A stretch of DNA of 64,000 nt, from the NCBI GenBank assembly GCA_001442985.1, contig LDYB01000007.1:1-64000 (forward strand), read 5' to 3'. How positions within the stretch are numbered: the stretch's first letter is position 1; each line of letters starts with the position of its first letter. The position numbers and the translations under genes are program-made. The notes beneath the pieces are model-generated. The model made no database searches. It was not told the DNA's origin and was given only the letters and a program-made list of their open reading frames with translations. Origin of the DNA: Armatimonadetes bacterium DC. Its GTDB lineage: Bacteria; Armatimonadota; Fimbriimonadia; Fimbriimonadales; GBS-DC. Positions 1-64,000 of the stretch are shown piece after piece.

Positions 1-86
1 ATATCGCGGGGATGACCGACCGCTACGCGATTCAACGCTACCTGACGCTCTTTTTGCCGCGCAACTGGGGAGGCGAGGCGCCATGA
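1..86 (+). CDS. C-terminal end of a dGTP triphosphohydrolase-like protein (partial)
   Basis: The window opens inside a plus-strand reading frame that ends with TGA at 84-86. The 27 visible residues include IAGMTDRYAIQRY and LFLP. The AGMTDRYA stretch near the C-terminus is typical of HD-domain dGTP triphosphohydrolases, where it is usually preceded by a DY pair outside this window. The stop overlaps the next start as ATGA, so the two genes are probably co-translated. Only the tail is visible, so the assignment rests on one motif. The upstream HD metal-binding motifs would be needed to confirm it. Confidence 0.55.
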   Translation, partial: IAGMTDRYAIQRYLTLFLPRNWGGEAP

Positions 87-424
87 GTCCCCTCAGGTGC
101 CGCTGTGGACAACCTATAGGGCTGGACGACCTGACTTATGTTGCTTATCATCCCCACACGATGGGCGCGAATCGCGTGGAGGTGCATTTTCAGTGCCCCG
201 CGTGCGGGCGCGTCTCGGAGCGCATGCTGACTCAGGCGGCGTGGGATCGGATACTGCTCCACTTTATGGAGGGGGAAGAACGCACTTTCGAGGAATGGGT
301 GCGTACAGAACAGCTGGGACCCATCACCGACGAGGAGGTACGCCAGATGCGGCGCGCCCTGCGGGAGAACACTTTCCTGTCAAGCCTGCGCGAATGGGAG
401 TCCGCACACGGGGAAAATGAGTGA
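83..424 (+). CDS. Small zinc-ribbon-like hypothetical protein
   Basis: A 113-residue protein of no family I recognise. Two short Cys clusters are visible: CRCG at residues 6-9 and CPACG at about 38-42. They would form one treble-clef or zinc-ribbon site. The C-terminal half is acidic and helical (EERTFEEWVRTEQ). The start overlaps the stop of the preceding dGTPase-like gene by 4 nt, which supports ATG 83. The gene ends almost against the 3' end of the opposing methylase gene, so the two converge. Confidence 0.6.
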   Translation: MSPLRCRCGQPIGLDDLTYVAYHPHTMGANRVEVHFQCPACGRVSERMLTQAAWDRILLHFMEGEERTFEEWVRTEQLGPITDEEVRQMRRALRENTFLSSLREWESAHGENE

Positions 425-425
425 T

Positions 426-1982
426 TCACATCTCCAGCTCAGGCTGATGGGAAGTAGGAGAAACCCGTTCAGCGGTCTGTACGCCCGATAGCAGCGCCGC
501 GCTGGGGATATCGAACCCCCGCCCCTGCAACAGGTCTTCTATCGTGCGTATCTGCAGCCGCTGGAGTCGGATGTTCCCCAGCGGTGTGGTGTAAAACCCT
601 GCCTGCTCCGCCTCGCGTACCATGTCGCGCGTGGGCGGCTCCAGCGTTACAAACAGCCCCAGCGTCGCCTTCTCTCGCTCCAGAACGCCCCGAAAGTCGC
701 GAATGTCTTTCACCCCCACACGCCCGCTTTTGACCTGAATCACCACCTTTTTGGGGTGTTCGCGGGGGTTATCGGTGAAATAGAGCATGCCGTCAACCCC
801 TGTGTCGGCGCCCTTCTTTTGCTGATAGGGGAACGCGCGGGGGATCAGCCCAATCGCCCACTTCTGGAACTCGTCGCGGTCTTGCAACGCCAGCGCGCGG
901 GCGTCGTCCACCGTTGTGGGTTCGCCAATCACGCGGTAGTCTTTGCCCTCCTTGAGGTCAAACATATCGCTGAGGCGGTACTTGATGAGCGCAATCGCGA
1001 GGTGGGTGATGTCGATGCCAATCCATCGGCGTTTGAGTTTATGAGCGGCGACGACGGCGGTGCCGCAGCCACAGAAGGGGTCTAACACCACATCGCCCTC
1101 GTTGCTGGAGGCTTGAATGATGCGCTCCAGCAGGGCAAGCGGCTTCTGCGTGGGATAGCCGAGAAACTCGCTGGCAGCAGTGCGTGTCCCAAACCCATAA
1201 ATATCGTCCCACACAGCCCCCACAGTTGCATGCGCTTCGTCAAGGTAATACTTCACATACCGTTTACCAGTGGAAGAGTAATGAATGCGCCCTTCTTTTT
1301 CCAGCCTTGCCAAACTTTCTTCTGTATAGTCGCCTGTTTGAACCGCCTTGTACCTGCCACGCTCATCCTGATAACGATACGCCCTTTTTTGCTCTTCCGA
1401 GAGGGGCTTGAACTGTTGGTAAAATACATGGTTCTCGCTCTTCGTATAAAACAAAAGAATATCTATGTTGCGAGGCCATTGCCTACTTACCTTTTTGGCG
1501 CCTTTCCCAGCAGGGTCGCGTACCCACACAATCTCGTTCCGAAAGTTGCGTGCCCCGAAAATCACATCCAGCATCACCTTCAAATAATGGCTCGCCGTCG
1601 GGTCGCAGTGCAGATAGAGGCTTCCTGTCGGTTTCAGCACGCGGTGCAGCTCCACCAGTCGCGGCGCCATCATCACCAGATAGGCTGTTACCTCGTTCCG
1701 TCCCAGGGTGCGCACGAATCCCTGCAACAGCTCCACCAGCGCGGGCAGGGGGCAGGTCTCGCAGAACTCCACATAGGCGCGCTCGCTCCACTGCCAGGTG
1801 TCGGTAAAGGCTTTAATCTGCGCCTGCGCAGGTTCGCCCGACTGCTCCCGAAACAGCAGGTTATAATCGCGCTGGCTGTTGAACGGGGGGTCTAAGTAAA
1901 TCAGGTCTACGCTCTCCTCCCCGATATGCTTGCGCAACACCTCCAGATTGTCGCCATAATAGAGCGTGTTGACAGGGTGCAT
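426..1982 (-). CDS. DNA N4/N6 methyltransferase fused to a restriction-endonuclease-like domain
   Basis: 518 residues. The N-terminal part is a beta-class amino-methyltransferase: catalytic motif IV DLIYLDPPF (about residues 28-36) comes before the AdoMet-binding motif LDPFCGCGT (about 298-306), the order typical of beta enzymes. After WIGIDITHLAIALIKYR the chain continues into a separate domain (about 370-500) with GVDGMLYF, then VVIQVKSG and FRGVLEREKA. The D...QxK spacing matches the PD-(D/E)XK core of Mrr/type IV-like nucleases. Modification and cleavage may therefore sit in one chain. It is divergent from a second possible nuclease gene at 2021 and shares its promoter region. The ATG at 1982 lies 7 nt after a GGTACAAT -10, so the mRNA is probably leaderless. 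The target sequence cannot be read from the protein. Confidence 0.85.
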   Translation of the reverse strand: MHPVNTLYYGDNLEVLRKHIGEESVDLIYLDPPFNSQRDYNLLFREQSGEPAQAQIKAFTDTWQWSERAYVEFCETCPLPALVELLQGFVRTLGRNEVTAYLVMMAPRLVELHRVLKPTGSLYLHCDPTASHYLKVMLDVIFGARNFRNEIVWVRDPAGKGAKKVSRQWPRNIDILLFYTKSENHVFYQQFKPLSEEQKRAYRYQDERGRYKAVQTGDYTEESLARLEKEGRIHYSSTGKRYVKYYLDEAHATVGAVWDDIYGFGTRTAASEFLGYPTQKPLALLERIIQASSNEGDVVLDPFCGCGTAVVAAHKLKRRWIGIDITHLAIALIKYRLSDMFDLKEGKDYRVIGEPTTVDDARALALQDRDEFQKWAIGLIPRAFPYQQKKGADTGVDGMLYFTDNPREHPKKVVIQVKSGRVGVKDIRDFRGVLEREKATLGLFVTLEPPTRDMVREAEQAGFYTTPLGNIRLQRLQIRTIEDLLQGRGFDIPSAALLSGVQTAERVSPTSHQPELEM

Positions 1983-1988
1983 GGGAGA

Positions 1989-2012
1989 AATTGTACCTGT
2001 TGAGGTACAATT
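1989..2012. promoter_or_regulatory. Face-to-face divergent -10 elements forming a perfect 10-bp inverted repeat
   Basis: Arms 1989-1998 and 2003-2012 are perfect reverse complements around a 4-nt loop. Each arm contains GGTACAAT in one orientation. The minus copy (TACAAT at 1990-1995) ends 7 nt before the methylase ATG at 1982. The plus copy (TACAAT at 2006-2011) ends 9 nt before ATG 2021. The palindrome is therefore explained by two opposed promoters. It could also be an operator. Confidence 0.6.
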
Positions 2013-2020
2013 TCGTCAGG

Positions 2021-2980
2021 ATGGCGTTTCGGATTGAGACGATAGAAGACCTCATTCGCCTTCTGGAGGAGCGTCCTGAGTGGCGGGAGCGGCTGCGGGA
2101 GGTGTTGCTCACGCCTGAGGAGCGCGCTATCCCAGCTCAGCTGGCGCAGTTGATAGAGGCGGTGCGTGAACTGAGCCAGTCGCATCGCGCGGCGCTTCAG
2201 CGTCTGGAGCGGCTGGAGCAGAGCCATCAGGCAGCCATAGAGCGTCTGGAGCGGCTGGAGCAGAGCCATCAGGCACTGCTTCAGAGCCATTACGACCTGC
2301 GCCAGAGCCACGAGGCGGCTATTCAGCGACTGGAGCGGCTGGAGCAGAGCCATCAGGCACTGCTTCAGAGCCATTACGACCTGCGCCAGAGCCACGAGGC
2401 AGCGATTCAGCGACTGGAGCGGTTGGAGCAAAGTCATTATGACCTCCGCCAGAGCCACGAGGAAGCCATCCGACGACTGGAGCGGCTGGAAGAAACCGTG
2501 GCACGCCTCGCTGTCACCGTGGAGCAAGGGTTTCAGCGATTTGAAACCGAAATCGCTAAACTCAAGGGCTACACGATGGAGATTCGGTATCAAACGCGCG
2601 GTCCCGCCCTGTTCGGGCGCTATGTAAGCCGTCCCAGAGTGGTGGACCTCGCCCAGTTCATCGCTGACCTGCGTGAACAGGGATGCGAACTTTCCGAGGC
2701 AGAATGGGACGAGTTAAGCGCGATAGACCTTCTGCTTTCCGCAAAACATCCTGAGACGAAAGCGCCCCTCTATCTGGCGGTGGAGATTTCGTGGATGTTG
2801 TTTGTAGACGATGTGGAGCGGGCGCGGGAACGAGCAGCGATTCTGCGCCGATGCGGTGTGGAAGCGTACCCCGCGCTGGCAGGCGAGGGCATCACCCCTG
2901 AAGCACAGGAGATGGTCAGCCGCTTCGGCATTCTCACACTTCTGGACGGGCGCGCCCTGATCCGAACTCTGGGCACTTGA
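2021..2980 (+). CDS. Heptad-repeat coiled-coil protein with PD-(D/E)XK-like C-terminal domain
   Basis: 319 residues from ATG 2021. An in-frame TTG at 1991 lies inside the promoter and was not used. Residues about 1-45 (ETIEDLIRLLEERPEW, LLTPEE) form a short helical head found in DUF3782-like proteins. Residues about 50-165 are uninterrupted 7-residue units such as LERLEQS, HQALLQS, HYDLRQS and HEAAIQR, a regular coiled coil. The C-terminal domain (about 200-319) resembles the PD-(D/E)XK fold seen at the end of such proteins: AIDLLLS, then YLAVEIS and VERARERAAILRRCGVEAYP. The usual catalytic Lys after the Glu is not obvious (EIS rather than ExK), so nuclease activity is doubtful. It is divergent from the methylase-nuclease fusion, which suggests a shared role in DNA modification or defence. 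Confidence 0.6.
   Translation: MAFRIETIEDLIRLLEERPEWRERLREVLLTPEERAIPAQLAQLIEAVRELSQSHRAALQRLERLEQSHQAAIERLERLEQSHQALLQSHYDLRQSHEAAIQRLERLEQSHQALLQSHYDLRQSHEAAIQRLERLEQSHYDLRQSHEEAIRRLERLEETVARLAVTVEQGFQRFETEIAKLKGYTMEIRYQTRGPALFGRYVSRPRVVDLAQFIADLREQGCELSEAEWDELSAIDLLLSAKHPETKAPLYLAVEISWMLFVDDVERARERAAILRRCGVEAYPALAGEGITPEAQEMVSRFGILTLLDGRALIRTLGT
2246..2413 (+). repeat. Two 84-bp tandem repeats (four heptads each) inside the coiled coil
   Basis: Units 2246-2329 and 2330-2413 are near-identical, and a shortened third unit follows from 2414. Each encodes 28 residues, exactly four heptads, so unit gain or loss would keep both the reading frame and the coiled-coil register. The upstream 2204-2245 segment holds a related partial unit. 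Confidence 0.85.
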
Positions 2981-3037
2981 GCGCCCCATAATGTACCTCT
3001 CCAGATAGCCCCTTCGCTTCCCGAAAATTACGGGTGT

Positions 3038-3301
3038 ATGAGCCACGCAGAGGTGCTGGAGCTGGGGCGTCAGGCGATGTGGGTCGGCTTGCAGGTGGCG
3101 ATGCCGATCCTGGTCGCCGCGCTGATTGTAGGCTTGCTGGTGAGCGTGTTTCAGGCTGTAACGCAGATTCAGGAGATGACGCTCCAGTTTATCCCCAAGA
3201 TGATTGCCGTCGGGATTGTGCTGATTATTGCAGGGGGCTGGATGCTGAGCCAGATGGTGGAGTTTACCGTGCGCGTGTTTTCCCATCTGCCGCCGCAATA
3301 G
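3038..3301 (+). CDS. fliQ: Flagellar export gate protein FliQ
   Basis: 87 residues, normal FliQ length. There are two hydrophobic helices separated by the conserved stretch FQAVTQIQEMTLQFIPK, the signature loop of FliQ and its injectisome homologues. FliQ forms part of the inner-membrane type III export gate with FliP, FliR and FlhB. The next gene is fliR, 4 nt downstream, so the two are co-transcribed. No fliP, flhB or flhA lies in the window, so flagellar genes are scattered in this genome or the cluster has been split. Confidence 0.93.
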   Translation: MSHAEVLELGRQAMWVGLQVAMPILVAALIVGLLVSVFQAVTQIQEMTLQFIPKMIAVGIVLIIAGGWMLSQMVEFTVRVFSHLPPQ

Positions 3302-3305
3302 CGCG

Positions 3306-4079
3306 ATGAGCCTCGATACGAACTGGTTCTGGAGCGTGCTGGTGGTGTTTGCACGGGCGTCGGGGCTGGTGGCGCTGGCGCCCGTGTTTGGCAGTCGCAC
3401 CGTGCCTGTGCCGGTGCGGGTCGGGCTATCGGGGATGCTGGCGCTGGGGCTGGCGCCTGTGGTGCAGCCTGCAATAGGCGCGCCGCCGGGCGACTGGCTG
3501 CCGCTGATCACGCGCCTGCTGGGCGAAGTGGTGATGGGAATCGTGCTGGGGTATGGGGTCAACCTGCTGATGGGCGCGGCGGTGATGGCGGGCGAGCTGC
3601 TGGATCAGATGATGGGCTTCAGCATGATGCAACTGCTGAACCCGCTGAGTACCTTCCCGACCAGTTTGCTGGCGCAGTTTCACTATCTGCTGGCGCTCAC
3701 GCTGTTCGCGCTGGTGGACGGGCATCACCTGTTGCTGATGGCGCTGGCACGCAGCTTTGAGGTGAGCGGGGACTTTACTTCGTTTCAATCGCTGGCGGAG
3801 GGGGGGCTTGCGCTCGCAATCGGGCTTGGCACGCAGGTACTCTGGCTCTGTCTGCAAATTGCCGCCCCTGCGGCGGGAGTGCTGTTTGTGGTGGATTCGG
3901 CGATGGCGGCGCTTTCGCGGGCGGTGCCCCAGGTGCCCATCTGGCTGATTGGCGTGCCCGCGAAGATTGCGGTTGGCGTTGTGGCGCTCGCGCTCAGCCT
4001 GCCCGCTATGACAGGCATCACGATGCGCCTGACAGACCTGTGCCTGCGCTATCTGGAGCAGGTGATGCGGTGGTGGTGA
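3306..4079 (+). CDS. fliR: Flagellar export gate protein FliR
   Basis: 257 residues, the usual length. About six membrane segments are visible. Features typical of FliR are LAPVFGSRTVPVPVRVGL near the N-terminus, the GE(V/L)xMGIVLGYGVNLLMGAAVMAGELLD region, and FALVDGHHLLL. It completes the export gate with FliQ. ATG 3306 follows the fliQ stop directly. A DinB-like gene with no flagellar link follows, so this cluster holds only the QR pair. Confidence 0.93.
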   Translation: MSLDTNWFWSVLVVFARASGLVALAPVFGSRTVPVPVRVGLSGMLALGLAPVVQPAIGAPPGDWLPLITRLLGEVVMGIVLGYGVNLLMGAAVMAGELLDQMMGFSMMQLLNPLSTFPTSLLAQFHYLLALTLFALVDGHHLLLMALARSFEVSGDFTSFQSLAEGGLALAIGLGTQVLWLCLQIAAPAAGVLFVVDSAMAALSRAVPQVPIWLIGVPAKIAVGVVALALSLPAMTGITMRLTDLCLRYLEQVMRWW

Positions 4080-4116
4080 GCAGGAAAACCTCGCAAAATT
4101 GCGGAATCTGAGCTCT

Positions 4117-4596
4117 ATGTACGAGATTGCGCAGGTCTGGCATTTCACGCGCAGGCGGCTGGAGCAGGCACTGGAAGGGCTGGACGATTCGAAACTCAAT
4201 TTTCGCCTGATGCCCCACCTGCACACGATTGCGGAGTACCTTTACCATGTGGCAGGCGTGGAGTTCTACTGGGTGCATCATCTGGGCGGATACGCGCCCC
4301 AGAGCGAGTTTGAGTCGTGCCTGTTGCGGTGCGCCACCGATTCGTTTTTGAACACCGCGCCGTTCCCGTTTCCGCAGAGCGCGTGTACCTGCGAAGGCAC
4401 GCGGCAGGCGCTTCAGTTCACTTTTGAGCGATTCCGACCCCTGATAGAGAACCCCAGCGCTGAGCTGTTAGCCAAGCCTGTGGTCAGCCCGATTGGCGAC
4501 CCGATAGACGGACGCGAGGCGCTGATTCGCACCGCCCAGCACGCCAGCTATCATACGGGGCAAATCTGGCTTATTCGGCTGAGCCAGGGCTGGTGA
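4117..4596 (+). CDS. DinB-like four-helix protein
   Basis: 159 residues from ATG 4117; a TTG at 4099 is less likely. The pattern of four helices with spaced histidines (HTIAEYLYHVAGVEFYWVHH in the second helix, and AQHASYHTGQIWLIRL near the end) is that of the DinB/YfiT superfamily. In that family three histidines bind a metal in damage-inducible or bacillithiol-transferase-like proteins. The substrate cannot be inferred. It sits between fliR and a secreted peptidase and has no obvious functional partner. Confidence 0.75.
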   Translation: MYEIAQVWHFTRRRLEQALEGLDDSKLNFRLMPHLHTIAEYLYHVAGVEFYWVHHLGGYAPQSEFESCLLRCATDSFLNTAPFPFPQSACTCEGTRQALQFTFERFRPLIENPSAELLAKPVVSPIGDPIDGREALIRTAQHASYHTGQIWLIRLSQGW

Positions 4597-4607
4597 GGCG
4601 AATCGGC

Positions 4608-4613
4608 TATAAT
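4608..4613 (+). promoter_or_regulatory. -10 element TATAAT of a leaderless promoter
   Basis: GGCTATAAT ends 6 nt before the carboxypeptidase ATG at 4620. With the usual 6-7 nt from -10 to transcription start, the mRNA would begin on the start codon. No Shine-Dalgarno sequence lies between the two. Confidence 0.65.
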
Positions 4614-4619
4614 AAAGCC

Positions 4620-5864
4620 ATGCGTGCGATTATCTGGATTCTGGCGGGCTTTCTGTTTGTGTGCGGCTGGAGCCAGACCGCCGACTATACGGGCTATCAG
4701 GTTCTGCGCATCACGGTGGAGCATCCCAAGCAGTTTGAGCAGATTCAGACGCTGGTGCGGGATGTATGGTCGTGTTCGCTCAAGGGGCGCACGATAGATG
4801 TGTGTGCCTCGCCCGAAGAGCGGGCAGCGCTCCAGAAAGCAGGGTTCACCTGGCAGACCCTGATAGAGGATGTGCAGGCGCTCATCGAGAGCCAGCGTTC
4901 GGACTACCAGCCGCAAGGCGATTTGTTCAGCCGCTATCTCACGCTGGACGAGGTGTACGCGGCGATGCGGACGCTGGCGGAGCAGAACCCACGCCTGGTG
5001 CAAATGCTTCAGGTGGGCATTTCTGTGGAAGGACGCCCGATTTACGCCCTGCGGATCACACGCGATCCCCGAGGAGCGCGAGTCTATCGCGACCGACCCC
5101 AGGTGGTGTTCAACGCCTGCCAGCACGCACGCGAGTGGATTACCGTCTCGGTGGCGCTCTATCTTGCCTATGCCCTTGTTGCCAGCTATGGGGTAGACAC
5201 CCGCGTTACGCAGTGGCTCCAGCGTACAGAAGTCTATGTGGTGCCCGTGGTGAACCCTGATGGGTATGTGTACACATGGACAACTAACCGTCTCTGGCGC
5301 AAGAATCGGCGCTATCTGGGTACAAACAACTGGGGTCAGCCGATTTACGGCGTAGACCTCAACCGCAACTGGGGCTTCCAGTGGGGTGGTCAGGGGTCCA
5401 GCGGGCAGCGCAGCTCCGAAACCTATCGGGGACCTGCGCCTTTTTCGGAGCCTGAGACCTACACGCTGAGCCGCTGGCTACTGAGTTTGCCCACCCTGCG
5501 CGCCCATGTGGATATTCACAGCTATTCCCAGCTCATCATGTGGCCATGGGGTTATACCGATGCACTCTGCTATCATCATGCCACTTTTGAGCGCATCGGG
5601 CTGATAATGCAACAGCAGATTCAGAGCGTGCATGGGATGTTTTACGCGGCAGGACCGATTTACACCACCATCTACCCTGCCAGCGGCAATATGTGCGACT
5701 GGGTTTATGGCGTTCGGGGGGCGCTGTCGTTTGGGTATGAGCTGCGCGACACAGGACAGTACGGCTTTTTGCTCCCACCTGACCAGATTCTGCCCAACAG
5801 CGAGGAGTTTTACCCTGCCGCGCTGACCCTGATTGAATGGATGACCACGCGCCGGTGGGATTAA
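4620..5864 (+). CDS. Secreted M14 zinc carboxypeptidase
   Basis: 414 residues from ATG 4620. An in-frame ATG at 4593 would cover the promoter and destroy the signal peptide. Residues 1-20 (MRAIIWILAGFLFVCGWSQT) are a Sec signal peptide. A short propeptide follows, then the M14A catalytic domain. Zinc ligands are visible in QHAREW (H-x-x-E) and DIHSYSQ. The substrate-binding stretches are VNPDGY and GVDLNRNWG, and a catalytic Glu fits FGYELRDTG. The layout resembles carboxypeptidase T of Gram-positives. It probably trims C-terminal residues from peptides outside the cytoplasm. Confidence 0.9.
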   Translation: MRAIIWILAGFLFVCGWSQTADYTGYQVLRITVEHPKQFEQIQTLVRDVWSCSLKGRTIDVCASPEERAALQKAGFTWQTLIEDVQALIESQRSDYQPQGDLFSRYLTLDEVYAAMRTLAEQNPRLVQMLQVGISVEGRPIYALRITRDPRGARVYRDRPQVVFNACQHAREWITVSVALYLAYALVASYGVDTRVTQWLQRTEVYVVPVVNPDGYVYTWTTNRLWRKNRRYLGTNNWGQPIYGVDLNRNWGFQWGGQGSSGQRSSETYRGPAPFSEPETYTLSRWLLSLPTLRAHVDIHSYSQLIMWPWGYTDALCYHHATFERIGLIMQQQIQSVHGMFYAAGPIYTTIYPASGNMCDWVYGVRGALSFGYELRDTGQYGFLLPPDQILPNSEEFYPAALTLIEWMTTRRWD

Positions 5865-5870
5865 ATCGGG

Positions 5871-5876
5871 TACAAT
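5871..5876 (+). promoter_or_regulatory. -10 element TACAAT with a leadered transcript
   Basis: GGGTACAAT lies about 50 nt upstream of the GTG 5929 start of the E1 alpha gene. A full Shine-Dalgarno AAGGAGG at 5917-5923 follows. This gene therefore uses the window's common -10 motif but has a normal 5' leader. Confidence 0.55.
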
Positions 5877-5928
5877 CCATGCGCCCGCACTGGCGCGGAG
5901 CCTTTAAACCCACTCTAAGGAGGTTCCA

Positions 5929-6942
5929 GTGAGTACCAGAACAAACCGAACCAAAAAAACGGCGCACATACCCGATGCAGAGCGGGCGGAACTGATAGAA
6001 CTCTACCGCCAGATGCTGCTGATACGCCGATTTGAAGAGCATTGCGACAAAGCCTATCGTCAGGACAAAATTGGAGGCTACCTGCACCTTTATATTGGTG
6101 AAGAGGCGCTCGCTGTCGGATTTATTTCGCAACTGAACCCTGACGACCGCGTGCTGGGGCATTACCGCGACCACGGCTATGTGCTGGCGCTGGGCAGCGA
6201 CCCCAAAGCGGTGATGGCAGAGCTGTACGGCAAGGTCACGGGCTTGTGCCGGGGCAAGGGCGGCTCGATGCACCTGTACGATAAGGAAAAGAACTTTCTG
6301 GGCGGCTATGCGATTGTGGGCGATGTGATTGGAATCGCCACGGGCGTCGCCTTCGCGGCGAAGTATGAGGGGAGCGACCGCATCGTGCTGTGCTTCTTCG
6401 GCGACGGCGCGATGAATGCAGGGCTGCTGCACGAATCGCTCAACATGGCGGGGCTGTGGAAACTGCCCGTGATTTATATCGTAGAGAACAACAAATACGC
6501 GATGGGCACGCCTGTGGAGCTGCACTCCGCCGTCACGAACCTCGCCAAGCGCGCCTCCGTGTATGGCTTCCCCAGCGAGACCATCGATGCGATGGATGTG
6601 CTGGAGGTGCGCAAACACGCGCGGCGCATTATTGACCATGTGCGCACCCACAAAGAGCCTTACTTCGTGGAGGCGATAACCTACCGTTTTGTGGGGCACG
6701 GCGCGGCGGACATCACCGACCCCGGTTCGTATCGCACGCGCGAGGAAGTCGAAGAGTGGCGCAAGCGCGACCCCATCCCCACACTGGCGAAATATCTGCT
6801 GGAAAACGGCATCGCCACGCAGGACGAGCTGGACGCGATAGACCGCGAGGTGCGTGCCGTTGTGGAAGAGGCGGCGCGCTTCGCCGACGAAAGCCCCGAC
6901 CCGCCCCTGGACGAACTCTGGGAGCATGTGTTTGTGGATTGA
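5929..6942 (+). CDS. pdhA: Pyruvate (2-oxo acid) dehydrogenase E1 component, alpha subunit
   Basis: 337 residues starting at GTG 5929, 5 nt after the AAGGAGG ribosome site. This is the thiamine-diphosphate-binding E1 alpha chain: LLIRRFEEHC at the N-terminus, GHYRDHGYVLALG, RGKGGSMHLY, and the ThDP motif GDGAMNAG...ENNKYAMGT (about residues 160-195). It decarboxylates pyruvate or acetoin-like 2-oxo acids together with E1 beta. No E1 beta, E2 or E3 gene is adjacent; asd follows 6 nt downstream instead. The true substrate (pyruvate, acetoin or branched-chain acids) cannot be told from sequence alone. Confidence 0.9.
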   Translation: MSTRTNRTKKTAHIPDAERAELIELYRQMLLIRRFEEHCDKAYRQDKIGGYLHLYIGEEALAVGFISQLNPDDRVLGHYRDHGYVLALGSDPKAVMAELYGKVTGLCRGKGGSMHLYDKEKNFLGGYAIVGDVIGIATGVAFAAKYEGSDRIVLCFFGDGAMNAGLLHESLNMAGLWKLPVIYIVENNKYAMGTPVELHSAVTNLAKRASVYGFPSETIDAMDVLEVRKHARRIIDHVRTHKEPYFVEAITYRFVGHGAADITDPGSYRTREEVEEWRKRDPIPTLAKYLLENGIATQDELDAIDREVRAVVEEAARFADESPDPPLDELWEHVFVD

Positions 6943-6948
6943 GGTGCG

Positions 6949-7950
6949 ATGAGCGGTTATCATGTCGCAATTGTAGGGGCGACAGGGGCAGTTGGCACGG
7001 AACTGTTGCGCCTGCTGGAGGCGCGGCGGTTTCCCGTGCGCCAGCTGACCCTGCTGGCGTCGGAGCGTTCCGCAGGGAAACGCCTGACCTTTGCGGGCGA
7101 GTCGGTTCCCGTACAGGCGCTCGCAGCGGAGGCGTTTCGGGGCGTGGAGATTGCTTTCTTTTCGGCGGGCGCGTCGCGCAGTCGTGCGTTCGCGCCAATC
7201 GCGGTGCAGGCGGGCGTGCTTGTGATTGACAACTCCTCCGCCTTTCGGATGGAGCCGGATGTGCCGCTGGTGATCCCCGAAATCAATTCTGAGGCGTTGC
7301 GCCAGCATCGCGGGATTATTGCCAACCCCAACTGCTCCACGATTATTATGCTGATGGCGCTGGAGCCGCTGCGCCGCCTCTCGCCCATCCGACGGATTGT
7401 GGTGTCCACCTATCAATCTGCCAGTGGGGCAGGGGCGCAGGCGATGCAGGAATTGCTGGACTCTACCCGCGCGTTTCTGCAGGGCGAGCCGTTCACACCC
7501 CAGGTGTTGCCACACCCCTATGCGTTCAACCTCTTCTCGCATAACTCACCGATTGGCGAGGATGGCTATAACGAGGAAGAGCGCAAGATGATTCTGGAGA
7601 CGCGCAAAATCTGGGGCGACCCCACGATTCAGGTGATGCCCACCTGCGTGCGGGTGCCTGTGTTGCGGGCGCATAGCGAGAGTATCGTGGTGGAACTGGC
7701 AGAGCGCCCCTCGCTGGAGCAGATTTACGCGGCGTATCGCGACTTTCCGGGCGTGCGGCTGGTGGACGACCGCGAGCGCAACCATTTCCCGATGCCGCTT
7801 GAGGCGTCGGGGCGCGACGAGGTGCTGGTGGGACGCATCCGCTACGATGTGAGCGCCCCGAATGGCGTTGCCCTGTTTGCCTGTGGCGACCAGCTGCTCA
7901 AGGGCGCCGCGCTAAACGCCCTCCAGATTGCCGAATTGCTGACCCGATAG
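6949..7950 (+). CDS. asd: Aspartate-semialdehyde dehydrogenase
   Basis: 333 residues. The N-terminal NAD(P)-binding motif is [20 protein letters not shown]. The catalytic cysteine is in NPNCSTIIM (about residues 126-134). [12 protein letters not shown] and GRIRYD complete the family pattern. It reduces 4-aspartyl phosphate to aspartate semialdehyde for lysine/diaminopimelate, threonine and methionine synthesis. It lies 6 nt behind the E1 alpha gene and is likely in the same transcript. A leaderless promoter for the next gene overlaps its end. Confidence 0.95.
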
Positions 7951-7952
7951 GC

Positions 7953-7958
7953 TATAAT
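7953..7958 (+). promoter_or_regulatory. -10 element TATAAT of a leaderless promoter
   Basis: GGCTATAAT ends 6 nt before ATG 7965. This is the same sequence and spacing as at 4608, and it decides for the second of two in-frame ATGs (7959 and 7965) as the start of the prepilin gene. Confidence 0.65.
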
Positions 7959-7964
7959 ATGCCT

Positions 7965-8723
7965 ATGCGACACCGAAAAGGTTTCACCCTGATCGAGCTG
8001 CTGGTGGTGATAGCGATTATCGCCATTCTGGCGGCGATCCTGTTTCCCGTTTTTGCACAGGCGCGCGAGCGCGCCCGGATGGTGGCGTGTGCCTCCAACG
8101 CACGCCAGCTCGCGATTGCGGTAATGACCTATGTGCAAGACTTTGAGGAGGCGTTTCCGCCTTCCACAAACTACGCCGTGCCCACCAATGTGCCCGAACG
8201 CATCTGGACGCGCCTCATTCAGCCGTATGTGAAGGACACAAACATCTTCACCTGTCCCAGTGCGTCGCGTACTGGGTTCCCGACGGACTGGTCTACGCGC
8301 GGGGTCGGCTCCATCGGCTACACCGCTGCCACTGCTTACGATCCGCTGCAGTTAGAGGGCTTCGCCACGCCTGTAACCCTGCCTCAAATGGACGAACCTG
8401 CCCGCACGCCCCTGTTCGGCGACACCGCCAGCGGTCCCACCAGCGAAAAATATCGGGGCTATGTGTTTGACCCTTATGTGGGTCAGCCCAATCCGATAGA
8501 CCCCCGATTGGGCACGCCGCTGGTGGCAGATCGCGACCTTGTGCGGGAGCTCAATCACCTGCCGCCTTCCCAGCTGAAGCCACTCTATGCACGCCATCAC
8601 GCAACTGGCGACAACAGGGGATTGGCGATGCTCATCTTTGGGGACGGGCATGTGAAGCCCTACTCGGCAGCGTCAATCCTGGCACAGGAGCGCGGCGCCA
8701 ACCTGCTGTGGCGGTTTCGGTAA
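7965..8723 (+). CDS. Type II/IV prepilin-like protein with DUF1559-type C-terminus
   Basis: 252 residues. The N-terminus [18 protein letters not shown] is a prepilin cleavage/methylation site (G-FTLIE) with a hydrophobic stalk. [24 protein letters not shown] follows, as in the secreted pilin-like families abundant in Planctomycetes and Armatimonadota. Near the C-terminus is a histidine-rich stretch and FGDGHVK, the DG of the H-x9-DG motif. It would be processed by a prepilin peptidase and assembled or anchored at the envelope; its function is unknown. ATG 7965 is chosen because the -10 element lies 6 nt upstream. Confidence 0.85.
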
Positions 8724-8730
8724 AACAGAC

Positions 8731-8752
8731 GCCCTCCCGAAAAAGGGAGGGC
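8731..8752. terminator. Bidirectional hairpin between convergent genes
   Basis: Eight-bp GC-rich arms (8731-8738 and 8745-8752) with a GAAAAA loop lie between two genes that converge at 8723 and 8760. There is no long T-tract on the plus side, so it may be a weak intrinsic terminator or a 3' stabiliser. Confidence 0.7.
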
Positions 8753-8759
8753 TTGACTC

Positions 8760-9992
8760 TTATGGAACGAAGCTCTGACTGCGAACAGCAAAGCGAACCT
8801 GCCCGCTGGCGCTGATGGGGCGCCCCGCAAAGTAGTCGAGGATGACGCTCGCAGGCGCCGTGGAGACCAGCACAGTACATTCGCCATCTACCTGGGTGCT
8901 CCGTGCAAGGCTCCAACTACTGTTCCAGCCTGAGAGGCTTGTCAGGTCGGGCGTGGTGTAGGTGGTGTCCGTTCCCAGCCATGCCCTGGTGAACAGCACG
9001 CTCCAGCGCAGGTTGCCCTGAGAGAGGCGTAGTATATAGGCGCGTGGTGTTTCGGCGTAGTCCAGACCCGCTACCGTTACGGTAACCGCGCCCGTGCTGC
9101 TCGATGTGAAGGAAGCAGCGGTGTAAGGTGGGGGTAGGGTCAAGTCCACACTATTCCCAAAACTCGCCTGCACCAGCACAACGCCCCGATCTGTACCGAT
9201 GGCGTTAAGACGGAACAGCGTGCCCGCAGGCGCCACACCCGATGGAAAGATGGGGTAGCGCATCAGCGTTCCGTTGCCCACAATCGTACCGACCCCAATC
9301 AGTGTGGAGCGTGTACCGGAAACATAGAAGAACTGCCCTGCCACCTGCTCGGTCATGTCGGCGCCACTGACGGTGGCGGTGCCTGCAGTGATGTCCACCA
9401 CGCGGCGCAAAGTCTCGTCGCTCGCGCTGAAGTCCACTGTGTAGGTTCTGTCTTGCGTGAAGCTCTGGTTCGGGTGGAACCACAGGCGGTTGGGCACACC
9501 GCCGCTGCTTCGGACGGAAATCACATCGTAACTGCCGGCAGGAACCGGTTTGGTCTGGCTGTTTACGAAGGGGACCTCTCCGATTCCCGTAAGGGCGCTG
9601 CCGCCGTTCAAACCGCTGACATTAACGCTGACATTCACTTCCGCGGGTGGGGTCGCGGGACCGCAGGTCGCCGAAAGGCTGGGGGTTTCGGCGCGGGTGG
9701 TGTGAACCACATAAACTGTTGTTTTATCTCCGGGGCAGACCCAGGCGACAGAATAGCGCCCTGCGGCGTCGTTCACAGGTACTGAGCCGCTGGTGGAGGA
9801 AAGCGTCTGCCATGTGCCCTCTTTCCCATCCTGAAACGCGACCCACTGGGCGCCCGTGAGGGTGAGGGACACCGTGTTGCCCGCGCCGCCTCCGTTTCCG
9901 CCGCCTCCGCCGCCCCCACAACCTGCAAGCGTCAACGAGGCGACAATTAGCAGGCTTATTCCAGGTACGCTCCATGCGTTGCGGTTTCTCAT
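8760..9992 (-). CDS. Hypothetical lipoprotein
   Basis: 410 residues from ATG 9992, which follows an AGGAGG ribosome site and a GGTACTAT box. The N-terminus is a lipoprotein signal with lipobox LTLAGC, then a Gly-rich linker. The rest is predicted beta-rich (LTLTGAQWVAFQDG, SVNVSGLNGG, VTVTVAGLDYAETPRAYIL), probably several small beta-sandwich domains. I recognise no catalytic motif or family. It would be anchored on the outer face of a membrane. It stands alone, converging with the prepilin gene. Confidence 0.75.
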   Translation of the reverse strand: MRNRNAWSVPGISLLIVASLTLAGCGGGGGGGNGGGAGNTVSLTLTGAQWVAFQDGKEGTWQTLSSTSGSVPVNDAAGRYSVAWVCPGDKTTVYVVHTTRAETPSLSATCGPATPPAEVNVSVNVSGLNGGSALTGIGEVPFVNSQTKPVPAGSYDVISVRSSGGVPNRLWFHPNQSFTQDRTYTVDFSASDETLRRVVDITAGTATVSGADMTEQVAGQFFYVSGTRSTLIGVGTIVGNGTLMRYPIFPSGVAPAGTLFRLNAIGTDRGVVLVQASFGNSVDLTLPPPYTAASFTSSSTGAVTVTVAGLDYAETPRAYILRLSQGNLRWSVLFTRAWLGTDTTYTTPDLTSLSGWNSSWSLARSTQVDGECTVLVSTAPASVILDYFAGRPISASGQVRFAVRSQSFVP

Positions 9993-10043
9993 CCTATAAC
10001 CTCCTGCCTTTATAGTACCCCACATTAGACGCCCTGCAGCGCC

Positions 10044-10829
10044 CTAAGTTCCTGAACCTGTAAACCATTTCAGGTAGAGACGCACGATGGTGTAGAGCAT
10101 CACGCCAGCGAAGAGCAGGCGTAGTGCGCTGGCGGGCATATGCTTCGCGAGGCGCACGCCTGCACGCGCGCCCAGCAGAATCCCCAGCACGGCGGGCACC
10201 ACAATATCGGGCAGCAACTTGCCCTGCACGAGGTAGAGCAGGGCACTGACGGAGGCGGTCGCGCCAATCAGGAAGGTGCTGGTGCCGATGGCGCATCGCA
10301 GGGGCGCTTTGAGAATCGTGTGGATCAGGGGCACCTGAATCAGCCCGCCGCCGACGCCCAGCATCGCCGAGATAATCCCGCCCAGCATAGAAAGCCCTGC
10401 CGCGAGCGTGCGCTGGTTCGGGTTCCACTGAGTACGACACGGGGTGCTGGGCGCCTCCACCGGAGCAGGGTGGCGTGCTGCCCAGAGCATCTGCCCCAGC
10501 ACATAGAGGATGAGCAGGATGAATAGCCCTGCAATCCATTTCGCGGGGATAACCCCTGCCAGCAGACCGCCTGCAATCGCGCCCAGAATAGTGGGAATCA
10601 GCAAGCGCACTGCCAGGCGCCAGTCTACCAGCCCTGCCTGCAGGTAAGCGGGCGCGCCTGCACACGAGGTGGCTGCCACCGCCACCAGACTCGCCGCCAC
10701 CGCCTGCTTGATAGGCACATCCATCAGCAGGGTCAGGGCAGGCACGAGAATAATGCCGCCGCCCAGCCCCAGCATCGCACCAAATGCGCCTGCCCCCAGC
10801 GCAATCGGAAAAATCCAGAGGGTACTCAT
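10044..10829 (-). CDS. TSUP family membrane permease (TauE/SafE type)
   Basis: 261 residues with about eight membrane helices. The two internal repeats both carry the family glycine pattern: GAFGAMLGLGGGIILVPALTLL at the N-terminus and GIISAMLGVGGGLIQVPLI in the middle. The family exports sulfite, sulfoacetate and other organosulfur anions; the substrate here is unknown. Its start overlaps the stop of the upstream DUF2961 gene by 4 nt, so the two are translationally coupled although no functional link is evident. Confidence 0.88.
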   Translation of the reverse strand: MSTLWIFPIALGAGAFGAMLGLGGGIILVPALTLLMDVPIKQAVAASLVAVAATSCAGAPAYLQAGLVDWRLAVRLLIPTILGAIAGGLLAGVIPAKWIAGLFILLILYVLGQMLWAARHPAPVEAPSTPCRTQWNPNQRTLAAGLSMLGGIISAMLGVGGGLIQVPLIHTILKAPLRCAIGTSTFLIGATASVSALLYLVQGKLLPDIVVPAVLGILLGARAGVRLAKHMPASALRLLFAGVMLYTIVRLYLKWFTGSGT

Positions 10830-11983
10830 CCTGAAGAGCGCATATTGCGGGGTAGTCGCTCGTTCACGGGCGGGAGCGGCGGAAACGGCTTGTGCGGCTC
10901 CGTCTGATACCAGTACGCCACGCTTGAATAGTCGTTCTCCTGCAGATTCGCGTGCCCATGCTCAATACTCACGCGGATAGAACGGCTGAACAGAATCGGG
11001 TCTTCAATATGAAAACGGTACGAGGTACACTGGTGGCGGTCGGGGAATTTGGGGTCATGCTCAGGAATGGAGGCGCCCGCATAGAGGTAGGCTCGCGGGT
11101 GCATCCCCCACGCCTGCGAGAGGTAGTCTTCGGAGCCTGTGCCGTGCAGGGAGGGCGGCCACGGCTCGCCGTCGATGAAAATCATGTCATCGCCCTCGCC
11201 CCACCATGTGTATTCCTTGATGATCTGCTCGTGGCTGCCCAGCTTGCGAATCACGGGCAGGGGGTCAATGTTGTCCACCGAAAGCACACATCCCACATAG
11301 TGCCCTGCGCCTTCTGCTTCCAGAATAAGGTAGTTCTCTTCGTCGCTCAGGTTGGGGGTGTCCAGCAGCTCCCAGTAGTTGCGTCGCTGTTCAAAGAGGT
11401 TGCCCTGCGTGCCGCGCGTGGGGTACTCCTGCCGATACTGCGCGTGGAACCGCAGCACATTCTCGGGGAGCGGGTTCTCGTAGGTTTCGTAGTCGATGTA
11501 GTAGTAAAACGAGCCGATGTCCACCTCGCATTCGTTCACCACCTCAAGGCGTGCCGACTGCGAGAAGGGCATCGGGAAATAGCAGTTGAGCGCGACACCG
11601 CCGCCATAGTTGCCTTCGTTATCGGTGTGGGTCACGGTTGCCAGCGGGAGCGACATAAAGGAGCGGGCGATGCCGTGTCCCAGCCCGAAGAAGTCGCCCA
11701 GCGGACTCAACACGCTGGGTTCGGTCTCGCCGTCCCAATACATTCGGAGCACCACCTTGCGCAGGTAGAGGGGATCGCGGCAGCCGACGGTAATCCAGAT
11801 GTGTCGGATGCACCCTGCTCCCTGCAGGTCGGCGAGTGTGGCGCTCGCGCCTGCGGGGATGGTGAGAAAATCGCGGTTGCCGCCCGTGCGGTCCCAGCTG
11901 GAAACGCGCTTCGTGCGCCCTTCGCGGCGAAAAACGAGCCGTGCTAACGGACCTGCGCCCTCGTAGCCTTTGAGAATCTCCAT
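10826..11983 (-). CDS. GH172-family (DUF2961) glycoside hydrolase-like protein
   Basis: 385 residues from ATG 11983, preceded by AGGAGG at a 9-nt spacing. Typical DUF2961 features are GGNRDFLTIPAGASATLADL, GCIRHIWIT, RMYWDGE, PLGDFFGLGHG, and the acidic block WWGEGDDMIFIDGE followed by GTGSEDYLSQAWG. Characterised GH172 members act on difructose anhydride and arabinofuranan, with catalytic glutamates in this C-terminal region. There is no signal peptide, so it is probably cytoplasmic. It is coupled to the TSUP permease gene downstream. Confidence 0.85.
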   Translation of the reverse strand: MEILKGYEGAGPLARLVFRREGRTKRVSSWDRTGGNRDFLTIPAGASATLADLQGAGCIRHIWITVGCRDPLYLRKVVLRMYWDGETEPSVLSPLGDFFGLGHGIARSFMSLPLATVTHTDNEGNYGGGVALNCYFPMPFSQSARLEVVNECEVDIGSFYYYIDYETYENPLPENVLRFHAQYRQEYPTRGTQGNLFEQRRNYWELLDTPNLSDEENYLILEAEGAGHYVGCVLSVDNIDPLPVIRKLGSHEQIIKEYTWWGEGDDMIFIDGEPWPPSLHGTGSEDYLSQAWGMHPRAYLYAGASIPEHDPKFPDRHQCTSYRFHIEDPILFSRSIRVSIEHGHANLQENDYSSVAYWYQTEPHKPFPPLPPVNERLPRNMRSSG

Positions 11984-12024
11984 AGTGAAAAACCTCCTGG
12001 AGCGCAATTTCTCGATGGATGAGT

Positions 12025-12648
12025 CTACTCCTGCTGTTGGAAGAGGGCACGCAGAGTCGGCATCGCCTGGCGCATCACGCGAGCGCGGTGGCTGATGCGA
12101 TTTTTGAACTCGGAGGGCAGCTCGGCGAGCGTGCAGCCGAGTTCGGGCACATAGAAGATGGGGTCATAGCCGAAGCCTGCTTGCCCGCGAGGGGCGTGGG
12201 TAATACGCCCCGCGAAGGTGTCCTCAAAAGTGCAAAGGTCGCCTGCGGGTGTCGCAATCGCAATTGCGCATCGGAAGCGGGCGGTGCGGCGTTCTTCGGG
12301 CACGGCGCTCAGCATGTTCAACAAAATGCCCATCTTGACGGGGAAGGGGGTCGCTTCGCCAGCGAATCGGCGTGAGAAGCGCCCTGGTTGCCCGTTCAGC
12401 GCGTCAATTTCCAGCCCGGCGTCGTCCGCCAGCGCGATTTCGCCTGTGAACTGGGTGCACGCCCGCGCTTTGATAATCGCATTCCCCACATAGGTATCCG
12501 CGGTTTCGTCGGGTTGCGGCGCGTTGGGATAGTCGGCGAGCAGAGCCACCTCCACACCCAGATCACGCAACCCCTGCTCCAGCAGCATGGCAATCTCTTT
12601 AGACTTGGAGCGGTTATGGCTGGCAATCACGATGCGTTTAGCAGCCAT
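12025..12648 (-). CDS. rdgB: Non-canonical purine NTP pyrophosphatase (HAM1/RdgB)
   Basis: 207 residues. Signature motifs are SHNRSKSKEIAMLL at the N-terminus, ADDAGLEIDALNGQPG, GYDPIF and SHRARVMRQ. It hydrolyses dITP, XTP and ITP to the monophosphates and pyrophosphate, cleaning the nucleotide pool. It is the last gene of a minus-strand operon (SIS protein, ArsC-like, RdgB); its start lies inside the end of the preceding gene with an 11-nt overlap. Confidence 0.94.
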   Translation of the reverse strand: MAAKRIVIASHNRSKSKEIAMLLEQGLRDLGVEVALLADYPNAPQPDETADTYVGNAIIKARACTQFTGEIALADDAGLEIDALNGQPGRFSRRFAGEATPFPVKMGILLNMLSAVPEERRTARFRCAIAIATPAGDLCTFEDTFAGRITHAPRGQAGFGYDPIFYVPELGCTLAELPSEFKNRISHRARVMRQAMPTLRALFQQQE

Positions 12649-13063
12649 CTTCCTCGCTCAGCATGCGGTTGATGAGCGCTTTGACACGCATCTCGATCAT
12701 ATCGCGCACGCGCCGAAACTCGTCCAGCGGTTTGCCCACGGGGTCGGGGATGTTCCACTGCTCCTTGATGCCCATATAGACTGCGGGGCAGAGGCTATCC
12801 GTATCGGCTTCGCACAGGCTCACCACAGCATCAAACTGGCTGACATCGAACTCCGCCACGCTTTTGGACGATTGGCGTGAGATATCGATGCCCTTTTCCG
12901 CCATCACGGCAATCGCGTTCGGATGCACATAGCCTGCGGGCAGTGTGCCCGCGCTGAAGGCGACCACACGCCCTTGACCGTAATAGTTGCCAAAGCCCTC
13001 TGCCATCTGGCTCCGGCACGAGTTGCCCACACACACGAACAGAATCGTTTTCGGCGTCTTCAT
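12638..13063 (-). CDS. Low-molecular-weight phosphatase / ArsC-type arsenate reductase
   Basis: 141 residues. The catalytic loop CVGNSCRSQ (C-x5-R-S) is at residues about 8-16. The DP pair of the family follows in WNIPDPVGKP, and FSAGT and EKGIDIS are also typical. The additional cysteine in SLCEAD fits thioredoxin-coupled arsenate reductases, but a tyrosine or protein phosphatase role is possible. ATG 13063 was chosen over a TTG at 13069 that overlaps the upstream stop. It is the middle gene of the SIS/arsC/rdgB operon. No arsenic transporter or ArsR is nearby. Confidence 0.8.
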   Translation of the reverse strand: MKTPKTILFVCVGNSCRSQMAEGFGNYYGQGRVVAFSAGTLPAGYVHPNAIAVMAEKGIDISRQSSKSVAEFDVSQFDAVVSLCEADTDSLCPAVYMGIKEQWNIPDPVGKPLDEFRRVRDMIEMRVKALINRMLSEEDGC

Positions 13064-13065
13064 GT

Positions 13066-13812
13066 TCAATACCCCTTCTGCTTGTACTCCTCAATACTCC
13101 GCTTGTAGCGTTCCTGCCCGTCGGGGCGATTGATGCTTGCCAGTACCGTGGGAGTATACCCCGCGTTGACCATGCGCTCGATAATCCCTGCGACGACTGC
13201 CCACAGCGCGACTGCCGCGCCGATTCCTGAAGCGGGGCAGAAGGGCACCTCCAGCCCCTCGATTTGCATCATGCCGTCGCCGTAGGGCGCGGCGTTGTCG
13301 ATCACGAGGTCAGCAACCTCATAGAGGCGTTTGCCCGACTCATGCTCCGACTGGAGTTTCGAGGAGTAGTCCAGCGCGGTGAGGGCAATCACGAACACGC
13401 CGCGCTCGCGCGCCTGAATTGCCAGCTCCACGGGGAAGGGGGTCTTGCCCGACACGCTGCCGATGACCAGCACATCGCCGGGCAGGATGCGGCTCCGATC
13501 CAGCGCGGCGGACACAATTGCCCGCACGGTTTCAGGGCGCGTTTGTCCCGAAACGCCCTGCGCCTCGCGATAGGGGTTCGGGTTGTTCACCGAGAGGTCA
13601 AAGTGAAACGGGGTGAACGCCGCCAGCCCGCCCGCGCGGTTAATCAGCTCGCGCGAGACGAGGTGCCCCGTGTCGTACACATGGATGACGCCCCCTTTCT
13701 GCAAGCACTCCGCGCAACGCTCTGCCGCCTGCTCAATCGCCTGAAGCGAACGACGCTCTAACTCCTGAATCTGCGCTCGAATCCGTTCGAAGTAGGCTTT
13801 GGGCAACTCCAT
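13066..13812 (-). CDS. SIS-domain sugar isomerase-like protein (UPF0309 type)
   Basis: 248 residues. A SIS fold is indicated by GGVIHVYDTGHLVSRELINRAGG, LPGDVLVIGSVSGKTPFPVELAIQARERG and VFVIALTALDYSS. These are the phosphosugar-binding elements of the UPF0309/sugar isomerase domain family. The exact phosphosugar is unknown. It starts the three-gene operon with arsC-like and rdgB. A GGTACAAT -10 ends 9 nt before the ATG. Confidence 0.8.
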   Translation of the reverse strand: MELPKAYFERIRAQIQELERRSLQAIEQAAERCAECLQKGGVIHVYDTGHLVSRELINRAGGLAAFTPFHFDLSVNNPNPYREAQGVSGQTRPETVRAIVSAALDRSRILPGDVLVIGSVSGKTPFPVELAIQARERGVFVIALTALDYSSKLQSEHESGKRLYEVADLVIDNAAPYGDGMMQIEGLEVPFCPASGIGAAVALWAVVAGIIERMVNAGYTPTVLASINRPDGQERYKRSIEEYKQKGY

Positions 13813-13821
13813 AGTAGGGGA

Positions 13822-13827
13822 ATTGTA
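13822..13827 (-). promoter_or_regulatory. -10 element TACAAT upstream of the SIS/arsC/rdgB operon
   Basis: On the minus strand GGTACAAT ends 9 nt before ATG 13812, leaving at most a 2-3 nt leader. It follows the genome-wide pattern seen in this window. Confidence 0.55.
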
Positions 13828-13828
13828 C

Positions 13829-15388
13829 CTACTCCACGCGGAAGAGGCGCCTGTCTACAAAGGTCTGCCCGAACATGTCTGTGGTGCGTACATAGAGGAC
13901 ATGCGTGCCGCGCGGGAGGTTGGCGGGCAGGCGTCCGCCCCACAGGTGAGGGCAGGGCATCGCGCCCGGCAAAGCGCGTCCCGGGAGTTTGTATTCCGTC
14001 TCGAGGCGTTTGAGTTCGGCATAGGCGGGGTCTACGCGCCCCTGCACGGGCTGGAGCCGTATCCATTCACCCTGTTCCCCGACACGCATCTCCACCACAG
14101 AGCGCTCCGAGCCAGCGAACACATTCACCAGCACCTCGGTTTCGGCGAGTTGCGCTTGCGGGATCGCGTCGGGCAGGTAGATGTTCATCTGGTAGTCCGC
14201 GGGGCGTCGCGACGCCTGATAGCGAATGCGGAACTTCGCGCGGTCAAAAGACACCCACAGGTAGCCGTTGGGCGTGCCATCGCGCATGGTGGTGTGGGGG
14301 ATGCCCGTCGGGTCGGGCGCGCCCGTCCACCAGCTGCCGCAGACAGTTACGGCGTTCCAGTGCAGGTGGGGTTGGCGTCCCTGCCAGCCATCCGCCGCGC
14401 CGAAGAAGCGCTGGGTCTGATAGTGGGTATGCGCCGAAAAAGAAAGTGTGTTGGGAAACGGTGCGAGCAGTTCGAACACGGCACGACGCTCCTCTTCAGG
14501 CCATTCCCACATCGGGATGTGCATACACAACACCACCCAGTGCTGGCGCGGTACATATTGCAGGTAGTTGCGGATGAATTCAATCTGTCGTTCGCCCAGT
14601 CCTGCCCGGTAGCGCCCGCGCTGACCGTTGCGTGCGCCCTCCCATACCACATCGTCCAGCACGAGGAAATGCACATGCCCGTACTGGAAGGCGTAATAGT
14701 TCGGTCCGAACACGCGCTCCCAGGTTTCGTCGCTATGTTCGTCGTCGGGCGAGTCGTAGTTCATATCGTGGTTGCCCAGCACATAGTAGAAGGGGATGCC
14801 GATGCGCCCGATTGCCTGAATCAGCGGGGGCATCACGGTGAGGTCATCAAAAACCACATCGCCCAGCACAATGCCGAACGCCGCTTCGCGGGTTCCTATC
14901 AGTTCCCGGAGCACATCGTGCGCGATATAGCTCACCTCGCGCAGGTCGCGGGGCTGGGTGTCTCCGAACATCAATACTGTGAACCGTTCCGACTCGCGTT
15001 GAGGGTAAAGCGGAAAGTCTACCGAAGCGGGCAGAGGTCCCGTGGGCGCAACGCCACGATAGCGCACCGGAGGGGAGCCTTGCGGCTTGTGGATATAGTA
15101 GAAGCGCGGCACATTGTCGGAGTCTATCGCGGTACGCCAGCCGCGGGGCTTAATCACGAAAATCTTCGTGTCTTCCCCCACAGGCAGGCGGTAGCGCCCT
15201 TTCGAGTCGGTGCGCACCACCTCACGCTGATTGGAGACCAGCACATTCGGGATGCCTGGCTCTCCTGAGTCGCGAACCCCGTTCTGATTGCGGTCATGGT
15301 ACACCACGCCTTCTACAAACGCGCCCTGCTGTGCCCAGACCAGCGTTAGGAGCGCAAGCAGACCCGTCAACACCATCCCTTTTCGCAT
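13829..15388 (-). CDS. Secreted calcineurin-like metallophosphoesterase
   Basis: 519 residues from ATG 15388. A signal peptide (MRKGMVLTGLLALLTLVWAQ) is followed by an SdrD-B/CNA-like domain (GVVYHDRNQNGVRDSGEPGI). The metallophosphatase domain then shows FGDTQ, LGDVVFDD, LGNHDMNYD, HIPMWEW and SAHTHYQ, which together supply the usual two-metal ligands. The C-terminal domain (about 380-519) is the beta-rich tail typical of this secreted phosphoesterase group. It probably hydrolyses phosphate esters outside the cytoplasm. The substrate is unknown. Confidence 0.88.
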   Translation of the reverse strand: MRKGMVLTGLLALLTLVWAQQGAFVEGVVYHDRNQNGVRDSGEPGIPNVLVSNQREVVRTDSKGRYRLPVGEDTKIFVIKPRGWRTAIDSDNVPRFYYIHKPQGSPPVRYRGVAPTGPLPASVDFPLYPQRESERFTVLMFGDTQPRDLREVSYIAHDVLRELIGTREAAFGIVLGDVVFDDLTVMPPLIQAIGRIGIPFYYVLGNHDMNYDSPDDEHSDETWERVFGPNYYAFQYGHVHFLVLDDVVWEGARNGQRGRYRAGLGERQIEFIRNYLQYVPRQHWVVLCMHIPMWEWPEEERRAVFELLAPFPNTLSFSAHTHYQTQRFFGAADGWQGRQPHLHWNAVTVCGSWWTGAPDPTGIPHTTMRDGTPNGYLWVSFDRAKFRIRYQASRRPADYQMNIYLPDAIPQAQLAETEVLVNVFAGSERSVVEMRVGEQGEWIRLQPVQGRVDPAYAELKRLETEYKLPGRALPGAMPCPHLWGGRLPANLPRGTHVLYVRTTDMFGQTFVDRRLFRVE

Positions 15389-15436
15389 GCGAGTACCCTC
15401 GTGCAAAGAATACGCCGTGCGAGAGGGGGTTCCTGT

Positions 15437-16687
15437 TTATCCACTCTCCTCCACAGGCAGCCACACGCGGAAGGTGCTGCCCACGCGGTACTCGCTCTCC
15501 ACCTCCACACGCCCCCCATGGGACTCCACAATATGTTTTACGATGGAGAGTCCCAACCCTGTGCCGCCTGTATCGCGCGAGCGGGTCTTGTCCACCCGAT
15601 AGAAGCGCTCAAAAATGCGCGGGATTTCGGAGCTGGGAATGCCGATTCCTGTGTCCTGTACTTCCACCACCACGAAGCCGTCGCGCATGGCGGCGCGCAC
15701 CCACACATGACCGCCCTGCTTGTTGTAGCGTATCGCGTTCGTGAGCAGGTTCAGCAGCACCTGCACCATCTGGTCTCGGCTGGCGAGCAATCGGAGGGGT
15801 TCCTGCAGTTCGCACTCAATGGTAACCTCGCGCTCTTTGGCTTCGCCCTGAACCTGTTGCACCACACTCCGAATGATGGGCGCGAGGTCTACTGGCTCTT
15901 TCTCTGGTGGGAGCGACTCGGCGCGGGATAGCACCAGCAGGTCGTCGGCAATACGGGCGAGGCGCTCGGTCTCCTGAACTATCAGCTGCAGGAAGCGTTC
16001 GCGCGTTTCGGGGGGCATCGCGCCGTCGTGCAACAGGGTTTCCGCCAGCGAACGAATGGACGCCAGCGGCGTGCGGAACTCGTGTGAGACATTCGCCACA
16101 AAATCGCGACGCACCTGCTCCAGCCGAACCAGCTCGCTCTTATCCAGCAACGCCACCGCGAACAGAGGGGTATTGCCGTCATCCCCCAGATACCAGATGC
16201 TTGCGACCACATGGCGCTCACGCGGATAGCTCAGCACAATTTCGCTGGTCAACTGATAGCGCCGTTGCACCGCATGCAGGTATAGCACATAGAGGTCGTA
16301 GCAGAAGGTGAGCGCTATAATCGACTTGCCTGTGAGCGGGCGATAGCCGAACCACTCATAGGCGGTGTGATTCACGAAACGCAGGTTGGCGTCCTGATCC
16401 CCAATCAGAATTGGGATGGGCAGCCCTTCCGCGAAACTGATGAATCGTCGGCGCAGGCGGGCAAAATCCAGGGTCTGGACCTCGTTCTCGGCGGCGAGGG
16501 TCTTGACGCGATTTTCCAGCTGTGCCTGATGCTGGGCTTCCTGACGCAGAAACCAGTAGACCAGAAGCCATGCACCCACCATCAAGATGGCGAGCGTTTC
16601 CACACCTGCTGGCGGGAGCGAAAAGAGGGCAATCGAGGCAGAAAGAATAGCCCCCACCGCTGCCAGACGCAGTGCCCACACTCTCAT
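15437..16687 (-). CDS. PhoR-like sensor histidine kinase
   Basis: 416 residues from ATG 16687. Two membrane helices lie in the first 55 residues with almost no extracytoplasmic loop. A PAS-like domain follows (GDQDANLRFVNHTAYEWFGYRP). The HisKA H-box is NVSHEFRTPLASIRSL. The HATPase domain shows N-box LLTNAIRYN, G1 VQDTGIGIP, F-box FERFYRVDKTRS and G2 GGTGLGLSIVKHI. All catalytic boxes are intact. No response regulator gene is adjacent, so this is an orphan kinase. A GGTATACT -10 sits about 27 nt upstream, with a GGGAGAGG ribosome site. Confidence 0.93.
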   Translation of the reverse strand: MRVWALRLAAVGAILSASIALFSLPPAGVETLAILMVGAWLLVYWFLRQEAQHQAQLENRVKTLAAENEVQTLDFARLRRRFISFAEGLPIPILIGDQDANLRFVNHTAYEWFGYRPLTGKSIIALTFCYDLYVLYLHAVQRRYQLTSEIVLSYPRERHVVASIWYLGDDGNTPLFAVALLDKSELVRLEQVRRDFVANVSHEFRTPLASIRSLAETLLHDGAMPPETRERFLQLIVQETERLARIADDLLVLSRAESLPPEKEPVDLAPIIRSVVQQVQGEAKEREVTIECELQEPLRLLASRDQMVQVLLNLLTNAIRYNKQGGHVWVRAAMRDGFVVVEVQDTGIGIPSSEIPRIFERFYRVDKTRSRDTGGTGLGLSIVKHIVESHGGRVEVESEYRVGSTFRVWLPVEESG

Positions 16688-16788
16688 AAAGAAGGCTCGC
16701 CTCTCCCGTATCAGTATACCTGTAATGGCGCAGTAACCCCTTAATTGTGCCATAAGCGGGGCGCCGTACTATGCCGAGAATTGCCATT

Positions 16789-16968
16789 ATGCAAATCAAA
16801 GGCGTTTCGGAGACGATGGTCAGTGCCGTGGGGGCAGGGGAGCCAACCCTCAAGGCACAGGCGCAGGTGAAGCTCGCTAAAAAAGTGCTGGACATGCAGA
16901 AAGAGCAGATGGCGACCTTGCTGAATCAGATGCAGGGGCTGGGTCAACGCATCGATGTGAGGGTCTGA
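16789..16968 (+). CDS. YjfB-like putative motility protein
   Basis: 59 residues from ATG 16789; ATG 16771 would add six residues. The sequence MQIKGVSETMVSAVGAG, then KLAKKVLDMQKEQMATLLNQM, matches the small YjfB family. Members are one amphipathic helix ending in a Leu-rich LLxxM segment, and they are often found near motility genes. Function is unproven in the family. The window also carries fliQ and fliR, consistent with a flagellated cell. A TACTAT box at 16767-16772 could serve as its -10. Confidence 0.65.
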   Translation: MQIKGVSETMVSAVGAGEPTLKAQAQVKLAKKVLDMQKEQMATLLNQMQGLGQRIDVRV

Positions 16969-16974
16969 AGCGGG

Positions 16975-16980
16975 TACACT
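16975..16980 (+). promoter_or_regulatory. -10 element TACACT of a near-leaderless promoter
   Basis: GGGTACACT ends 10 nt before ATG 16991 of the histidine phosphatase gene, giving an expected leader of only 3-4 nt. Confidence 0.5.
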
Positions 16981-16990
16981 TTACCCCGCG

Positions 16991-17623
16991 ATGGTTCGGC
17001 TTTATCTGGTACGCCACGGGCAGACCGCGTGGAACGAGGTCGGGCGCATTCAGGGGCATTCGGATGTGCCGCTGGATGCCGTCGGTTTGCGTCAGGCGGA
17101 GCAGACCGCCCGCTGGCTCGCCGAAACCCTCCCGAACCCGCAGGGCGTGTACACCAGCGACCTCCAGCGTGCGGCGCAAACCGCGGAGGCAATCGCACGC
17201 GCCCTCAACCGCCCGCTCTATCCCGAGCCGCGCCTGCGCGAACGATTCTGGGGCGACTGGGAGGGACTCACCCTTGACGAGGTGCGCGAACGCTACCCCG
17301 ATCAGCATCTGACCTACCTGTATGACCCCATCCACGGCACGCCACCGAACGCCGAGCCGATGGAGGCGTTCTGGGAGCGCGTGAGAGATTTCGCCCACAC
17401 GCTGTTCAAAACCCACGCGGAAGGCGACTGGGTGATTGTGGGGCACGGCGGGAGCCTGCGCATCATTTTGTGCGAGGTGCTGGCAGGGGATGTGCAGACC
17501 TATCGGCGCATTCGGCTGGACAACACCAGCATCTCTATTGTAGAACATACAGGCGAGCGCGTGTATGTGGCGCTGCTGAACTCCACGGTTCATCTGCAGG
17601 ACCCTTCGGTGGATGGCTTCTAA
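16991..17623 (+). CDS. Histidine phosphatase family protein (phosphoglycerate mutase-like)
   Basis: 210 residues. The catalytic RHG motif is in YLVRHGQTAWNEVGRIQGHSD. TSDLQRAAQTAEAI, RLRERFWGDWEG and the second catalytic histidine in VIVGHGGSLR complete the active site. Members include cofactor-dependent phosphoglycerate mutases, alpha-ribazole phosphatase (CobC) and broad phosphatases. The CobC-like LRERxxGxWEG stretch is present, but no cobalamin genes flank it. The specific substrate is undetermined. Confidence 0.88.
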   Translation: MVRLYLVRHGQTAWNEVGRIQGHSDVPLDAVGLRQAEQTARWLAETLPNPQGVYTSDLQRAAQTAEAIARALNRPLYPEPRLRERFWGDWEGLTLDEVRERYPDQHLTYLYDPIHGTPPNAEPMEAFWERVRDFAHTLFKTHAEGDWVIVGHGGSLRIILCEVLAGDVQTYRRIRLDNTSISIVEHTGERVYVALLNSTVHLQDPSVDGF

Positions 17624-17641
17624 CATGTAAGGTGAGCCAAG

Positions 17642-18298
17642 ATGTGCTGGCTCAGGCGCGTCGGTGTGGTTGTGTGTCGTCCCTATGCGTGGCGGGCGGC
17701 GCTCTTGACAAAGGCGTCGCCTCTGGACTGGGAGGTTCGGCTTGCGCAGGCACTGGTGCAGGCGACCGAGACCATCAAGCTGATTCTGGGCGTGGGCGAG
17801 CCGCTGATTGGGCGGTTGCTGCTGCTGGACGCCCTGCAGATGCGCTGGCGCGAACTGAAACTGCGCAAAGACCCCAACTGCCCCGTGTGTGGCGAGAACC
17901 CCACCGTGCGCGAGCTGATTGACTACGCCGAGTTCTGTGGCATACGCGGGGAGGAGGCGCCCGTGCAGACCGAGGGGCTGCCCTGCATCACGCCTGCGCA
18001 GCTCAAGGAGCGGCTGGAGCGCGGCGAGCCGCTGGTGATTCTGGATGTGCGCGAGCCGTTTGAACTGCAAATCAGCCGACTGCCGTACCCGTTCCGACAC
18101 ATCCCGATGGGCGAGGTGCTGGAGCGCGTGCATGAGCTGAACCCCGCGGACGAGATTGTGGTGGTGTGCCGTTCGGGCGGGCGGAGCGCCCAAATTGCGC
18201 GCCTGCTGCAGACGATGGGCTTCGGCAAGGTCAAAAACCTGATTGGTGGCGTCAACGCCTACGCGCAGGAGGTGGACCCAAGCATTTCAGTGTATTGA
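17642..18298 (+). pseudogene. 5'-truncated MoeB/ThiF-rhodanese protein
   Basis: 218 residues. From residue about 40 the sequence reads as the C-terminal end of a MoeB/ThiF adenylyltransferase: ATETIKLILGVGEPLIGRLLLLDAL, RELKLRKDPNCPVCGENP, the second half of its zinc site. A rhodanese domain follows with active-site loop VVCRSGGRSAQ and LIGGVNAYAQEVD. The nucleotide-binding Rossmann domain, the catalytic Cys and the first CxxC are missing. The first 35 residues look like frameshifted family sequence; another frame reads CVAGGALDKGVASGLGG. It lies 19 nt after the histidine phosphatase gene. The rhodanese part could still be functional if translated. Confidence 0.75.
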
Positions 18299-18318
18299 GG
18301 TGGGCGTTTGGGAGGGAT

Positions 18319-18633
18319 ATGGAGCGGTGCGAGCACTGCGGCACACTGAACGAGGGTTGTGCGAGAGCAGAAACTCCAAGCGATGTTTGCTCCCAGAAAG
18401 CAGGAATCCTTCCCCGCGAGGCGAATCTGCCTTGCAAGGAGGTGAGAGCCTCACTCCACAATCGAGCGAGTTGGGAAGCCTTCTGGGCGTGGCGTCGTGT
18501 GCCCACTCATTTTGAGCGCGGATGGCGCACTGAGCTCTTGTTGTGTTATTGGGCGTCTCCTATGCCTCCGAAGAAGGTAGCGGTTTGCTTTCTGCAGAAA
18601 GGCGAGCGCCACAAAAAAGGTCAACGCTCGTAA
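18319..18633 (+). CDS. Small hypothetical protein with Cys pair motif
   Basis: A 104-residue reading frame from ATG 18319, 20 nt after the rhodanese stop. It begins MERCEHCGTLNEGCARAET, a CxxC plus further Cys that could bind zinc. The rest is Trp-, Lys- and Arg-rich with no family I recognise. GGGAGGG lies only 2 nt before the ATG, too close for an ideal ribosome site. The frame may be a chance reading or a remnant. The sequence from here to 18950 holds no convincing gene other than this. Confidence 0.3.
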   Translation: MERCEHCGTLNEGCARAETPSDVCSQKAGILPREANLPCKEVRASLHNRASWEAFWAWRRVPTHFERGWRTELLLCYWASPMPPKKVAVCFLQKGERHKKGQRS

Positions 18634-18703
18634 CAGGTTCTTTCGTGTTCCACCTCCAAGTGTCCCTGCTTGAACTCAAATAGTGCGTTCCTGCTCGCGC
18701 TCT

Positions 18704-18861
18704 GAGGGTGTTCGAAAAATTCTCTTATGTGCCCGACGGCTGAAGCCGTTCCTATGAGACGAAGCCGACCTTCGTCGGCTAAAACAGCCAGCGCAGGCTG
18801 GCTTTGTTTCTTAGGAACGGGTTCACCCGTCCTGTTCAGCGGTGATTTTCCGAACACCCTC
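18704..18861. mobile_element. 158-bp MITE with 17-bp inverted termini and 9-bp target duplication
   Basis: Termini 18704-18720 and 18845-18861 are inverted repeats matching at 16 of 17 positions (GAGGGTGTTCG outermost). They are flanked directly by identical 9-bp direct repeats TCGCGCTCT at 18695-18703 and 18862-18870. The interior is a chain of small hairpins (around 18731, 18762, 18788 and 18817) with no coding capacity. This is a classical non-autonomous transposable element. The parent transposase is not in the window. Confidence 0.85.
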
Positions 18862-18950
18862 TCGCGCTCTTGACTAAACCCCGTCCGGCATGCGGCATGC
18901 TATAGTAATTTTGCGCATGTTCTGCACAAAGCGTTTGAGGAGGCACTGCG

Positions 18951-19925
18951 ATGAAACGGACAAACCTCTTGTTGCTGGGGTACGACGCCGAGGGGCAGTT
19001 GACCAGCCTGCAGAAGCAAGGAGAGAGCGTGGGCTGGGTGTATGAGTATGACGGTTTGGGTCGTCGGGTGCGGGCGGTGCGTGGCACGCTTCAGGTGGCA
19101 TATCTTTATTCAGGCGATACGGTGGTGGCAGAGCGTGTGAATGGGGAGTGGGTATACTACGGGTACGGTAGTGTGATGTACGCCCAGTCATCCAGCACGG
19201 GGACTGAGTTCAAGCACTGGAACTTGCGTGGGGACTTAGCCGCGAAGTCCACTGCCAGTGGTGCGTACCTGCCTGCGCCCCTCACGGACGCCTTCGGCGA
19301 TTTGGTAAGCGGCACACGGGAGACTTACGACTGGAACGGGGCGTGGGGTTATCGGAATGAGCCGTTCAGTGGCGGGTTGGAGAAGGTGGGGGTTCGGTGG
19401 TATGACCCTGCAGTAGGGCGGTTTTTGCAGATGGATCCGTGGCTGGGGGATATTTATCAGCCGCTGACGCTGAACGGGTATGGGTATTGCTTGAATGACC
19501 CGCTGCAGTGCGTGGATCCGAGAGGGCTGTGGTACATCAAAATAGGATTCTCTCTCGATATAACCTTCGGTGGGTGGGTGAACCTGGAAATCGGTATTGG
19601 TGTAGGAACAGATCCTGGAGGGAGAATCGTGGGGCGACCATACATCAACACTGGGATAGGTGGAGGTGCTCCCCCTGCAGCAAGTGTTGGTATTCGGATC
19701 GGTGTCAGCCCAGGAGGGAATCTGCCCCCAAGAGGTGTGCCTAGAAACGATTTTGCAGGCACAGTGGGGATTACGACACCTGTGTGCGGTATTGATGTCA
19801 ATATTCCAATAAATATTCCTGTACCTGGCTGGCGCGACCCTGAATACGGGATTACCGTCGGTCCGACTTTTCCTCCGGGAATGCCGATGCTATACGGGGG
19901 TGTATCACAAACAATATGGCTGTGA
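18951..19925 (+). CDS. Rhs/YD-repeat C-terminal module A with variable tip
   Basis: 324 residues. After MKRTNLLL the sequence enters Rhs material abruptly ([25 protein letters not shown]). It continues into the Rhs-associated core: [37 protein letters not shown] (about residues 150-190). After DPRG a unique tip of about 135 Gly/Pro-rich residues follows with repeated short beta-like segments. The large N-terminal shell and any export signal are missing, so this is an orphan 3' module. It does have a ribosome site (GAGGAGG, 8 nt before ATG) and a TATAGT box. Rhs tips are usually toxins and the gene behind encodes immunity, but no toxin fold can be named here. Confidence 0.75.
19200..19520 (+). 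repeat. Rhs core repeat, copy A (copy B at about 20836-21163)
   Basis: The two Rhs modules share a core of about 325 bp. It includes an essentially identical tract from the GGATCC at 19433 to the DPRG/DPSG codons (19433-19519 and 21073-21162). Sequence identity stops right after the DP-x-G codons, where the tips begin. This long identical tract can support recombination that swaps tips. Confidence 0.75.
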
Positions 19926-20347
19926 AACAAAAAACTTTCAGAGTGGCTGCCGATATGGCACAGATTGTGAGGGAGTTCCGCCAGAGGTACTGGCGATGGC
20001 ACATCAGACTGCCATTTGGCTTGATTCTGTTGCCCATGCTGCCGTTTGCGTGCTTCCTTTCTTTTCTGTTTTACATCGAGGAGTGTGCATTAGAGGAGCT
20101 GGCTGCGCCAGAGAAAAGGTGTCCCCATAGGAGTGGTCTTGTTCGAGGTCTCGTTACCATCACAAAAGAGGTGATACGCTCCGGCTTCGTGAGCATAAGC
20201 TGGGATGTGGCAGATGAGTCGCTTGCCGATTGGCTTCAGCGCACGCATCGCGCTTTGTTTTCAGGGGGCTTGGTCGTATCTCTTGTCGTGGAGACGATTG
20301 CTTCTTTGGTGATATGGTACGCGCTGCTTTTGTCGATTGTGCAATAG
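19916..20347 (+). CDS. Membrane protein behind Rhs module A, candidate immunity protein
   Basis: 143 residues overlapping the Rhs module by 10 nt. Two or three hydrophobic helices are visible ([20 protein letters not shown] near residue 35 and [20 protein letters not shown] at the C-terminus) with a Cys-containing loop between. No family is recognised. The tight overlap with a variable Rhs tip is the classical place for a cognate immunity gene, and a membrane immunity protein would fit a membrane-acting tip. This is inference from position only. Confidence 0.5.
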
Positions 20348-20371
20348 CTGCACCCGGCTGGAGGAGGAGAG

Positions 20372-20800
20372 ATGAAGAGCAAGGTGCTGATTTTTCTGTT
20401 TGTAGGTTTAGCACTTGTTGTTGTGTGCTGCGGCACTGGTATTTACTTGGTTGTCCGCAACACTGTTTCGGGCTATCAGGAGATATCATCCACAGGCTTA
20501 CGAGTAGTGGAGCTCCTGAACAGGAACGCCTACGCATCGGTGGTAGAAATGGTGGCTCCATCATCGCGTGGGAATTTGTCAGAGCCTATCATTCGCCAGC
20601 GGTGGGAAATCTTCACACGCGCGATTGGAGGGGCGCGCACATGGGGCGTTCACGACTTCAATATCCAGTCGTTCGGTACTCGACAGCAAGCGAGTTTACG
20701 GATATGGGTTCGCGGGGACAAGGGGGAAGGCAGGGTAGACATCGAGTTTCAACAGCAGGGCGATAAGTGGTGGATTACGGACTTGAAATGGGTATGGTAA
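20372..20800 (+). CDS. Membrane-anchored small protein in the Rhs array
   Basis: 142 residues. An N-terminal hydrophobic helix (VLIFLFVGLALVVVCCGTG) anchors an alpha+beta domain ending GEGRVDIEFQQQGDKWWITDLKW, a layout seen in SnoaL/DUF4864-like folds. It follows GGAGGAGGAGAG and so is probably translated. It lies between Rhs modules A and B and may be a second immunity or accessory gene. Function unknown. Confidence 0.45.
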   Translation: MKSKVLIFLFVGLALVVVCCGTGIYLVVRNTVSGYQEISSTGLRVVELLNRNAYASVVEMVAPSSRGNLSEPIIRQRWEIFTRAIGGARTWGVHDFNIQSFGTRQQASLRIWVRGDKGEGRVDIEFQQQGDKWWITDLKWVW

Positions 20801-20817
20801 ATGTGGGGTAAACCGAC

Positions 20818-21480
20818 ATGGTTACTCGCTTCAGCACGGGAACGGAATATCAGCACTGGAGCTGGCGCGGGGATCTGGTGGCGAAGCCCACCGCCAGTGG
20901 CACATATTCGCCTGCGCCGATAACCGATGCGTTTGGCGACACGGTAAGCGGCACACGGGAGACTTACGACTGGAACGGGGCGTGGGGTTATCGGAACGAG
21001 CCGTTCAGTGGTGGGTTGCAAAAAGTGGGTGTGCGCTGGTACGACCCTGTGGTAGGGCGGTTTTTGCAGCTGGATCCATGGCTGGGGGATATTTATCAGC
21101 CGCTGACGCTGAACGGGTATGGGTATTGCTTGAATGACCCGCTGCAGTGCGTGGATCCGAGTGGCAAACTTCCAGTAATTGCGGTCATTTTGATAGGAGC
21201 AGTTAGTGGTGCAATTGCAGGCACGGTAACTGAAATTATCATCCAGTCCATAGATGACAAACCCGGCATAAACTGGGGCGATGTTGGTCAGGAAGCCATC
21301 GGCGGGGCTGTCGGAGGCGGGATTGCAGGACCTGTAAGTGGAAGGATCTTGCGCCCTGTAGGCAAATGGTGTGCCCGCCGGTTTTTTGGTCCGGGTCTCG
21401 GCGAAGGAAGACCGACCTTGCGAGCCAGCCGAAATCGGTGTCTTTACAACAAGTGTGATGGAGGAAGCGATAATGTCTGA
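20818..21480 (+). CDS. Rhs C-terminal module B with glycine-zipper tip
   Basis: 220 residues. The first 120 repeat the Rhs core of module A, in places identical at DNA level ([16 protein letters not shown], then [21 protein letters not shown]). The tip differs completely: [18 protein letters not shown] and [20 protein letters not shown] form a glycine-zipper region often found before toxin domains, and a short basic Cys-containing end follows. No good ribosome site precedes ATG 20818 and the N-terminus is a truncated core, so it may be a silent cassette kept for recombination into a full-length Rhs gene elsewhere. Confidence 0.65.
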
Positions 21481-21823
21481 ACACCATCAAAAACCGGCAA
21501 AGGAAGAGAACCCTCACGAGGAAGGGAAGAATTCAGCGTTTCGAACGGTACTGTATACTTCCCTCGCAGGAGGGGGTAGTGGGATTTTTGTGTCGGTCAT
21601 GCTTGGCGAAAGTCGCCAAGAACTTGTGAAAAATCCCATGGATGTTGTTATTTTTCTACTCTTAGTTGCTGTAGGGAACGTACTGGGAATTATCGTTGGG
21701 CATCGTTTGGGAAACTCCTGTGAGTCTCGGCTTGGTTGCCGATGTATTTTGGCGGTTATTCTCGCGTTTTTGGCTTCTCTGGTCTTGCCGATAGGGTATA
21801 TTGTGTTCAAGAGGTTCTCTTAG
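21473..21823 (+). CDS. Membrane protein behind Rhs module B, candidate immunity protein
   Basis: 116 residues from ATG 21473, overlapping the end of Rhs module B by 8 nt. A charged N-terminus ([20 protein letters not shown]) is followed by three hydrophobic helices, including [20 protein letters not shown] and [18 protein letters not shown]. No family is recognised. Position and overlap suggest an immunity protein for tip B. It is unrelated in sequence to the gene behind module A, as expected for tip-specific immunity. It converges with the flippase gene at 21840. Confidence 0.5.
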
Positions 21824-21839
21824 AATCTGCTGGCGCCTT

Positions 21840-23168
21840 TCAGGAGACAGTTTCGCCGACGGGCACGCGCCGTGCGAGATGCACACCCAGATAGGCAATT
21901 TCCGCCAGCGCCGCCACCTGAAACGCCAGCGTGCCGACCGTCAGCCCCACATACGCGCCGTGCTGGCTCCAGTCCCCTGCAAGCCACGCGCCTGCAAAAA
22001 GCAACCCCGTGTTGACCAGCAGGTTCAGCGCCATGCCCCGGTAGATCACTGGCGTCTGTTTGCGCAGAATCAGCACCCCACGCAGGGTGGAGCCGATTGC
22101 GGTGAAGGCAGGCAGGAGCAGGCAGAGCAGAACGCCATAGCGTACAGGCTTCAGTTCAGGCGCCAGCGCCAGCACTCTATCGGTGAACAGGGTGAGCAAC
22201 GGGGTGAACCCCACAGCCGCCAGAAACCCCGATGTGCCCAGCGCTACCCACAGGGTGAAACGCCTGAGCGTCTCCATCGAGACGCCCTGTTGCAGGGCTG
22301 CCACCGCCGCTTCTTGAAGCGCCATGCCCCAGCTGCGCACAATCAGCAGCGAGCCGAACACCACCGTCCACGACGCCAGCGTGATTTCGGGTTCGGGCAT
22401 GCGAGCCAGTGCGCTCGCCGTAATCGGATGCACCAGCAGGGTCAACAGCGTGGTGAGCGCCAGCGGCAGGTGGAACCGCCAGATGGCGCGGAGCGTTAGC
22501 GTGGGCGACTCTTCATGCACGGTCAGGACGCGCTCGCGTAGCACGGGATAGGCGAACAGAGTCGTAACGACCGCCTCCACGAACACGCCCGTCATCACCA
22601 TCAGCGCGCCCACGATTGCCCCCGGCAGGCGGTTCCACCACAGCAGCGCCAAGCCAACCGTCAAGATGCTCACAAGCCGTATCGCCGTGCCCCAGGTGAC
22701 GAATCGTGCGCCGCCGTAGCGCACCAGCACGCCCTGCAGAAACCGACGCCAGCCGATCAGCGCCGTCCAGAGCAACATCACGCGCATCGCGCTCCGTCCC
22801 GCCTCGCCAACCGCAGGGGGCAGCCCCATCAGGTGGAACGCAATCGCATCATAGAGAGGTGTGAACGCAATCAGCGCGGTGAGCAGGGTCAGCCCACTAA
22901 TCAGCAGCAACACAAAGCGCATCAGCGCCAGAAACGACTCGCGCCCCTGCACCAGCGCAATCGCCGTCGCCAGCAGCATAATCACGGGGCTTTCAATCAG
23001 AAGCGACAGCCCCAGCGCCGCGCCAAACCCCGCCAGATGGGTCGCCGAATCGGGGAAACGGCTGAGAATCGCGTTCGTGGCGGGCGATTCCATCATCATC
23101 AAGGTGAAACTGAGCGCCAGCGGAAGCCATAGCCAGAACAAAACGCGCGTGGAAACGACTCGTTCCAT
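21840..23168 (-). CDS. MOP-superfamily (MATE/ANKH-like) transporter
   Basis: 442 residues with about 12 membrane helices. The N-terminus LPLALSFTLMMMESPATNAI, then LIESPVIMLL, resembles bacterial ANKH/MATE-like members of the MOP flippase superfamily; the two internal halves have similar layouts. The substrate is unknown (lipid-linked sugar, drug or small anion). It is the last gene of a minus-strand run (amine oxidase, thioesterase, prmA, rsmE, this gene), 17 nt after rsmE. A GGTATCCT box lies 9 nt upstream of ATG 23168. Confidence 0.6.
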   Translation of the reverse strand: MERVVSTRVLFWLWLPLALSFTLMMMESPATNAILSRFPDSATHLAGFGAALGLSLLIESPVIMLLATAIALVQGRESFLALMRFVLLLISGLTLLTALIAFTPLYDAIAFHLMGLPPAVGEAGRSAMRVMLLWTALIGWRRFLQGVLVRYGGARFVTWGTAIRLVSILTVGLALLWWNRLPGAIVGALMVMTGVFVEAVVTTLFAYPVLRERVLTVHEESPTLTLRAIWRFHLPLALTTLLTLLVHPITASALARMPEPEITLASWTVVFGSLLIVRSWGMALQEAAVAALQQGVSMETLRRFTLWVALGTSGFLAAVGFTPLLTLFTDRVLALAPELKPVRYGVLLCLLLPAFTAIGSTLRGVLILRKQTPVIYRGMALNLLVNTGLLFAGAWLAGDWSQHGAYVGLTVGTLAFQVAALAEIAYLGVHLARRVPVGETVS

Positions 23169-23185
23169 ATGCCCAAGAGGATACC

Positions 23186-23965
23186 TCAGTTATCCTCCCA
23201 GCATGCCCAGAGTTGCGCCAGGGCATAAAACCCCGCGCTCTCCGTGCGCAACACCCGCGCCCCCAGCGAGACGGCGTAAACCGATTCGCTTTGCGCCATT
23301 CGCGCGCGCTCTTCAGGGCTAAATCCTCCTTCGGGACCGACCACCAGTGCCAGCGCCTGAAACGAAGCCATATCGGCTGCCTGCCACTCGCGCAGGAGCG
23401 CGTTCAGCAGGCGCGTGTGTTCCCACTCGTCCAGCACGAGGATGGGCTTTGGCAACGCCTCAAACGCCTCCCACCAATATTCAAACAGGCGAATCTGGGG
23501 CAATCGCGCGCGGCAGGCAAGCTCTGCCTCCTCGGCGGCGATTTTCTGCCAGCGCTCCTGTCGGGTGCGCCCTTTAGACGCCTCTAACTTCACCACCGAC
23601 CGCTGGCTGGGGGCAACCCACACCGCCGAAACGCCGCCCTGCACACACAGCCGTATCGCCTGCTCCAGCTTTTCGGAGCGCACCAGCGCCTGCAGCACCA
23701 CCACCTCCAGCGGCGGCTCGGTGGTGAGGGGATACTGTTGAATCAGCCGAAACTGCCCACGCTCGCCCAGCCGAGCGATCCATGCGTCGCCCGTGCCGTC
23801 CAGCAGGCAGATTCGGTCGCCAGAGCGCAGGCGTAGCACATGCGCCACCTGATGCGCCACCGCGCTGGGCAAAACGCCTTCCTTCAGCACTTCGGGCGCC
23901 ACGAAAAAGCGGGGCAGAGCGCGGGGACTCAACTCGCGCTCTTCTGGAACAGGCTGGCGGTCCAT
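23186..23965 (-). CDS. rsmE: 16S rRNA m3U1498 methyltransferase RsmE
   Basis: 259 residues. An N-terminal PUA-like domain contains VLRLRSGDRICLLDG. The SPOUT C-terminal half has ALVRSEKLEQAIRLCVQGG, LALVVGPEGGFSPEERA and the knot motif VSLGARVLRTESAGFYAL. It methylates U1498 in the decoding region of 16S rRNA. The start at 23965 lies 37 nt inside prmA; prmA-rsmE adjacency is widely conserved in bacteria, which supports both calls. Confidence 0.95.
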   Translation of the reverse strand: MDRQPVPEERELSPRALPRFFVAPEVLKEGVLPSAVAHQVAHVLRLRSGDRICLLDGTGDAWIARLGERGQFRLIQQYPLTTEPPLEVVVLQALVRSEKLEQAIRLCVQGGVSAVWVAPSQRSVVKLEASKGRTRQERWQKIAAEEAELACRARLPQIRLFEYWWEAFEALPKPILVLDEWEHTRLLNALLREWQAADMASFQALALVVGPEGGFSPEERARMAQSESVYAVSLGARVLRTESAGFYALAQLWACWEDN

Positions 23966-24795
23966 GTGCGGCGCTTGCGAAACTCCCCCAGAGTCAGCCC
24001 TTCCGCCTCAAGTGCCTTGCGCACCTCGCGCCAGTTGCGTCCAATCACCCCTGACGCCAGATAATAGCCCCCCGGCGCAAGCAGGGGCGGCAGCGTCGGC
24101 GCGTTCGCGATATGGAAGGTGCTGATGATGTTGCACGCGATAAAATCAAAAGTCTCGTTCAGGTCGTTCCAGTTGTCGCGCAGTTGTACCGTGACGCGCT
24201 CGCTCACGCCGTTGCGCATCACATTCTCCTGAGCGATCTGCACGGAGAGCGGGTCGTTGTCGATTGCCAGCACGCGGGCGGCACCCAGCTTCGCACAGGC
24301 AATCGCCAGAATACCCGTGCCCGTGCCCATATCCAGCACGCGCATGCCGGGCTGAAGCCACTGGTCAATCATCTCCAGGCAGAGGGCGGTGGTGGGGTGC
24401 CCACCTGTGCCGAACGCCAGTCCGGGGTCTAACAGAATCGTTTGCTCGTTCGGTTCGGGCTTGCGTTTGCTCCATGAGGGTTGCACGCGCAGGCGTTGCC
24501 CGAACTTGCGGCTGCGGAAGTGGCGTCGCCAGAGGGTGTGCCAGTCCTTTTCGGTGATGGTTTGCACCTGCACGGCGGCGACGGGGGGCAGGTCAAACTG
24601 CGGGAGCCGGTTCAGCTTTTCCTGAATTGCGGCGACGCGCTCCGATTCGGTTTCGGGGAGGTAGCCCACAAGGCGCGGCGGCTTGTCGCATAGCTGGACG
24701 CCCGTGCAACCTGACTCAATCATCACCGCCGCCACGGTGTCCCACACCTGAGGTGGGGCTATCACCTCGATGCTGAGCCAGCGTTCGTCCTGCAC
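23929..24795 (-). CDS. prmA: Ribosomal protein L11 methyltransferase PrmA
   Basis: 288 residues starting at GTG 24795. The longer frame upstream (to 25053) reads antisense to the thioesterase gene and has no family similarity. Motifs are DPGLAFGTGGHPTTALCLE, VLDMGTGTGILAIACAKLGA and FDFIACNII. It trimethylates L11 using AdoMet. A GGTATAAT box ends 7 nt before the GTG, implying a leaderless mRNA that starts at a GTG codon, which is unusual. rsmE overlaps its end. Confidence 0.94.
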   Translation of the reverse strand: MQDERWLSIEVIAPPQVWDTVAAVMIESGCTGVQLCDKPPRLVGYLPETESERVAAIQEKLNRLPQFDLPPVAAVQVQTITEKDWHTLWRRHFRSRKFGQRLRVQPSWSKRKPEPNEQTILLDPGLAFGTGGHPTTALCLEMIDQWLQPGMRVLDMGTGTGILAIACAKLGAARVLAIDNDPLSVQIAQENVMRNGVSERVTVQLRDNWNDLNETFDFIACNIISTFHIANAPTLPPLLAPGGYYLASGVIGRNWREVRKALEAEGLTLGEFRKRRTWTASLFQKSAS

Positions 24796-24802
24796 GGTGG
24801 GG

Positions 24803-24808
24803 ATTATA
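24803..24808 (-). promoter_or_regulatory. -10 element TATAAT of a leaderless promoter for prmA
   Basis: GGGTATAAT on the minus strand ends 7 nt before GTG 24795. It fixes the prmA start and overlaps the stop of the thioesterase gene. Confidence 0.65.
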
Positions 24809-25298
24809 CCCTGCTGGTGAGTTGCTGGCGTGCGGCGTCGCGACGGGCGAGCCGTTCGGCGCGGCGCTGGTCTGCCTGCTCCCACTTGAGGCGCTCCTCC
24901 TCGGTCTGGGGCAACACAGGCGGCACAGGGGTTGGGCGTCCCGAAGAATCCAGCGCCACATACACCAGATAGGCGACGGAAGTGATTCGCCGCTCGCCCG
25001 TGAGCAGGTTCTCCGCCTCCACCACCGCCTCCACTTCCATCGAGGTGCGCCACGAGCGGGTAATCCGCGCCCGCACATGCACCAGATTGCCCACATGCAC
25101 GGGCTGGCAGAAGTTGACGGAGTCTATCTCCACCGTTACGGCGGGGGCGCGCGCATGGCGTGAGGCGACAATCCCACCCGCTTCGTCAATCAGTTTCAGA
25201 ATCCAGCCGCCATGCACATTGCCCAGAGGGTTCGCGTGTTCGGGGTTCATCATCTGGGTCAGGATGACCTCAGTCTCTGCTGGGGTTCGCGCTTCCAT
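24804..25298 (-). CDS. Acyl-CoA thioesterase, hotdog fold (YciA/BACH type)
   Basis: 164 residues. The family pattern is visible in TQMMNPEHANPLGNVHGGWILKLIDEAGGIVASRHA, which includes the catalytic Asp/Glu of the hotdog helix, then VDSVNFCQPVHVGNLVHVRARI and LVYVALD. It cleaves acyl-CoA to free acid and CoA. ATG 25298 lies 7 nt after a GGTACAAT box and inside the 3' end of the amine oxidase gene (29-nt overlap). Confidence 0.9.
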   Translation of the reverse strand: MEARTPAETEVILTQMMNPEHANPLGNVHGGWILKLIDEAGGIVASRHARAPAVTVEIDSVNFCQPVHVGNLVHVRARITRSWRTSMEVEAVVEAENLLTGERRITSVAYLVYVALDSSGRPTPVPPVLPQTEEERLKWEQADQRRAERLARRDAARQQLTSRV

Positions 25299-26634
25299 CG
25301 GGAGAATTGTACCTTGCGAGCAGGGCGTTCACGGCGTTCTCCGCGCTTTCCAGTGCGCCCTCCATGTAGCCCACGAAGAGGCTGAGGTAGTCGCCTGCGA
25401 AGTAGAGGCGTCCCTCGGGTTCGCGGAGTAGCGGAAGCGCCTGCGTGAGGTAGCCTGGCGCGTGATAAATATAGGCGTGCTGGGCGAAGGGGTCTGCGCC
25501 ACACGCATAGCTTTCGGCATGGAGGGAATCGGCGCGGCAGCCGGGGTACATCACCTCCATCACCTGCAGGCAGGTTTCAATCCGCTCCTGTGGGGAGCGT
25601 GTCGCCCACTTGCGGGCAGGTTCGCCCCCGACCCAGAAGGAGAGGATGCCCGTCTTGCCCGGCATGCCGTCGGTCTCTTCCCAGATGGCGGAGATGTCGG
25701 GGTTATGAGCGATTCGGCGCGGCGCGTTTTGACGCCAGAATCGGCGGCGGAACAGAATCAGCGTGCGCACGACCTGCCCTGCACCTGCCAGTGCGAGCGC
25801 CTCCCGTCGCGCCGCGCTCAGCGGCGGCTCCCACTCTATTTGAGGAATCACGGGGAAGGGAAGCGCCACAACCGCATCACGGGCAACAACGGTGCGCACC
25901 TGCCCTGATTGGCGATAGGAAACCCGCACGCCCGATGGCTCCTGAACCACTTTCTCCACAATCGCACCCAGCCGCAGCGAGACGCCGCACGCGCTCAGGT
26001 GTTGCGCCAGCGCCATCGGGAGGCTTTCTGTGCCCTCTACAATCCGAAACGCGCCCAGCTCCACACCCTTGCCATAGAACCGCTCCTGCGCCACAAGGCT
26101 GAACATGGAGACCTGCTCTGGCTCGGCAGCCTCGAGGTTGCGGGTGTAGCGGCGGAACAGCGGCTCGCCTGCCTGCCAGAGACCCCGCTCTTCTGCCCAG
26201 TCGCGCATCGTGCGAAGGTCCAGCGCACGCACCATTTCGGGCGCCCTCCAGGGGGCAGCAGGGTCGGGAATCTGGGGCGCAAGCTCGTTCAGAACTCCTG
26301 CCCAGAATCGGCGCCACGCCTGATGTGCGGCTCGCCCGATCGCACGAGAGGGAGTGAGACCCCAGAAATCGGGGCGTTCGCCGAGGGTCAGCCCCAGCGT
26401 GCGCGCCAGATTCAACAGGCGATGATGATTGGAGTCGATAAACTCCGCGCCCAGCTCGCCATGCTGACTCGTATCGGGAGGCTGCCATGTTGCCACGCGC
26501 CCCCCAACGCGCTCTCGCGCCTCTAAAATACAGACCGAATATCCCTGCTTCTGAAGGAGATACGCCGCATAAAGCCCTGCAAGACCAGCCCCTAAAACAA
26601 CAGTATCATATCTGTTCGGCTCGTCAGCACACAT
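25270..26634 (-). CDS. FAD-dependent amine oxidase (monoamine oxidase-like)
   Basis: 454 residues. The N-terminal dinucleotide-binding motif VVLGAGLAGLYAAYLL is followed by LEARERVGGRV. The C-terminal FAD contact is RLYFAGDYLS...GYMEGALESAENAV. The substrate may be an amine, a polyamine or a carotenoid-like lipid; the sequence does not say. No signal peptide is seen. The first codon and its leader fall inside a 38-bp repeat (26630-26667) that also occurs at 35435-35472, so the gene's upstream region was rearranged by insertion of the island. Confidence 0.85.
   Translation of the reverse strand: MCADEPNRYDTVVLGAGLAGLYAAYLLQKQGYSVCILEARERVGGRVATWQPPDTSQHGELGAEFIDSNHHRLLNLARTLGLTLGERPDFWGLTPSRAIGRAAHQAWRRFWAGVLNELAPQIPDPAAPWRAPEMVRALDLRTMRDWAEERGLWQAGEPLFRRYTRNLEAAEPEQVSMFSLVAQERFYGKGVELGAFRIVEGTESLPMALAQHLSACGVSLRLGAIVEKVVQEPSGVRVSYRQSGQVRTVVARDAVVALPFPVIPQIEWEPPLSAARREALALAGAGQVVRTLILFRRRFWRQNAPRRIAHNPDISAIWEETDGMPGKTGILSFWVGGEPARKWATRSPQERIETCLQVMEVMYPGCRADSLHAESYACGADPFAQHAYIYHAPGYLTQALPLLREPEGRLYFAGDYLSLFVGYMEGALESAENAVNALLARYNSPDGSANPSRD
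25306..25311 (-). promoter_or_regulatory. -10 element TACAAT of a leaderless promoter for the thioesterase
   Basis: GGTACAAT on the minus strand ends 7 nt before ATG 25298 and lies inside the amine oxidase coding region. Confidence 0.6.
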
Positions 26635-26667
26635 TGTCTCACCCTGCGGTTGCAGTTGTCAATTAGT
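26630..26667. repeat. 38-bp direct repeat, left copy, flanking the island
   Basis: These 38 bp are identical to 35435-35472 in the same orientation. The left copy covers the amine oxidase start codon and leader. Sequence identity stops at both ends of both copies. The island between them (26668-35434) begins exactly where the 877-bp sigma cassette begins. Confidence 0.9.
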
Positions 26668-26781
26668 CAAGCACTGATTGGCGCAGGGCATAAAACCGTC
26701 TGTTTTGCGTGGCTGTTTGTTTTCGTTAGGCAGGAATCTCTCCATTCTGTGCGAATCGTAGTATTAGCAAGGAGGGCGACG

Positions 26782-27054
26782 ATGCCTACTTTGTGGGTTC
26801 ACGGACAACAGAAGCCTGCGCGGAGGCTTGGGAAGGCACTCTGTTCGGCATCCGCGGGCAATCTCGCACGGGGGGGGGGCGATGACCGACACTCGGCACT
26901 TTCCCGACGAGTCGCCGCGCGACCTGCCACTCGAATGGCAGCGTGCTATGCGCGTCGCCCTCCGACTGCTGGCACAGCGCTATCCCAACCCTTGCCCCGA
27001 TCCGCACGAATGGAAACGGGATTGCGAACAGGAAGCCTATGTCGCGCTTGCTGA
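26782..27054 (+). other. Possible leader ORF overlapping the sigma gene (copy A)
   Basis: ATG 26782 is preceded by AAGGAGG at 6-nt spacing, the best ribosome site in the cassette. The frame (MPTLWVHGQQKPARRLGKAL...) runs through the G-run and overlaps the sigma gene in a different frame to 27054. About 30 residues precede the G-run. It may only couple translation of the sigma gene. Loss of one G in the run would fuse it in frame to the sigma factor. The same ORF exists in copy B (from 32398). Codon content past the G-run is an out-of-frame reading of the sigma gene. Confidence 0.35.
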
Positions 27055-27493
27055 GGCTGCTCCCCGCTATGCCTGCCCCGATCCACCGCCTGCCGATCCT
27101 GAGCGGCATCACCTGTTGTGGCTAGCCAATCAGGCATATAATGCCCTGCGACGGTGGTGGCGTCAGGAAGTGCAGTACTACGCGCACACCGTGCCGATGG
27201 TGGTGGAGGAGGAAACGGGCGAGGAGGTGGAGATTGAGTTGGAGGATGCGGTGGCGGAGGCAGCGGTGCTGGCAGTGTTGGAGCGGATGTTTTGTGCGCA
27301 GGTATTGGAGCAGCTCTCCCCCTATTTGGATGCGAGGGACTGGGGGGTGTTGCAGGGTTTGGCGGAGGGGAGAACCCAGTCGGAGGTGGCACAGGAGTTG
27401 GGGATGACACAGCAGGCAGTGAGTAAGCGTTTGGGGGCGCTTCGGCGTTTGGCGCGGGCGATTTTGGGGGAATTGGGGTGCGAGTGGTTGTAA
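26882..27493 (+). CDS. Sigma-70-like (ECF type) RNA polymerase sigma factor, copy A
   Basis: 203 residues from ATG 26882. A region 2-like segment (about residues 15-85) contains WKRDCEQEAYVALAEAAPRY and LLWLANQAYNALRRWWRQEV. An acidic linker follows (EEETGEEVEIELEDA). Region 4 (about 150-200) has the helix-turn-helix LQGLAEGRTQSEVAQELGM followed by TQQAVSKRLGALRRLARAIL. The start directly follows a run of ten G and CG, which may act as a ribosome site. No anti-sigma factor is recognisable next to it. The protein is identical to copy B. It probably directs polymerase to promoters of the secreted cargo genes downstream, but that is inference. Confidence 0.75.
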   Translation: MTDTRHFPDESPRDLPLEWQRAMRVALRLLAQRYPNPCPDPHEWKRDCEQEAYVALAEAAPRYACPDPPPADPERHHLLWLANQAYNALRRWWRQEVQYYAHTVPMVVEEETGEEVEIELEDAVAEAAVLAVLERMFCAQVLEQLSPYLDARDWGVLQGLAEGRTQSEVAQELGMTQQAVSKRLGALRRLARAILGELGCEWL

Positions 27494-27534
27494 TTTTTGC
27501 GGCTGGATGGCATGTATAAGTAGGAGGCGGGAAT

Positions 27535-27551
27535 GGTGGTGTGGAACCACC
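27535..27551 (+). other. Hairpin after sigma cassette A
   Basis: GGTGGT (27535-27540) pairs with ACCACC (27546-27551) around a 5-nt loop. The stem spans the point where copies A and B diverge; copy B forms a different, stronger hairpin from the same left sequence. No T-tract follows. Confidence 0.4.
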
Positions 27552-27591
27552 CTGCCTGCCAACAGACCAAAACGATGGAGGAGGACAAACG

Positions 27592-28218
27592 ATGCGTATC
27601 CAGTATACTGTTCTTATTCTGATCGTTTGGATGATGCTCCAAACGCCCCAGACTCGTCTTGCATCGCGTTCCGAAGCTGTCGACTCACTGTTTGTATTAC
27701 TCAAGCCCGGACAAGTTTATACTCTTCGCTTTGATAAGCCTTTACCTGTAAGTGGTAAAAGTGAGTCTGAAAGACCCCCTTATAGGGAATGGGGGGCAGG
27801 ATATGTGGAATTCATAGAAGTCAATCCGCGTTTTATCCGGTTTCGTACTCTCACCTTGGAAGAAGCACTGAAAGAGGTAGAGAGAACAAACGCTAAGATC
27901 AAAAAGTGGGGAGGCGAGCCTGTTAATCCTGACTCCGTTCGTAGTGAATACGAAGGAGGATCCCCCTTTAACTTGGTTTACTATCTATGGTCGCCTCCTC
28001 AGGGGAATAGACCCGCCGTCAACAAGGATCTGCTTTTAGTTAGTTTTAGTATAGAGACTCCGCAAAGGCTGACTGTCGCCCATAAGAAACGCGTGGGCAC
28101 TAAAGGACTAGAGATCAAGCCAATGCTGAATCGCACGGGCGCGCGTCTTTTTCTTATCCCTGAAGGAAAAGGGTCAGCCTTATACATTGTGCCTTCCAAC
28201 AAGCGTTATTCACCATAA
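27592..28218 (+). CDS. Secreted hypothetical protein, first cargo gene after cassette A
   Basis: 208 residues from ATG 27592, preceded by GGAGGAGGA. The N-terminus MRIQYTVLILIVWMMLQTPQ is a signal peptide. The mature part is mixed alpha/beta and Lys-rich (VEFIEVNPRFIRFRTLTLEEALKEVERTNAKIKKW). No family or catalytic motif is recognised. Base composition is visibly lower in GC than the flanking chromosome, consistent with transfer. Confidence 0.6.
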   Translation: MRIQYTVLILIVWMMLQTPQTRLASRSEAVDSLFVLLKPGQVYTLRFDKPLPVSGKSESERPPYREWGAGYVEFIEVNPRFIRFRTLTLEEALKEVERTNAKIKKWGGEPVNPDSVRSEYEGGSPFNLVYYLWSPPQGNRPAVNKDLLLVSFSIETPQRLTVAHKKRVGTKGLEIKPMLNRTGARLFLIPEGKGSALYIVPSNKRYSP

Positions 28219-28221
28219 TAT

Positions 28222-28407
28222 TTGGAGGCGCAGCAGGTATTGCCGCCTTTCTGGGTCGTGCCGTTGACGGTGCGTGTGGACACGACGGGAAAGTCGGCAG
28301 GAGAACACCTCCAGCGTGTGGAACTGATTGTGCGGGATGGTCGCTATAGCTGGCGTGAGGGGATAGCGGTTCGGCTCACGGTGCAATCCGCCTTCAAATC
28401 ACGATAG
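28222..28407 (+). pseudogene. Fragment of a DUF1573-like domain protein
   Basis: A 61-codon frame opening at TTG 28222. VVPLTVRVDTTGKSAGEHLQ and VELIVRDGRYSWREGIAVRLTV read like the last beta strands of a DUF1573/ASH-type Ig-like domain, with the rest of the domain missing. There is no signal peptide and no real start. It is likely the 3' stub of a lost gene, showing recombination between cargo genes. Confidence 0.45.
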
Positions 28408-28419
28408 GAGGCGATGGAG

Positions 28420-28791
28420 ATGACGAGACGAGTAATGCAGATCAGTATGTGGACGCTGGCTCTCGTGATTATCTTGCCAGTGACTACGCTCATTTCATGT
28501 GGTGGCTGTCCAGATACACGCTCTGCAACGCATAACGAGGATCGCTATATCGAATGCATTGACACTCACTGCCATACCTGTTGGCGATACGCTAGACCTA
28601 TCCGGCAGGATTTCTGCGTTGGTGGCGCGAACGGCATGAGCTGCAAGTGCACTTCAAGAATGGTAGTTATCGATGTCAGCAGCTTTAAATGCGATCACTC
28701 GTGTAATTGCACATTTATCCCCGTTGGAAGACCGTTCACTTTTGAGGTTGAGGAACGCACCTGTTCCACCAGTTCCTGCCTAATTCCGTGA
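28420..28791 (+). CDS. Small Cys-rich exported lipoprotein-like protein
   Basis: 123 residues. ATG 28420 is preferred because AGGAGG lies 8 nt upstream; ATG 28414 would have only 2 nt. The signal segment ends LISCGGC, a possible lipobox. The mature part has about 15 cysteines in pairs (CIDTHCHTC, CKCTS, CDHSCNC, CSTSSC), suggesting a disulfide-stabilised extracellular protein. No family is recognised. It is followed 30 nt later by a larger exported protein; the same small Cys-rich/large pair recurs at 33202 and 35072. Confidence 0.6.
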   Translation: MTRRVMQISMWTLALVIILPVTTLISCGGCPDTRSATHNEDRYIECIDTHCHTCWRYARPIRQDFCVGGANGMSCKCTSRMVVIDVSSFKCDHSCNCTFIPVGRPFTFEVEERTCSTSSCLIP

Positions 28792-28821
28792 GTCCCGAAG
28801 CCGCTCAGGGAGAGGAAAGGC

Positions 28822-29958
28822 ATGCGAAGAGTAGCACTGGGGCTTTGCAAATGGCTGGCTTTGCTAAGTGTATTGTACGCCCAGACAGGAGGCGTGCTGG
28901 AGCGCCTGCAGCGATATCAGCAGCAGTACGATGAATGGGCATCCCAGCACACCTTCTTCTGGCAAATCGTGTACTCTGAATCGAACAACCTGGCAGCCGT
29001 TGAGCAGGAACTTACTTCTCGGAGAGAGACTGGTCATTTCAGAATTCTGACCCCTCCCTCAATGTCAGTGGTTGCACACCTTACAATTGCTCGCACCCCA
29101 GAACTAAGCATGGTAGTGCTTAAACATGTAAGCGGTGATTGGTTTCCTGGCTACAGTAAGGTTCTACGCATCTATCGAGGGCGGGACTGGCTGTCAGTCG
29201 ATGGGGGCGAGGCAGGAGGGGTAGACACAGAGCAAATCTCCCAGACTGTTTATATTATACCTCTTCCGCAAGGAAAGCATATTTTGCTGGACTCGTTGTC
29301 CTTCGCACCAACCCTGCATCCCGCTTTTTTCGCTGGGACCAGTCCTTTTGAACCAGCATTTAAATGCATTCCGCGCCCCGAATGGCTTCTCGACAAAGCA
29401 ACAGATTCCCAGATTATCCTGAAACAGCTATTTGAGAATGGGGCTGCCGAGAAAGGGGGTTATTACCTGATTCTTCATCCTGAAGGCTGGGTTCAAGAAT
29501 TTCAGGTACGACCGAATCCCACCACGATTCAAAGTCGGATTACCGTCCTAAAGACCCAGAGGCATGGCAACTTTGTTGTACCTTCGGAAGTGCTGGCAGA
29601 GTTTCGTTGGAAGAATTTTAGTCAAGCGCGTTTGGTTGCGCGACTGGTTCGCCTTGAAAAGACTGGAACAGTCAAGGTAGAGCATCCTATCGGTGCGCAT
29701 GTCAGCGATTATCGACTCACGAACCCCGACCAGTGGTGCACTGATGGTGCGGGCAAAGTGGTGAATTATATCTGGAAAGGTCAGTTACCCACTCTAACAG
29801 AGCTGGAGCAGAGGTATCAGGCAGCTTCTCCGCCAGCGGGTATCCCCATTCCACCTGCCCGGCAAGGGCGGTGGTGGCTCTATTTACCAGGTATCCTTTT
29901 AGTTGTTGCAGGCGCCTATCTATGGTGGCGTAGCAAGCGGGTGACGAAGATGGGGTGA
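28822..29958 (+). CDS. Exported protein with C-terminal membrane anchor
   Basis: 378 residues. The signal peptide (MRRVALGLCKWLALLSVLYAQ) is followed by a helical segment ERLQRYQQQYDEW and a large domain of unknown type. A Pro-rich linker and a C-terminal transmembrane helix (LPGILLVVAGAYLWW) with RSKR come last, giving a type I orientation. No catalytic motif is seen. It overlaps the next gene (prepilin) by 4 nt. Confidence 0.6.
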   Translation: MRRVALGLCKWLALLSVLYAQTGGVLERLQRYQQQYDEWASQHTFFWQIVYSESNNLAAVEQELTSRRETGHFRILTPPSMSVVAHLTIARTPELSMVVLKHVSGDWFPGYSKVLRIYRGRDWLSVDGGEAGGVDTEQISQTVYIIPLPQGKHILLDSLSFAPTLHPAFFAGTSPFEPAFKCIPRPEWLLDKATDSQIILKQLFENGAAEKGGYYLILHPEGWVQEFQVRPNPTTIQSRITVLKTQRHGNFVVPSEVLAEFRWKNFSQARLVARLVRLEKTGTVKVEHPIGAHVSDYRLTNPDQWCTDGAGKVVNYIWKGQLPTLTELEQRYQAASPPAGIPIPPARQGRWWLYLPGILLVVAGAYLWWRSKRVTKMG

Positions 29959-30776
29959 AAAGAAGCGGTTTTTCCCTTGCAGAGTTGCTGGTGGTCATCG
30001 GTATTCTCATGCTGCTGACCGCACTACTGTTTCCCGTGCTACAATCCGCACGAGAGGGTGGACGGCGTAGTAAATGTATCACCCAAATGCGCCAGCTCGG
30101 ACACAGCGTGCTGACGTATCTTGCCGACTTCGATGAAACCTATCCCATGGCGGCTTATGTGCAGCCTTCCGCACCCAACGGAGGGTGCCTCTTCACACTT
30201 TACCACGCACTGGCGCCTTATATTCAAGATAAGCAAATCGTGGTCTGCCCGTCCGACAATCGTCCAGTGGATGTGGTTCAGGTGTTTGCCAATCACTGGG
30301 AGCTTTGTCCTGCGATGGGGTTTCGGCACACCAGCTATATGGCAAACTGGTGCCTATTCGAGGTAGGCTGGCTACCGCCGTGGCTATCTTTACCGCATCA
30401 GGTGATTTCCGCAAGCAAGCTGGAGTATATTGCCCAGACGGTAGCTTTCTTCGACGCGGTGATGACCGGTCCTCCGGGTTTAACACCCTATGTGCAGGGG
30501 CGCCATCTGGAGATCGCCATCGCCAACTTCGCAGATGGACACGCGCAGCCGCTACATACGCGCTACACTGCGATAGCGATTCCGCGTGGGGACGGCGGTA
30601 CCGCACCACTTTATTGCCTGCTCGATGTGGGACCCTATTATTCCGGAGATGGCTTTTGTGAAGGGATGATATTCGGGTTAGCAGCCAAGCGTCGGGATGG
30701 GCGCTGGTGCTGGCACTGTCCAGGACGACCGCGTGAAAGTCGCTGGTATATGCAAGGCAGTTGTGAGACTCCATAA
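29955..30776 (+). CDS. Prepilin-like protein with H-x9-DG motif (island copy)
   Basis: 273 residues starting at GTG 29955, overlapping the previous stop. The cleavage site is KRSGFSLAELLVVIGI. The stalk is followed by GGRRSKCITQMRQLG, and the C-terminal HLEIAIANFADGH carries an exact H-x9-DG. It is divergent in sequence from the chromosomal prepilin at 7965. It would need the host prepilin peptidase. Its presence between an anchored protein and Lnt suggests an envelope-directed operon. Confidence 0.8.
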   Translation: MKRSGFSLAELLVVIGILMLLTALLFPVLQSAREGGRRSKCITQMRQLGHSVLTYLADFDETYPMAAYVQPSAPNGGCLFTLYHALAPYIQDKQIVVCPSDNRPVDVVQVFANHWELCPAMGFRHTSYMANWCLFEVGWLPPWLSLPHQVISASKLEYIAQTVAFFDAVMTGPPGLTPYVQGRHLEIAIANFADGHAQPLHTRYTAIAIPRGDGGTAPLYCLLDVGPYYSGDGFCEGMIFGLAAKRRDGRWCWHCPGRPRESRWYMQGSCETP

Positions 30777-30806
30777 ACTATCCTTTGGTAGAAAGAGGGT
30801 CGGTGG

Positions 30807-32309
30807 ATGTGGGGCGCCGCAGGCTTAATCATCAGTGGTTGTGGACTGGCATTGGCATTTACGCCAGGGAAGGGGTGGTTACTGTTATGGATGCCAGCAC
30901 TCACTTTCTGGCTGCTGCGCAATGTGGGTTGGCGTCCTGGACTGATAGGCGGCTGGCTCTGGGGTTTGAGCTTCTATCTGGTTCATGGCTTTTGGGGACT
31001 GCCTGTGTTTGAGCAACGAGCGGCGTCACCACTCTACGCGGGCATAGCCTGGGCAATCACCGCTTTGTGGTTGGGCTTCTTTTACGCACTCTTCGGATTA
31101 CTCCTGAATCTCATCCCAACAACGAGCTGGTTTGGGCGCGCCGTTGGAGGCGCCTCCGCGTGGACAGTTTGCCAGTGGTTGCAGGGCCTGGGTTCCTACA
31201 GTCTGCCCTGGGCACAGTGGGGAATAGCCCTGACCCAAATACCACTCCTGATTCAGCTGGTCGATTTAGGCGGTGTGTGGTTCTTAGAATGGATGATCGC
31301 CTACTGGAACATGCTGCTGTGCGAGTTCGTTCGTGGAACAACCGAGCAATTGGCTACAGCACAGCTACGAAACAAGGTGGCAGCCATGCTAATCGTGGTC
31401 GCTTTGTTTTGGGGGAGCTATGGCGCGCTTCGTTTAAATCAATACAGAGATACTGACTTGAGCAAGGAAGCGACGAAGATACGTGTGGGTATATTGCAGT
31501 ATCAAGAGCATCCTATCGCAGAGCGCAACGAACAGGTTCTTGACTTCTGGATTACCAAAACTCAACAACATAAACCGGAGTGGCTGGTTCTGCCCGAATC
31601 GACAGTGCAGCTTGACCCATCCAACCCTGACTGGCAACGCTGGCAGCAGCACATCCGAACCCTCAATAGCATGGTACTGGTGGGCACGGGACGTCGCGTG
31701 GGTTCTGGATATCGGGCGAACAGTGCCTGTTTACTGATGGCAGATCGGGAGCCAGTATGTTCCGATAAAGTGAAACTGATGCCCTTCACAGAGTTACCTC
31801 CACCCCTGCCAACGCTCAGCTTCTGGCAAGCACTCGGACTGGATTCCAAGAGTACCGTCCAATCCGGTAAACAGCCCATAGCCCTGCAAGGCGCGGATGG
31901 CAGGCGGGTGGGCGCATTGATTTGCGTCGAGTCGTTGTATGGCTGGGTGGCACGCGAGATGGTGAGGAATGACGCCCAGTGGATCGCTGTATTGACCAAC
32001 GATGAGTGGCTCCCCTCAGGGATGACTCGCGGGCAGTTTGCTCAGTATTGTGCCCTGCGTGCAGTGGAATGTCGCCGCTGGATTGCGCGGGCGTCTTCGG
32101 TGGGTGTTAGTGGGTTTTATGCGCCGACAGGGGAACTCGTCGCGTCGTTGCCGATGGGCAAGCCGGGCGTGCTGGTATACCCCATCACCCCTCGCACTGA
32201 CCAGACCCTCTATGTGCGTTGGGGCGACTGGTGGGTCTATCTCTGTTTAGCAGCGATGATTGTCGTATGGCTCGGACGGTTGTCAAGCACTGATTGGCGC
32301 AGGGCATAA
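30807..32309 (+). CDS. lnt: Apolipoprotein N-acyltransferase (Lnt)
   Basis: 500 residues. Five or six N-terminal membrane helices precede a carbon-nitrogen hydrolase domain with the Glu-Lys-Cys triad in LPESTVQ, KVKLMPFTELPP and LICVESLYG, and a C-terminal membrane helix. It adds the third acyl chain to lipoproteins. Carriage of lnt on an island next to a putative lipoprotein gene is notable. The last eight residues (SSTDWRRA) and the stop are encoded by the first bases of sigma cassette B, so the native C-terminus was probably replaced when the cassette joined. Confidence 0.85.
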   Translation: MWGAAGLIISGCGLALAFTPGKGWLLLWMPALTFWLLRNVGWRPGLIGGWLWGLSFYLVHGFWGLPVFEQRAASPLYAGIAWAITALWLGFFYALFGLLLNLIPTTSWFGRAVGGASAWTVCQWLQGLGSYSLPWAQWGIALTQIPLLIQLVDLGGVWFLEWMIAYWNMLLCEFVRGTTEQLATAQLRNKVAAMLIVVALFWGSYGALRLNQYRDTDLSKEATKIRVGILQYQEHPIAERNEQVLDFWITKTQQHKPEWLVLPESTVQLDPSNPDWQRWQQHIRTLNSMVLVGTGRRVGSGYRANSACLLMADREPVCSDKVKLMPFTELPPPLPTLSFWQALGLDSKSTVQSGKQPIALQGADGRRVGALICVESLYGWVAREMVRNDAQWIAVLTNDEWLPSGMTRGQFAQYCALRAVECRRWIARASSVGVSGFYAPTGELVASLPMGKPGVLVYPITPRTDQTLYVRWGDWWVYLCLAAMIVVWLGRLSSTDWRRA

Positions 32310-33158
32310 AACCGTCTGTTTTGCGTGGCTGTTTGTTTTCGTTAGGCAGGAATCTCTCCATTCTGTGCGAATCGTAGTATTAGCAAGGAGGGCGACGATG
32401 CCTACTTTGTGGGTTCACGGACAACAGAAGCCTGCGCGGAGGCTTGGGAAGGCACTCTGTTCGGCATCCGCGGGCAATCTCGCAGGGGGGGGGGGCGATG
32501 ACCGACACTCGGCACTTTCCCGACGAGTCGCCGCGCGACCTGCCACTCGAATGGCAGCGTGCTATGCGCGTCGCCCTCCGACTGCTGGCACAGCGCTATC
32601 CCAACCCTTGCCCCGACCCGCACGAATGGAAACGGGATTGCGAACAGGAAGCCTATGTCGCGCTTGCTGAGGCTGCTCCCCGCTATGCCTGCCCCGATCC
32701 ACCGCCTGCCGATCCTGAGCGGCATCACCTGTTGTGGCTAGCCAATCAGGCATATAATGCCCTGCGACGGTGGTGGCGTCAGGAAGTGCAGTACTACGCG
32801 CACACCGTGCCGATGGTGGTGGAGGAGGAAACGGGCGAGGAGGTGGAGATTGAGTTGGAGGATGCGGTGGCGGAGGCAGCGGTGCTGGCAGTGTTGGAGC
32901 GGATGTTTTGTGCGCAGGTATTGGAGCAGCTCTCCCCCTATTTGGATGCGAGGGACTGGGGGGTGTTGCAGGGTTTGGCGGAGGGGAGAACCCAGTCGGA
33001 GGTGGCACAGGAGTTGGGGATGACACAGCAGGCAGTGAGTAAGCGTTTGGGGGCGCTTCGGCGTTTGGCGCGGGCGATTTTGGGGGAATTGGGGTGCGAG
33101 TGGTTGTAATTTTTGCGGCTGGATGGCATGTATAAGTAGGAGGCGGGAATGGTGGTGT
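32282..33158 (+). repeat. 877-bp sigma-factor cassette, copy B
   Basis: Nearly identical to 26666-27542. The left junction lies inside the end of lnt. The right junction is after GGTGGTGT, beyond which only a short imperfect similarity (CCAAAACGATGGAGGAG) continues in both copies up to the next start codon. Confidence 0.92.
32498..33109 (+). CDS. Sigma-70-like (ECF type) RNA polymerase sigma factor, copy B
   Basis: 203 residues, identical to the product of 26882-27493. The start ATG 32498 follows eleven G and CG; in copy A the run is ten because of one substitution, so total length is the same. Two identical sigma genes would give a doubled dose, and deletion between them by homologous recombination would remove all cargo from 27543 to 33158. 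The cargo behind this copy is a Cys-rich protein and a 399-residue exported protein. Confidence 0.75.
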   Translation: MTDTRHFPDESPRDLPLEWQRAMRVALRLLAQRYPNPCPDPHEWKRDCEQEAYVALAEAAPRYACPDPPPADPERHHLLWLANQAYNALRRWWRQEVQYYAHTVPMVVEEETGEEVEIELEDAVAEAAVLAVLERMFCAQVLEQLSPYLDARDWGVLQGLAEGRTQSEVAQELGMTQQAVSKRLGALRRLARAILGELGCEWL

Positions 33159-33168
33159 TCTCCCGCCT
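33141..33168 (+). other. Hairpin after sigma cassette B
   Basis: AGGCGGGA (33141-33148) pairs perfectly with TCCCGCCT (33161-33168) around a 12-nt loop. There is no T-run behind it, so it is more likely a leader or attenuator-like structure for the next gene than a terminator. Confidence 0.45.
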
Positions 33169-33201
33169 GCCAACGAACCAAAACGATGGAGGAGAATGAA
33201 G

Positions 33202-33771
33202 ATGATATGGCGACAGAAGATACTGTGGGTAAGCACACTCACATTGGTTGTAACCGTCGGTATTGGACGCGGTGCACCCAATCTGTCATACTCCACCAAT
33301 GATGACCCGTGTCAGTGTTCGTCTGGCTGGCAGGTTAATAACCCTGTACAATTCATCCAAGACACTCCGCAAGGTCAACATGTACATGAAAACCCACACT
33401 GCGATAGAAGTCTTCTTATACCAGAAGAGTGTGGATATACGCGTAAGCGCATAATAGGGGAATGGCGCTGTGGCGAAGGTGGGCGCTCTCACAGATGTAA
33501 TAATATCCCCTGGTCGCTTACGGGCTCTGATGAGAGTTATCCAGTGTGCTTTCCGGCTGAGGGACTGGGGGCATGCACAGGTGTTATACACATATTTAAC
33601 TTACACCAAGTAACCGTGAAGCAAGTCGCACGTTGTCCTGATACAGGAGCTTGTCGCGAGCGCATTCAGATTGATAGCATCCCGGAAAGGTTTACAATAT
33701 CATACATCATACAGGATTGCCCATGCAAACCAGTACCAGAAGAGCCGGTCGTGGTTGTAATTTCACATTGA
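33202..33771 (+). CDS. Cys-rich secreted hypothetical protein
   Basis: 189 residues. ATG 33202 has GGAGGAG at 7-nt spacing, better than ATG 33196. The signal peptide is MIWRQKILWVSTLTLVVTVG. The mature part has many cysteines (CQCSSG, CGEGG, CPDTGACRE, CPCKP) spread over 150 residues, suggesting several disulfides. No family is recognised. It is the first cargo gene of cassette B and the counterpart of the Cys-rich gene at 28420, with which it shares only layout and the CPDT motif. Confidence 0.6.
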   Translation: MIWRQKILWVSTLTLVVTVGIGRGAPNLSYSTNDDPCQCSSGWQVNNPVQFIQDTPQGQHVHENPHCDRSLLIPEECGYTRKRIIGEWRCGEGGRSHRCNNIPWSLTGSDESYPVCFPAEGLGACTGVIHIFNLHQVTVKQVARCPDTGACRERIQIDSIPERFTISYIIQDCPCKPVPEEPVVVVISH

Positions 33772-33787
33772 TCTGGAGGGACATACA

Positions 33788-34987
33788 ATGCTGAAAACGA
33801 TTACTTTATGGGCATCCATGCTGCTTGTCGCATCGAACCTGATGGCTCAGTCTCCAATTATTGTAGTGGGTGCGGTAAGTGATCATGAGCGTCAGTACGC
33901 TGTCGAGTTGTTGCGGGCTGTCGAAATTGAGCGAATCCAGCAGTTTCACGCGTTTCAGCAACGCGCGAAGCAACTGGGCTTTGTTGTGGAGGCTCATGGG
34001 AACTACTGGTTCGTTCTGCCGCGGAGTATTGGACCCGACAGCATCTATGGCTATGCTGCGGCACTGCTGCGTGGGTTGAAAGAGCTGTCCTCAGTGCCCG
34101 GTACCTTTCGCGTGGATGACCTCCCAGCCCCAGCGCGCGAAGCCTGTAGGGAGTTGCTGCTTCGTATCGGAGAACTTGCCCTTAGCAGCTTTCAACCCGA
34201 GTTGCAGCAATCCCTGCAAAGCGCTCTTGGACAGGCAGTAGAACAAAAGCCGTTAGCGCTCTCACTTATGGAAAAGAACCAGCTATCGATCTCGATCCAT
34301 GTTGCCTTGCGTCCCCAGATAGGTATTGGTGAGCATTCACTGCGCATTCCCCCGATTGTCCTCTTTGTTCCGCGCTCTTCACCGCTTCCCGCGGATCTTC
34401 AAGCCCGAGTCGAACAGCTGCTTGCATCCCAAGAAACGGCTACCTCGCCCTTGCCCAGCCATCGTGAGCGTGATTCGGCTTTGCAGACGCTGCCGCTGCC
34501 CGCTGCTTGGAGCCAAGCGGCGAAGGAGTTACGCGAGCGTCGTGGCGTGGCTTTTGCTCATCTCGATCTCTACTTCTCCAAAACGCTAACACCTTCTGAG
34601 GCAGCTCAGGTTGGGCAGGAGTACCTTCGGCGCCTCGAACACCAGGCACTGCAAGCACAGGGGTCATTCAAAAATGCTTTGCGTGATCTTGTAGAGCATT
34701 GGGCAGCTCAAAATGCCTTTTTGAAAGAAAACCTTCCACCCTTTGGGCGAATTCCATTCAACAAGCTTTCCTCCTACCTCCAGCACCAATTGATGGACAT
34801 GCTGAGAGGTTATAAGGGTGATACTGCTCTCCTATCGCAAATTCAAAACAGCGGCTGGTTCCAGCTCTCGCCCAACGACATAGATATTGTTATCAGCTAT
34901 CCCACCCGAGCAATCCCATTACCCAATATGGAGGACCTTGTCATTTATGACTGGAGAGGTTATTTGCTCACCGATCTCATGCGGTGA
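33788..34987 (+). CDS. Large secreted hypothetical protein
   Basis: 399 residues. Signal peptide MLKTITLWASMLLVASNLMAQ. The mature part is mostly helical (ERQYAVELLRAVEIERIQQFHAF; SEAAQVGQEYLRRLEHQAL) with no cysteine cluster and no known motif. The gene follows the Cys-rich gene by 16 nt with a CTGGAGGG ribosome site, so the two are likely co-expressed. Partnership between the two products is plausible but unproven. Confidence 0.6.
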   Translation: MLKTITLWASMLLVASNLMAQSPIIVVGAVSDHERQYAVELLRAVEIERIQQFHAFQQRAKQLGFVVEAHGNYWFVLPRSIGPDSIYGYAAALLRGLKELSSVPGTFRVDDLPAPAREACRELLLRIGELALSSFQPELQQSLQSALGQAVEQKPLALSLMEKNQLSISIHVALRPQIGIGEHSLRIPPIVLFVPRSSPLPADLQARVEQLLASQETATSPLPSHRERDSALQTLPLPAAWSQAAKELRERRGVAFAHLDLYFSKTLTPSEAAQVGQEYLRRLEHQALQAQGSFKNALRDLVEHWAAQNAFLKENLPPFGRIPFNKLSSYLQHQLMDMLRGYKGDTALLSQIQNSGWFQLSPNDIDIVISYPTRAIPLPNMEDLVIYDWRGYLLTDLMR

Positions 34988-35253
34988 ACAGAGACTCAGC
35001 TCGAAAACATGGAGTGGTCCTTTGGCGAGGCGTTAAGCGAGTGGGCTAAACTGATGGAGGAGGTATGAGGCGAGGAATACGCAGAGTGCTTCCCGAGTAG
35101 AGGAAGCGAGTGCACCTATGACGGTTTTGGCGAGATCAAGGTGCAGTGGACAGAACAGGCCACTTGTGTGCCGAGCCGTCAGGTTTGCAAATGCGGTTCA
35201 TTCAGTAGGTTGGATTTCCCTATAGTGGGAACAAACATTGTGAGGAAGTGCCA
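34988..35253 (+). other. Stretch with degraded cargo sequence
   Basis: Between the 399-residue protein and the last island ORF there is no intact gene. GGAGGAGG at 35056-35063 followed by ATG 35065 looks like a cargo-gene start, but that frame stops after 11 codons. A shifted frame from 35072 is open and Cys-rich (separate entry). Confidence 0.5.
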
Positions 35254-35257
35254 ATGA
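35072..35257 (+). pseudogene. 3' remnant of a third Cys-rich secreted protein gene
   Basis: A 61-residue frame with no start codon: EEYAECFPSRGSECTYDG, then CVPSRQVCKCGSFSR, ending VRKCQ. Its cysteine spacing resembles the other two Cys-rich cargo proteins. A stop lies immediately upstream in frame (35066-35068). The last codons overlap the next start as ATGA, as between functional cargo genes. It appears to be a frameshifted or truncated third copy of the Cys-rich position. Confidence 0.5.
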
Positions 35258-35434
35258 AACAAATTGATCTGAGTCAGTGGTTAGTCGCTTGCTATCAATC
35301 CTTCGCCCGTCGGATCGGGTTGACAGGGCTGGTGGGATTGTTGCTATGCTGCTGCGCTTTCGGAGAGGGGAGGGCACCCTCCCCGACATACTACGATGCT
35401 CGGGAGCGCGCTGCCGCTGCACTGACATTTGAGT

Positions 35435-35472
35435 CACATTGTCTCACCCTGCGGTTGCAGTTGTCAATTAGT
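35435..35472. repeat. 38-bp direct repeat, right copy
   Basis: Identical to 26630-26667. Joining 26667 directly to 35473 recreates a plausible ancestral order (glyQ, then the amine oxidase promoter and gene on the minus strand) without the island. Confidence 0.9.
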
Positions 35473-35475
35473 GTA
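35470..35475 (-). promoter_or_regulatory. Orphaned -10-like element TACACT, ancestral amine oxidase promoter
   Basis: On the minus strand GGGTACACT straddles the edge of the right repeat and matches the window's common motif. At the left repeat the corresponding bases read TTGACT, so the element is lost there. It now points into the truncated island end. Confidence 0.4.
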
Positions 35476-35522
35476 CCCAGTCGCGAGGGGTTGCACAAGC
35501 GGCGTGCCTGTTTCTCTGGGCT

Positions 35523-36425
35523 TTACCGTCTTGTTGCGGGTAGCCCCACGCGCCATTCTTTCTGGAGCAGGGGGAAACCTTCCGCCTCGCGCTTCTCCAG
35601 ATATTTGAGGCAGCAGGCGCGCGCCAGAGTGCGAATGCGCTGAATATAACTGGCACGCTCCGTAACCGAGATGCTCCCCCGCGCGTCCAGTAGATTGAAG
35701 ATGTGGGAGCACTTCAGGGCGAGATCAAACGCCGGGTGAACCCAGCCTTTCTCCACGATACGGGCGCTCTCTTTTTCGTACATCTCGAACAGGCGGAACA
35801 GCATTTCGGTATCCGCCTCTTCAAAGTTGTAATAGTTATGCTCCAGCTCGGCAAGGTAGTCCACATCGGCGTAGGTAATGCCGCGCCCCCATTCCAGTTC
35901 CCATACGCTGTTTTTCTTTTGCAACAGCATGCAGAGCCGTTCGGGACCGTAGGTAATCTCGGCGCACACGGGGTCGCACTCGATGCCGCCCACCTGCTGA
36001 AAGTAGGTGAACTGGGTGATTTCGGTGCCGTTGAGCCACACCTCCCAGCCAACGCCCGACGCCCCCAGGGTGGGCGCCTCCCAGTCGTCCTCGACGAAGC
36101 GGATGTCATGTTCGCTGGGTTCGATTCCAATCGCACGCAGACTTTCCAGATAGACATCCACCACATCGTCGGGCGAAGGCTTCAGTATCACCTGATACTG
36201 GTAGTAATGCTGGAGGCGCATCGGGTTGCGTGCGTAGCGCCCGTCGGCGGGGCGCCGCGAAGGTTGCACATAGGCGACATACCATGGCTCTGGTCCCAGC
36301 GCCCGCAGAGTGGTGTAGGGCGCCATCGTGCCTGCGCCAACCTCCACATCGTAGGGCTGCAGGATTAAACAGCCGTAATCCGCCCAGAACTGTTCCAGCC
36401 GAAAGAGCAGCTCCTGAAAAGTCAT
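35523..36425 (-). CDS. glyQ: Glycyl-tRNA synthetase alpha subunit
   Basis: 300 residues, usual length. Class II motifs for the alpha2beta2 type are present: [31 protein letters not shown] at the N-terminus, [35 protein letters not shown] and [13 protein letters not shown]. It charges tRNA-Gly together with GlyS. No glyS gene is adjacent, so the two subunits are unlinked here. A GGGTACACT box ends 8 nt before the ATG. Confidence 0.96.
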
Positions 36426-36431
36426 CGCCGA

Positions 36432-37466
36432 TTAGTGTACCCCAAGCGCGTCGGAAACCGCACGGAATGCGCGGATAGCATGTTCGATGCCTGCGTCATC
36501 TACATCATGATGCGTTACGAGGCGTAGGCGGTGAGGGTCTAAAGCGAGGCACAGCACCCCATGCTCCGCCAGCCGACGCTCCACTTCGGGCGCAGGGGCC
36601 ACGGTTTCCACATAGACCATATTGGTCTGGACGGTTTCAAGGTCTACGCGGAAGCCGCGCATTTCGGCAATCGCTTCGGCGAGGCGTCGGGCGCGTCGGT
36701 GGTCTTCGGCGAGGCGGTCAATCATCGTGTCCAGCGCTACCAGACACGCCGCCGCCAGCACGCCTACCTGGCGCATGCCCCCACCGAACAGTTTGCGCAC
36801 GCGATGCGCCTCCTGAATAAACGCCCTGGACCCCACAAGCGCCGACCCGATGGGACAGCACAGCCCTTTGGAGAACGCCACCATCACCGAGTCCGCATAG
36901 CGCGTCCATACCTGTGGCGAGACGCCCAGCGCGACGCTTGCGTTAAACAGGCGCGCCCCGTCCAAGTGAATCCGCAACCCGTGTGAATCGGCGATCTGGC
37001 GTAGCACGGGCATCTGCTCCGGCGGCAAAATTGTGCCCCCACAACGGTTATGGGTGTTTTCAATACACAGCAGGCGCGTGCCGGGCGTATGGTCGTCGGC
37101 GATGCGGATACGGCGCCGAATCGCTTCGGGGTCTATGCGCCCGTGCGGAATGGGGTAGGTGTCCATCTGCACGCCCGACAACACTGCAGGACCCGCCAGC
37201 TCGTAGTGCAGAATATGGCTCTCCTCGTCCACAAGGATGGCGTCCATCGGTTGTGTCCAGACCTTGATGGCAATCTCGTTTGCCATCGTGCCGGTGGGGG
37301 TGAACAGCGCCGCCTCGTGTCCGAGCATTTCGGCGACGCGCTCCTGCAGGCGGTTGACAGTGGGGTCTTCGCCGAACACATCATCGCCAACTTCTGCGTT
37401 TGCCATCGCCTGACGCATGGCGGGTGTTGGGTGGGTTACGGTGTCGGAACGCAAGTCTACGCGCAT
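36432..37466 (-). CDS. ltaE: L-threonine aldolase (low-specificity)
   Basis: 344 residues. PLP fold type I enzyme: [49 protein letters not shown], and the PLP-lysine in [17 protein letters not shown]. It splits threonine or allo-threonine to glycine and acetaldehyde. Adjacency to glyQ gives a simple glycine link: one makes glycine, the other charges it to tRNA. Confidence 0.92.
36434..36439 (-). promoter_or_regulatory. -10 element TACACT of a leaderless promoter for glyQ
   Basis: GGGTACACT on the minus strand ends 8 nt before ATG 36425 and overlaps the ltaE stop codon, so glyQ can be transcribed independently of ltaE. Confidence 0.55.
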
Positions 37467-37492
37467 AGCCTTCAGATTCGTGCGTTGCCTCG

Positions 37493-38383
37493 TTATCCCT
37501 GCTGAACGGGCGCGGCATCACGCACAGCGTCCAGACACACGGCGAGCCACTCCAGCGCGTCGGCGAGGCGCGGGCTGGGGCAGCTGAAGTAGGCGATTCC
37601 CTCGGTGATGAAGATATGCCCCGCACGCACGGCAGGGAGCGTGTGCCAGCCCGGTTGCGCTTCCAGCAGCGGCATATCCTGAAGCGTGCGCTCGATGGAG
37701 TAGCCGCAGCAGGCAATCACAATCGCTTCGGGCTGCCACGCCAGCACCTCGTCCCACGCAAGTCGGCGCGAAGGCTTACCGGGTTCGCCGTGCCCCTCCA
37801 CACCGCCTGCCAGCGCCACCATCTCCGGGATCCAGTGCCCGCAGGCAAAGGGCGGGGCGATCCACTCCAGAAACGAGACTTTGACGCGCGGTCTGTTTTG
37901 AGAGCGTTCGGCGACGCGCTCCACACGGCTCCAGAACTGCTGTGCCAGCGTGCGCCCGCGCTCAGGCACGCCCGCCGCTTCTGCTACCTGCAAAAAGGTG
38001 TCTACCACTCCCTGAAGCGTGGTCGGCTCCAGATTGAGAACTTTTGCTTTCGGCTGAAGCACAGCGATGGCTTCCTGCACCGTGTTGAAGGGCACCGCGC
38101 ACACGGAGCAGAGCGCCTGCGTGAGAATCAAATCGGGCTGGAGCGCCTGAAGCAGTTCCAGATCGAGCGTGTAGAGGGTGGCGTGGGTCATCAGTGTTTC
38201 CGACACGAGGCGGTCAATTTCGTGGCTGGGCAGGTCGGGCGGAATCAGGCTGCGCGTGACGACGGGGCGGTCTAAAATGGTGGGCGGGTAGAGGCACTCG
38301 TGGCTTCGCCCCACCAGATGCTCTTCCAGCCCCAGCGCGCACACGATTTCCGTGGCGCTCGGCAGCAGCGACACGATGCGCAT
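37493..38383 (-). CDS. Cobalamin-binding (BtuF-like) helical-backbone protein without signal peptide
   Basis: 296 residues. [29 protein letters not shown] at the start, [15 protein letters not shown] in the middle and [20 protein letters not shown] near the end are typical of the cytosolic cobalamin-binding subgroup of BtuF-like proteins. There is no signal peptide or lipobox, and no btuCD transporter is adjacent. It may bind corrinoid or another metal complex in the cytoplasm. A GGTATACT box ends 7 nt before the ATG. Confidence 0.8.
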
Positions 38384-38390
38384 GGTTGGC

Positions 38391-38396
38391 AGTATA
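38391..38396 (-). promoter_or_regulatory. -10 element TATACT of a leaderless promoter
   Basis: GGTATACT on the minus strand ends 7 nt before ATG 38383 of the cobalamin-binding protein gene. Confidence 0.6.
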
Positions 38397-38465
38397 CCTC
38401 AGCCGCCAGAGATTACCAGAATCTCGCGTAATAGAGTTCGTGTCAGCACAAAGCCCAAGTAGAGG

Positions 38466-38471
38466 TACAAT
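38466..38471 (+). promoter_or_regulatory. -10 element TACAAT of a leaderless promoter
   Basis: GGTACAAT ends 8 nt before ATG 38480 of the AAA ATPase gene. No other ribosome site is visible. Confidence 0.6.
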
Positions 38472-38479
38472 TCAAAGCG

Positions 38480-39808
38480 ATGATCACTCGTCTGCAGATT
38501 GAGAACTTTAAGTCATGGAAGCAGGCGGATTTGCCCTTCGGCAAAATAACTGCCTTCTTCGGGGCAAACAGCTCGGGCAAGACCAGCATCCTGCAGCTCC
38601 TCTTACTACTAAGGCAGACGGTGGACTGGCCCGACCCCTCCATCCCGCTCTTTCTTGGCGACCGGGAGAGCCTTGTGGATTTGGGAACCTTCTACGACCT
38701 GATTCATCAGCACAATCTATCTGAAACCCTGCGCTGGCGATTGGAGTGGCAGATTAAGCCGCGCAAGCTGTTTGGCATCAAAAATGTCCAGCGTATCGAG
38801 CATTCAGCAGAAATAGGTTGGGAAGGCGTTGGGCAGTCGGGGCGCATGGTTGTGCGCGCTCTCAGCTACCGATTCGATGGGCGCCAAGTTAGCTACCTGC
38901 GTACAGAGAAAGGGTACGATGTTCGGTCGGAACCACCGCAGTTGCTTGCGCGTTCTCCCGGACGCCCGCCCGTGCATAGAGAACCCATCAATTGTTACGG
39001 CTTTCCCGACTCGGTGCGGATTGCTTTTCAGAACGCTGAGCCGCTGTTCGAACTGGCATACGAACTGACCAGCCTTGCCCAGCGGATTTACTACCTCGGT
39101 CCCTTGCGGGAGTATCCCCAGCGCCAATACCTCTGGTCAGGAGCGGAACCAAGCGATGTGGGCATGCGCGGCGAAAATACAATTGCTGCACTTCTGACTT
39201 CACGCCGGCATGGCAAAAAGATTCCCCGCAAAAAACGACACTCCCAGACGGTGGAGGAAGCCGTTGCAGAGCAGCTCAAGAAACTGGGCGTGATCTATTC
39301 GTTCGATGTGAGAACGATTGCCGAAGGCAGTCGCCTCTACGAGGTCAAGGTGCGTCTTGCGCCCCAATCGCCCGAAGTGTCGCTGGTCGATGTGGGGTTC
39401 GGGGTTTCGCAGATGCTGCCCGTGATAACCCTCTGTTATTTTGTGCCAAAAGGTTCTGTTGTCATCCTGGAGCAGCCCGAGATTCACCTGCACCCTGCTG
39501 TGCAGATGCGACTCGCGGATGTCCTCATCGACGCGGTGCAAAGAAACGGCATCCAGATTGTTCTCGAAAGCCATAGCGAACACTTGTTGACGCGCTTGCA
39601 GCGCCGTGTCGCTGAAGGGAAAATCTCCCACGAAGATGTGAAGCTCTATTTTTGCCAGTTTGACGGGCAAAAGTCTATTGCAGAGCCGCTTGCGCTCGAT
39701 GTGTACGGTCAAATTTCCAACTGGCCTGCAGATTTCTTTGGCGACCTGATGACCGAAGCGATAGAAACCCAAAAAGCACGCATCCAGAGAATGAAGAATG
39801 AAAAGTAA
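38480..39808 (+). CDS. SMC/OLD-like AAA ATPase (DUF3696 type)
   Basis: 442 residues. MITRLQIENFKSWKQADLPFG is followed by Walker A GANSSGKTS (about residues 30-38). Near the C-terminus come SLVDVGFGVSQMLPVI (ABC-signature-like), Walker B VVILEQPEIHLHPAVQ and the H-loop SHSEHLLTRLQRRV. This is the arrangement of RecF/OLD-type ATPases with a DUF3696 tail (LYFCQFDG). It overlaps a PIN-like nuclease gene by 11 nt. ATPases of this type are common sensor subunits of two-gene anti-phage systems. Alternative: an uncharacterised DNA repair pair. Confidence 0.85.
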   Translation: MITRLQIENFKSWKQADLPFGKITAFFGANSSGKTSILQLLLLLRQTVDWPDPSIPLFLGDRESLVDLGTFYDLIHQHNLSETLRWRLEWQIKPRKLFGIKNVQRIEHSAEIGWEGVGQSGRMVVRALSYRFDGRQVSYLRTEKGYDVRSEPPQLLARSPGRPPVHREPINCYGFPDSVRIAFQNAEPLFELAYELTSLAQRIYYLGPLREYPQRQYLWSGAEPSDVGMRGENTIAALLTSRRHGKKIPRKKRHSQTVEEAVAEQLKKLGVIYSFDVRTIAEGSRLYEVKVRLAPQSPEVSLVDVGFGVSQMLPVITLCYFVPKGSVVILEQPEIHLHPAVQMRLADVLIDAVQRNGIQIVLESHSEHLLTRLQRRVAEGKISHEDVKLYFCQFDGQKSIAEPLALDVYGQISNWPADFFGDLMTEAIETQKARIQRMKNEK

Positions 39809-40319
39809 AGCATTGACTTCTGTCGTAGTGATAGATACAAATGTGTTATATGCTGCCGACGACTTCACCGATCCCAACTGTCAGGCTACCTGTTTGCAGA
39901 AAGTAGAAGCGGTTCGGGAAGGCAAACTACGGATTGCTCTCGACACATACGGATATATCCTTGAGGAATATGCGCGGAACACCCGAACACTTGACAACAC
40001 AAGCGTGAGAAAGCAATTTGTCAACTGGCTACGCGGGTACCTGTATACCCGGTGCCTGATTGTAGACCCGCAACCGACGGACGAATCGCGCGTCAACTTC
40101 AGATTGTTTCCAGCTGCGCTTGAGCATGCCAATTTCCATCAGGACGACAGGAAGTTCGTCGCCGTTGCGATTGCTGCCCAGCAGGCAACGGGGCAAACGG
40201 TGCCCATTCTGAACGCAATTGATTCGGATTGGTGTCATCATTACGCTTTGCTTCTGCAGAACGGCATTCAAGTGCATTTTCTGTGCCCTGACCGAATGCC
40301 CTCCGACGAGTGCCGTTAG
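39798..40319 (+). CDS. PIN-like domain putative ribonuclease
   Basis: 173 residues from ATG 39798, inside the end of the ATPase gene. The acidic residues of a PIN fold can be placed: VVIDTNVLYAAD (first Asp), EEYARN (Glu), DDRKFVAVAIAA (Asp pair) and AIDSDW (last Asp). PIN proteins cleave RNA in toxin-antitoxin and defence systems. Overlap with the ATPase implies a stoichiometric pair in which the ATPase controls the nuclease. It converges on the P-type ATPase gene with a 4-nt overlap. Confidence 0.7.
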   Translation: MKSKALTSVVVIDTNVLYAADDFTDPNCQATCLQKVEAVREGKLRIALDTYGYILEEYARNTRTLDNTSVRKQFVNWLRGYLYTRCLIVDPQPTDESRVNFRLFPAALEHANFHQDDRKFVAVAIAAQQATGQTVPILNAIDSDWCHHYALLLQNGIQVHFLCPDRMPSDECR

Positions 40320-42613
40320 TCATCAGATGCGCGATACAACAGCAGGCGCAGTCCGTTCAGCACCACCAGCAGCGTGCTGCCCTCGTGTCCCACAACGCCA
40401 AACGGCAGGCGCAGCCCCGCTGTAAAGGTGGCAATCACCAGCGCCACAATCACGCCTGTGGCAAACACGATATTTTGCACCAGCACGCGCATGGCGTAGC
40501 GGCTCAGCCCGAAGGCGTAAGGCAGGTTCAGCAGGTCGTTCCCCACGAGCGCGACATCGGCGGTTTCCAGCGCGACATCGGTGCCCGCGCCCATCGCAAT
40601 ACCCACTTCCGCAGAGGCGAGCGCAGGCGCGTCGTTGACCCCATCGCCCACCATCGCCACGCGCCCGTACTCCTGCGTGAGCTGCTGGAGCACTTCCAGC
40701 TTCTCGTGGGGCAGCAGGTCGGCATACACCCTGTCGATGCCTACCTGCTTCGCGATTGCCTGCGCAATTGGCTCGGCGTCTCCGGTGAGCATCACAATCT
40801 GGCGGATGCCAAGCGCTTTGAGCTGGCGGATTGCCTGCTTCGCGTTCGGACGCAGGCGGTCCGCCGCGGCGACCACCGCCACCGCTTCACCGTTCACCCA
40901 GACCACCATCGCGGTCTTGCCTTGCTGGCGGAGGGCGTGAACGGTCTGGACTACCTGTTCGCTCAGCTCGCCTTCTTCAAACAGGCGCAGGTTGCCAATT
41001 TTCACGGCGACTCCCTGACGCTGGGCGATGACCCCTTTGCCCGGCACCGCCTGAAACGACTCTATGGGCTGGGGCTGGACACCGCGCTCGGTCGCTGCCT
41101 GCACCAGCGCCTGCGCCAGCGGATGCTCCGAAAGCGACTCCACATCGGCAATCACCTGCCACACCTCGCGCTCTGGCGTGTTGCCTATCAGCACGAGGTC
41201 GGTGAAACGCAGCTTGCCCTCCGTCAGCGTGCCCGTTTTGTCGATAGCGACTGCCCTAACGCTCGCGAGGCGTTCAATCGGTTCGCCGCCTTTGAAGAGG
41301 ATTCCGTGCCGTGCGCCGTTGGCAATTGCGCTGAGCAGGGTGGCAGGCGTGCTAATCACCAGCGCGCATGGCGAGGCGACCACCAGCAGGGTCATGGCGC
41401 GATAGAACGCCTCGCTCCACGCCCAGCCGAGCAGGGGCAAGCCGAGCGCCACCAGCGTCGCGCCGCCAATCACCACAAACGCATACCGCTGCTCAAACCG
41501 TTCCAGCCAGCGCTGGGTACGCGCCTTCTGCTCCTGCGCCTGCTCCACCAGACGCAAAATGCGATGGAGCAAGGTCTCCGTCGCCGGGTGGGTTACCTCA
41601 ATCTCCAGCGTGCCGGTGGTGTTAATCGTGCCCGCATAGACCGTCGCGCCTTCGGTTTTATGCACGGGGAGCGACTCGCCCGTGATGGGCGACTGATCCA
41701 CATGGGATTCACCCCGAAGCACTTTGCCGTCGACGGGGATGCGCTCGCCGGGGCGAATCAGCACGCGGTCGCCCACCTGAAGTGCCTCTACGGGCACGGT
41801 TTCCGTGCCCTCTGAGGTGAGGCGCGTGGCGGTTTCGGGCTGGAGCGCCATCAGGGCGCGGACTGCCTTGCGGCTGCGTGCCAGCGCGTAGCTCTGAAGC
41901 GTGTTGGAGAGCGAGAACAGGAACAGCAAAGTGGCGCCTTCGGGCGCTTCGCCCACAATCGCCGCGCCAATCGCTGCCAGCACCATCAGCAGGTTCACAT
42001 CCACCTGACGCTGGCGCAGGGTGTTAATCCCGTCCAGCACGCCGAAGTAGCCCCCGCTGAGATATGCCAGCGCATACGCCGCCATCGCCAGCTGGCTCCA
42101 GCCCTGCCAGTTCGCCAGAGCGCCCAGCAGAATCATCGCCAGGTTGATAGCGGTCAGCACGGGTTCCCAGAAGGGGCGGCTTTTCCAGCGTGGGGCGGGC
42201 TGTTCCAGCACTCGCACGCGACGCAGGAGGGTCTGCGTCGTGCCGATGGGTGGCTCCACCTGCTCGACGGTCAGCACCTGCCCGTCAAACGAGGCACGGT
42301 AGAGCGTGCCGTTCACGCGCCACTGCTTGCCGTGCTGGGCGACGCTGGGACATGCTTCGCAGATGCCTTTTACAGGGTCGCGCAGGGCACAGGTGGGGAT
42401 ACGGGCGCCCAGCTCGCGAAGCACAGGCTCACTGAGTTGCGCTGCCTGCTCCGCGCTTAGCAGGGCAGGGTCATATTCCACTTCCACAAGGTCGTTGCGA
42501 TAGTCGTATCGCAGGCGGCGCAGCCCGCCCTGCTGGAGCAGACTCTTCGCCATCTCATCTGAACATGAGTTCGCTTCAGCACGACGCTTCCGAATCGTGG
42601 CAATCCATCTCAT
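40316..42613 (-). CDS. P1B-4-type metal-transporting ATPase
   Basis: 765 residues from ATG 42613, which has AGGAGG at 8-nt spacing. An N-terminal degenerate HMA-like domain has CSDEM in place of CxxC. Then come the membrane domain, actuator TGES, the transmembrane metal motif SPC (VASPCALVIS), the phosphorylation site DKTGTLTEG, and GDGVNDAPALASAEVG. SPC instead of CPC places it in P1B-4, whose members export Co2+ or Fe2+. The operon begins with a PerR-like regulator, which fits Fe2+ efflux as for B. subtilis PfeT. Its start overlaps the CcrM-like gene by 4 nt. Confidence 0.88.
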   Translation of the reverse strand: MRWIATIRKRRAEANSCSDEMAKSLLQQGGLRRLRYDYRNDLVEVEYDPALLSAEQAAQLSEPVLRELGARIPTCALRDPVKGICEACPSVAQHGKQWRVNGTLYRASFDGQVLTVEQVEPPIGTTQTLLRRVRVLEQPAPRWKSRPFWEPVLTAINLAMILLGALANWQGWSQLAMAAYALAYLSGGYFGVLDGINTLRQRQVDVNLLMVLAAIGAAIVGEAPEGATLLFLFSLSNTLQSYALARSRKAVRALMALQPETATRLTSEGTETVPVEALQVGDRVLIRPGERIPVDGKVLRGESHVDQSPITGESLPVHKTEGATVYAGTINTTGTLEIEVTHPATETLLHRILRLVEQAQEQKARTQRWLERFEQRYAFVVIGGATLVALGLPLLGWAWSEAFYRAMTLLVVASPCALVISTPATLLSAIANGARHGILFKGGEPIERLASVRAVAIDKTGTLTEGKLRFTDLVLIGNTPEREVWQVIADVESLSEHPLAQALVQAATERGVQPQPIESFQAVPGKGVIAQRQGVAVKIGNLRLFEEGELSEQVVQTVHALRQQGKTAMVVWVNGEAVAVVAAADRLRPNAKQAIRQLKALGIRQIVMLTGDAEPIAQAIAKQVGIDRVYADLLPHEKLEVLQQLTQEYGRVAMVGDGVNDAPALASAEVGIAMGAGTDVALETADVALVGNDLLNLPYAFGLSRYAMRVLVQNIVFATGVIVALVIATFTAGLRLPFGVVGHEGSTLLVVLNGLRLLLYRASDD

Positions 42614-43752
42614 CGGGTCGCCTCCTGCTGGGATAGCCCGTAAGCATTCCCTTCCGCGCTTTGAGGAAGCATTTCTGCCGCGGCGAAGTGCGCCTGACGG
42701 TATGCCTCCCGAACCGCGTCCAGCGGTGTCCACTCTCCCTCGCGCAAAACATGCCAGAACTTCCAGCCGTTCACCCCTGGCTTGCCCATCAGATACGACC
42801 CCACGCGGTGAATGGAACCCACCACGCCGTTTGCCTGCACCATGCCCGTCGCCAGCACGGTGGCGGTGAAGCGCCCATCGTGCGAACGGAGGGTTTCTCC
42901 TGGCTGAAGATAGCCCTGTTCCACCAGCACGCCGAACGGCACGCGCGGCGGCTTTTGCTCCACCGAATAGTCAATCAGCTCTTGCGGAACAGGGTGGGTG
43001 CGCTCCAGTCGCTGAATCGCCAGCTGGCAGTAGGTGGGGTCCTGCTCGATGCCGATATAATGGCGGCGCAGGCGTTTGGCAACCACAGCCGTCGTGCCCG
43101 TACCCAGAAACGGGTCTAACACCACATCTCCCGGCTGGCTGGAGAGGGTGATAATCCGATAGAGCAGCGCCTCTGGCTTCTGGGTGGGGTGTGCCTTTTT
43201 GCCGTCAATTTTCACGCGCTCGCGCCCGGTGCAGAGCGGGAGGTGCCACTCCGCGCGGAGCTGGCGGTCGTCATTCAGGGCGCGCGCGGTTTTGTAGTGG
43301 AACTGATAGCGGGCGCCTTTATGCTTCACCGCCCAGATGAGAATCTCATGCGAGTGGGTCAGGCGCCTGCCCCGAAAATTTGGCATCGGGTTCGCTTTGA
43401 CCCATATCACGGAGTTGAGAATCCAGAACCCCAAATCCTGCATCAGTTTGCCAATCCGAAAAATGTTGTGATAGCTGCCAATCACCCAGAGGGCGCCGTC
43501 GTCTTTCAGCACGCGCCGACAGCCCTCCAGCCAGCGCAGGCAAAACGAGTCGTACTCCTCAAAGCTGGAGAACTGATCCCAGGCTTCGTCCACCGCGTCC
43601 ACTTTGGTGAGGTTCGGACGCCACAGCTCTTCCTGCAATTGCAGAAAGTAGGGTGGGTCGGCGAAGATGAGGTCTACCGACTGTTCAGGGAGCTGGGGCA
43701 AAATTTCGGTGCAGTCGCCCTGTATGACGGTATCGAGCCAGGGATGTTGCAT
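42610..43752 (-). CDS. ccrM: CcrM-like adenine-specific DNA methyltransferase (GANTC type)
   Basis: 380 residues. This is a beta-class enzyme with DLIFADPPYFLQL (motif IV), ALWVIGSYHNIFRIG, NPMPNFRGRRLTHSHE, KAHPTQKPEALLYR and DPFLGTGTTAVVAKRL (motif I). The C-terminal extension (about 275-370: VPFGVLVEQGYLQPGETL, GSIHRVGSYLMG, GWKFWHV) matches the RAMA-like DNA-recognition tail of CcrM. M.HinfI and CcrM of this family methylate GANTC. It sits between the PerR-like gene and the metal ATPase with no restriction enzyme nearby, so it is probably a solitary regulatory methylase. Confidence 0.88.
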   Translation of the reverse strand: MQHPWLDTVIQGDCTEILPQLPEQSVDLIFADPPYFLQLQEELWRPNLTKVDAVDEAWDQFSSFEEYDSFCLRWLEGCRRVLKDDGALWVIGSYHNIFRIGKLMQDLGFWILNSVIWVKANPMPNFRGRRLTHSHEILIWAVKHKGARYQFHYKTARALNDDRQLRAEWHLPLCTGRERVKIDGKKAHPTQKPEALLYRIITLSSQPGDVVLDPFLGTGTTAVVAKRLRRHYIGIEQDPTYCQLAIQRLERTHPVPQELIDYSVEQKPPRVPFGVLVEQGYLQPGETLRSHDGRFTATVLATGMVQANGVVGSIHRVGSYLMGKPGVNGWKFWHVLREGEWTPLDAVREAYRQAHFAAAEMLPQSAEGNAYGLSQQEATR

Positions 43753-43770
43753 GTCGTTGCCTCCGCCCGT

Positions 43771-44211
43771 CTATTTTACCTCTGTGCCGTTGGTGTGTCC
43801 GTTTTTACAGCGGGGGCATAGCCCATAGTAGACGATACGGGCGCCCTGAATTTCGTAGCCCGAGCGTTCCGCGACGGCACGCTCCACCCGCTCGATGAGT
43901 TCCTCGTCGAAGTCCACCACCTGGTGGCACCGCACGCACACGAGGTTGATGTGGGGTTGCAGGTCTGCCTCATAGTGTTCCATGCCGTCGCCTGCGTCGC
44001 CCAGTGTATGCACCAGCCCCAGCTGCTTCAGCACATTCAGCGTTTTGTAGACGGTGGCGAGGCTCAATGTGGGGAACTGGGGCAGGAGCGCGTGATAAAT
44101 CATCATTGCCGTCGGGTGGTCTTTGCTCTCGGCGAGTGTTTTGCAGATCGCCACCCGTTGTGGCGTGATGCGCAATCCGGCTCGCTTCAGCCCTTCTATC
44201 AGATGGTTCAT
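43771..44211 (-). CDS. Fur-family regulator, PerR-like
   Basis: 146 residues. A winged-helix N-terminal domain (RITPQRVAICKTLAESKDHPTAMMIYHAL; LATVYKTLNVLKQLGL) is followed by metal-binding residues (EHYEAD, PHINLVC) and two CxxC zinc pairs (CVRC and CPRC). HPTA and the D-x-H pattern are closer to PerR than to ferric Fur, so peroxide or Fe/Mn sensing is likely. It is the first gene of the operon with the CcrM-like enzyme and the P1B-4 ATPase. A Fur/PerR-like dyad overlaps its own -10. Confidence 0.88.
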   Translation of the reverse strand: MNHLIEGLKRAGLRITPQRVAICKTLAESKDHPTAMMIYHALLPQFPTLSLATVYKTLNVLKQLGLVHTLGDAGDGMEHYEADLQPHINLVCVRCHQVVDFDEELIERVERAVAERSGYEIQGARIVYYGLCPRCKNGHTNGTEVK

Positions 44212-44243
44212 CGCCGTCCTCCCTGTGGAGAGTGATTTTCTGA

Positions 44244-44258
44244 TGAGAATTATACTCC
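44244..44258 (-). promoter_or_regulatory. Putative Fur/PerR box overlapping the -10 of the regulator operon
   Basis: A 7-1-7 dyad (TGAGAAT T ATACTCC) has an inner GAGAATTATACTC core that pairs at five of six positions. TATAAT of the minus-strand promoter (44249-44254) lies inside it. This is the expected place for autorepression by the PerR-like protein 33 nt downstream. It matches 10 of 14 positions of the general Fur 7-1-7 consensus. Confidence 0.45.
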
Positions 44259-44354
44259 ATAAGAGGGCATGATGTCAAGGGGGTGGGAGATGTTCAGACA
44301 GCCTGGCTTCTCCAATCCCTGCATTTTTACCAGTTTTCTCCCCGATTGTCCAGT

Positions 44355-44370
44355 TTGGCACGCAATTTGA
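44355..44370 (+). promoter_or_regulatory. Possible sigma-54 -24/-12 element upstream of the protease
   Basis: TTGGCACG, 4 nt, then TTGA resembles the YTGGCACGrN4TTGC consensus with one mismatch in the -12 box. It lies about 27 nt upstream of ATG 44398. No sigma-54 gene or activator is in the window, so this may be chance. Confidence 0.25.
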
Positions 44371-44397
44371 GTCTTTAAGGCGACGGAGGTATGGAGC

Positions 44398-45195
44398 ATG
44401 TGGAACCGAGCGAACTTCTGGCGAGGTGTAAGCCTCCTGGTGGTTGCAAGTGTGATTCATGGTGCGGCATGGAGTATCGTCCGACGACATGATGTCCCTG
44501 ACAGTCAATATCAGCTGCTTGGAGCCTCGGCTCTCGCCGCTACGGTAGGGCGAGTTATTGGCTCAAACGCGTCGGGTTCAGGAACTGTGATTGCAAACGG
44601 CAGGTGGGTACTCACCGCGGCGCATGTGGTCTATAACAATCCCAATCTCGTGTTCCAGCTGGGCGCCAGCACCTACACTGTGCAAAATGTGTATATCCAC
44701 CCCAACTACAACCCGAGCGACTTGATGTACGGAGGCGATATCGCTCTGCTGGAACTGTCGGCTCCGGTGGTCGGGGTAACCCCTGCCCTTATTAACACCA
44801 GCTTCAGCCCGATCGGGCTGAACAGTATTTCCGTTGGCTACGGTGCTACAGGTACTGGGCTAACAGGATACACAACTTACGATGGTCGGCGTCGTGGGAT
44901 GACGAATGTTGTGGACGCCTATCTGAGCTCATACAACAACTCCACCGAGTGGATTCTGAGCGACTTTGACCATCCAACAGACTCTACCTACAGCACGATG
45001 GGTAGCAGCATGGCGACGCCCTTTGAGGGTCTGGTGGCACCAGGGGACAGCGGTGGTCCTGTGTTCATTCAGGTTGGGACAAACCGCTACATTGCCGGGG
45101 TTCATTCATTTATTGCTGCGCCACTCGACTATTACCCGAATGCGAGCTACGGTGACATTCAGGCTTCCACGAATGTCGCCCTGTATGCAGGCTGA
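44398..45195 (+). CDS. Secreted trypsin-like serine protease
   Basis: 265 residues. ATG 44398 is preceded by GGAGG at 8 nt. A signal peptide (NFWRGVSLLVVASVIHGAAW) is followed by an S1 catalytic domain with the triad His in WVLTAAHVV, Asp in YGGDIALLEL and Ser in APGDSGGPVF. All three catalytic residues are present. The reading frame ends at TGA 45193-45195, but the same frame continues open for 31 codons encoding a perfect PEP-CTERM anchor (separate entry). The gene product as annotated is therefore released, not anchored, unless the stop is read through. Confidence 0.88.
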   Translation: MWNRANFWRGVSLLVVASVIHGAAWSIVRRHDVPDSQYQLLGASALAATVGRVIGSNASGSGTVIANGRWVLTAAHVVYNNPNLVFQLGASTYTVQNVYIHPNYNPSDLMYGGDIALLELSAPVVGVTPALINTSFSPIGLNSISVGYGATGTGLTGYTTYDGRRRGMTNVVDAYLSSYNNSTEWILSDFDHPTDSTYSTMGSSMATPFEGLVAPGDSGGPVFIQVGTNRYIAGVHSFIAAPLDYYPNASYGDIQASTNVALYAG

Positions 45196-45288
45196 ATTGA
45201 GGCGACCGTTCCGGAGCCGGCGTCGTTGCTGGTGCTGGCGACGGGCGTCGTCGGTCTGCTCGCGCGTCGGCGCATGCGCCAGTCGTAA
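45196..45288 (+). other. In-frame PEP-CTERM anchoring tail behind a UGA stop
   Basis: Directly after the protease TGA the same frame reads IEAT, then VPEPASLLVLATGVVGLLA, then RRRMRQS and TAA at 45286-45288. This has all three parts of a PEP-CTERM signal: VPEPAS, a hydrophobic helix and a basic cluster. A single-base change (for example TGG to TGA) would explain the interruption. Confidence 0.8.
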
Positions 45289-45311
45289 GCCCTCACACTC
45301 CACGAGTAGCG

Positions 45312-45352
45312 CGGGTTGCGGGGGTGCGTCCCCTGCAACCCGATTTTGATTT
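45312..45352 (+). terminator. Intrinsic terminator after the protease
   Basis: A long GC-rich stem (CGGGTTGC GGGG paired with CCCC T GCAACCCG, 45312-45342) is followed by ATTTTGATTT. It lies beyond the PEP-CTERM tail rather than directly after the premature stop, as expected if the tail belonged to the original gene. Confidence 0.75.
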
Positions 45353-45358
45353 AAGGGG

Positions 45359-45364
45359 TATACT
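45359..45364 (+). promoter_or_regulatory. -10 element TATACT of a near-leaderless promoter
   Basis: GGGGTATACT ends 9 nt before ATG 45374 of the GT39 gene, immediately after the protease terminator. Confidence 0.55.
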
Positions 45365-45373
45365 CCCTGCCCG

Positions 45374-47068
45374 ATGGGCAAGGCGTCGGCAAAAGCATCT
45401 TCACCGAAGCGCCCCATGGGCGCGTGGGCAGGGGCAATTGCGCTCTTTGTGCTGGCGTTCGCAATCCGCTATGTGGGCATCTCGTGGAGCCTGCCCAACG
45501 AAACCCACTACTACAGCTATCACCCCGACGAGTGGCTGGTGCTGTTAGCCAGCTACTTCGTGATGAACCCCTACGCGGGCGACTGGCTGCCGGGGTTTTA
45601 CAACTACGGCACGCTCCCGATGACGCTGTGGAGCGCGTGGCTGCACTGGCTCAGTGCGTTTGGCGTGATTACACCGCTTCCCGAAAACCCCACGCCTTTA
45701 CAGCTGGCACAGTTGCGAGCCGATTTGCTTCTCTGGGCGCGCGTGTTAACGGCTTTGCTTGGCGCGGGCACGGCGGTTGTGGTGGCGCGCACGCTGGCGC
45801 TGGTCGCAGGCGAGCGGGCAGGGCTGTTCGCCGGGCTGGCGCTGGCGCTCGCGCCTGCCTTTGTGGTGCATAGCCGCTTCCAGACGGTGGATGTGCCCAC
45901 CACTTTTTTTGTGGCACTGACCTTTTATCAGTCGGTCGCGCTCTGGAACGCCCCGAATCGCTGGCGTACCCTGCTATGGGGCGCGTTCTGGGCAGGATGC
46001 GCCGCGGGGAGCAAGTATAACGCGGGGCTGGCGATTCTCGCGCTCTGGGTGAGCTGGGGGCTGCTCACACGGCGCGATGCGGGGGGCTGGTATGGGATGC
46101 TCGGCGGGATTCTTGCCAGCGCGGGCGTGGCGCTACTGACTTTCTTGCTGGCGTGCCCGGGCAGCTGGGCAGACAGTGAGAAGTTCTGGCGCGATTTCCG
46201 CTACGAAGTGCGCCATGTGAAGCAGGGACACGGCGAGATTTTCACCGACACAGGGCTGGGCTGGGTGTATCACCTGTATCCGAACCTGACGACTGGATTC
46301 ACGCTGACAGGGTTGGTGCTGGGGCTGATGGGCTGGTTCTGGGCGGGGCGTCGGGAGCGGGCGCTGTGGGGAATCGCGCTGGCATCGCTGGCGTACTATC
46401 TGCTGATTGGAAGCGCGGAAGTGCGCTTTATGCGCTATACCTTTCCGTTGTTCCCCACGCTGGCAATCGGGCTGGGGTTATGGGTGAGCGAAGCGGCAGG
46501 CAAACTCCAGCGGGCAGGGCGGTGGCTTATTCCGGTCGTGCTGATGGTGCAGGCGGTTTACACGACGGATTACACGCTCTGCATGGTTCGCCCCGACGCG
46601 CGCGATCAGGCGGTGGAGTGGATTCGCGAAAATATTTCGGAACGCTCCGTGATAGCGTTTCCCACCGTGCCGTGGTTTTACACGCCGCCCCTGTTTCCCG
46701 AAACGGGGGAGCTGTTCTGGGAGGAGCGCCTGAAGGCGATGCAGGCTTTTGAGGGACGCTACCGGCTTGTGTCGCTCGCGCCGCCCGAGTGGAGCGCAGA
46801 AAACCTGCGCCTGCATCAGCCCGATTATGTTCTCATCAGCGAGTTTGAGGCACGGGATGTGGCGCGTATCGGGCGCCCCGACTATCGCGCCTTCATGCAG
46901 GCGTTGCAGCAAGACTATGTGCTGCTGGAGACCTTCTCCAACGGTCCCGCTCTGGTGGGCAACCGAAACAGCCTGCCCCATGATATGCTTTACATCTGCC
47001 CCGAAGTGATGCTCTGGGGCAGGAAAACAGTGGTGGAAGACGAACTGAACACAGGAGGTGCGCCATGA
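45374..47068 (+). CDS. GT39/ArnT-like polytopic glycosyltransferase
   Basis: 564 residues. About 11 membrane helices follow a first periplasmic loop with the acidic motif YSYHPDEW, the catalytic region of PMT/ArnT-like transferases, and a C-terminal soluble domain. Such enzymes move a sugar from a polyprenyl-phosphate donor to lipid or protein outside the membrane. Acceptor and sugar are unknown. It is coupled by a 4-nt overlap to an acyl-CoA synthetase gene, and a GT4 gene converges just beyond, suggesting envelope glycolipid synthesis. Confidence 0.8.
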   Translation: MGKASAKASSPKRPMGAWAGAIALFVLAFAIRYVGISWSLPNETHYYSYHPDEWLVLLASYFVMNPYAGDWLPGFYNYGTLPMTLWSAWLHWLSAFGVITPLPENPTPLQLAQLRADLLLWARVLTALLGAGTAVVVARTLALVAGERAGLFAGLALALAPAFVVHSRFQTVDVPTTFFVALTFYQSVALWNAPNRWRTLLWGAFWAGCAAGSKYNAGLAILALWVSWGLLTRRDAGGWYGMLGGILASAGVALLTFLLACPGSWADSEKFWRDFRYEVRHVKQGHGEIFTDTGLGWVYHLYPNLTTGFTLTGLVLGLMGWFWAGRRERALWGIALASLAYYLLIGSAEVRFMRYTFPLFPTLAIGLGLWVSEAAGKLQRAGRWLIPVVLMVQAVYTTDYTLCMVRPDARDQAVEWIRENISERSVIAFPTVPWFYTPPLFPETGELFWEERLKAMQAFEGRYRLVSLAPPEWSAENLRLHQPDYVLISEFEARDVARIGRPDYRAFMQALQQDYVLLETFSNGPALVGNRNSLPHDMLYICPEVMLWGRKTVVEDELNTGGAP

Positions 47069-48837
47069 TTGTAGATACCCTTTCGAAGGCGTTTCTGCGG
47101 AGCGTGGGGGAGAACGGTGACAAACCCGCTCTGCTGGTGAAGCGCGAGAAGCAGTTCCGCCCGATTACCTATCACGAACTGGGGCGGCGCGTCTATCAGT
47201 TCGCCCGGGGGCTACACGCGCTGGGTGTGGCGCCGGGCGACCGTGTGGCGATTCTTTCCGAAAACTGCCCCGAATGGGCGATTACCGACTGGGCGAACCT
47301 CTGCCTGGGCGCCATCACCGTGCCGATTTACCCGACGCTGACCCCCGCGCAGGTGCGGGAGATTCTTGTGGACTCAGAGCCGAAGGTGCTGGTGGTGAGC
47401 GATAAACGCCAGCTCAAGAAGGCGCAGGATGCCCTCAAAGACACCAAACTGCAGATAGTCCTGATTGGCATGCAACCGGATGAGCAGGGCGAGGCGCTCC
47501 CGTTTGAGCAGGTTATGAACATGCCGGGCGAGCTGAGTGAGGAAGGCTTCCGCAAGATGGCGCTCCGTGTGCAGCCCGACGACCTCGCCACGCTGATTTA
47601 CACCTCCGGCACTACTGGTGAACCTAAAGGCGCGATGCTCACCCATGCCAACTTCATCTCTAACATTCAGGCATGCCTGGAAGTGCTGGAGATCCAGAAA
47701 AGCGACCTGTTTCTGTCGTTTCTGCCGCTGAGCCATGTGTTCGAGCGGATGGCGGGACACTTCCTGCCGATTTATGCGGGCTTGACAATTGCCTATGCCG
47801 AGAGCCTGTTCACCCTCGCGGCAGATATGGTGGAAGTTAAGCCGACCGTGATGCTGGGCGTGCCCCGCTTTTACACTTCGGTGCAGGATCGGATTCTCGC
47901 CTCGATTCGGGAGCAGACGCCGCTGAAGCAGAAACTGTTTTACAAGGCGCTGGAGGTGGGCAAAATCTATTCCCGCTGCTGGCGCGAGGGGCGTCCGTGC
48001 CCGCTGGGCGCTCGGCTGATGCATTCCGTGCTGGATCAGCTGGTGGGCGCGAAGATTCGCGAGCGTGTGGGCGGGCGGCTGCGCTTCTTCGTGTCGGGAG
48101 GCGCCGCGCTGCCCAAGGAGACCGCCGAATTCTTCCACGCCTTCGGCATCCTGATTCTGGAGGGCTATGGACTGACCGAGACCAGCCCTGTGCTGACCGT
48201 GAACCCTCTGCATGCGCCCCGGTTCGGCAGCGTGGGGAAACCCATCCCGGGCGTGGAAATCAAGATTGCAGAAGACGGCGAGATACTGGCGCGTGGTCCC
48301 AACATTATGAAGGGCTACTGGCATAAGCCTGAAGCCACGCGCGAGGCGATTGACCCCGACGGCTGGTTCCACACAGGCGATATTGGGTATATGGACGAAC
48401 ACGGCTACCTCTACATCACCGACCGCAAGAAAGACATTATCGTGCTGGCGAACGGCAAGAATGTCGCGCCTCAGAAACTGGAGAATCTGCTTCGTAACAG
48501 CCCGTTTATTCAAGAAGCGGTGGTGTTCGGCGACAAGATGAGCGCGCCCGTCGCCCTGATTATCCCCGATATGGAGATGCTTAAACAGTTCGCCCAGCAG
48601 CACGAGCTGGACGCTTCCGACATCCCCAGCCTGCTGGAGCATGAACTGGTGCAAAAACGCTTCCGTCAGGAAATAGAGCAGGTGAACCGCGAGCTGGCGG
48701 ACTACGAGCGCATCAAGGGCTTCCGCCTGATCGCCACGCAGTTCACCATCGGCGACGAATTAACCCCGACGCTTAAAGTTAAGCGTCGGGTGGTGGCGCA
48801 AAAATACGCCCATCTGATAGCCGAGATGGCGCGTTAG
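47065..48837 (+). CDS. fadD: Long-chain acyl-CoA synthetase
   Basis: 590 residues. The AMP-binding P-loop is LIYTSGTTGEPKGAMLTH. Also visible are LSFLPLSHVFERM, FVSGGAALPKETAEFFHAFG, EGYGLTETSP, GWFHTGDIGYMDEHGYLYITDRKKD and the C-terminal lysine region NGKNVAPQKLE. It activates fatty acids to acyl-CoA through an acyl-adenylate. It closely resembles the long-chain FACS group. ATG 47065 overlaps the GT39 stop and follows AGGAGG. Confidence 0.93.
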   Translation: MIVDTLSKAFLRSVGENGDKPALLVKREKQFRPITYHELGRRVYQFARGLHALGVAPGDRVAILSENCPEWAITDWANLCLGAITVPIYPTLTPAQVREILVDSEPKVLVVSDKRQLKKAQDALKDTKLQIVLIGMQPDEQGEALPFEQVMNMPGELSEEGFRKMALRVQPDDLATLIYTSGTTGEPKGAMLTHANFISNIQACLEVLEIQKSDLFLSFLPLSHVFERMAGHFLPIYAGLTIAYAESLFTLAADMVEVKPTVMLGVPRFYTSVQDRILASIREQTPLKQKLFYKALEVGKIYSRCWREGRPCPLGARLMHSVLDQLVGAKIRERVGGRLRFFVSGGAALPKETAEFFHAFGILILEGYGLTETSPVLTVNPLHAPRFGSVGKPIPGVEIKIAEDGEILARGPNIMKGYWHKPEATREAIDPDGWFHTGDIGYMDEHGYLYITDRKKDIIVLANGKNVAPQKLENLLRNSPFIQEAVVFGDKMSAPVALIIPDMEMLKQFAQQHELDASDIPSLLEHELVQKRFRQEIEQVNRELADYERIKGFRLIATQFTIGDELTPTLKVKRRVVAQKYAHLIAEMAR

Positions 48838-50066
48838 GAGACCGCGCGCTGGTGAATAAACTCGGAGACCGCCGAGGAAGGCACCACGCTGAAGGGGTGC
48901 GTGGGAACCCGTGCCATGCGCTCAAACAGGCTGGCATACGCGCGCCCTACGGCGTCCCAGTTCAGCATCGCCGCTTTCTTCTGGGCGACGGCGCGGTGAT
49001 AGCGCATCAGCATCGGGTCTGACAACAGCTGCAGGATAGCGTCGGCAATCGAATCGGGATTGCGGAACTCCACCAGCATCCCGCCGCCGTCCGCCAGTAC
49101 CTCCTGTGCGTACAGATAGGGGGTGGAAATCACCACGCATCCCGCCGCCAGCGCGTAGGCTAAGGTGCCGCTCGTAATCTGGTCGGGGTTCAGGTAAGGC
49201 GTGATGTAGAGGTCGGTCGCCCGCAGGTAGAGCCGAATATCTTCCAGACTCAGATAGCGGTTCTCGAACACGACATGCTCCTGCAAGCCGAGCCGCTCCA
49301 CTTCCGCCATCAGCATCTCACGGTACTCTTCTCCTTCGCGGGCACGCACTTTGGGGTGTGTCTCGCCCAGAATCAGGTAGACCACATTCGGGAACTGCTT
49401 GACGACCTCTGGCAGGGCGCGAATCACATATTCCAGCCCTTTGCCGCGGCTCACCAGCCCGAAGGTACTCAACACCGTGCGCCCGCTGAAGCCGATCAAC
49501 GCTTTCGCCTCCTGCTGGGCAATGGGCAACGGGGCAGGGGCGCCGTGCGGAATCACATACACATTGTCCGTCGGCACCTCATACACCTCACGGAGCAGGT
49601 GAACCGCTGTGGTCGCCATCACCACAACCGCGTTCGAGTGGAGCACCACCTTGCGCAAAATGTCGCGCATCACATCGGTGGGGCGGGGCACGACCGTGTG
49701 CAGTGTGGTGACCACAGGCACTTCCAGACGGCGCAGGAACGGAATGATGTACTCGCCCATCTCGCCTCCGAAAATCCCATACTCATGCTGGAGGCTCACC
49801 ACCCGCACCTGCGAGCGATTCAGCAATTCGGCGGCTTCCACATAATCCCCCATCTCCTCCCTTCGAATCTGGTAAATCACACGGGGATCAGGGTGGTCAA
49901 TATAATCTTCGTGGTCTGCGGAAATCACCAGTCCGCGCCAGCCGTGCCGCTCGACGGCGTTCAACACATCCTGCGTGAAGGTTGCCAATCCGCACTCCGT
50001 GGGCGGATAGGTGCTGACAAACGCAACCTCTGGACGCACATCGATGCCGTTGCTCTTTCGAGACAT
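48834..50066 (-). CDS. GT4-family glycosyltransferase
   Basis: 410 residues from ATG 50066, preceded by the strong ribosome site GGAGGTGAT. Two Rossmann halves: VAFVSTYPPTECGLATFTQDV and LQHEYGIFGG in the first; STFGLVSRGKGLEYVIRAL, YLILGETHP and YLNPDQITSGTLAYALAAGCVVIST, with the E/D-rich nucleotide-sugar region, in the second. It is a retaining transferase of unknown donor. It converges with fadD with a 4-nt overlap. Nested hairpins lie in its upstream region. Confidence 0.88.
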   Translation of the reverse strand: MSRKSNGIDVRPEVAFVSTYPPTECGLATFTQDVLNAVERHGWRGLVISADHEDYIDHPDPRVIYQIRREEMGDYVEAAELLNRSQVRVVSLQHEYGIFGGEMGEYIIPFLRRLEVPVVTTLHTVVPRPTDVMRDILRKVVLHSNAVVVMATTAVHLLREVYEVPTDNVYVIPHGAPAPLPIAQQEAKALIGFSGRTVLSTFGLVSRGKGLEYVIRALPEVVKQFPNVVYLILGETHPKVRAREGEEYREMLMAEVERLGLQEHVVFENRYLSLEDIRLYLRATDLYITPYLNPDQITSGTLAYALAAGCVVISTPYLYAQEVLADGGGMLVEFRNPDSIADAILQLLSDPMLMRYHRAVAQKKAAMLNWDAVGRAYASLFERMARVPTHPFSVVPSSAVSEFIHQRAVS

Positions 50067-50090
50067 CCAAATCACCTCCCTATGGTGAAC

Positions 50091-50157
50091 ATCACTTTCT
50101 TAGAGAAAGTGATAAGCGTGGCAAAAATCGTGATTTTTATGCTTCCGATTTGCCACC
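50091..50157. promoter_or_regulatory. Two adjacent dyads upstream of the GT4 gene
   Basis: A perfect 10-bp inverted repeat with 3-nt loop (50091-50100 / 50104-50113, arm ATCACTTTCT) is followed by a nested structure with outer arms GTGGCAAA (50118-50125) and TTTGCCAC (50149-50156) and an inner AAAATC/GATTTT pair. They lie 25-90 nt upstream of the GT4 start codon and could be operators or an RNA leader. Confidence 0.45.
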
Positions 50158-50387
50158 CGTCGAAAGCAGGAACTCAAGGCTTCTTTGACACTCCTGAGTG
50201 CGACTCAGGCGTTCCTGACGGCGAAGCATTTGCTGGCGGCATCCTTGCCCATGAGGTCTTTGGGGTACCTGGTCAGTATCGTTTCGTTCTCGTTAACATG
50301 ATACCCGATTTTGACGGGAAGAGTCAAGGGCTTTTACGGTGCCGCCGTGCGCTTCCCCTGAAGCCTCGCATCACCGCGGGCTGTTAA
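50139..50387 (+). other. Open frame of doubtful reality between GT4 and dnaA
   Basis: The 350-bp gap between GT4 and dnaA contains an 82-residue plus-strand frame (MLPICHPSKAGTQGFFDTPE ... AHEVFGVPGQYRFVLVNMI). There is no ribosome site, and it starts within the hairpin region. It may be a degraded gene remnant or chance. Nothing else coding is visible in the gap. Confidence 0.2.
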
Positions 50388-50414
50388 GATTATCGGCAGG
50401 GACTTTCTAATTCT

Positions 50415-51836
50415 TTAGAGGGGACGCTGACGGCGCTGGATTCGTGAGCGGATTCGCTGGACGGTTTCGCGGAGTTGTGGGTCGCGCGGGAGACGCTGGG
50501 CAATCTGGCGGTAGGCGTGCATGACGGTGGTGTGGTCGTTGCGCTGGAGCGCCTGGGCGATGCGTGTCCACGATTCGCCTGTCAGTTCGCGTGCCATATA
50601 CGCCGCAATCTGGCGGATAGGCACAATATCGCCGCGGCGGCTCTTGCCTGTGAGCTCATGCTCGCTGATGGCGAATTCCTCGCAGACAGCCTCTATCACA
50701 CTGACAAGGGTGAGCGGAGCGGACGGCGGCGCATCGATGAGATAGTCGCGGAGTGCCTCGCGAGCCAGTTCCAGACTGATGGGGGCTTCATAGAGTGAGC
50801 TGTGGGCAATCAGGCGAGTCAGCACGCCCTCCAAGGCGCGCACATTCGAATGCACCTTGTCGGCGATATACTCGGCGACCTCAATCGGCAGGGCGACTCC
50901 TTCACGCTCTGCTTTGGCGCAGAGGATGGCGATGCGCATTTCATAGTCAGGGGGGGCAATATCGGCGCACAAGCCCTGTTCGAATCGGGAGCGCAGGCGC
51001 TCTTCGACACCGCTCAGGTCGCGCGGAGGCTTATCGCTGGACATCACCAGCGGGCGCCCCGCGCTGTAGAGCGCGTTGTAGAGGTGGAAAAACTCTTCCT
51101 GCGAGCGCTCTTTGCCCGCAAGAAACTGCACATCGTCCATCAGCCAGAGGTCCACACTGCGGTAGCGTGCGCGGAACTCGTCGATGCGCCCGCTGCGAAG
51201 CGCCTGCACATAGTCGCGCACGAACGCTTCGGCACTCATGTAGACCACGCGCGCCCCCGCATAGCGCGACAGGAACGCCTGCCCGATCGCATGCAGAAGG
51301 TGCGTTTTGCCCAATCCGGGCGCGCCATACAGAAACAGCGGATTGTAGCGTTTGCCAGGCGCTTCGACCACCGCCTGACCTGCCGCGACGGCAAGGCGGT
51401 TGCTCTGGCCGACAATCAGCGTCTCGAAAGTGAGTTGCGGGTTGAACTGCGGGGCGGGCAGGGGAGGTGCAGAAGGGGCGGCGACCGCGGCGGGCATTGC
51501 CACAACGACCTCTTCCATCGGCGTGGGGATGTGGCTCGCCTCCTCGCCGACCAGTTCGACACGCACCTCACGCCCCAGATACTCGCTCAGCAAGACGGTA
51601 ATCTCGTGGCGGTGGTGGTGCGAAACCCACTGTCTGCCGAACGCACTATCCAGACGCAAGGCAACGCAGTCGTCCTGTATCCCGAGGGGTTCAATCGCCT
51701 CGAGGAACCGACGACTGGTGACCGAAGCTTTGGGAAGGAGCTGGCGAAGCGCTTCGCGCCACGCACGGCGCAACTGGGCGCTATCGAGACTCTCCCCAAG
51801 CCGCAACTGGTCTATGCTCTCGTCCTTGCGTCGCAT
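50415..51836 (-). CDS. dnaA: Chromosomal replication initiator DnaA
   Basis: 473 residues from ATG 51836. Domain I (about 1-85) is followed by a Pro/Ala-rich linker and AAA+ domain III with Walker A GAPGLGKTHLLHAIG, Walker B LWLMDDVQFLAG and RSRFEQGL. Domain IV carries the DnaA signature TGKSRRGDIVPIRQIAAYM ... NDHTTVMHAYRQI. It binds DnaA boxes and melts the origin. The neighbours are not the usual dnaN/recF/gyrB, so the dnaA region is rearranged, and no clear oriC is adjacent. Confidence 0.95.
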   Translation of the reverse strand: MRRKDESIDQLRLGESLDSAQLRRAWREALRQLLPKASVTSRRFLEAIEPLGIQDDCVALRLDSAFGRQWVSHHHRHEITVLLSEYLGREVRVELVGEEASHIPTPMEEVVVAMPAAVAAPSAPPLPAPQFNPQLTFETLIVGQSNRLAVAAGQAVVEAPGKRYNPLFLYGAPGLGKTHLLHAIGQAFLSRYAGARVVYMSAEAFVRDYVQALRSGRIDEFRARYRSVDLWLMDDVQFLAGKERSQEEFFHLYNALYSAGRPLVMSSDKPPRDLSGVEERLRSRFEQGLCADIAPPDYEMRIAILCAKAEREGVALPIEVAEYIADKVHSNVRALEGVLTRLIAHSSLYEAPISLELAREALRDYLIDAPPSAPLTLVSVIEAVCEEFAISEHELTGKSRRGDIVPIRQIAAYMARELTGESWTRIAQALQRNDHTTVMHAYRQIAQRLPRDPQLRETVQRIRSRIQRRQRPL

Positions 51837-52265
51837 ACTGCCTCCCTGCTCTCGCCAGAGGGTGGCATATAGGATAGCACATCCCCTCCCCGAATCCTGC
51901 AATTGCTTCCAGCATTTCAGGAGCGTCTAAGGGCTAATGAGAGCCATTTAGTCCCAAAGTGAGATTTTTTCGCGCTATTCCGTGTTTTTCTGGGTTTTTG
52001 CTTGTCTTTGCTTGATTTTTCCAATCGGTGGTGGAGCCAGTTCACGACCCCACAATATTTTGGAATGCGCCTTCAGGGGTGTGTGGAAGGCTTCAGGGGG
52101 AAGAAAGGCTTGAGACGCGTTGTTGTAAAGTAGGTGAGATTCAGAGAAGCAGGACGCAGGAACCACGCCTGTACGGGCAGGGGTGAGGGCACGGCACAGT
52201 GAGCGTTGCGGCAAGGCAGGGCAGATATCTTTGCCGCAGCGCAGCTTGAGCAGACAGGACCGTCC
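51837..52265. other. 430-bp gap upstream of dnaA, T-rich tract, no convincing oriC
   Basis: The gap holds the dnaA promoter region (TATCCT-like boxes near 51872-51885) and a T-rich tract at about 51965-52020 with several T5 runs. I see no cluster of TTATCCACA or near matches. No gene is supported here. Confidence 0.5.
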
Positions 52266-54368
52266 CTAACACCCACTGCCAAAGTGGAACAGTACGCTCA
52301 GCAAATCGGCGTCATCCACGGCGCCGTCCCTGTTCACATCTTCGGGGTGCGTGCCCGTTTGCCCAAAGGCGAACAGGATTGCGAGCAGGTCGGCGTCATC
52401 CACGCATCCGTCGTCGTTCACATCACCGTCGCGCCGGGCAAACGGATTGCGTGCCAGCACCACCGTTCCATCCGAGCGCCCATATGCAAGGTAGCGCCCA
52501 TCGGCGGAGAATTGAACGCTGTAGACATACCTCCATGTTTCCTGAGTGTAGTCAACTGCCAGCAAGCCGTCGCTCACTTGCCACAGCTTGACGGTGCCAT
52601 CGGAGCTCCCACTGGCTATGTACTGCCCGTCGGGGGAGAAGACAACGGAGGCAACGGTTCCTTGATGCCCCCTGAGAGTGCGAGTCCAGAAGCTGCCGCT
52701 CATCCGCCACAAGCGGATGGTATAATCCTCGCTCCCGCTTGCCACGTACCGTCCATCGGGCGAAAAGGCTACAGAAAGGATTGCATCGGTGTGCCCCGTG
52801 AAAGTGCGTACCAGCGCGCCGTCGCTCACGCGCCAAACTCGAACAGCGCGTTCCAGATCGCCACTGCCACATGCCAAATACTGCCCGTCGGGGGAGAAGG
52901 CGACCGCTCGGACGGTGTGGGTGTGCCCTGTGATGGTGCGTATCAGGGCGCCATCCTCAACCCGCCAGATATAAGCCCTGCCGCGCATGCACAGACAGTC
53001 TGTATTAAGATGTTGGCTTGCTGCTGCCAGGTAGTATCCATCGGGCGAAAACGCCAGACAGAAGATACTATCCGTGTTCCCTGTGAATGCACGGACTAAG
53101 GTTCCATCGGGTATCTGCCACAGTTTGGCGGAGCGATCGCCGCTTCCGCTCGCGCTTGCCAGATGCTGCCCATCAGGCGAAAACGCCAGCGAATAGACAG
53201 GCCCCGTATGTCCTATGATCGTGTTTACCAGCGTACCGTCGGCGACGCGCCACAGTCTGATAACTCTGTCCTCGCCTGCGCTTGCGAGGTACTGCCCGTC
53301 AGGCGAGAACGCCACAGCGTACACCGAACTCGTATGATTCGTGAGCGGACGCACCAGTTCGCCCTCGCGGAGTTGCCAGAGCAGTATCATGCTGTCGTAG
53401 CCGCCGCTTACCAGATATTGTCCATCGGCAGACACGGAGATAGCTCGGATATACCCCGCGTGCCCTCGAAGCGTGCGAAGCAGGGTACCATCACTGGGGT
53501 TCCAGAGTTTGATGGTTTGGTCCCAGCTGGCGCTGATCAGATACTGCCCGTCGGGTGAAAACGCTACGGAAGTGACAGTGTCTGTGTGCCCGGTTTGCGT
53601 GTACACAAGGGTTCCGTCGCTCACATTCCAGAGCTTGAGAGCATTATCCCCACCGCCGCTTGCTAGGTACTGCCCATCGGGCGAAAAGGCAACGGCGTTG
53701 CAACCCCCGATGTGCCTGCCGAATATGCGCACCAGCGAGCCGTCCTCCACGCGCCACAACCTGACAGTGCCATCCACATACTCACTGCCGCTTGCCAGGT
53801 ACTGTCCATCAGGCGAGAAGGCTAAAGTGGTAACCCGATCCGTATGCCCCGTAATGGTGCGTATCAGCGTGCCTTCACTGAAATCCCACACGCTAATCGT
53901 CCGGTCAGCGCCCGCACTTGCCAGATACTCCCCGTCGGGCGAAAAGGCCATTGAGTAGACGGGAACGGTGCTTCCGACAAGCGTGCGGACTAAGGCGCCA
54001 TCATTGACGCGCCACACCCAGATAGTCCCTCCAGAACTCCCGCATGCCAGATATTGCCCGTCGGGCGAAAAGCTGACAGAGAACATCTCGTAGGGAAAAT
54101 TACGCCCCACGAGCGTGCGTATTAACATCCCGTCGCTGACACGCCACAGCTTGACATCCCCCACACCCCCGCTTGCGACATACTGCCCGTCTGGGGAGAA
54201 GGCGAGGGCAAAAACACCTCCTGCCTGCCCTCCCCGCATCCACATAATATCGGGTCGGTTTTGCGCTAAACCAGGCGCGATGAGCAGGAGAATCGCAATG
54301 CTAATTGACACTATACGAACGCACAGAGCGTGTACCCCCATCTCCAGTTTCTTTTCAATTCTGAACAT
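52266..54368 (-). CDS. Secreted double WD40 propeller with C-terminal dockerin-like domain
   Basis: 700 residues from ATG 54368. ATG 54374 would leave no spacing to the GAGGTGG ribosome site. The signal peptide (IVSISIAILLLIAPGLAQ) is followed by 14 WD40 repeats, each with FSPDGQY-like and LW/VW ends, enough for two seven-bladed propellers. The last 60 residues carry two dockerin-type calcium loops: DVNDDGCVDDADLLAILF and DVNRDGAVDDADLLSVLF. Propellers bind proteins. Dockerins bind cohesins or act as calcium-stabilised tails, and no cohesin is in the window. A TATAAT box is at 54402-54407. Confidence 0.85.
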   Translation of the reverse strand: MFRIEKKLEMGVHALCVRIVSISIAILLLIAPGLAQNRPDIMWMRGGQAGGVFALAFSPDGQYVASGGVGDVKLWRVSDGMLIRTLVGRNFPYEMFSVSFSPDGQYLACGSSGGTIWVWRVNDGALVRTLVGSTVPVYSMAFSPDGEYLASAGADRTISVWDFSEGTLIRTITGHTDRVTTLAFSPDGQYLASGSEYVDGTVRLWRVEDGSLVRIFGRHIGGCNAVAFSPDGQYLASGGGDNALKLWNVSDGTLVYTQTGHTDTVTSVAFSPDGQYLISASWDQTIKLWNPSDGTLLRTLRGHAGYIRAISVSADGQYLVSGGYDSMILLWQLREGELVRPLTNHTSSVYAVAFSPDGQYLASAGEDRVIRLWRVADGTLVNTIIGHTGPVYSLAFSPDGQHLASASGSGDRSAKLWQIPDGTLVRAFTGNTDSIFCLAFSPDGYYLAAASQHLNTDCLCMRGRAYIWRVEDGALIRTITGHTHTVRAVAFSPDGQYLACGSGDLERAVRVWRVSDGALVRTFTGHTDAILSVAFSPDGRYVASGSEDYTIRLWRMSGSFWTRTLRGHQGTVASVVFSPDGQYIASGSSDGTVKLWQVSDGLLAVDYTQETWRYVYSVQFSADGRYLAYGRSDGTVVLARNPFARRDGDVNDDGCVDDADLLAILFAFGQTGTHPEDVNRDGAVDDADLLSVLFHFGSGC

Positions 54369-54401
54369 CGCCATCCACCTCGCTGTCCACCGAATGGATA
54401 T

Positions 54402-54407
54402 ATTATA
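54402..54407 (-). promoter_or_regulatory. -10 element TATAAT upstream of the WD40-dockerin gene
   Basis: CGTATAAT on the minus strand lies about 33 nt before ATG 54368, giving a short leader with GAGGTGG as ribosome site. Confidence 0.5.
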
Positions 54408-54414
54408 CGCGATT

Positions 54415-55236
54415 TTATAGGGGTTTCTCTGGAGTTTCGACTTCTTTCAGCAGGCGAAGCAGGTGCTGAAACCCCGGCTGGAGTCGGGCGAAGGGGCGTG
54501 CGTGCCCGTAGTACTGCTCGGTGAGCGTCTTTTCGGCACGCATGAGTTGTTCCACCTGCTGGCGAGCGTGGTGGAGGAAGCGCGCCTCGTCCAGCTGCTG
54601 GTAGAGAGCGTGCCATTCGGGCGGGGCAAGCGGTTCGTCCAGCAGGGGCTGGAGCAGGGCACTTGCTTTGAGCAGGGTACGCAGGCGCCCCCAGCGCAGC
54701 TCCAGCGCCATCGTGGAGTTTTCTATAGCGGGGCGGTGTTCACGCAGGCACGCCTGCCACTGCTGGCTGGCATAGTCGGTGCAGGGCGGCTCCTGAGCGA
54801 ACGACTCCGCCCAGCGGCGCGAAAGCCCCCCTATCTCTTCCAGCACATGGTCGCGCTGGAGTTGCTGGAGCGCTGTGTGAAGTCGCTGGAGGTGTGTTTC
54901 CTGCACCTGGTGCAGGCGCAGGCGCACGCGCTCGATGCCTGCCCGCGCGGGCGGAGGGGCGTCCCCTTGGCTCAGCCAATCCAGAAGGCGCTGATTCAGT
55001 TCCAGCTGGTGGAGCGCCCGCAACACACGCCGGAGCCGACGCTTCCAGAACGCAATTCGCGTAGGCGGGAAACAGGGCTGGAACACGCGCAGGCACACCT
55101 GAAGGGTGAAGAGGCTCTCACGGAGCATCTCCAGCGCGTCGGGGGTCCAGTCGGATTGGCGAATCAGCGGTCGCACCTGCGCTAAGAGTGTTTGAATGTG
55201 CGACGCCCCGTAGGCGCAGAATCCTTCTTTGCGCAT
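54415..55236 (-). CDS. CHAD-like helical protein
   Basis: 273 residues, almost all helix, rich in Arg, His, Leu and Gln (FWKRRLRRVLRALHQLELNQRLLDWL; ELRWGRLRTLLKASALLQPLL). Two repeats of a four-helix unit with conserved basic residues resemble the CHAD domain, which binds polyphosphate. The match is by pattern only. It overlaps the zinc-ribbon protein gene by 1 nt, so they are co-transcribed. Confidence 0.5.
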   Translation of the reverse strand: MRKEGFCAYGASHIQTLLAQVRPLIRQSDWTPDALEMLRESLFTLQVCLRVFQPCFPPTRIAFWKRRLRRVLRALHQLELNQRLLDWLSQGDAPPPARAGIERVRLRLHQVQETHLQRLHTALQQLQRDHVLEEIGGLSRRWAESFAQEPPCTDYASQQWQACLREHRPAIENSTMALELRWGRLRTLLKASALLQPLLDEPLAPPEWHALYQQLDEARFLHHARQQVEQLMRAEKTLTEQYYGHARPFARLQPGFQHLLRLLKEVETPEKPL

Positions 55237-55973
55237 CAGGGTGTGGGGGTGGTCTCAGGGGGGTCTAACGCCGCCCAGTAGAGCATGCGTCCGCAGCTTT
55301 CGCAGGTTACGGGGTCATGCGATTCTTTGAGCCGGTTGACGAGGTAGGGAGTGAGTTTGGTGCGGCATGCGGCGCAGGCTTCGTTTTCGACGCGGGCGAC
55401 GGCTTTGCGTGCGAGTCGGGGTCGCATGGTTTCGTAGCGCTGGACGAGGGCAGGTTCTATTTGCGCCACGAGCTGGGCGCGCATGGCTTCGCGCTTCTCG
55501 ATTTCCGCCTCAAGGCGTGCTTTTTGCGCCTGATAGCGTTGCTGGTGCTGTTCGAACATCACCTCGATCTGGCGCAGGTCGGCTTCGGTTTCTTGAATCT
55601 GTTGTCCCTGAGTCTCCATCTCTTCCCAGAGGCGGAGCAGTTCCAGTTCCATCTGGTCGTGGGCGCGGCGCATGGCGTCGATGTCGTGCTGGAGTGCTTC
55701 CAGTTCGCGGGGGTTTCGGATGCGTCCGGAATAGAGTTCCGCCTCGGCGTGGCGGATGCGCTCTTCCGCGCTCTGCAGTTGAAGTTGCTGGTCGTGCGCC
55801 GCCGCTTGCAGTTCGCGGTAGCGTTGTTTAATCTCTTCCAGTCGCTGGCGCGATTCGTTGAGTCGCTGGCGCAGGTGTTCGCCCGGATCGAGGCGTTTCA
55901 GCAGCTGGCGGAGCTGATCCAGCTCATCGTCCAGCTGCTGAAGCCGATCCAGAAGCCGCATCTGCGGGTGCAT
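55236..55973 (-). CDS. C4-type zinc-ribbon coiled-coil protein (PF02591-like)
   Basis: 245 residues. Residues 1-180 are a long two-strand coiled coil containing the family motif YSGRIRNPRELEALQHDI. The C-terminus has two zinc pairs, CAAC and CESC, before a short tail. Proteins of this family are widespread coiled-coil zinc-ribbon proteins of uncertain function. It lies between the CHAD-like gene and the unknown 626-residue gene, all on the minus strand. Confidence 0.85.
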   Translation of the reverse strand: MHPQMRLLDRLQQLDDELDQLRQLLKRLDPGEHLRQRLNESRQRLEEIKQRYRELQAAAHDQQLQLQSAEERIRHAEAELYSGRIRNPRELEALQHDIDAMRRAHDQMELELLRLWEEMETQGQQIQETEADLRQIEVMFEQHQQRYQAQKARLEAEIEKREAMRAQLVAQIEPALVQRYETMRPRLARKAVARVENEACAACRTKLTPYLVNRLKESHDPVTCESCGRMLYWAALDPPETTPTP

Positions 55974-55980
55974 CGGCGTC

Positions 55981-57861
55981 CTACCCCCCTATCAGGTACT
56001 GACGCGCCTTCTTGGTGATGGGTTTGCCGATTTCGTCTTCCTTCAGGTGCCACACGGGCGAGCCTTTGTGGAGTTCGAAGCAGGGGTAGGCGCTGAGGAT
56101 TGATGCCGTAACCTCGCGCTTCGTGCGCCGCACGATGTTGACCTCGTTGTGCAGGGTCAGGTAGTCGGCGCCGCGGGGGTGTCCGCGCATCAACTCCACC
56201 ATGATGTGGTAGGTGGAGAGCTGATCGGCGCGCTCCTGAAGCTCCAGCAGTTTCTCGTAACGCGCATGGGAGACCGCCAGTAGCGGATCCGTTTCGCCCG
56301 TGAAGCGGAAGTAGAACACATCAGGCTGGTCGGTGCGCTCCAGCTCGAAGATTGCGCCCGAAAGGATGTCCAGCTCGGCGAACTTATCGAATAGCCCATA
56401 CACCAGGCGTGTTTCGTGGTTCAGCCACACTTCGTGTGCTTGCCCGTTCTCATCAATAAAAGTCACCTGTTGAATCGTGGGCTGGTCTGCGAAAAAGCCG
56501 AGCGGGATCTGGCACATCGGGAGGGTGCCGAGGTCCTTATGGGGCGGGCGCAGCACGATTCGCACCTTCTGGGGTACTTCTGGGGGCATAGCGGGCGTCT
56601 CTTCGTCGTCCACATCCTGAGCGCGGGGGTCGCGAATCTCCTCGCGTAGAGAACGCGGGTAGGCTTCGGGGTCTAACACCACATCATACGGCTCGCCCTG
56701 CTCGTTCAGGATTTGCGGAAGTGGCGGGAACAGGAGGATGGCAGGCACGGTCCGCACATATTCGGGCATATCGGTGTCGCGCCCGAATCGGTCATAGCCG
56801 TACCATGTCAGGCGTCCATCGCTCCAGAGTGCGGAAATCAGCGTATCGAGGTCTTCGCGGAAGGTGCGGCTCTGAGGTGAGACTTCGAACATCTCTTCCA
56901 GCAGTTGCGAGGCGCGGGCGATGCCCGGTCGCTGGAGGAGTTGCGATACAATCTGTTCCACCTCGTCGGGGCGCAGTTCCAGCGGCTGGGTCTCTTCGGG
57001 GGGCATTTCGGCGAGCCACTGGCGCACAAGGGCGCGCCCGCGCTCCAGCCATTCCGCTTCCACCGATTTGGGATACCATGCGCCATCAGAACCCCACGCA
57101 TACGCATCCGAAGCCCAAACCGCCTCAAACAGCGCCACCCCGTCGTAGGGGAACACCCAGCGCGGGTCGGGGTCCAGATTGAAGTACCAGTGCATGAAGC
57201 CCAGCAGGCGGTTCGGGATAGGCTCTTCTGCCTGCTGCAGATACGCCACCACCCATTCGGGGTTGGTGAAGTCCAGCTTCATTTTACGCGCCTTTTTGAG
57301 GTGGGGTTCTACCTCTTTCCATGTGAGGTCGTTGTAGAAGAGGGCGTCGTGGACAGCGCGCTCGCGTTCCGCTGGCTCCTCCCAGAGGTAGGCGATGGGC
57401 TCAATCCATTCGGGGCGGAAGAGCCATTCACGAAGCCCAATTATGTTGCTGGGGGTGATAAATAGATTCTGCGCGTTCCGACACAGCTGGGGCAGGATGG
57501 TTTCGAAATATTCATGGCTTCGGCGGTAGCGTGCGCCCAGCTCCAGCGCGACCGCATCGCGGGATACGGGCGCGCCCACCGCCCGCACAATCCGCTCCGC
57601 AAACGCCACAATCGGCGAACGGTTCGACACTTTCCGATACAGCGGTAGCCAGCGGCGCTCCTCCTGAAGAAACTTCTCTGGCTGGTTATACAGCAGCGCG
57701 CGCACCTCGCCCGAGCTCAATCCCAGCGCCTGAATCCGATCGCGCACCTCGTTTGTGCGCAACGGCACCGGCGTGCCCTGCATAAAACCTAACAGTACCT
57801 GACGCGCCAGATAGTCCAGCGCCAGCCTGTCCTGTGGTGAGAATACGGTGGTCTCCATCAT
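55981..57861 (-). CDS. Large hypothetical protein, possible winged-helix DNA-binding
   Basis: 626 residues, cytoplasmic, acidic, with no transmembrane segment. The first 130 residues look like two winged-helix/HARE-like modules (LRTNEVRDRIQALGLSSGEVRALLYNQPEKF; ELGARYRRSHEYFETILPQL). A central region is rich in Trp and Tyr. A further possible wing lies near the C-terminus (LTLHNEVNIVRRTKREVTASILS). I do not recognise a family. It is 7 nt upstream of the zinc-ribbon gene and likely in the same operon. Confidence 0.6.
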   Translation of the reverse strand: MMETTVFSPQDRLALDYLARQVLLGFMQGTPVPLRTNEVRDRIQALGLSSGEVRALLYNQPEKFLQEERRWLPLYRKVSNRSPIVAFAERIVRAVGAPVSRDAVALELGARYRRSHEYFETILPQLCRNAQNLFITPSNIIGLREWLFRPEWIEPIAYLWEEPAERERAVHDALFYNDLTWKEVEPHLKKARKMKLDFTNPEWVVAYLQQAEEPIPNRLLGFMHWYFNLDPDPRWVFPYDGVALFEAVWASDAYAWGSDGAWYPKSVEAEWLERGRALVRQWLAEMPPEETQPLELRPDEVEQIVSQLLQRPGIARASQLLEEMFEVSPQSRTFREDLDTLISALWSDGRLTWYGYDRFGRDTDMPEYVRTVPAILLFPPLPQILNEQGEPYDVVLDPEAYPRSLREEIRDPRAQDVDDEETPAMPPEVPQKVRIVLRPPHKDLGTLPMCQIPLGFFADQPTIQQVTFIDENGQAHEVWLNHETRLVYGLFDKFAELDILSGAIFELERTDQPDVFYFRFTGETDPLLAVSHARYEKLLELQERADQLSTYHIMVELMRGHPRGADYLTLHNEVNIVRRTKREVTASILSAYPCFELHKGSPVWHLKEDEIGKPITKKARQYLIGG

Positions 57862-57892
57862 CGTCTCAGTCCTCTTCCGAAGCGTCCCTTAA

Positions 57893-59542
57893 TTATGACA
57901 CATCGCCCTCCTGATTCGTATGGCGCGGGTGAAGCACATACAAAAGCAGCGACAGAAGCCACAACACCGCGCCATACAGGTAAAACGCGGGAGCCACCTC
58001 CCACACCCTCTGCGCCGGGGTGTCTATCATACCCCACACGGGATACACCACGGAAAGATAGAAGGCGGGCGACTCCCTCATGAACATATCGGAGAAGAGT
58101 GTCATGTGCAGGATTGGGGGTAGCAGGAACAGCACGGCGTAGCATCCGAGCGTGAGCCATCGCGCGGCTGCCACAGAACGCCCCTTTAAAAGAGCGGAAC
58201 AGAGCTGCGCGCATGCCCACAGGAACACCCACAAGCCCGTGTAGTAAAACAGGAGCGTGACGAGGTACGCCCACACTTCTGGCGAAAAAAGGACAAAGAG
58301 GGGTTGCATCGCAAGCGCCAGCCCCGCAATCGCGGCGAACCATAAGCTTAGAATGTAAGGCAGGGAACCGGACGGTTTGCCCGTGAGCATATCCCGCACG
58401 CGAATCCGCCTGTTCCACACCACCCTGCGCTCTTCCTGACCGCCGTAAGGGGCGAGAAACAGAATGAGGAGCGGCATGGGCGCCGGCAGAGCGAACCCGA
58501 CCAGAGGCAATATATCAGTGATTCCGAACCCCCCGCCGTGCCCAATTCCTCCAGCCGCAATCAAGTGCTGAACGGGCGGCGCAAAACTCAGCCACGAGGC
58601 GAGAAACACTGCCAGCAGCATCTGACGCCTCAGCGAGGGGAGCGTATCTTTATCGTACAGCCCCACCTTCGGCGCGGCGCCAGTCAGCAGCATGCGAGTC
58701 GCCAGCAAACACACCAGCACGCCCACCACCACGCCCGGAATCTCCAAGCCGAAAGCGTTGAACACCGTGTCTGCCACATAGGGCGCGGAAAAGGGGCTCA
58801 GGGCGCTAAGGGGCATCACCAGTTCGCGCCCTGTCGCGCCAGGCGGCGGAGCGAGCCGTGTCGTTGCTTGCGCAATCGTCATAATTCCCAGCACGACCAC
58901 CAGCAACCCCACCCGCAGGTAGCTCAAGAACACGGCGGTGGTGGAGTTGCGGGCATAGGCGGAGCTGAACAGCGCCAGCGCACACAGCACCATCGCACTG
59001 GCGGCAATCAACACATAGGTCTCCAGCATCTCTCGAATCGTCGCTCCCCCCATCAGCAGGCTCACTCCGCTTACGGGCAGGGTCAGCGCGAGCAGCAACA
59101 GCACAAACCCCAGCGAGCCAAGCAGTTTGCCCGTCAGCAGCTGGCGGGCGGTCAGTGGCGTCGCCGCCAGCAGATCCATCGTGCGTCGCTCGCGCTCTAA
59201 GGTAATCGCGTTTGCCGTCAGCGCGGGGGCGATTAGCACAATCAGGGCAGTCAGCGTGCCCATCACCGTCGCGTGGAACGCCTGCAGGCTCTGCTGCGCC
59301 TCGAAGGGATTGCGCATCACCTCGTCGGAGACCACATTCTGGTACACCAGCATCACGATCAGGATCATAAAGCCCAGGTAGAGGCTCTGCAGGAAGTAGC
59401 TGCGGCTGAGCCGCACACGCACCCGCGCCTCACGCCCCACTACCGGGTTGCCCCACACCTGCGTGAAGGTCCCGACCACATAACGCCCCCAATCGCGGAG
59501 CCAGCTCCGTGTCAACAACGCCACTTTTGCCACGCGACTCAC
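57893..59542 (-). CDS. ABC-2 type transporter permease
   Basis: 549 residues with about 12 membrane helices. NPVVGREARVRVRLSRSYFLQSLYLG and the loop ALTANAITLERERRTMDLLAATPLTARQLLTGK are the typical ABC-2/gliding-type permease features, the cytoplasmic loop that contacts the ATPase. No ATPase gene is adjacent in the window. Substrate unknown. It is divergent from mnmA. Confidence 0.85.
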   Translation of the reverse strand: MSRVAKVALLTRSWLRDWGRYVVGTFTQVWGNPVVGREARVRVRLSRSYFLQSLYLGFMILIVMLVYQNVVSDEVMRNPFEAQQSLQAFHATVMGTLTALIVLIAPALTANAITLERERRTMDLLAATPLTARQLLTGKLLGSLGFVLLLLALTLPVSGVSLLMGGATIREMLETYVLIAASAMVLCALALFSSAYARNSTTAVFLSYLRVGLLVVVLGIMTIAQATTRLAPPPGATGRELVMPLSALSPFSAPYVADTVFNAFGLEIPGVVVGVLVCLLATRMLLTGAAPKVGLYDKDTLPSLRRQMLLAVFLASWLSFAPPVQHLIAAGGIGHGGGFGITDILPLVGFALPAPMPLLILFLAPYGGQEERRVVWNRRIRVRDMLTGKPSGSLPYILSLWFAAIAGLALAMQPLFVLFSPEVWAYLVTLLFYYTGLWVFLWACAQLCSALLKGRSVAAARWLTLGCYAVLFLLPPILHMTLFSDMFMRESPAFYLSVVYPVWGMIDTPAQRVWEVAPAFYLYGAVLWLLSLLLYVLHPRHTNQEGDVS

Positions 59543-59613
59543 CTGTAAAAAGTGATACGCCGTTTATGGGGTATTTCCTGCTCCGGTCAGGAACTCTGGC
59601 GTGCTAAATCGGG

Positions 59614-59619
59614 TATACT
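59614..59619 (+). promoter_or_regulatory. -10 element TATACT of a near-leaderless promoter for mnmA
   Basis: GGGTATACT ends 11 nt before ATG 59631. It lies inside the longer open frame that begins at 59601, so the start is ATG 59631. Confidence 0.55.
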
Positions 59620-59630
59620 TTACAACGCCT

Positions 59631-60818
59631 ATGGCTCGTAAGCGTGGGACAGTGCTTCTGGCGATGAGTGGGGGGGTAGACAGTTCGGTCGCTGCGGTAC
59701 TCCTGCAGAAGCGTGGCTACGAAGTGATTGGGGTCACGATGCAGATCTGGCAGGAGTCGCACCCCGACCCCCGACACGGCGGCTGCTGCTCGCTCGGCGC
59801 GGTAGAGGACGCGCGGCGCGTGGCGCGGCGGCTCGGCATCCCGCACTATGTGCTGAACTTCCGCCGCGTGTTCGCCGACACCGTGATTCGCGACTTTATC
59901 CACGAATACCGCCGCGGGCGCACGCCCAACCCGTGCGTGCAGTGCAACCGCTTTGTGAAGTTTGACGCCCTGCTCAAGAAGGCGGACGAGCTGGGCTGCG
60001 ACTACATCGCCACCGGGCACTACGCCCGCGTGCGCTATAACCCCCACACAGGGCGCTGGAATCTGCTCCGCGCCGTGAACAAGGATAAAGACCAGTCCTA
60101 TGTGCTCTATATGCTGAATCAGGAGCAGTTGCGGCGGAGCCTGTTCCCGCTGGGCACACTCCCCAGCAAGGAGCAGACCCGCCAGATTGCCCGCGAGATG
60201 GGGCTGTGGACCGCCGACAAGCCTGATAGTCAGGAGATTTGTTTTGTGGCGCATCTGGGCGGTTATCACCAATTTTTGCGCGAAGTGACGCCCGACGCCT
60301 TCAAGCCGGGCGAGATTCGGGATGTGCATGGGCGCGTGCTGGGGATGCATCAGGGAATTGCGCTCTACACCATCGGACAGCGCCGACGACTGAACATCCC
60401 CAGCCCGGTGCCGATGTATGTGCTACGCATCCTGCCCGAAGAGAACGCTATCATCGTGGGCACCGAGGACCAGCTCTACGAGCGCGAGATGTGGGTGGGC
60501 GATGTGGTGTGGAGCAGTATCCCCGAACTCACAAAGCCTTTGAAAGTGATGGCAAAAATTCGGTATAATATGCCTGCCGCGCCAGCGAAGGTTTTCCCGA
60601 CAGAGCGCGAAGATCAGGTACGGGTCGTGTTTGATCACCCTGTGCGCGCCATTACGCCCGGGCAGATTGCAGTGTTCTACCGGGGCGAGACGGTGGTGGG
60701 GGGCGGAACCATCCTGGCGCCGAACCAGATAGAGGTGGACTCCGAGACCACCGAACAGGCAGTTAAGCGTGCCCTGCAACGGGTACAGCCATTCATGCTG
60801 GAGGGGGCTATCGAATGA
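59631..60818 (+). CDS. mnmA: tRNA 2-thiouridylase MnmA
   Basis: 395 residues from ATG 59631. PP-loop LLAMSGGVDSSVAAVLL, catalytic Cys in NPCVQCNRFVKFDALL, second Cys in KPDSQEICFVAH, and GLWTADKPDS and YTIGQRR are all present. It makes s2U34 in tRNA-Lys, Glu and Gln. It overlaps the next gene by 4 nt. The adjacent downstream genes are envelope proteins unrelated to tRNA modification. Confidence 0.95.
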   Translation: MARKRGTVLLAMSGGVDSSVAAVLLQKRGYEVIGVTMQIWQESHPDPRHGGCCSLGAVEDARRVARRLGIPHYVLNFRRVFADTVIRDFIHEYRRGRTPNPCVQCNRFVKFDALLKKADELGCDYIATGHYARVRYNPHTGRWNLLRAVNKDKDQSYVLYMLNQEQLRRSLFPLGTLPSKEQTRQIAREMGLWTADKPDSQEICFVAHLGGYHQFLREVTPDAFKPGEIRDVHGRVLGMHQGIALYTIGQRRRLNIPSPVPMYVLRILPEENAIIVGTEDQLYEREMWVGDVVWSSIPELTKPLKVMAKIRYNMPAAPAKVFPTEREDQVRVVFDHPVRAITPGQIAVFYRGETVVGGGTILAPNQIEVDSETTEQAVKRALQRVQPFMLEGAIE

Positions 60819-61354
60819 ACGAGACTTTGCTGGCGATTCTGATAGGGCTGATGGTGTTGAACCTTGTCGTGCTGAGCGGCGCAGTGGCGGCGCTGGCGAT
60901 TGCCCTGCGCAAGCAACTGCCCGAAATCCGCCAGCGCGTCGACACGGTGCAACAGCGCGTGCTGACCCTGCTGGACGAAACGATCCCCGCACTCCAGGGA
61001 ACCCACAAGGCTCTGGATGAGGCGACCCGCGCACTGCACGAAGCCGCCGAAACAATAGAGAACCTGCACATCGTAACCGACAACATCCGCCACAAGCTGG
61101 AAGTGGCAGACCAGATTGCCGCGAAGGTGCGACGCCTGCCTGAAAAGACTGCCCGCTTGCTGGGCAGGCTGATTCATCACACTTTCCAGCTGGGCGGACG
61201 GGTGGTGGCACGCCAGATAGACCGCCTCAGCCCGAAACCCGTGCGCCCCAGCGTCTATCAGCCGATTTCCGCCGAACCCACGGCGGAGACGACCCCCACC
61301 GAGGTCGTAGAACACACACCAACACAAGGAGGGATGACCGATGCAAAACCATGA
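60815..61354 (+). CDS. DUF948-like membrane-anchored coiled-coil protein
   Basis: 179 residues. An N-terminal helix (LLAILIGLMVLNLVVLSGAVAALAI) is followed by a long helical part (QLPEIRQRVDTVQQRVLTLL; ALDEATRALHEAAETIENL) and a disordered Pro/Thr tail. This is the DUF948 pattern, often encoded next to YtxH proteins, as here. Function unknown; suspected general-stress or envelope role. Confidence 0.75.
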   Translation: MNETLLAILIGLMVLNLVVLSGAVAALAIALRKQLPEIRQRVDTVQQRVLTLLDETIPALQGTHKALDEATRALHEAAETIENLHIVTDNIRHKLEVADQIAAKVRRLPEKTARLLGRLIHHTFQLGGRVVARQIDRLSPKPVRPSVYQPISAEPTAETTPTEVVEHTPTQGGMTDAKP

Positions 61355-61619
61355 TGAGCGCAGTGGATTGCTCTATCTGCTGGCAGGAATTGGTCTGGGT
61401 GCGCTGATCGGCGCAGTGATTGCGCTGCTGTTTGCGCCCAAGTCGGGCGAGGAGATTCGCAGCGACCTGAGCCAGCGCGTCCACGACCTGTCGGAGAAAG
61501 TGCGCGAGCTGGCGACCCAGGTCTATGAGCGTGGCGGAGAGACGGTGCGAACCGTGCGCGAGCGCATCGCGCGCAAAGCCCACGAAGTCGGCGAAGAGAT
61601 TGCACCCGACGAAGCCTGA
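61341..61619 (+). CDS. YtxH-like protein
   Basis: 92 residues. YLLAGIGLGALIGAVIALLFAPKSGEEIRSDL is the diagnostic YtxH helix plus FAPKSGEE motif; an amphipathic helix follows. It overlaps the DUF948 gene by 14 nt. Single-pass, function unknown, linked with stress response in Bacillus. Confidence 0.88.
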   Translation: MQNHDERSGLLYLLAGIGLGALIGAVIALLFAPKSGEEIRSDLSQRVHDLSEKVRELATQVYERGGETVRTVRERIARKAHEVGEEIAPDEA

Positions 61620-61622
61620 GCG

Positions 61623-62879
61623 ATGACCTGGCGCGTGCTGGGATGGGTGGCAGTCGTCTCTGCCACCCTCTACTTTCTCTATTTTGTACGCGATGCCCTG
61701 ATCCCCTTCGCGATCGGGGGCATTATCGCACTGCTGCTGAACCCCATCGTGGAGTGGCGTTGCAAGCGGGGGCTGTCGCGCCCCAAAGCGGTGCTGGCGG
61801 TCTTCTCGATGTTCCTGCTGCTGGTGGTTCTGCTCGGTATTCTGGCGACGCCCGTGTTTTACGCGCAGGCGCTGGGCTTGATTGAGAGCTTCAGCGGCAA
61901 AAACGGCGGCGCCGATATTGAGAAAGTCATCAACACATGGGTCAACGATGCGCGTGCCTATCTGCAGGCGGAGCTGCCCAAACACCAGAAATGGCTCGAG
62001 GCGAACAGTGAACTGCTTCAGCGGCTCGGATTGCCCACCGACCCCAAAGCGCTCACCGATGCGCTCACCGTGCGTCTGCGCGACCGCGTGAGCGCGTTCT
62101 TCCTGGACAACGCCGCGAGCTTCCTGAACGGACTGCTGGGTACGCTACTGAGCCTGCTCTCCAAAGTGGTCTGGATTATCGTCATCCCGTTGAGCGCGTA
62201 CTTTTTCCTGCTGGATATGCCTTCCATCAAGCGGGCGATTCTGTTTCTTGTGCCTCCAGCCCAGCGTGCGGCAGTGAACAATCTGCTGAGCGAGATCGGC
62301 GACCTCTTTTTCCGTTACATTCGGGGGCTGGTTACAGCGGCGCTGAGTTATGGGATGGTGAGCATGCTCCTCTACTGGATGCTGGGTGTGCCGAACCCCT
62401 TGCTGCTGGGCGTGCTGGCGGGAGTGCTATATCCCATCCCCTATGTGGGCGCGTTTCTGATAGCGCTCAGCTCCACGGGGTTCACCCTGCTGTTTGGTCC
62501 TGCGCATCCGTTGCTGTTTCTGTTTGAGCTGTCGCGGGTGTGGCACGCGATTGCCGTTTTGCTGGGGGCGATTGCGCTCAACACCGTGTTTGATATGCTG
62601 ATTACGCCGCGCTTGCTGGGCGGGGCGGTGGGGCTGCGCCCTTTAGCCAGCCTGATTGTGATTGTAGTGGGCGCGAAGTGGGGCATCTGGGGCATGATGC
62701 TCGCCGTGCCCGTTGCGACCACGCTCAAAATTATTATCGAGCGCTTGCTCCACTTCTTTTATGGCGAAGCGGAGTTTCTGGAAGCGCCTGAGCCAATTCA
62801 CGAATCGGCGCCCTCGGCTTCCTCGCCTGTGCCAAACGCCCCTGCACCCCTTGATTTTCCTGATTCGCAGGGGGTATAA
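61623..62879 (+). CDS. AI-2E family transporter
   Basis: 418 residues with about eight membrane helices. The order is typical of the family (PerM/TqsA/YdbI): an N-terminal pair of helices with DALIPFAIGGIIALLLNPIVEW, a long amphipathic middle, SAYFFLLDMPSIKR, GVLAGVLYPIPYVGAFLIAL and a C-terminal ISKN-like region. Proposed substrates include autoinducer-2 or Na+/H+; unresolved here. Its stop overlaps the rpoB -10 element. Confidence 0.88.
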   Translation: MTWRVLGWVAVVSATLYFLYFVRDALIPFAIGGIIALLLNPIVEWRCKRGLSRPKAVLAVFSMFLLLVVLLGILATPVFYAQALGLIESFSGKNGGADIEKVINTWVNDARAYLQAELPKHQKWLEANSELLQRLGLPTDPKALTDALTVRLRDRVSAFFLDNAASFLNGLLGTLLSLLSKVVWIIVIPLSAYFFLLDMPSIKRAILFLVPPAQRAAVNNLLSEIGDLFFRYIRGLVTAALSYGMVSMLLYWMLGVPNPLLLGVLAGVLYPIPYVGAFLIALSSTGFTLLFGPAHPLLFLFELSRVWHAIAVLLGAIALNTVFDMLITPRLLGGAVGLRPLASLIVIVVGAKWGIWGMMLAVPVATTLKIIIERLLHFFYGEAEFLEAPEPIHESAPSASSPVPNAPAPLDFPDSQGV

Positions 62880-62881
62880 TA
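62852..62881 (+). promoter_or_regulatory. rpoB promoter TTGATT-N18-TATAAT
   Basis: A -35-like TTGATT (62852-62857), an 18-nt spacer and TATAAT (62876-62881) after GGGG precede rpoB by 37 nt. The leader contains a short dyad TGCGC/GCGCA and a GGAGG ribosome site. Confidence 0.65.
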
Positions 62882-62918
62882 GTACACTGCGCCGATTGCG
62901 CATTTGGAGGTAGAATCT

Positions 62919-64000
62919 ATGCGTATTGTTCGCCACAACGCAAAGCGAATCGAGAGCATCTTACCGCCGCCTAACCTGATTGAAATCCAATACAACTCTT
63001 ACCGCTGGTTTTTAGAGGAAGGACTCAAAGAGCTGTTTCAGACCTTTTCGCCGATTTATGACCCGACGGGACGCTATTTTATAGAGTTCGGCGATTATTG
63101 TCTGGGCGAGCCGAAGTACTCGGTTGAGGAGTGTCGCGAGCGTGAAATCACTTTCAAGGCGCCCCTGCGCGTGAAGGTGCGCTATGGCGTCCGCGATGGC
63201 GAGGTGCAGGAAAGCGAAATTTATCTGGGCGACCTGCCGCTGATGACCGACGGCGGCACCTTCATCGTGAATGGGCGCGAGCGCGTGATTATTAACCAGA
63301 TTAACCGCACGCCGGGCGTTCACTTCCCGTCGCCGTTTCTATCGGGCGCGGGGCGCGAAATGCTGGCGCGCACGCTCGACAAGGTGCTTCAGGTGCAGAT
63401 TATTCCCGCTGAGGGTCCGTGGCTGGACGGGGGCAACGACCCGCAGGGCGTGTTGCGTCTTAAGATCCACCAGTCCAAGCAGTTGCCCATCACGCAGATT
63501 ATCAAGGCGTTCGCCGCGTATGAGGAAGCGCGCGTACCGGCTGAGCTGGAGCTGGAGCGTGCAGTCGGCTGGCGCGTGCTGAACCCTGTCAAAGACGAGT
63601 CGGGCAACCCCCTGCTGGAGGCGGGAGAGGTTATTACCCGCGAATGGCTGGAGGCACAACCGGAGACAGTACGCAAGGTTCGAGCGCTGGTGGAGCCGCC
63701 CTATGACCCCGAACGGGGGTTGACCAACGAGGCGCTTCATGGCATCTTCGGGCGCGTGGTGGAGAGGGAGGAAACCCTCGCGTACCCCACCTACGACCAG
63801 CTGGAAGGTAAGACCCTCGCCCAGGATGTGTACGACCCCAAAAAGCCTGACCAGCTCGTCGCCACTGCGGGCACGCCGATTGACACCACGCTCGCAAAAA
63901 AGCTGGCACGGCTCAAACTGGAAACCGTTACCGTCCGAAAGCAGGAGGTGGAGCTGCATCCGTTCCTGCGCAACACACTGGACGCAGACCCCACCACCGA
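62919..64000 (+). CDS. rpoB: RNA polymerase beta subunit, N-terminal part (partial)
   Basis: ATG 62919 follows GGAGG at 8 nt; 360 codons are visible and the frame runs off the window. Recognisable parts are LIEIQYNSYRWFLEEGL, DGGTFIVNGRERVIINQI, NRTPGVHF (the start of the beta lobe contacts) and IIPAEGPWLD. It is the core catalytic subunit of RNA polymerase with beta-prime. The usual upstream neighbours rplJ and rplL are absent; an AI-2E permease precedes it, so the ribosomal-protein link is broken in this genome. Confidence 0.93.
   Translation, partial: MRIVRHNAKRIESILPPPNLIEIQYNSYRWFLEEGLKELFQTFSPIYDPTGRYFIEFGDYCLGEPKYSVEECREREITFKAPLRVKVRYGVRDGEVQESEIYLGDLPLMTDGGTFIVNGRERVIINQINRTPGVHFPSPFLSGAGREMLARTLDKVLQVQIIPAEGPWLDGGNDPQGVLRLKIHQSKQLPITQIIKAFAAYEEARVPAELELERAVGWRVLNPVKDESGNPLLEAGEVITREWLEAQPETVRKVRALVEPPYDPERGLTNEALHGIFGRVVEREETLAYPTYDQLEGKTLAQDVYDPKKPDQLVATAGTPIDTTLAKKLARLKLETVTVRKQEVELHPFLRNTLDADPTT

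Follow-up and report, generated by a model that had tools for sequence, protein, structure and literature searches.

The repeated sigma factor gene and its neighbors

The window analyzed here, which is the whole 64,000-nucleotide stretch of DNA from Armatimonadetes bacterium DC (LDYB01000007.1:1-64000), contains two direct repeats of 877 bp on the plus strand, copy A at 26666..27542 and copy B at 32282..33158, whose identity is interrupted by just two substitutions, C at 26869 versus G at 32485 and T at 27001 versus C at 32617. Identity of 99.8% over 877 bp cannot be the result of chance. The original prediction had given the extent of this pair and the number of substitutions exactly, and was equally accurate in attributing one 203-residue sigma-like protein to both copies, as the same 203-aa ORF begins with ATG at 26882 in copy A and at 32498 in copy B. 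Its statement that identity stops about 50 bp past the stop codon needs some qualification: exact identity does end at 27542 and 33158, but homology resumes after a 5-bp indel and extends as far as the ribosome-binding site of the gene that follows (...ACCAAAACGATGGAGGAG). On the left, the repeat starts inside lnt (apolipoprotein N-acyltransferase), the gene in front of copy B, and takes in its final 28 nt. There are only two full copies in the 2.85-Mb assembly, both on one contig, plus three weaker, partial matches elsewhere. A mobile element was considered and rejected, as the borders carry neither inverted repeats of at least 60 bp, nor a tRNA, nor a recognised transposase.

The 203-aa ORFs (26882..27493 in copy A and 32498..33109 in copy B, both +) were assigned as ECF-type sigma genes based on several lines of evidence. 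The copy A protein matches the sigma-70/ECF superfamily model TIGR02937 over its length at 2.5e-9 and 37 bits, which is slightly under the family cut-off of 42.9, and the paralogues C16 and C19 score above that cut-off. Both of the regions expected of an ECF sigma factor, sigma-70 regions 2 and 4, were found in the family, region 4 in eight of nine members and region 2 in three of the nine. Consistent with this assignment, a profile of the family matched CnrH in the PDB at 1e-10, along with other ECF sigma factors, and the best fold match of the predicted structure, which is of moderate quality (pLDDT 74, pTM 0.47), was the Mtb ECF sigma factor SigL. Judged by sequence and predicted fold, the encoded protein is a divergent ECF-type sigma factor. 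It resembles other ECF sigma factors in regions 2 and 4, in size and in the GGAATC-type promoter motif upstream of its own gene, but differs from them, beyond the low score of copy A, in that the cassette sigmas are multi-copy, are exchanged between loci and are followed by secreted ORFans, and in that no anti-sigma family was recognised among the neighbors of the sigma genes. These neighbors are ORFans, so a divergent anti-sigma factor could escape recognition.

Copy A is followed, on the same strand, by genes for a 208-aa secreted ORFan that is weakly similar to the cargo of the C16 locus (27592..28218), a 125-aa secreted Cys-rich protein with 13 Cys (28414..28791), a 378-aa secreted protein with a C-terminal membrane segment (28822..29958) and a prepilin-like DUF1559 protein with an N-methylation motif (29955..30776), and then by lnt (30807..32309, +), which lies directly 5' of copy B. 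The cargo of copy B comprises a 191-aa secreted Cys-rich protein with 12 Cys (33196..33771, +) and a 399-aa secreted ORFan (33788..34987, +). Each cargo therefore combines a small Cys-rich protein, with 12-13 Cys, and one of 378-399 aa, to which A adds the 208-aa protein, and none of the downstream secreted genes of A or B has a Pfam or NCBIfam family. The gene order sigma, Cys-rich protein, 300-400-aa protein occurs again in the relative JP3_11 and twice in tandem in the genome G001. A defence function for the cargo was rejected, as it had no PADLOC match. Elsewhere in the window, an AAA ATPase and PIN-like pair at 38480-40319 matched the PADLOC candidate defence models HEC-03B (2e-136) and HEC-03A (1e-22).

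Promoter-like motif, leader ORF and poly-G tract

Upstream of each sigma gene is a promoter-like motif of putative function, GCAGGAATC-N13-CGAATC, at 26730..26757 in copy A and 32346..32373 in copy B (both +). The pattern GGAATC-N13-CGAATC has 19 matches in the genome, compared with 0 for a reversed-pattern control. We suggest that the sigma factor recognizes this motif in front of itself and would so transcribe its own promoter. An extra GCAGGAATC-N13-CGAATC motif at 18400-18427 is followed by AAGGAGG, without a clear start codon, and is perhaps a decayed cassette.

Next comes a leader ORF (26782..27054 in copy A, where its ribosome site is AAGGAGGGCGACG, and 32398..32670 in copy B, both +), and within it a poly-G tract. 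In copy A the tract is G10 (26870..26879, +) and lies 2 nt 5' of the sigma ATG; in copy B it is G11 (32485..32495, +), its first G being the C-to-G substitution described above, such that the total length equals that of copy A. The leader of copy A, in its present frame, passes both the G tract and the sigma start and has 90 codons. The original prediction was incomplete in missing the leader ORF and the poly-G tract, which are probably the main functional feature of the repeat.

Homologous tracts of G7-G11 were identified 2-9 nt 5' of the sigma start, behind a leader ORF with a Shine-Dalgarno sequence and ATG, at 16 loci from the window genome, a contig assigned to J014, HRbin15 (G002), JP3_11 (G009), G008 (HOT.MAX.079) and G016. 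Every leader copy of the family that was found precedes a sigma gene. The leader frame is open through the G tract at all 16 loci, and for eleven leaders the joint P under base shuffling was ~7e-5, a value that is optimistic since the leaders are related and their starts were chosen by a lenient rule. A conserved leader peptide was rejected because JP3_11 C211 and C211b read homologous leader DNA in different frames.

The frames of leader and sigma gene are shared at 9 of the 16 loci, shifted by one at five (A, B, the J014 slot corresponding to B, C16 and C38b) and by two at the remaining two; the excess of in-frame loci has a P of 0.017, which is again optimistic given that the loci are related. 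At all 16, the homopolymer is placed so that changes in its length alter the reading frame, as is typical of contingency loci. Comparison of tract lengths, which are assembly-derived and may contain errors, shows that the G run differs between paralogues and between close relatives in a manner that would alter the frame after the leader: HRbin15 C38a has G10, in frame, versus G8, out of frame, in C38b, with identical flanks, and a second case, in G004 and JP3_11, is described below. Copies A and B and the J014 slot B have equal total tract lengths.

These frame relationships bear on programmed slippage of RNA polymerase or of the ribosome, which would always produce mixed frames and would set the sigma level whatever the length of the DNA tract. 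Such slippage would be compatible with the slippery nature of long G runs and with the occurrence of leaders in each of the three frames relative to sigma, but the offset between leader and sigma is not constant, as a programmed shift would need, and relatives differ in tract length at the DNA level; we consider this explanation improbable. A single programmed frameshift was rejected, as the required shift differs between loci.

Behind the sigma gene is a 3' module (27517..27591 in copy A and 33133..33195 in copy B, both +), which in A consists of an inverted repeat, GGCGGG...CCTGCC, and the ribosome site of the next gene, and which is also found after other sigma genes. A conserved RNA structure in this module was rejected: the inverted repeat is visible, but folding was no better than that of shuffles (z -1.15 to 0.35).

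Reuse and exchange of cassettes among relatives

The proposal that one regulator module is reused before different payloads agrees with what was found in relatives. The family has at least five members in HRbin15, four plus a fragment in the window genome and at least two in JP3_11, and their first cargo genes are mostly non-homologous; the original prediction had named a cassette that is single-copy elsewhere, with constant genes behind it, as the result that would speak against it, and this is not the situation in the relatives. HRbin15 contains a near-identical pair, C38a and C64 (96.7%), before different cargo, as well as a tandem C38a-cargo-C38b array in which a 4-nt deletion breaks C38b. 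JP3_11 originates from Jinata Onsen, an iron-rich intertidal hot spring (46 C) (PMC5629042), and by extrapolation from its relatives the window organism may also be of a hot-spring type.

The contig assigned to J014, RFGC01000034.1, is ~99.9% identical to the window over 30600-32544 (99.5-100% per 200-bp bin over ~30600-32400) and 99.8% identical over 33133-35434. Between these matching flanks, in place of ~32545-33132 of copy B, is a different sigma gene whose product has 36% aa identity to that of the window, and the right border of the replacement is the 3' module. Since lnt and the cargo genes are the same and only the sigma between leader and 3' module differs, it is the regulator itself that was swapped. 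The DNA of this slot-B sigma is 96.7-97.8% identical to two HRbin15 genes at other loci; over a flagellar stretch, the window genome and HRbin15, which belongs to another genus, have ~71% DNA identity. In slot A of the J014 contig, both the sigma and the first cargo gene are different again. The cassette reading of the original prediction thus requires amendment: a module is indeed reused before different cargo, but the picture is not that of a constant regulator with variable cargo, because J014 replaces the sigma alone in slot B and the sigma plus first cargo gene in slot A. Across genera, leaders are 96-98% identical versus 82-83% for the sigmas behind them. The simplest account of these exchanges would be recombination at the leader on one side and at the 3' module on the other, both of which are shared. 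A double assembly error behind the J014 swap is unlikely, because the J014 leader has substitutions of its own and only a short 3' stretch is shared.

J014, which is labelled Acidobacteria, was rejected as a sister genome, as it has few related sigmas; their scarcity indicates that RFGC01000034 was probably misbinned. Relative to this contig, the window gene at 35248-35643 is truncated at ~35434. The J014 counterpart is intact (354 aa) and is followed by a gene of 317 aa with 91% identity to the HRbin15 C38a cargo, and on this comparison the truncation is a deletion in the window genome.

The origin of copy A could be deduced from its left end. In copy B, HRbin15 C64, JP3_11 C211 and the J014 contig, lnt is directly 5' of the sigma gene, while copy A begins with the final 28 nt of lnt although lnt itself is not adjacent to it. 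Because of this lnt fragment, and of the linkage of lnt and sigma in three relatives, copy A is taken to be a recent copy of B, with B in the ancestral position after lnt; the right border of the copying is inside the shared 3' module. Overall, comparison of the loci shows that cassettes move by exchange, the borders of which fall in the 5' leader and 3' module that they have in common, and that slot A recently received its copy from B. Among the assembled sequences compared, none had the 5.6 kb between A and B deleted or inverted, variants that had been envisaged.

We also weighed the possibility that the pair arose through misassembly, or through a single segmental duplication of no functional significance. 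With just two differences in 877 bp the event must be very recent, only two full copies exist and the assembly is a draft; however, the copies share a contig and can be told apart by distinguishing bases and by their 3' modules, HRbin15 has the same kind of duplication, and the same two modules form the borders of the J014 exchange, with only a short shared stretch in the 3' one. In view of these observations, this explanation is very improbable.

J014 slot B, where a variable piece was exchanged and the flanks were conserved, is reminiscent of Borrelia vlsE and Neisseria pilE/pilS, in which a variable central part is likewise bounded by conserved sequence and loci are copied into one another in the manner of gene conversion. 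They differ in that the variable piece here is a transcription regulator and the copies are complete loci of an expressed type. No silent, promoterless donor cassettes and no array of them were found in the family, in which the only decayed members seen were the C16 fragment and HRbin15 C38b.

Poly-G tracts at other genes and a proposed sigma switch

Genome-wide, there are 18 runs of G8 or more, and those of at least G9 are confined to leaders, signal-peptide regions and another sigma gene. An orthologous gene for a 966-aa secreted protein has G10 in G004, a one-contig genome (G004:C1:1415791), versus G11 in JP3_11 (G009:C216:1167); the alignment of the two has 2677 columns and 98% identity, with two indels, one of 3 nt and the other a single G of the tract. 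With G10, the G004 gene encodes the 966-aa ORF, and with G11 the JP3_11 gene reaches a stop after 25 codons. A second secreted family has in-frame G9 tracts in JP3_11 and in G004; a further G004 locus and the window genome have G10 or G11, which puts them out of frame. Judging by the G004/JP3_11 pair, tracts of this type seem to act at several genes of the lineage.

An alternative is that the G run serves only as a ribosome-binding site, pairing by G-C and G-U with the anti-Shine-Dalgarno sequence, and that the leader is a uORF that couples translation through the NTGA overlap of leader stop and sigma start, with no switch and with duplication and exchange being ordinary homologous recombination. 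Supporting this alternative, a start codon, ATG in most cases, follows the tract at ribosome-site spacing (2-9 nt) at 16 of 16 loci, and NTGA is present at 15 of them. In G001 and G013, furthermore, a conventional purine-rich ribosome site stands in the place of the G tract; that of G013 reads GGGGAGGAG, and the leader stop in G013 overlaps the sigma ATG. On the other hand, a normal AGGAGG would suffice without a slippery tract, runs of at least G9 are otherwise nearly absent and sit at other leaders and signal-peptide regions without a new start, the leader is in frame with sigma at more than one third of the loci, and at other genes a change in tract length goes with truncation. We regard the alternative as rather unlikely, but it supplies the strongest objection to a switch: because a start codon always follows the tract, and G001 and G013 have an ordinary site there, sigma may always start internally with the tract as a ribosome site only. 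The frame-switch and ribosome-site roles may also hold together.

Our favored interpretation, which we consider reasonably probable, is that these are phase-variable, recombinationally exchanged ECF sigma cassettes that control variable secreted proteins, the switching being inferred from the assemblies. Each cassette would comprise, in order, the promoter, a short translated leader ORF, 7-11 G, the ECF-type sigma gene and a 3' module leading into variable secreted-protein genes. We speculate that slippage in the G run toggles sigma between a leader-fused protein, re-initiation at the NTGA overlap and an out-of-frame state that would lower sigma. Copies A and B are both out of frame in this assembly; the loss of one G would give a leader-sigma fusion, and the gain of one would place the leader TGA over the sigma ATG. 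The position of the cargo genes suggests that they are targets of the sigma factor, in which case the switch would alter which secreted proteins a cell makes.

Poly-G/poly-C contingency loci, as in Campylobacter, Helicobacter and Neisseria, undergo phase variation by slipped-strand mispairing; the best-documented examples of phase variation come from host-associated bacteria and concern surface or DNA-modification genes. The loci described here are similar to them in having a G tract early in an ORF with frame-switching length differences, and in their occurrence at several loci per genome, many of them at secreted proteins. They are different in that the tract precedes an ECF sigma family, in that a distinct leader ORF is present and a further start codon follows the tract, and in that the lineage is uncultured and partly from hot springs. 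ECF sigma factors, poly-G contingency tracts and gene conversion are each known singly; their combination appears to be without precedent in the open-access literature searched, in which no report of this system was found. More tentatively, we propose a two-layer system in free-living Armatimonadota-like bacteria, in which the swapping of sigmas between loci and genera, together with independent poly-G switching, could generate shifting sigma-driven sets of secreted proteins. If a sigma family is both phase-variable and exchangeable, whole regulons would come under stochastic control in free-living, uncultured bacteria.

Several additional features were observed. In the window genome, contigs C10 and C18 have, from base 21, paralogous signal-peptide starts (MKRTN...SFAG...) that lead into G10 and then TAAATAGTGTCAA; these starts are exactly at contig ends, and the motif is present, in and out of frame, in large secreted proteins of relatives. 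An in-frame G9 occurs in another ECF sigma gene (C14:264639), where it lies between regions 2 and 4, and two paralogous secreted-protein genes (C21:79 and C23:4497) have a leader of ~25 codons, G9 or G10, and a signal peptide. Within the window, an RHS-core-like coding segment at 19193-21131 is present in two copies that are 85% identical over 300 nt, and an in-frame 42-nt tandem repeat at 2183-2434 encodes a coiled-coil-like motif (SHQAAIERLERLEQ).

Follow-up and report, generated by a model that had tools for sequence, protein, structure and literature searches.

A single in-frame UGA at a conserved tryptophan codon has cut a PEP-CTERM protease gene of Armatimonadetes bacterium DC

Results

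Organization of the locus

The window, i.e. the whole stretch of DNA analysed here, comprises 64,000 nucleotides of contig LDYB01000007.1 of Armatimonadetes bacterium DC (assembly GCA_001442985.1). Its plus strand carries a gene for a trypsin-like protease that ends at a TGA, and the same frame stays open beyond this codon:

44385–44389, plus strand: GGAGG, Shine-Dalgarno-like, 8 bases 5' of the ATG at 44398 (sequence)
44398–45195, plus strand: open reading frame of 265 residues ending in TGA, with an N-terminal hydrophobic leader and a trypsin-like (S1) domain, His76/Asp114/Ser218 (PF00089, E 1.5e-17; alignment, model and fold search)
45193–45195, plus strand: in-frame TGA corresponding to residue 266, where the C-terminal helix has its conserved Trp; the next base is A (UGA-A) (sequence, alignments and model)
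45196–45285, plus strand: 30 more sense codons in the same frame, encoding the end of the C-terminal helix and a PEP-CTERM sorting tail (motif at 45205–45273) (translation, profile matches and genome scan)
45286–45288, plus strand: TAA ending the frame kept open in the nearest relatives (sequence and comparison with relatives)
45312–45342, plus strand: hairpin resembling an intrinsic terminator, 13 pairs followed by the T-rich tail ATTTTGATTT (hairpin scan)

The leader was recognized by eye from the sequence. Beyond the TGA the frame reads IEATVPEPASLLVLATGVVGLLARRRMRQS up to the TAA, and around the stop the protein sequence is '...LYAG*IEATVPEPAS...'. An earlier sequence-only reading of the locus had placed the ATG, the TGA and the terminal TAA at exactly these positions. 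The intrinsic terminator that it described after the TAA corresponds to the hairpin listed above.

Two other observations were made in the window. Upstream of the divergent ORF 43771–44211, which appears to encode a Fur-family regulator, the minus strand holds a sigma-70-type promoter match at 44249–44278 (12/12; TTGACA, 18 nt, TATAAT). The G+C content of positions 28001–36000 is 0.535–0.553, compared to about 0.60 elsewhere.

Protease domain and position of the stop

The catalytic triad (His76, Asp114 and Ser218) belongs to the invariant columns of the alignment. A fold search with the model of the read-through form found the chymotrypsin fold, with elastases, kallikreins and factor IXa as matches. 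The Pfam Trypsin match covers profile positions 24–198 of 220 in the short form and 24–220 of 220 with the TGA read as Trp. Residue 266 is the penultimate position of the Pfam domain. In the AlphaFold model of the read-through form it lies within a helix (residues 260–270) with a pLDDT of about 96. Sequence alignment with salmon elastase (1elt) pairs residue 266 with a Trp near the C-terminal end of 1elt, presumably the C-terminal helix residue Trp237 (chymotrypsin numbering).

A complete S1 domain includes the C-terminal helix with this Trp, and the short form stops exactly there. The stop thus costs the protein not only its anchor but also the end of the protease domain. Because it lies within the last helix of the domain, the short form need not be functional as a secreted protease. 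It is doubtful that this form is a clean secreted protease. The sequence-only reading had described a protease separated from its anchor by one in-frame UGA. The single UGA and the frame continuing into the tail are as described, but the stop is located inside the last protease helix and not between protease and anchor. Similarly, the proposed conversion of an anchored protease into a secreted one is correct in that the product loses the tail, whereas a clean release is weakened by the cut in the protease domain.

Homologues and the conserved tryptophan

The protein is present in 21 of the 61 genomes searched, including that of the window. The nearest relatives, G010 and G012, belong to the same taxonomic family and are 47 and 46% identical, respectively; the only genome of the same genus in the comparison is that of the window itself. 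In these two the sequences '...YYADWINATVPEPTS...' and '...YYTNWINATVPEPTS...', respectively, continue to a TAA, with the Trp leading into a PEP-CTERM tail at the end of the product. A full-length query against 18 genomes of the family gave an internal stop in the full-length match of the window and none in the matches of G010 and G012. In this search, '1 TGA' or '1 TAA' in several short C-terminal matches is taken as the terminal stop of the respective gene.

Trp266 is invariant in the alignment (31 of 31 rows, i.e. all 30 relatives and the window row read with TGA as Trp). A larger homologue set was derived from 84 of 85 loci (L018 had no tblastn hit and was left out) and contains 79 distinct sequences, three of which are gapped at position 266 where contig ends are reached. 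Of the 76 distinct homologues in which position 266 is occupied, 71 have Trp and none has a stop. The five others have Gln, Gln, His, Phe and Ile and are all only about 26 to 31% identical. The orthologue comparison that the sequence-only reading had called for thus yields continuous relatives with Trp at the codon of the stop. In the contigs of the wider genomes, the single-protein scan gave no match and the alignment query found 56 loci, none of them a close relative.

Nine PEP-CTERM motifs in short frames of relatives, chosen by eye among the matches listed, were inspected as possible further severed tails. In five cases (L119, L176, L178, L179 and L180) a contig end interrupts the gene. 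L118, at a distance of about 480 bases from the end of its contig, has the tail of L119 again; this shared tail and the shared flanking residues near two contig ends of one draft genome probably reflect assembly redundancy or a repeat. For the remaining three (L116, L117 and L177) the open frame is short, with 62, 55 and 59 residues, respectively. Since several stops occur in their upstream frames, they are not cases of an intact protein interrupted by one UGA; they are possibly decayed PEP-CTERM genes. In Phycisphaerales, homologues (L121, L122, L123, L125 and L138) carry a similar tail with PSP or PAP replacing PEP, e.g. IPSPSSVLVLGFGIGLSARRRR, which is possibly a variant sorting motif of these trypsins.

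The PEP-CTERM tail and the exosortase

By itself, the 30-residue tail reaches 31.6 bits with the Pfam PEP-CTERM profile (PF07589; E 1.5e-7, cut-off 20.7) and also exceeds the cut-off of TIGR02595. When the whole genome is scanned in six frames, the tail motif has an E-value of 2.7e-6 and is thus not a chance match. The PEP-CTERM anchor seen beyond the TGA in the sequence-only reading is therefore real and a good tail. In the standard-code product it is absent from the C-terminus, since the product ends at the TGA and the tail lies beyond it.

The six-frame scan detected 28 PEP-CTERM motifs over the cut-off in this genome (26 at E 0.001 in a shorter scan). The open frame around the motif comprises 143 to 405 residues in 27 of these and 30 residues at the window locus alone, which is the sole severed tail among the 28. 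Counting all matches of the scan, 29 of 30 are located in open frames of at least 143 residues. One exosortase is encoded in the genome (PF09721, 149.5 bits, contig G000:C4). A tandem pair of PEP-CTERM genes with near-identical ends (L051/L052) is found at G000:C13:14944-15799.

The decay of such a tail was simulated under neutral substitution (kappa 3, no indels). The fraction of tails that are still open and motif-like is 41% at 0.05 substitutions per site, 13% at 0.1, 5% at 0.15 and 0.7% at 0.2. Since simulated decay is rapid and the tail in the window is intact, three explanations fit: a recent stop, a tail that is still in use, or an incorrect base.

UGA as a stop codon in this genome

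UGA is an ordinary stop in this organism. Release factor 2 (prfB) is present (480 bits, frame of 368 residues), and TGA terminates 15 of the 39 long ORFs in the window, the 265-residue ORF included. Among the other PEP-CTERM tails, 10 of 27 distinct sequences end in TGA directly after the Arg-rich end, four of them in TGA-A. For this count, one sequence shared by L037 and L038 was merged and L042 contributed an additional neighbouring gene. Reading past these TGA codons adds 29 to 329 unrelated codons.

The tRNA search gave 48 matches, 47 of which are called by ARAGORN; a weak RF00005 match (L111, G000:C15:37541) is not called a tRNA. The sole tRNA-Trp found has the anticodon CCA, and none of the 47 tRNAs has the anticodon UCA. 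In the ARAGORN fold the tRNA-Trp has a full anticodon stem of 5 bp (closed by U27-A43), A9 and G24 (our own numbering). According to an excerpt of PMC13092985, UGA read-through is tied to a 4-bp anticodon stem, A9C and G24A in tRNA-Trp. With its 5-bp stem, A9 and G24, the present tRNA-Trp lacks all three of these suppressor features. It is ordinary at each of them, and a suppressor tRNA is rejected. No SelB over the cut-off was found in this 95% complete draft; the best match has 190 bits compared to a cut-off of 242 and covers only the first 266 of 581 positions.

The 80 nt downstream of the stop fold no better than shuffled sequences (z -0.82). The literature search yielded no work joining PEP-CTERM with read-through. 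Among the matches listed for PEP-CTERM and exosortase, there was no case of a premature stop.

Discussion

A PEP-CTERM protease is interrupted by a single UGA at the codon of a conserved Trp, which is most simply read as a recent nonsense allele. In this reading, an ancestral one-piece PEP-CTERM protease had its Trp codon changed to UGA, and the product now comprises 265 residues without a tail. We assign this reading a probability of roughly 0.7. A recent nonsense mutation in an anchored protease was one of the two possibilities raised by the sequence-only reading, and the continuous relatives with Trp at this codon support it well. The case is an ordinary one, with an artefact of consensus or strain as the main rival.

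According to the nonsense-allele reading, the ancestor would have been an ordinary one-piece protease sorted by exosortase, with a signal peptide, an S1 domain and a PEP-CTERM tail. The codon of the near-universal Trp in the last protease helix would then have changed to UGA in this genome. Standard-code translation would stop there and give an exported protein of 265 residues without the end of the C-terminal helix and without the PEP-CTERM tail. Such a product could not be sorted by exosortase, and it may fold poorly. The undecayed tail suggests that the change is recent. This scenario takes the base to be real in the organism and the shorter protein to be made. Occasional misreading of UGA-A by tRNA-Trp may add a little full-length anchored protein.

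An artefact of consensus or assembly is clearly less probable, yet it deserves serious consideration. The population would have the Trp codon, and the assembled base would be an error or the allele of a minority strain. The source assembly is a 26-contig, 95% complete draft. A difference of one codon at a position that is nearly always Trp fits an error or a strain variant, and the tail shows no decay. The evidence against it is indirect: no comparable break is present in the other PEP-CTERM frames, where all matches but one (29 of 30) sit in long open frames.

A leaky UGA kept by selection is improbable. Mostly the short form would be made, and misreading of UGA-A by tRNA-Trp would restore the Trp in an anchored minority, giving two localisations from one gene. 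In E. coli, UGA followed by A is prone to misreading by tRNA-Trp (excerpt of PMC5289835), and Trp, the ancestral residue here, is inserted at UGA more often than any other amino acid (excerpt of PMC11126739). Since UGA-A is leaky and Trp is favoured at UGA in E. coli, basal read-through that restores the Trp is plausible; by this analogy, UGA-A would plausibly give a small amount of full-length product. The intact tail is equally expected if function is retained via read-through. However, selection for the leaky stop is opposed by several observations. The stop occurs in no relative examined and is followed by no RNA structure (z -0.82). The tRNA-Trp, with five anticodon-stem pairs, A9 and G24, lacks the features linked to read-through in the excerpt of PMC13092985. 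UGA-A also terminates at least four other PEP-CTERM genes of the genome, and the short form misses part of its last helix. As to the features of programmed UGA read-through, the stop is not conserved in relatives, and neither a stimulatory structure nor a suppressor tRNA was found. The other possibility raised by the sequence-only reading, a UGA read through to make two forms, thus found no positive evidence in conservation, RNA structure or the tRNA-Trp. Slightly more improbable still is the detailed version of a retained leaky stop. Most chains would end in the last helix. The few percent read by the ordinary tRNA-Trp at UGA-A would regain the Trp and be sorted to the surface by exosortase; the efficiency of termination would then set the dose of anchored protease.

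Two recoding explanations have practically no probability: that UGA means tryptophan in this organism, suggested by the coincidence of the stop with a Trp position, is contradicted by the presence of RF2, the lack of a tRNA-Trp(UCA) among the 47 tRNAs and the use of UGA as a stop where expected in other PEP-CTERM genes, and a selenocysteine codon, for which the UGA is at least in frame, is rejected because no SelB exceeds the cut-off in this 95% complete draft, with Trp and not Cys at the position in relatives and no hairpin signal after the stop.

The locus matters mainly for annotation, in which an interrupted PEP-CTERM protease should be recorded instead of a secreted variant. Should the UGA prove both genuine and leaky, it would offer a natural example of read-through deciding the surface sorting of an enzyme, although none of the present results calls for this.

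Comparison with known systems

Leaky UGA codons read by tRNA-Trp (Engelberg-Kulka 1981, as cited in an excerpt of PMC5289835) resemble the window locus in the UGA-A context and in the residue, since Trp fits. They differ in that the stop in the window is not conserved, no suppressor tRNA was found, and any read-through at this locus is hypothetical. The catalytic residues and the fold are those of S1 trypsin-like peptidases (PF00089), especially the PEP-CTERM trypsins of the same order, which are up to 47% identical to the window protein (G010); the difference is the stop codon at the conserved Trp of the C-terminal helix. Compared to proteins sorted by the PEP-CTERM/exosortase (EpsH) system (PF07589, TIGR02595, PF09721), the window protein differs in that its tail is severed by the in-frame UGA and missing from the standard-code product. 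The tail in frame past the stop is nevertheless typical of that system, and the genome that carries it has one exosortase and 28 motifs over the cut-off.
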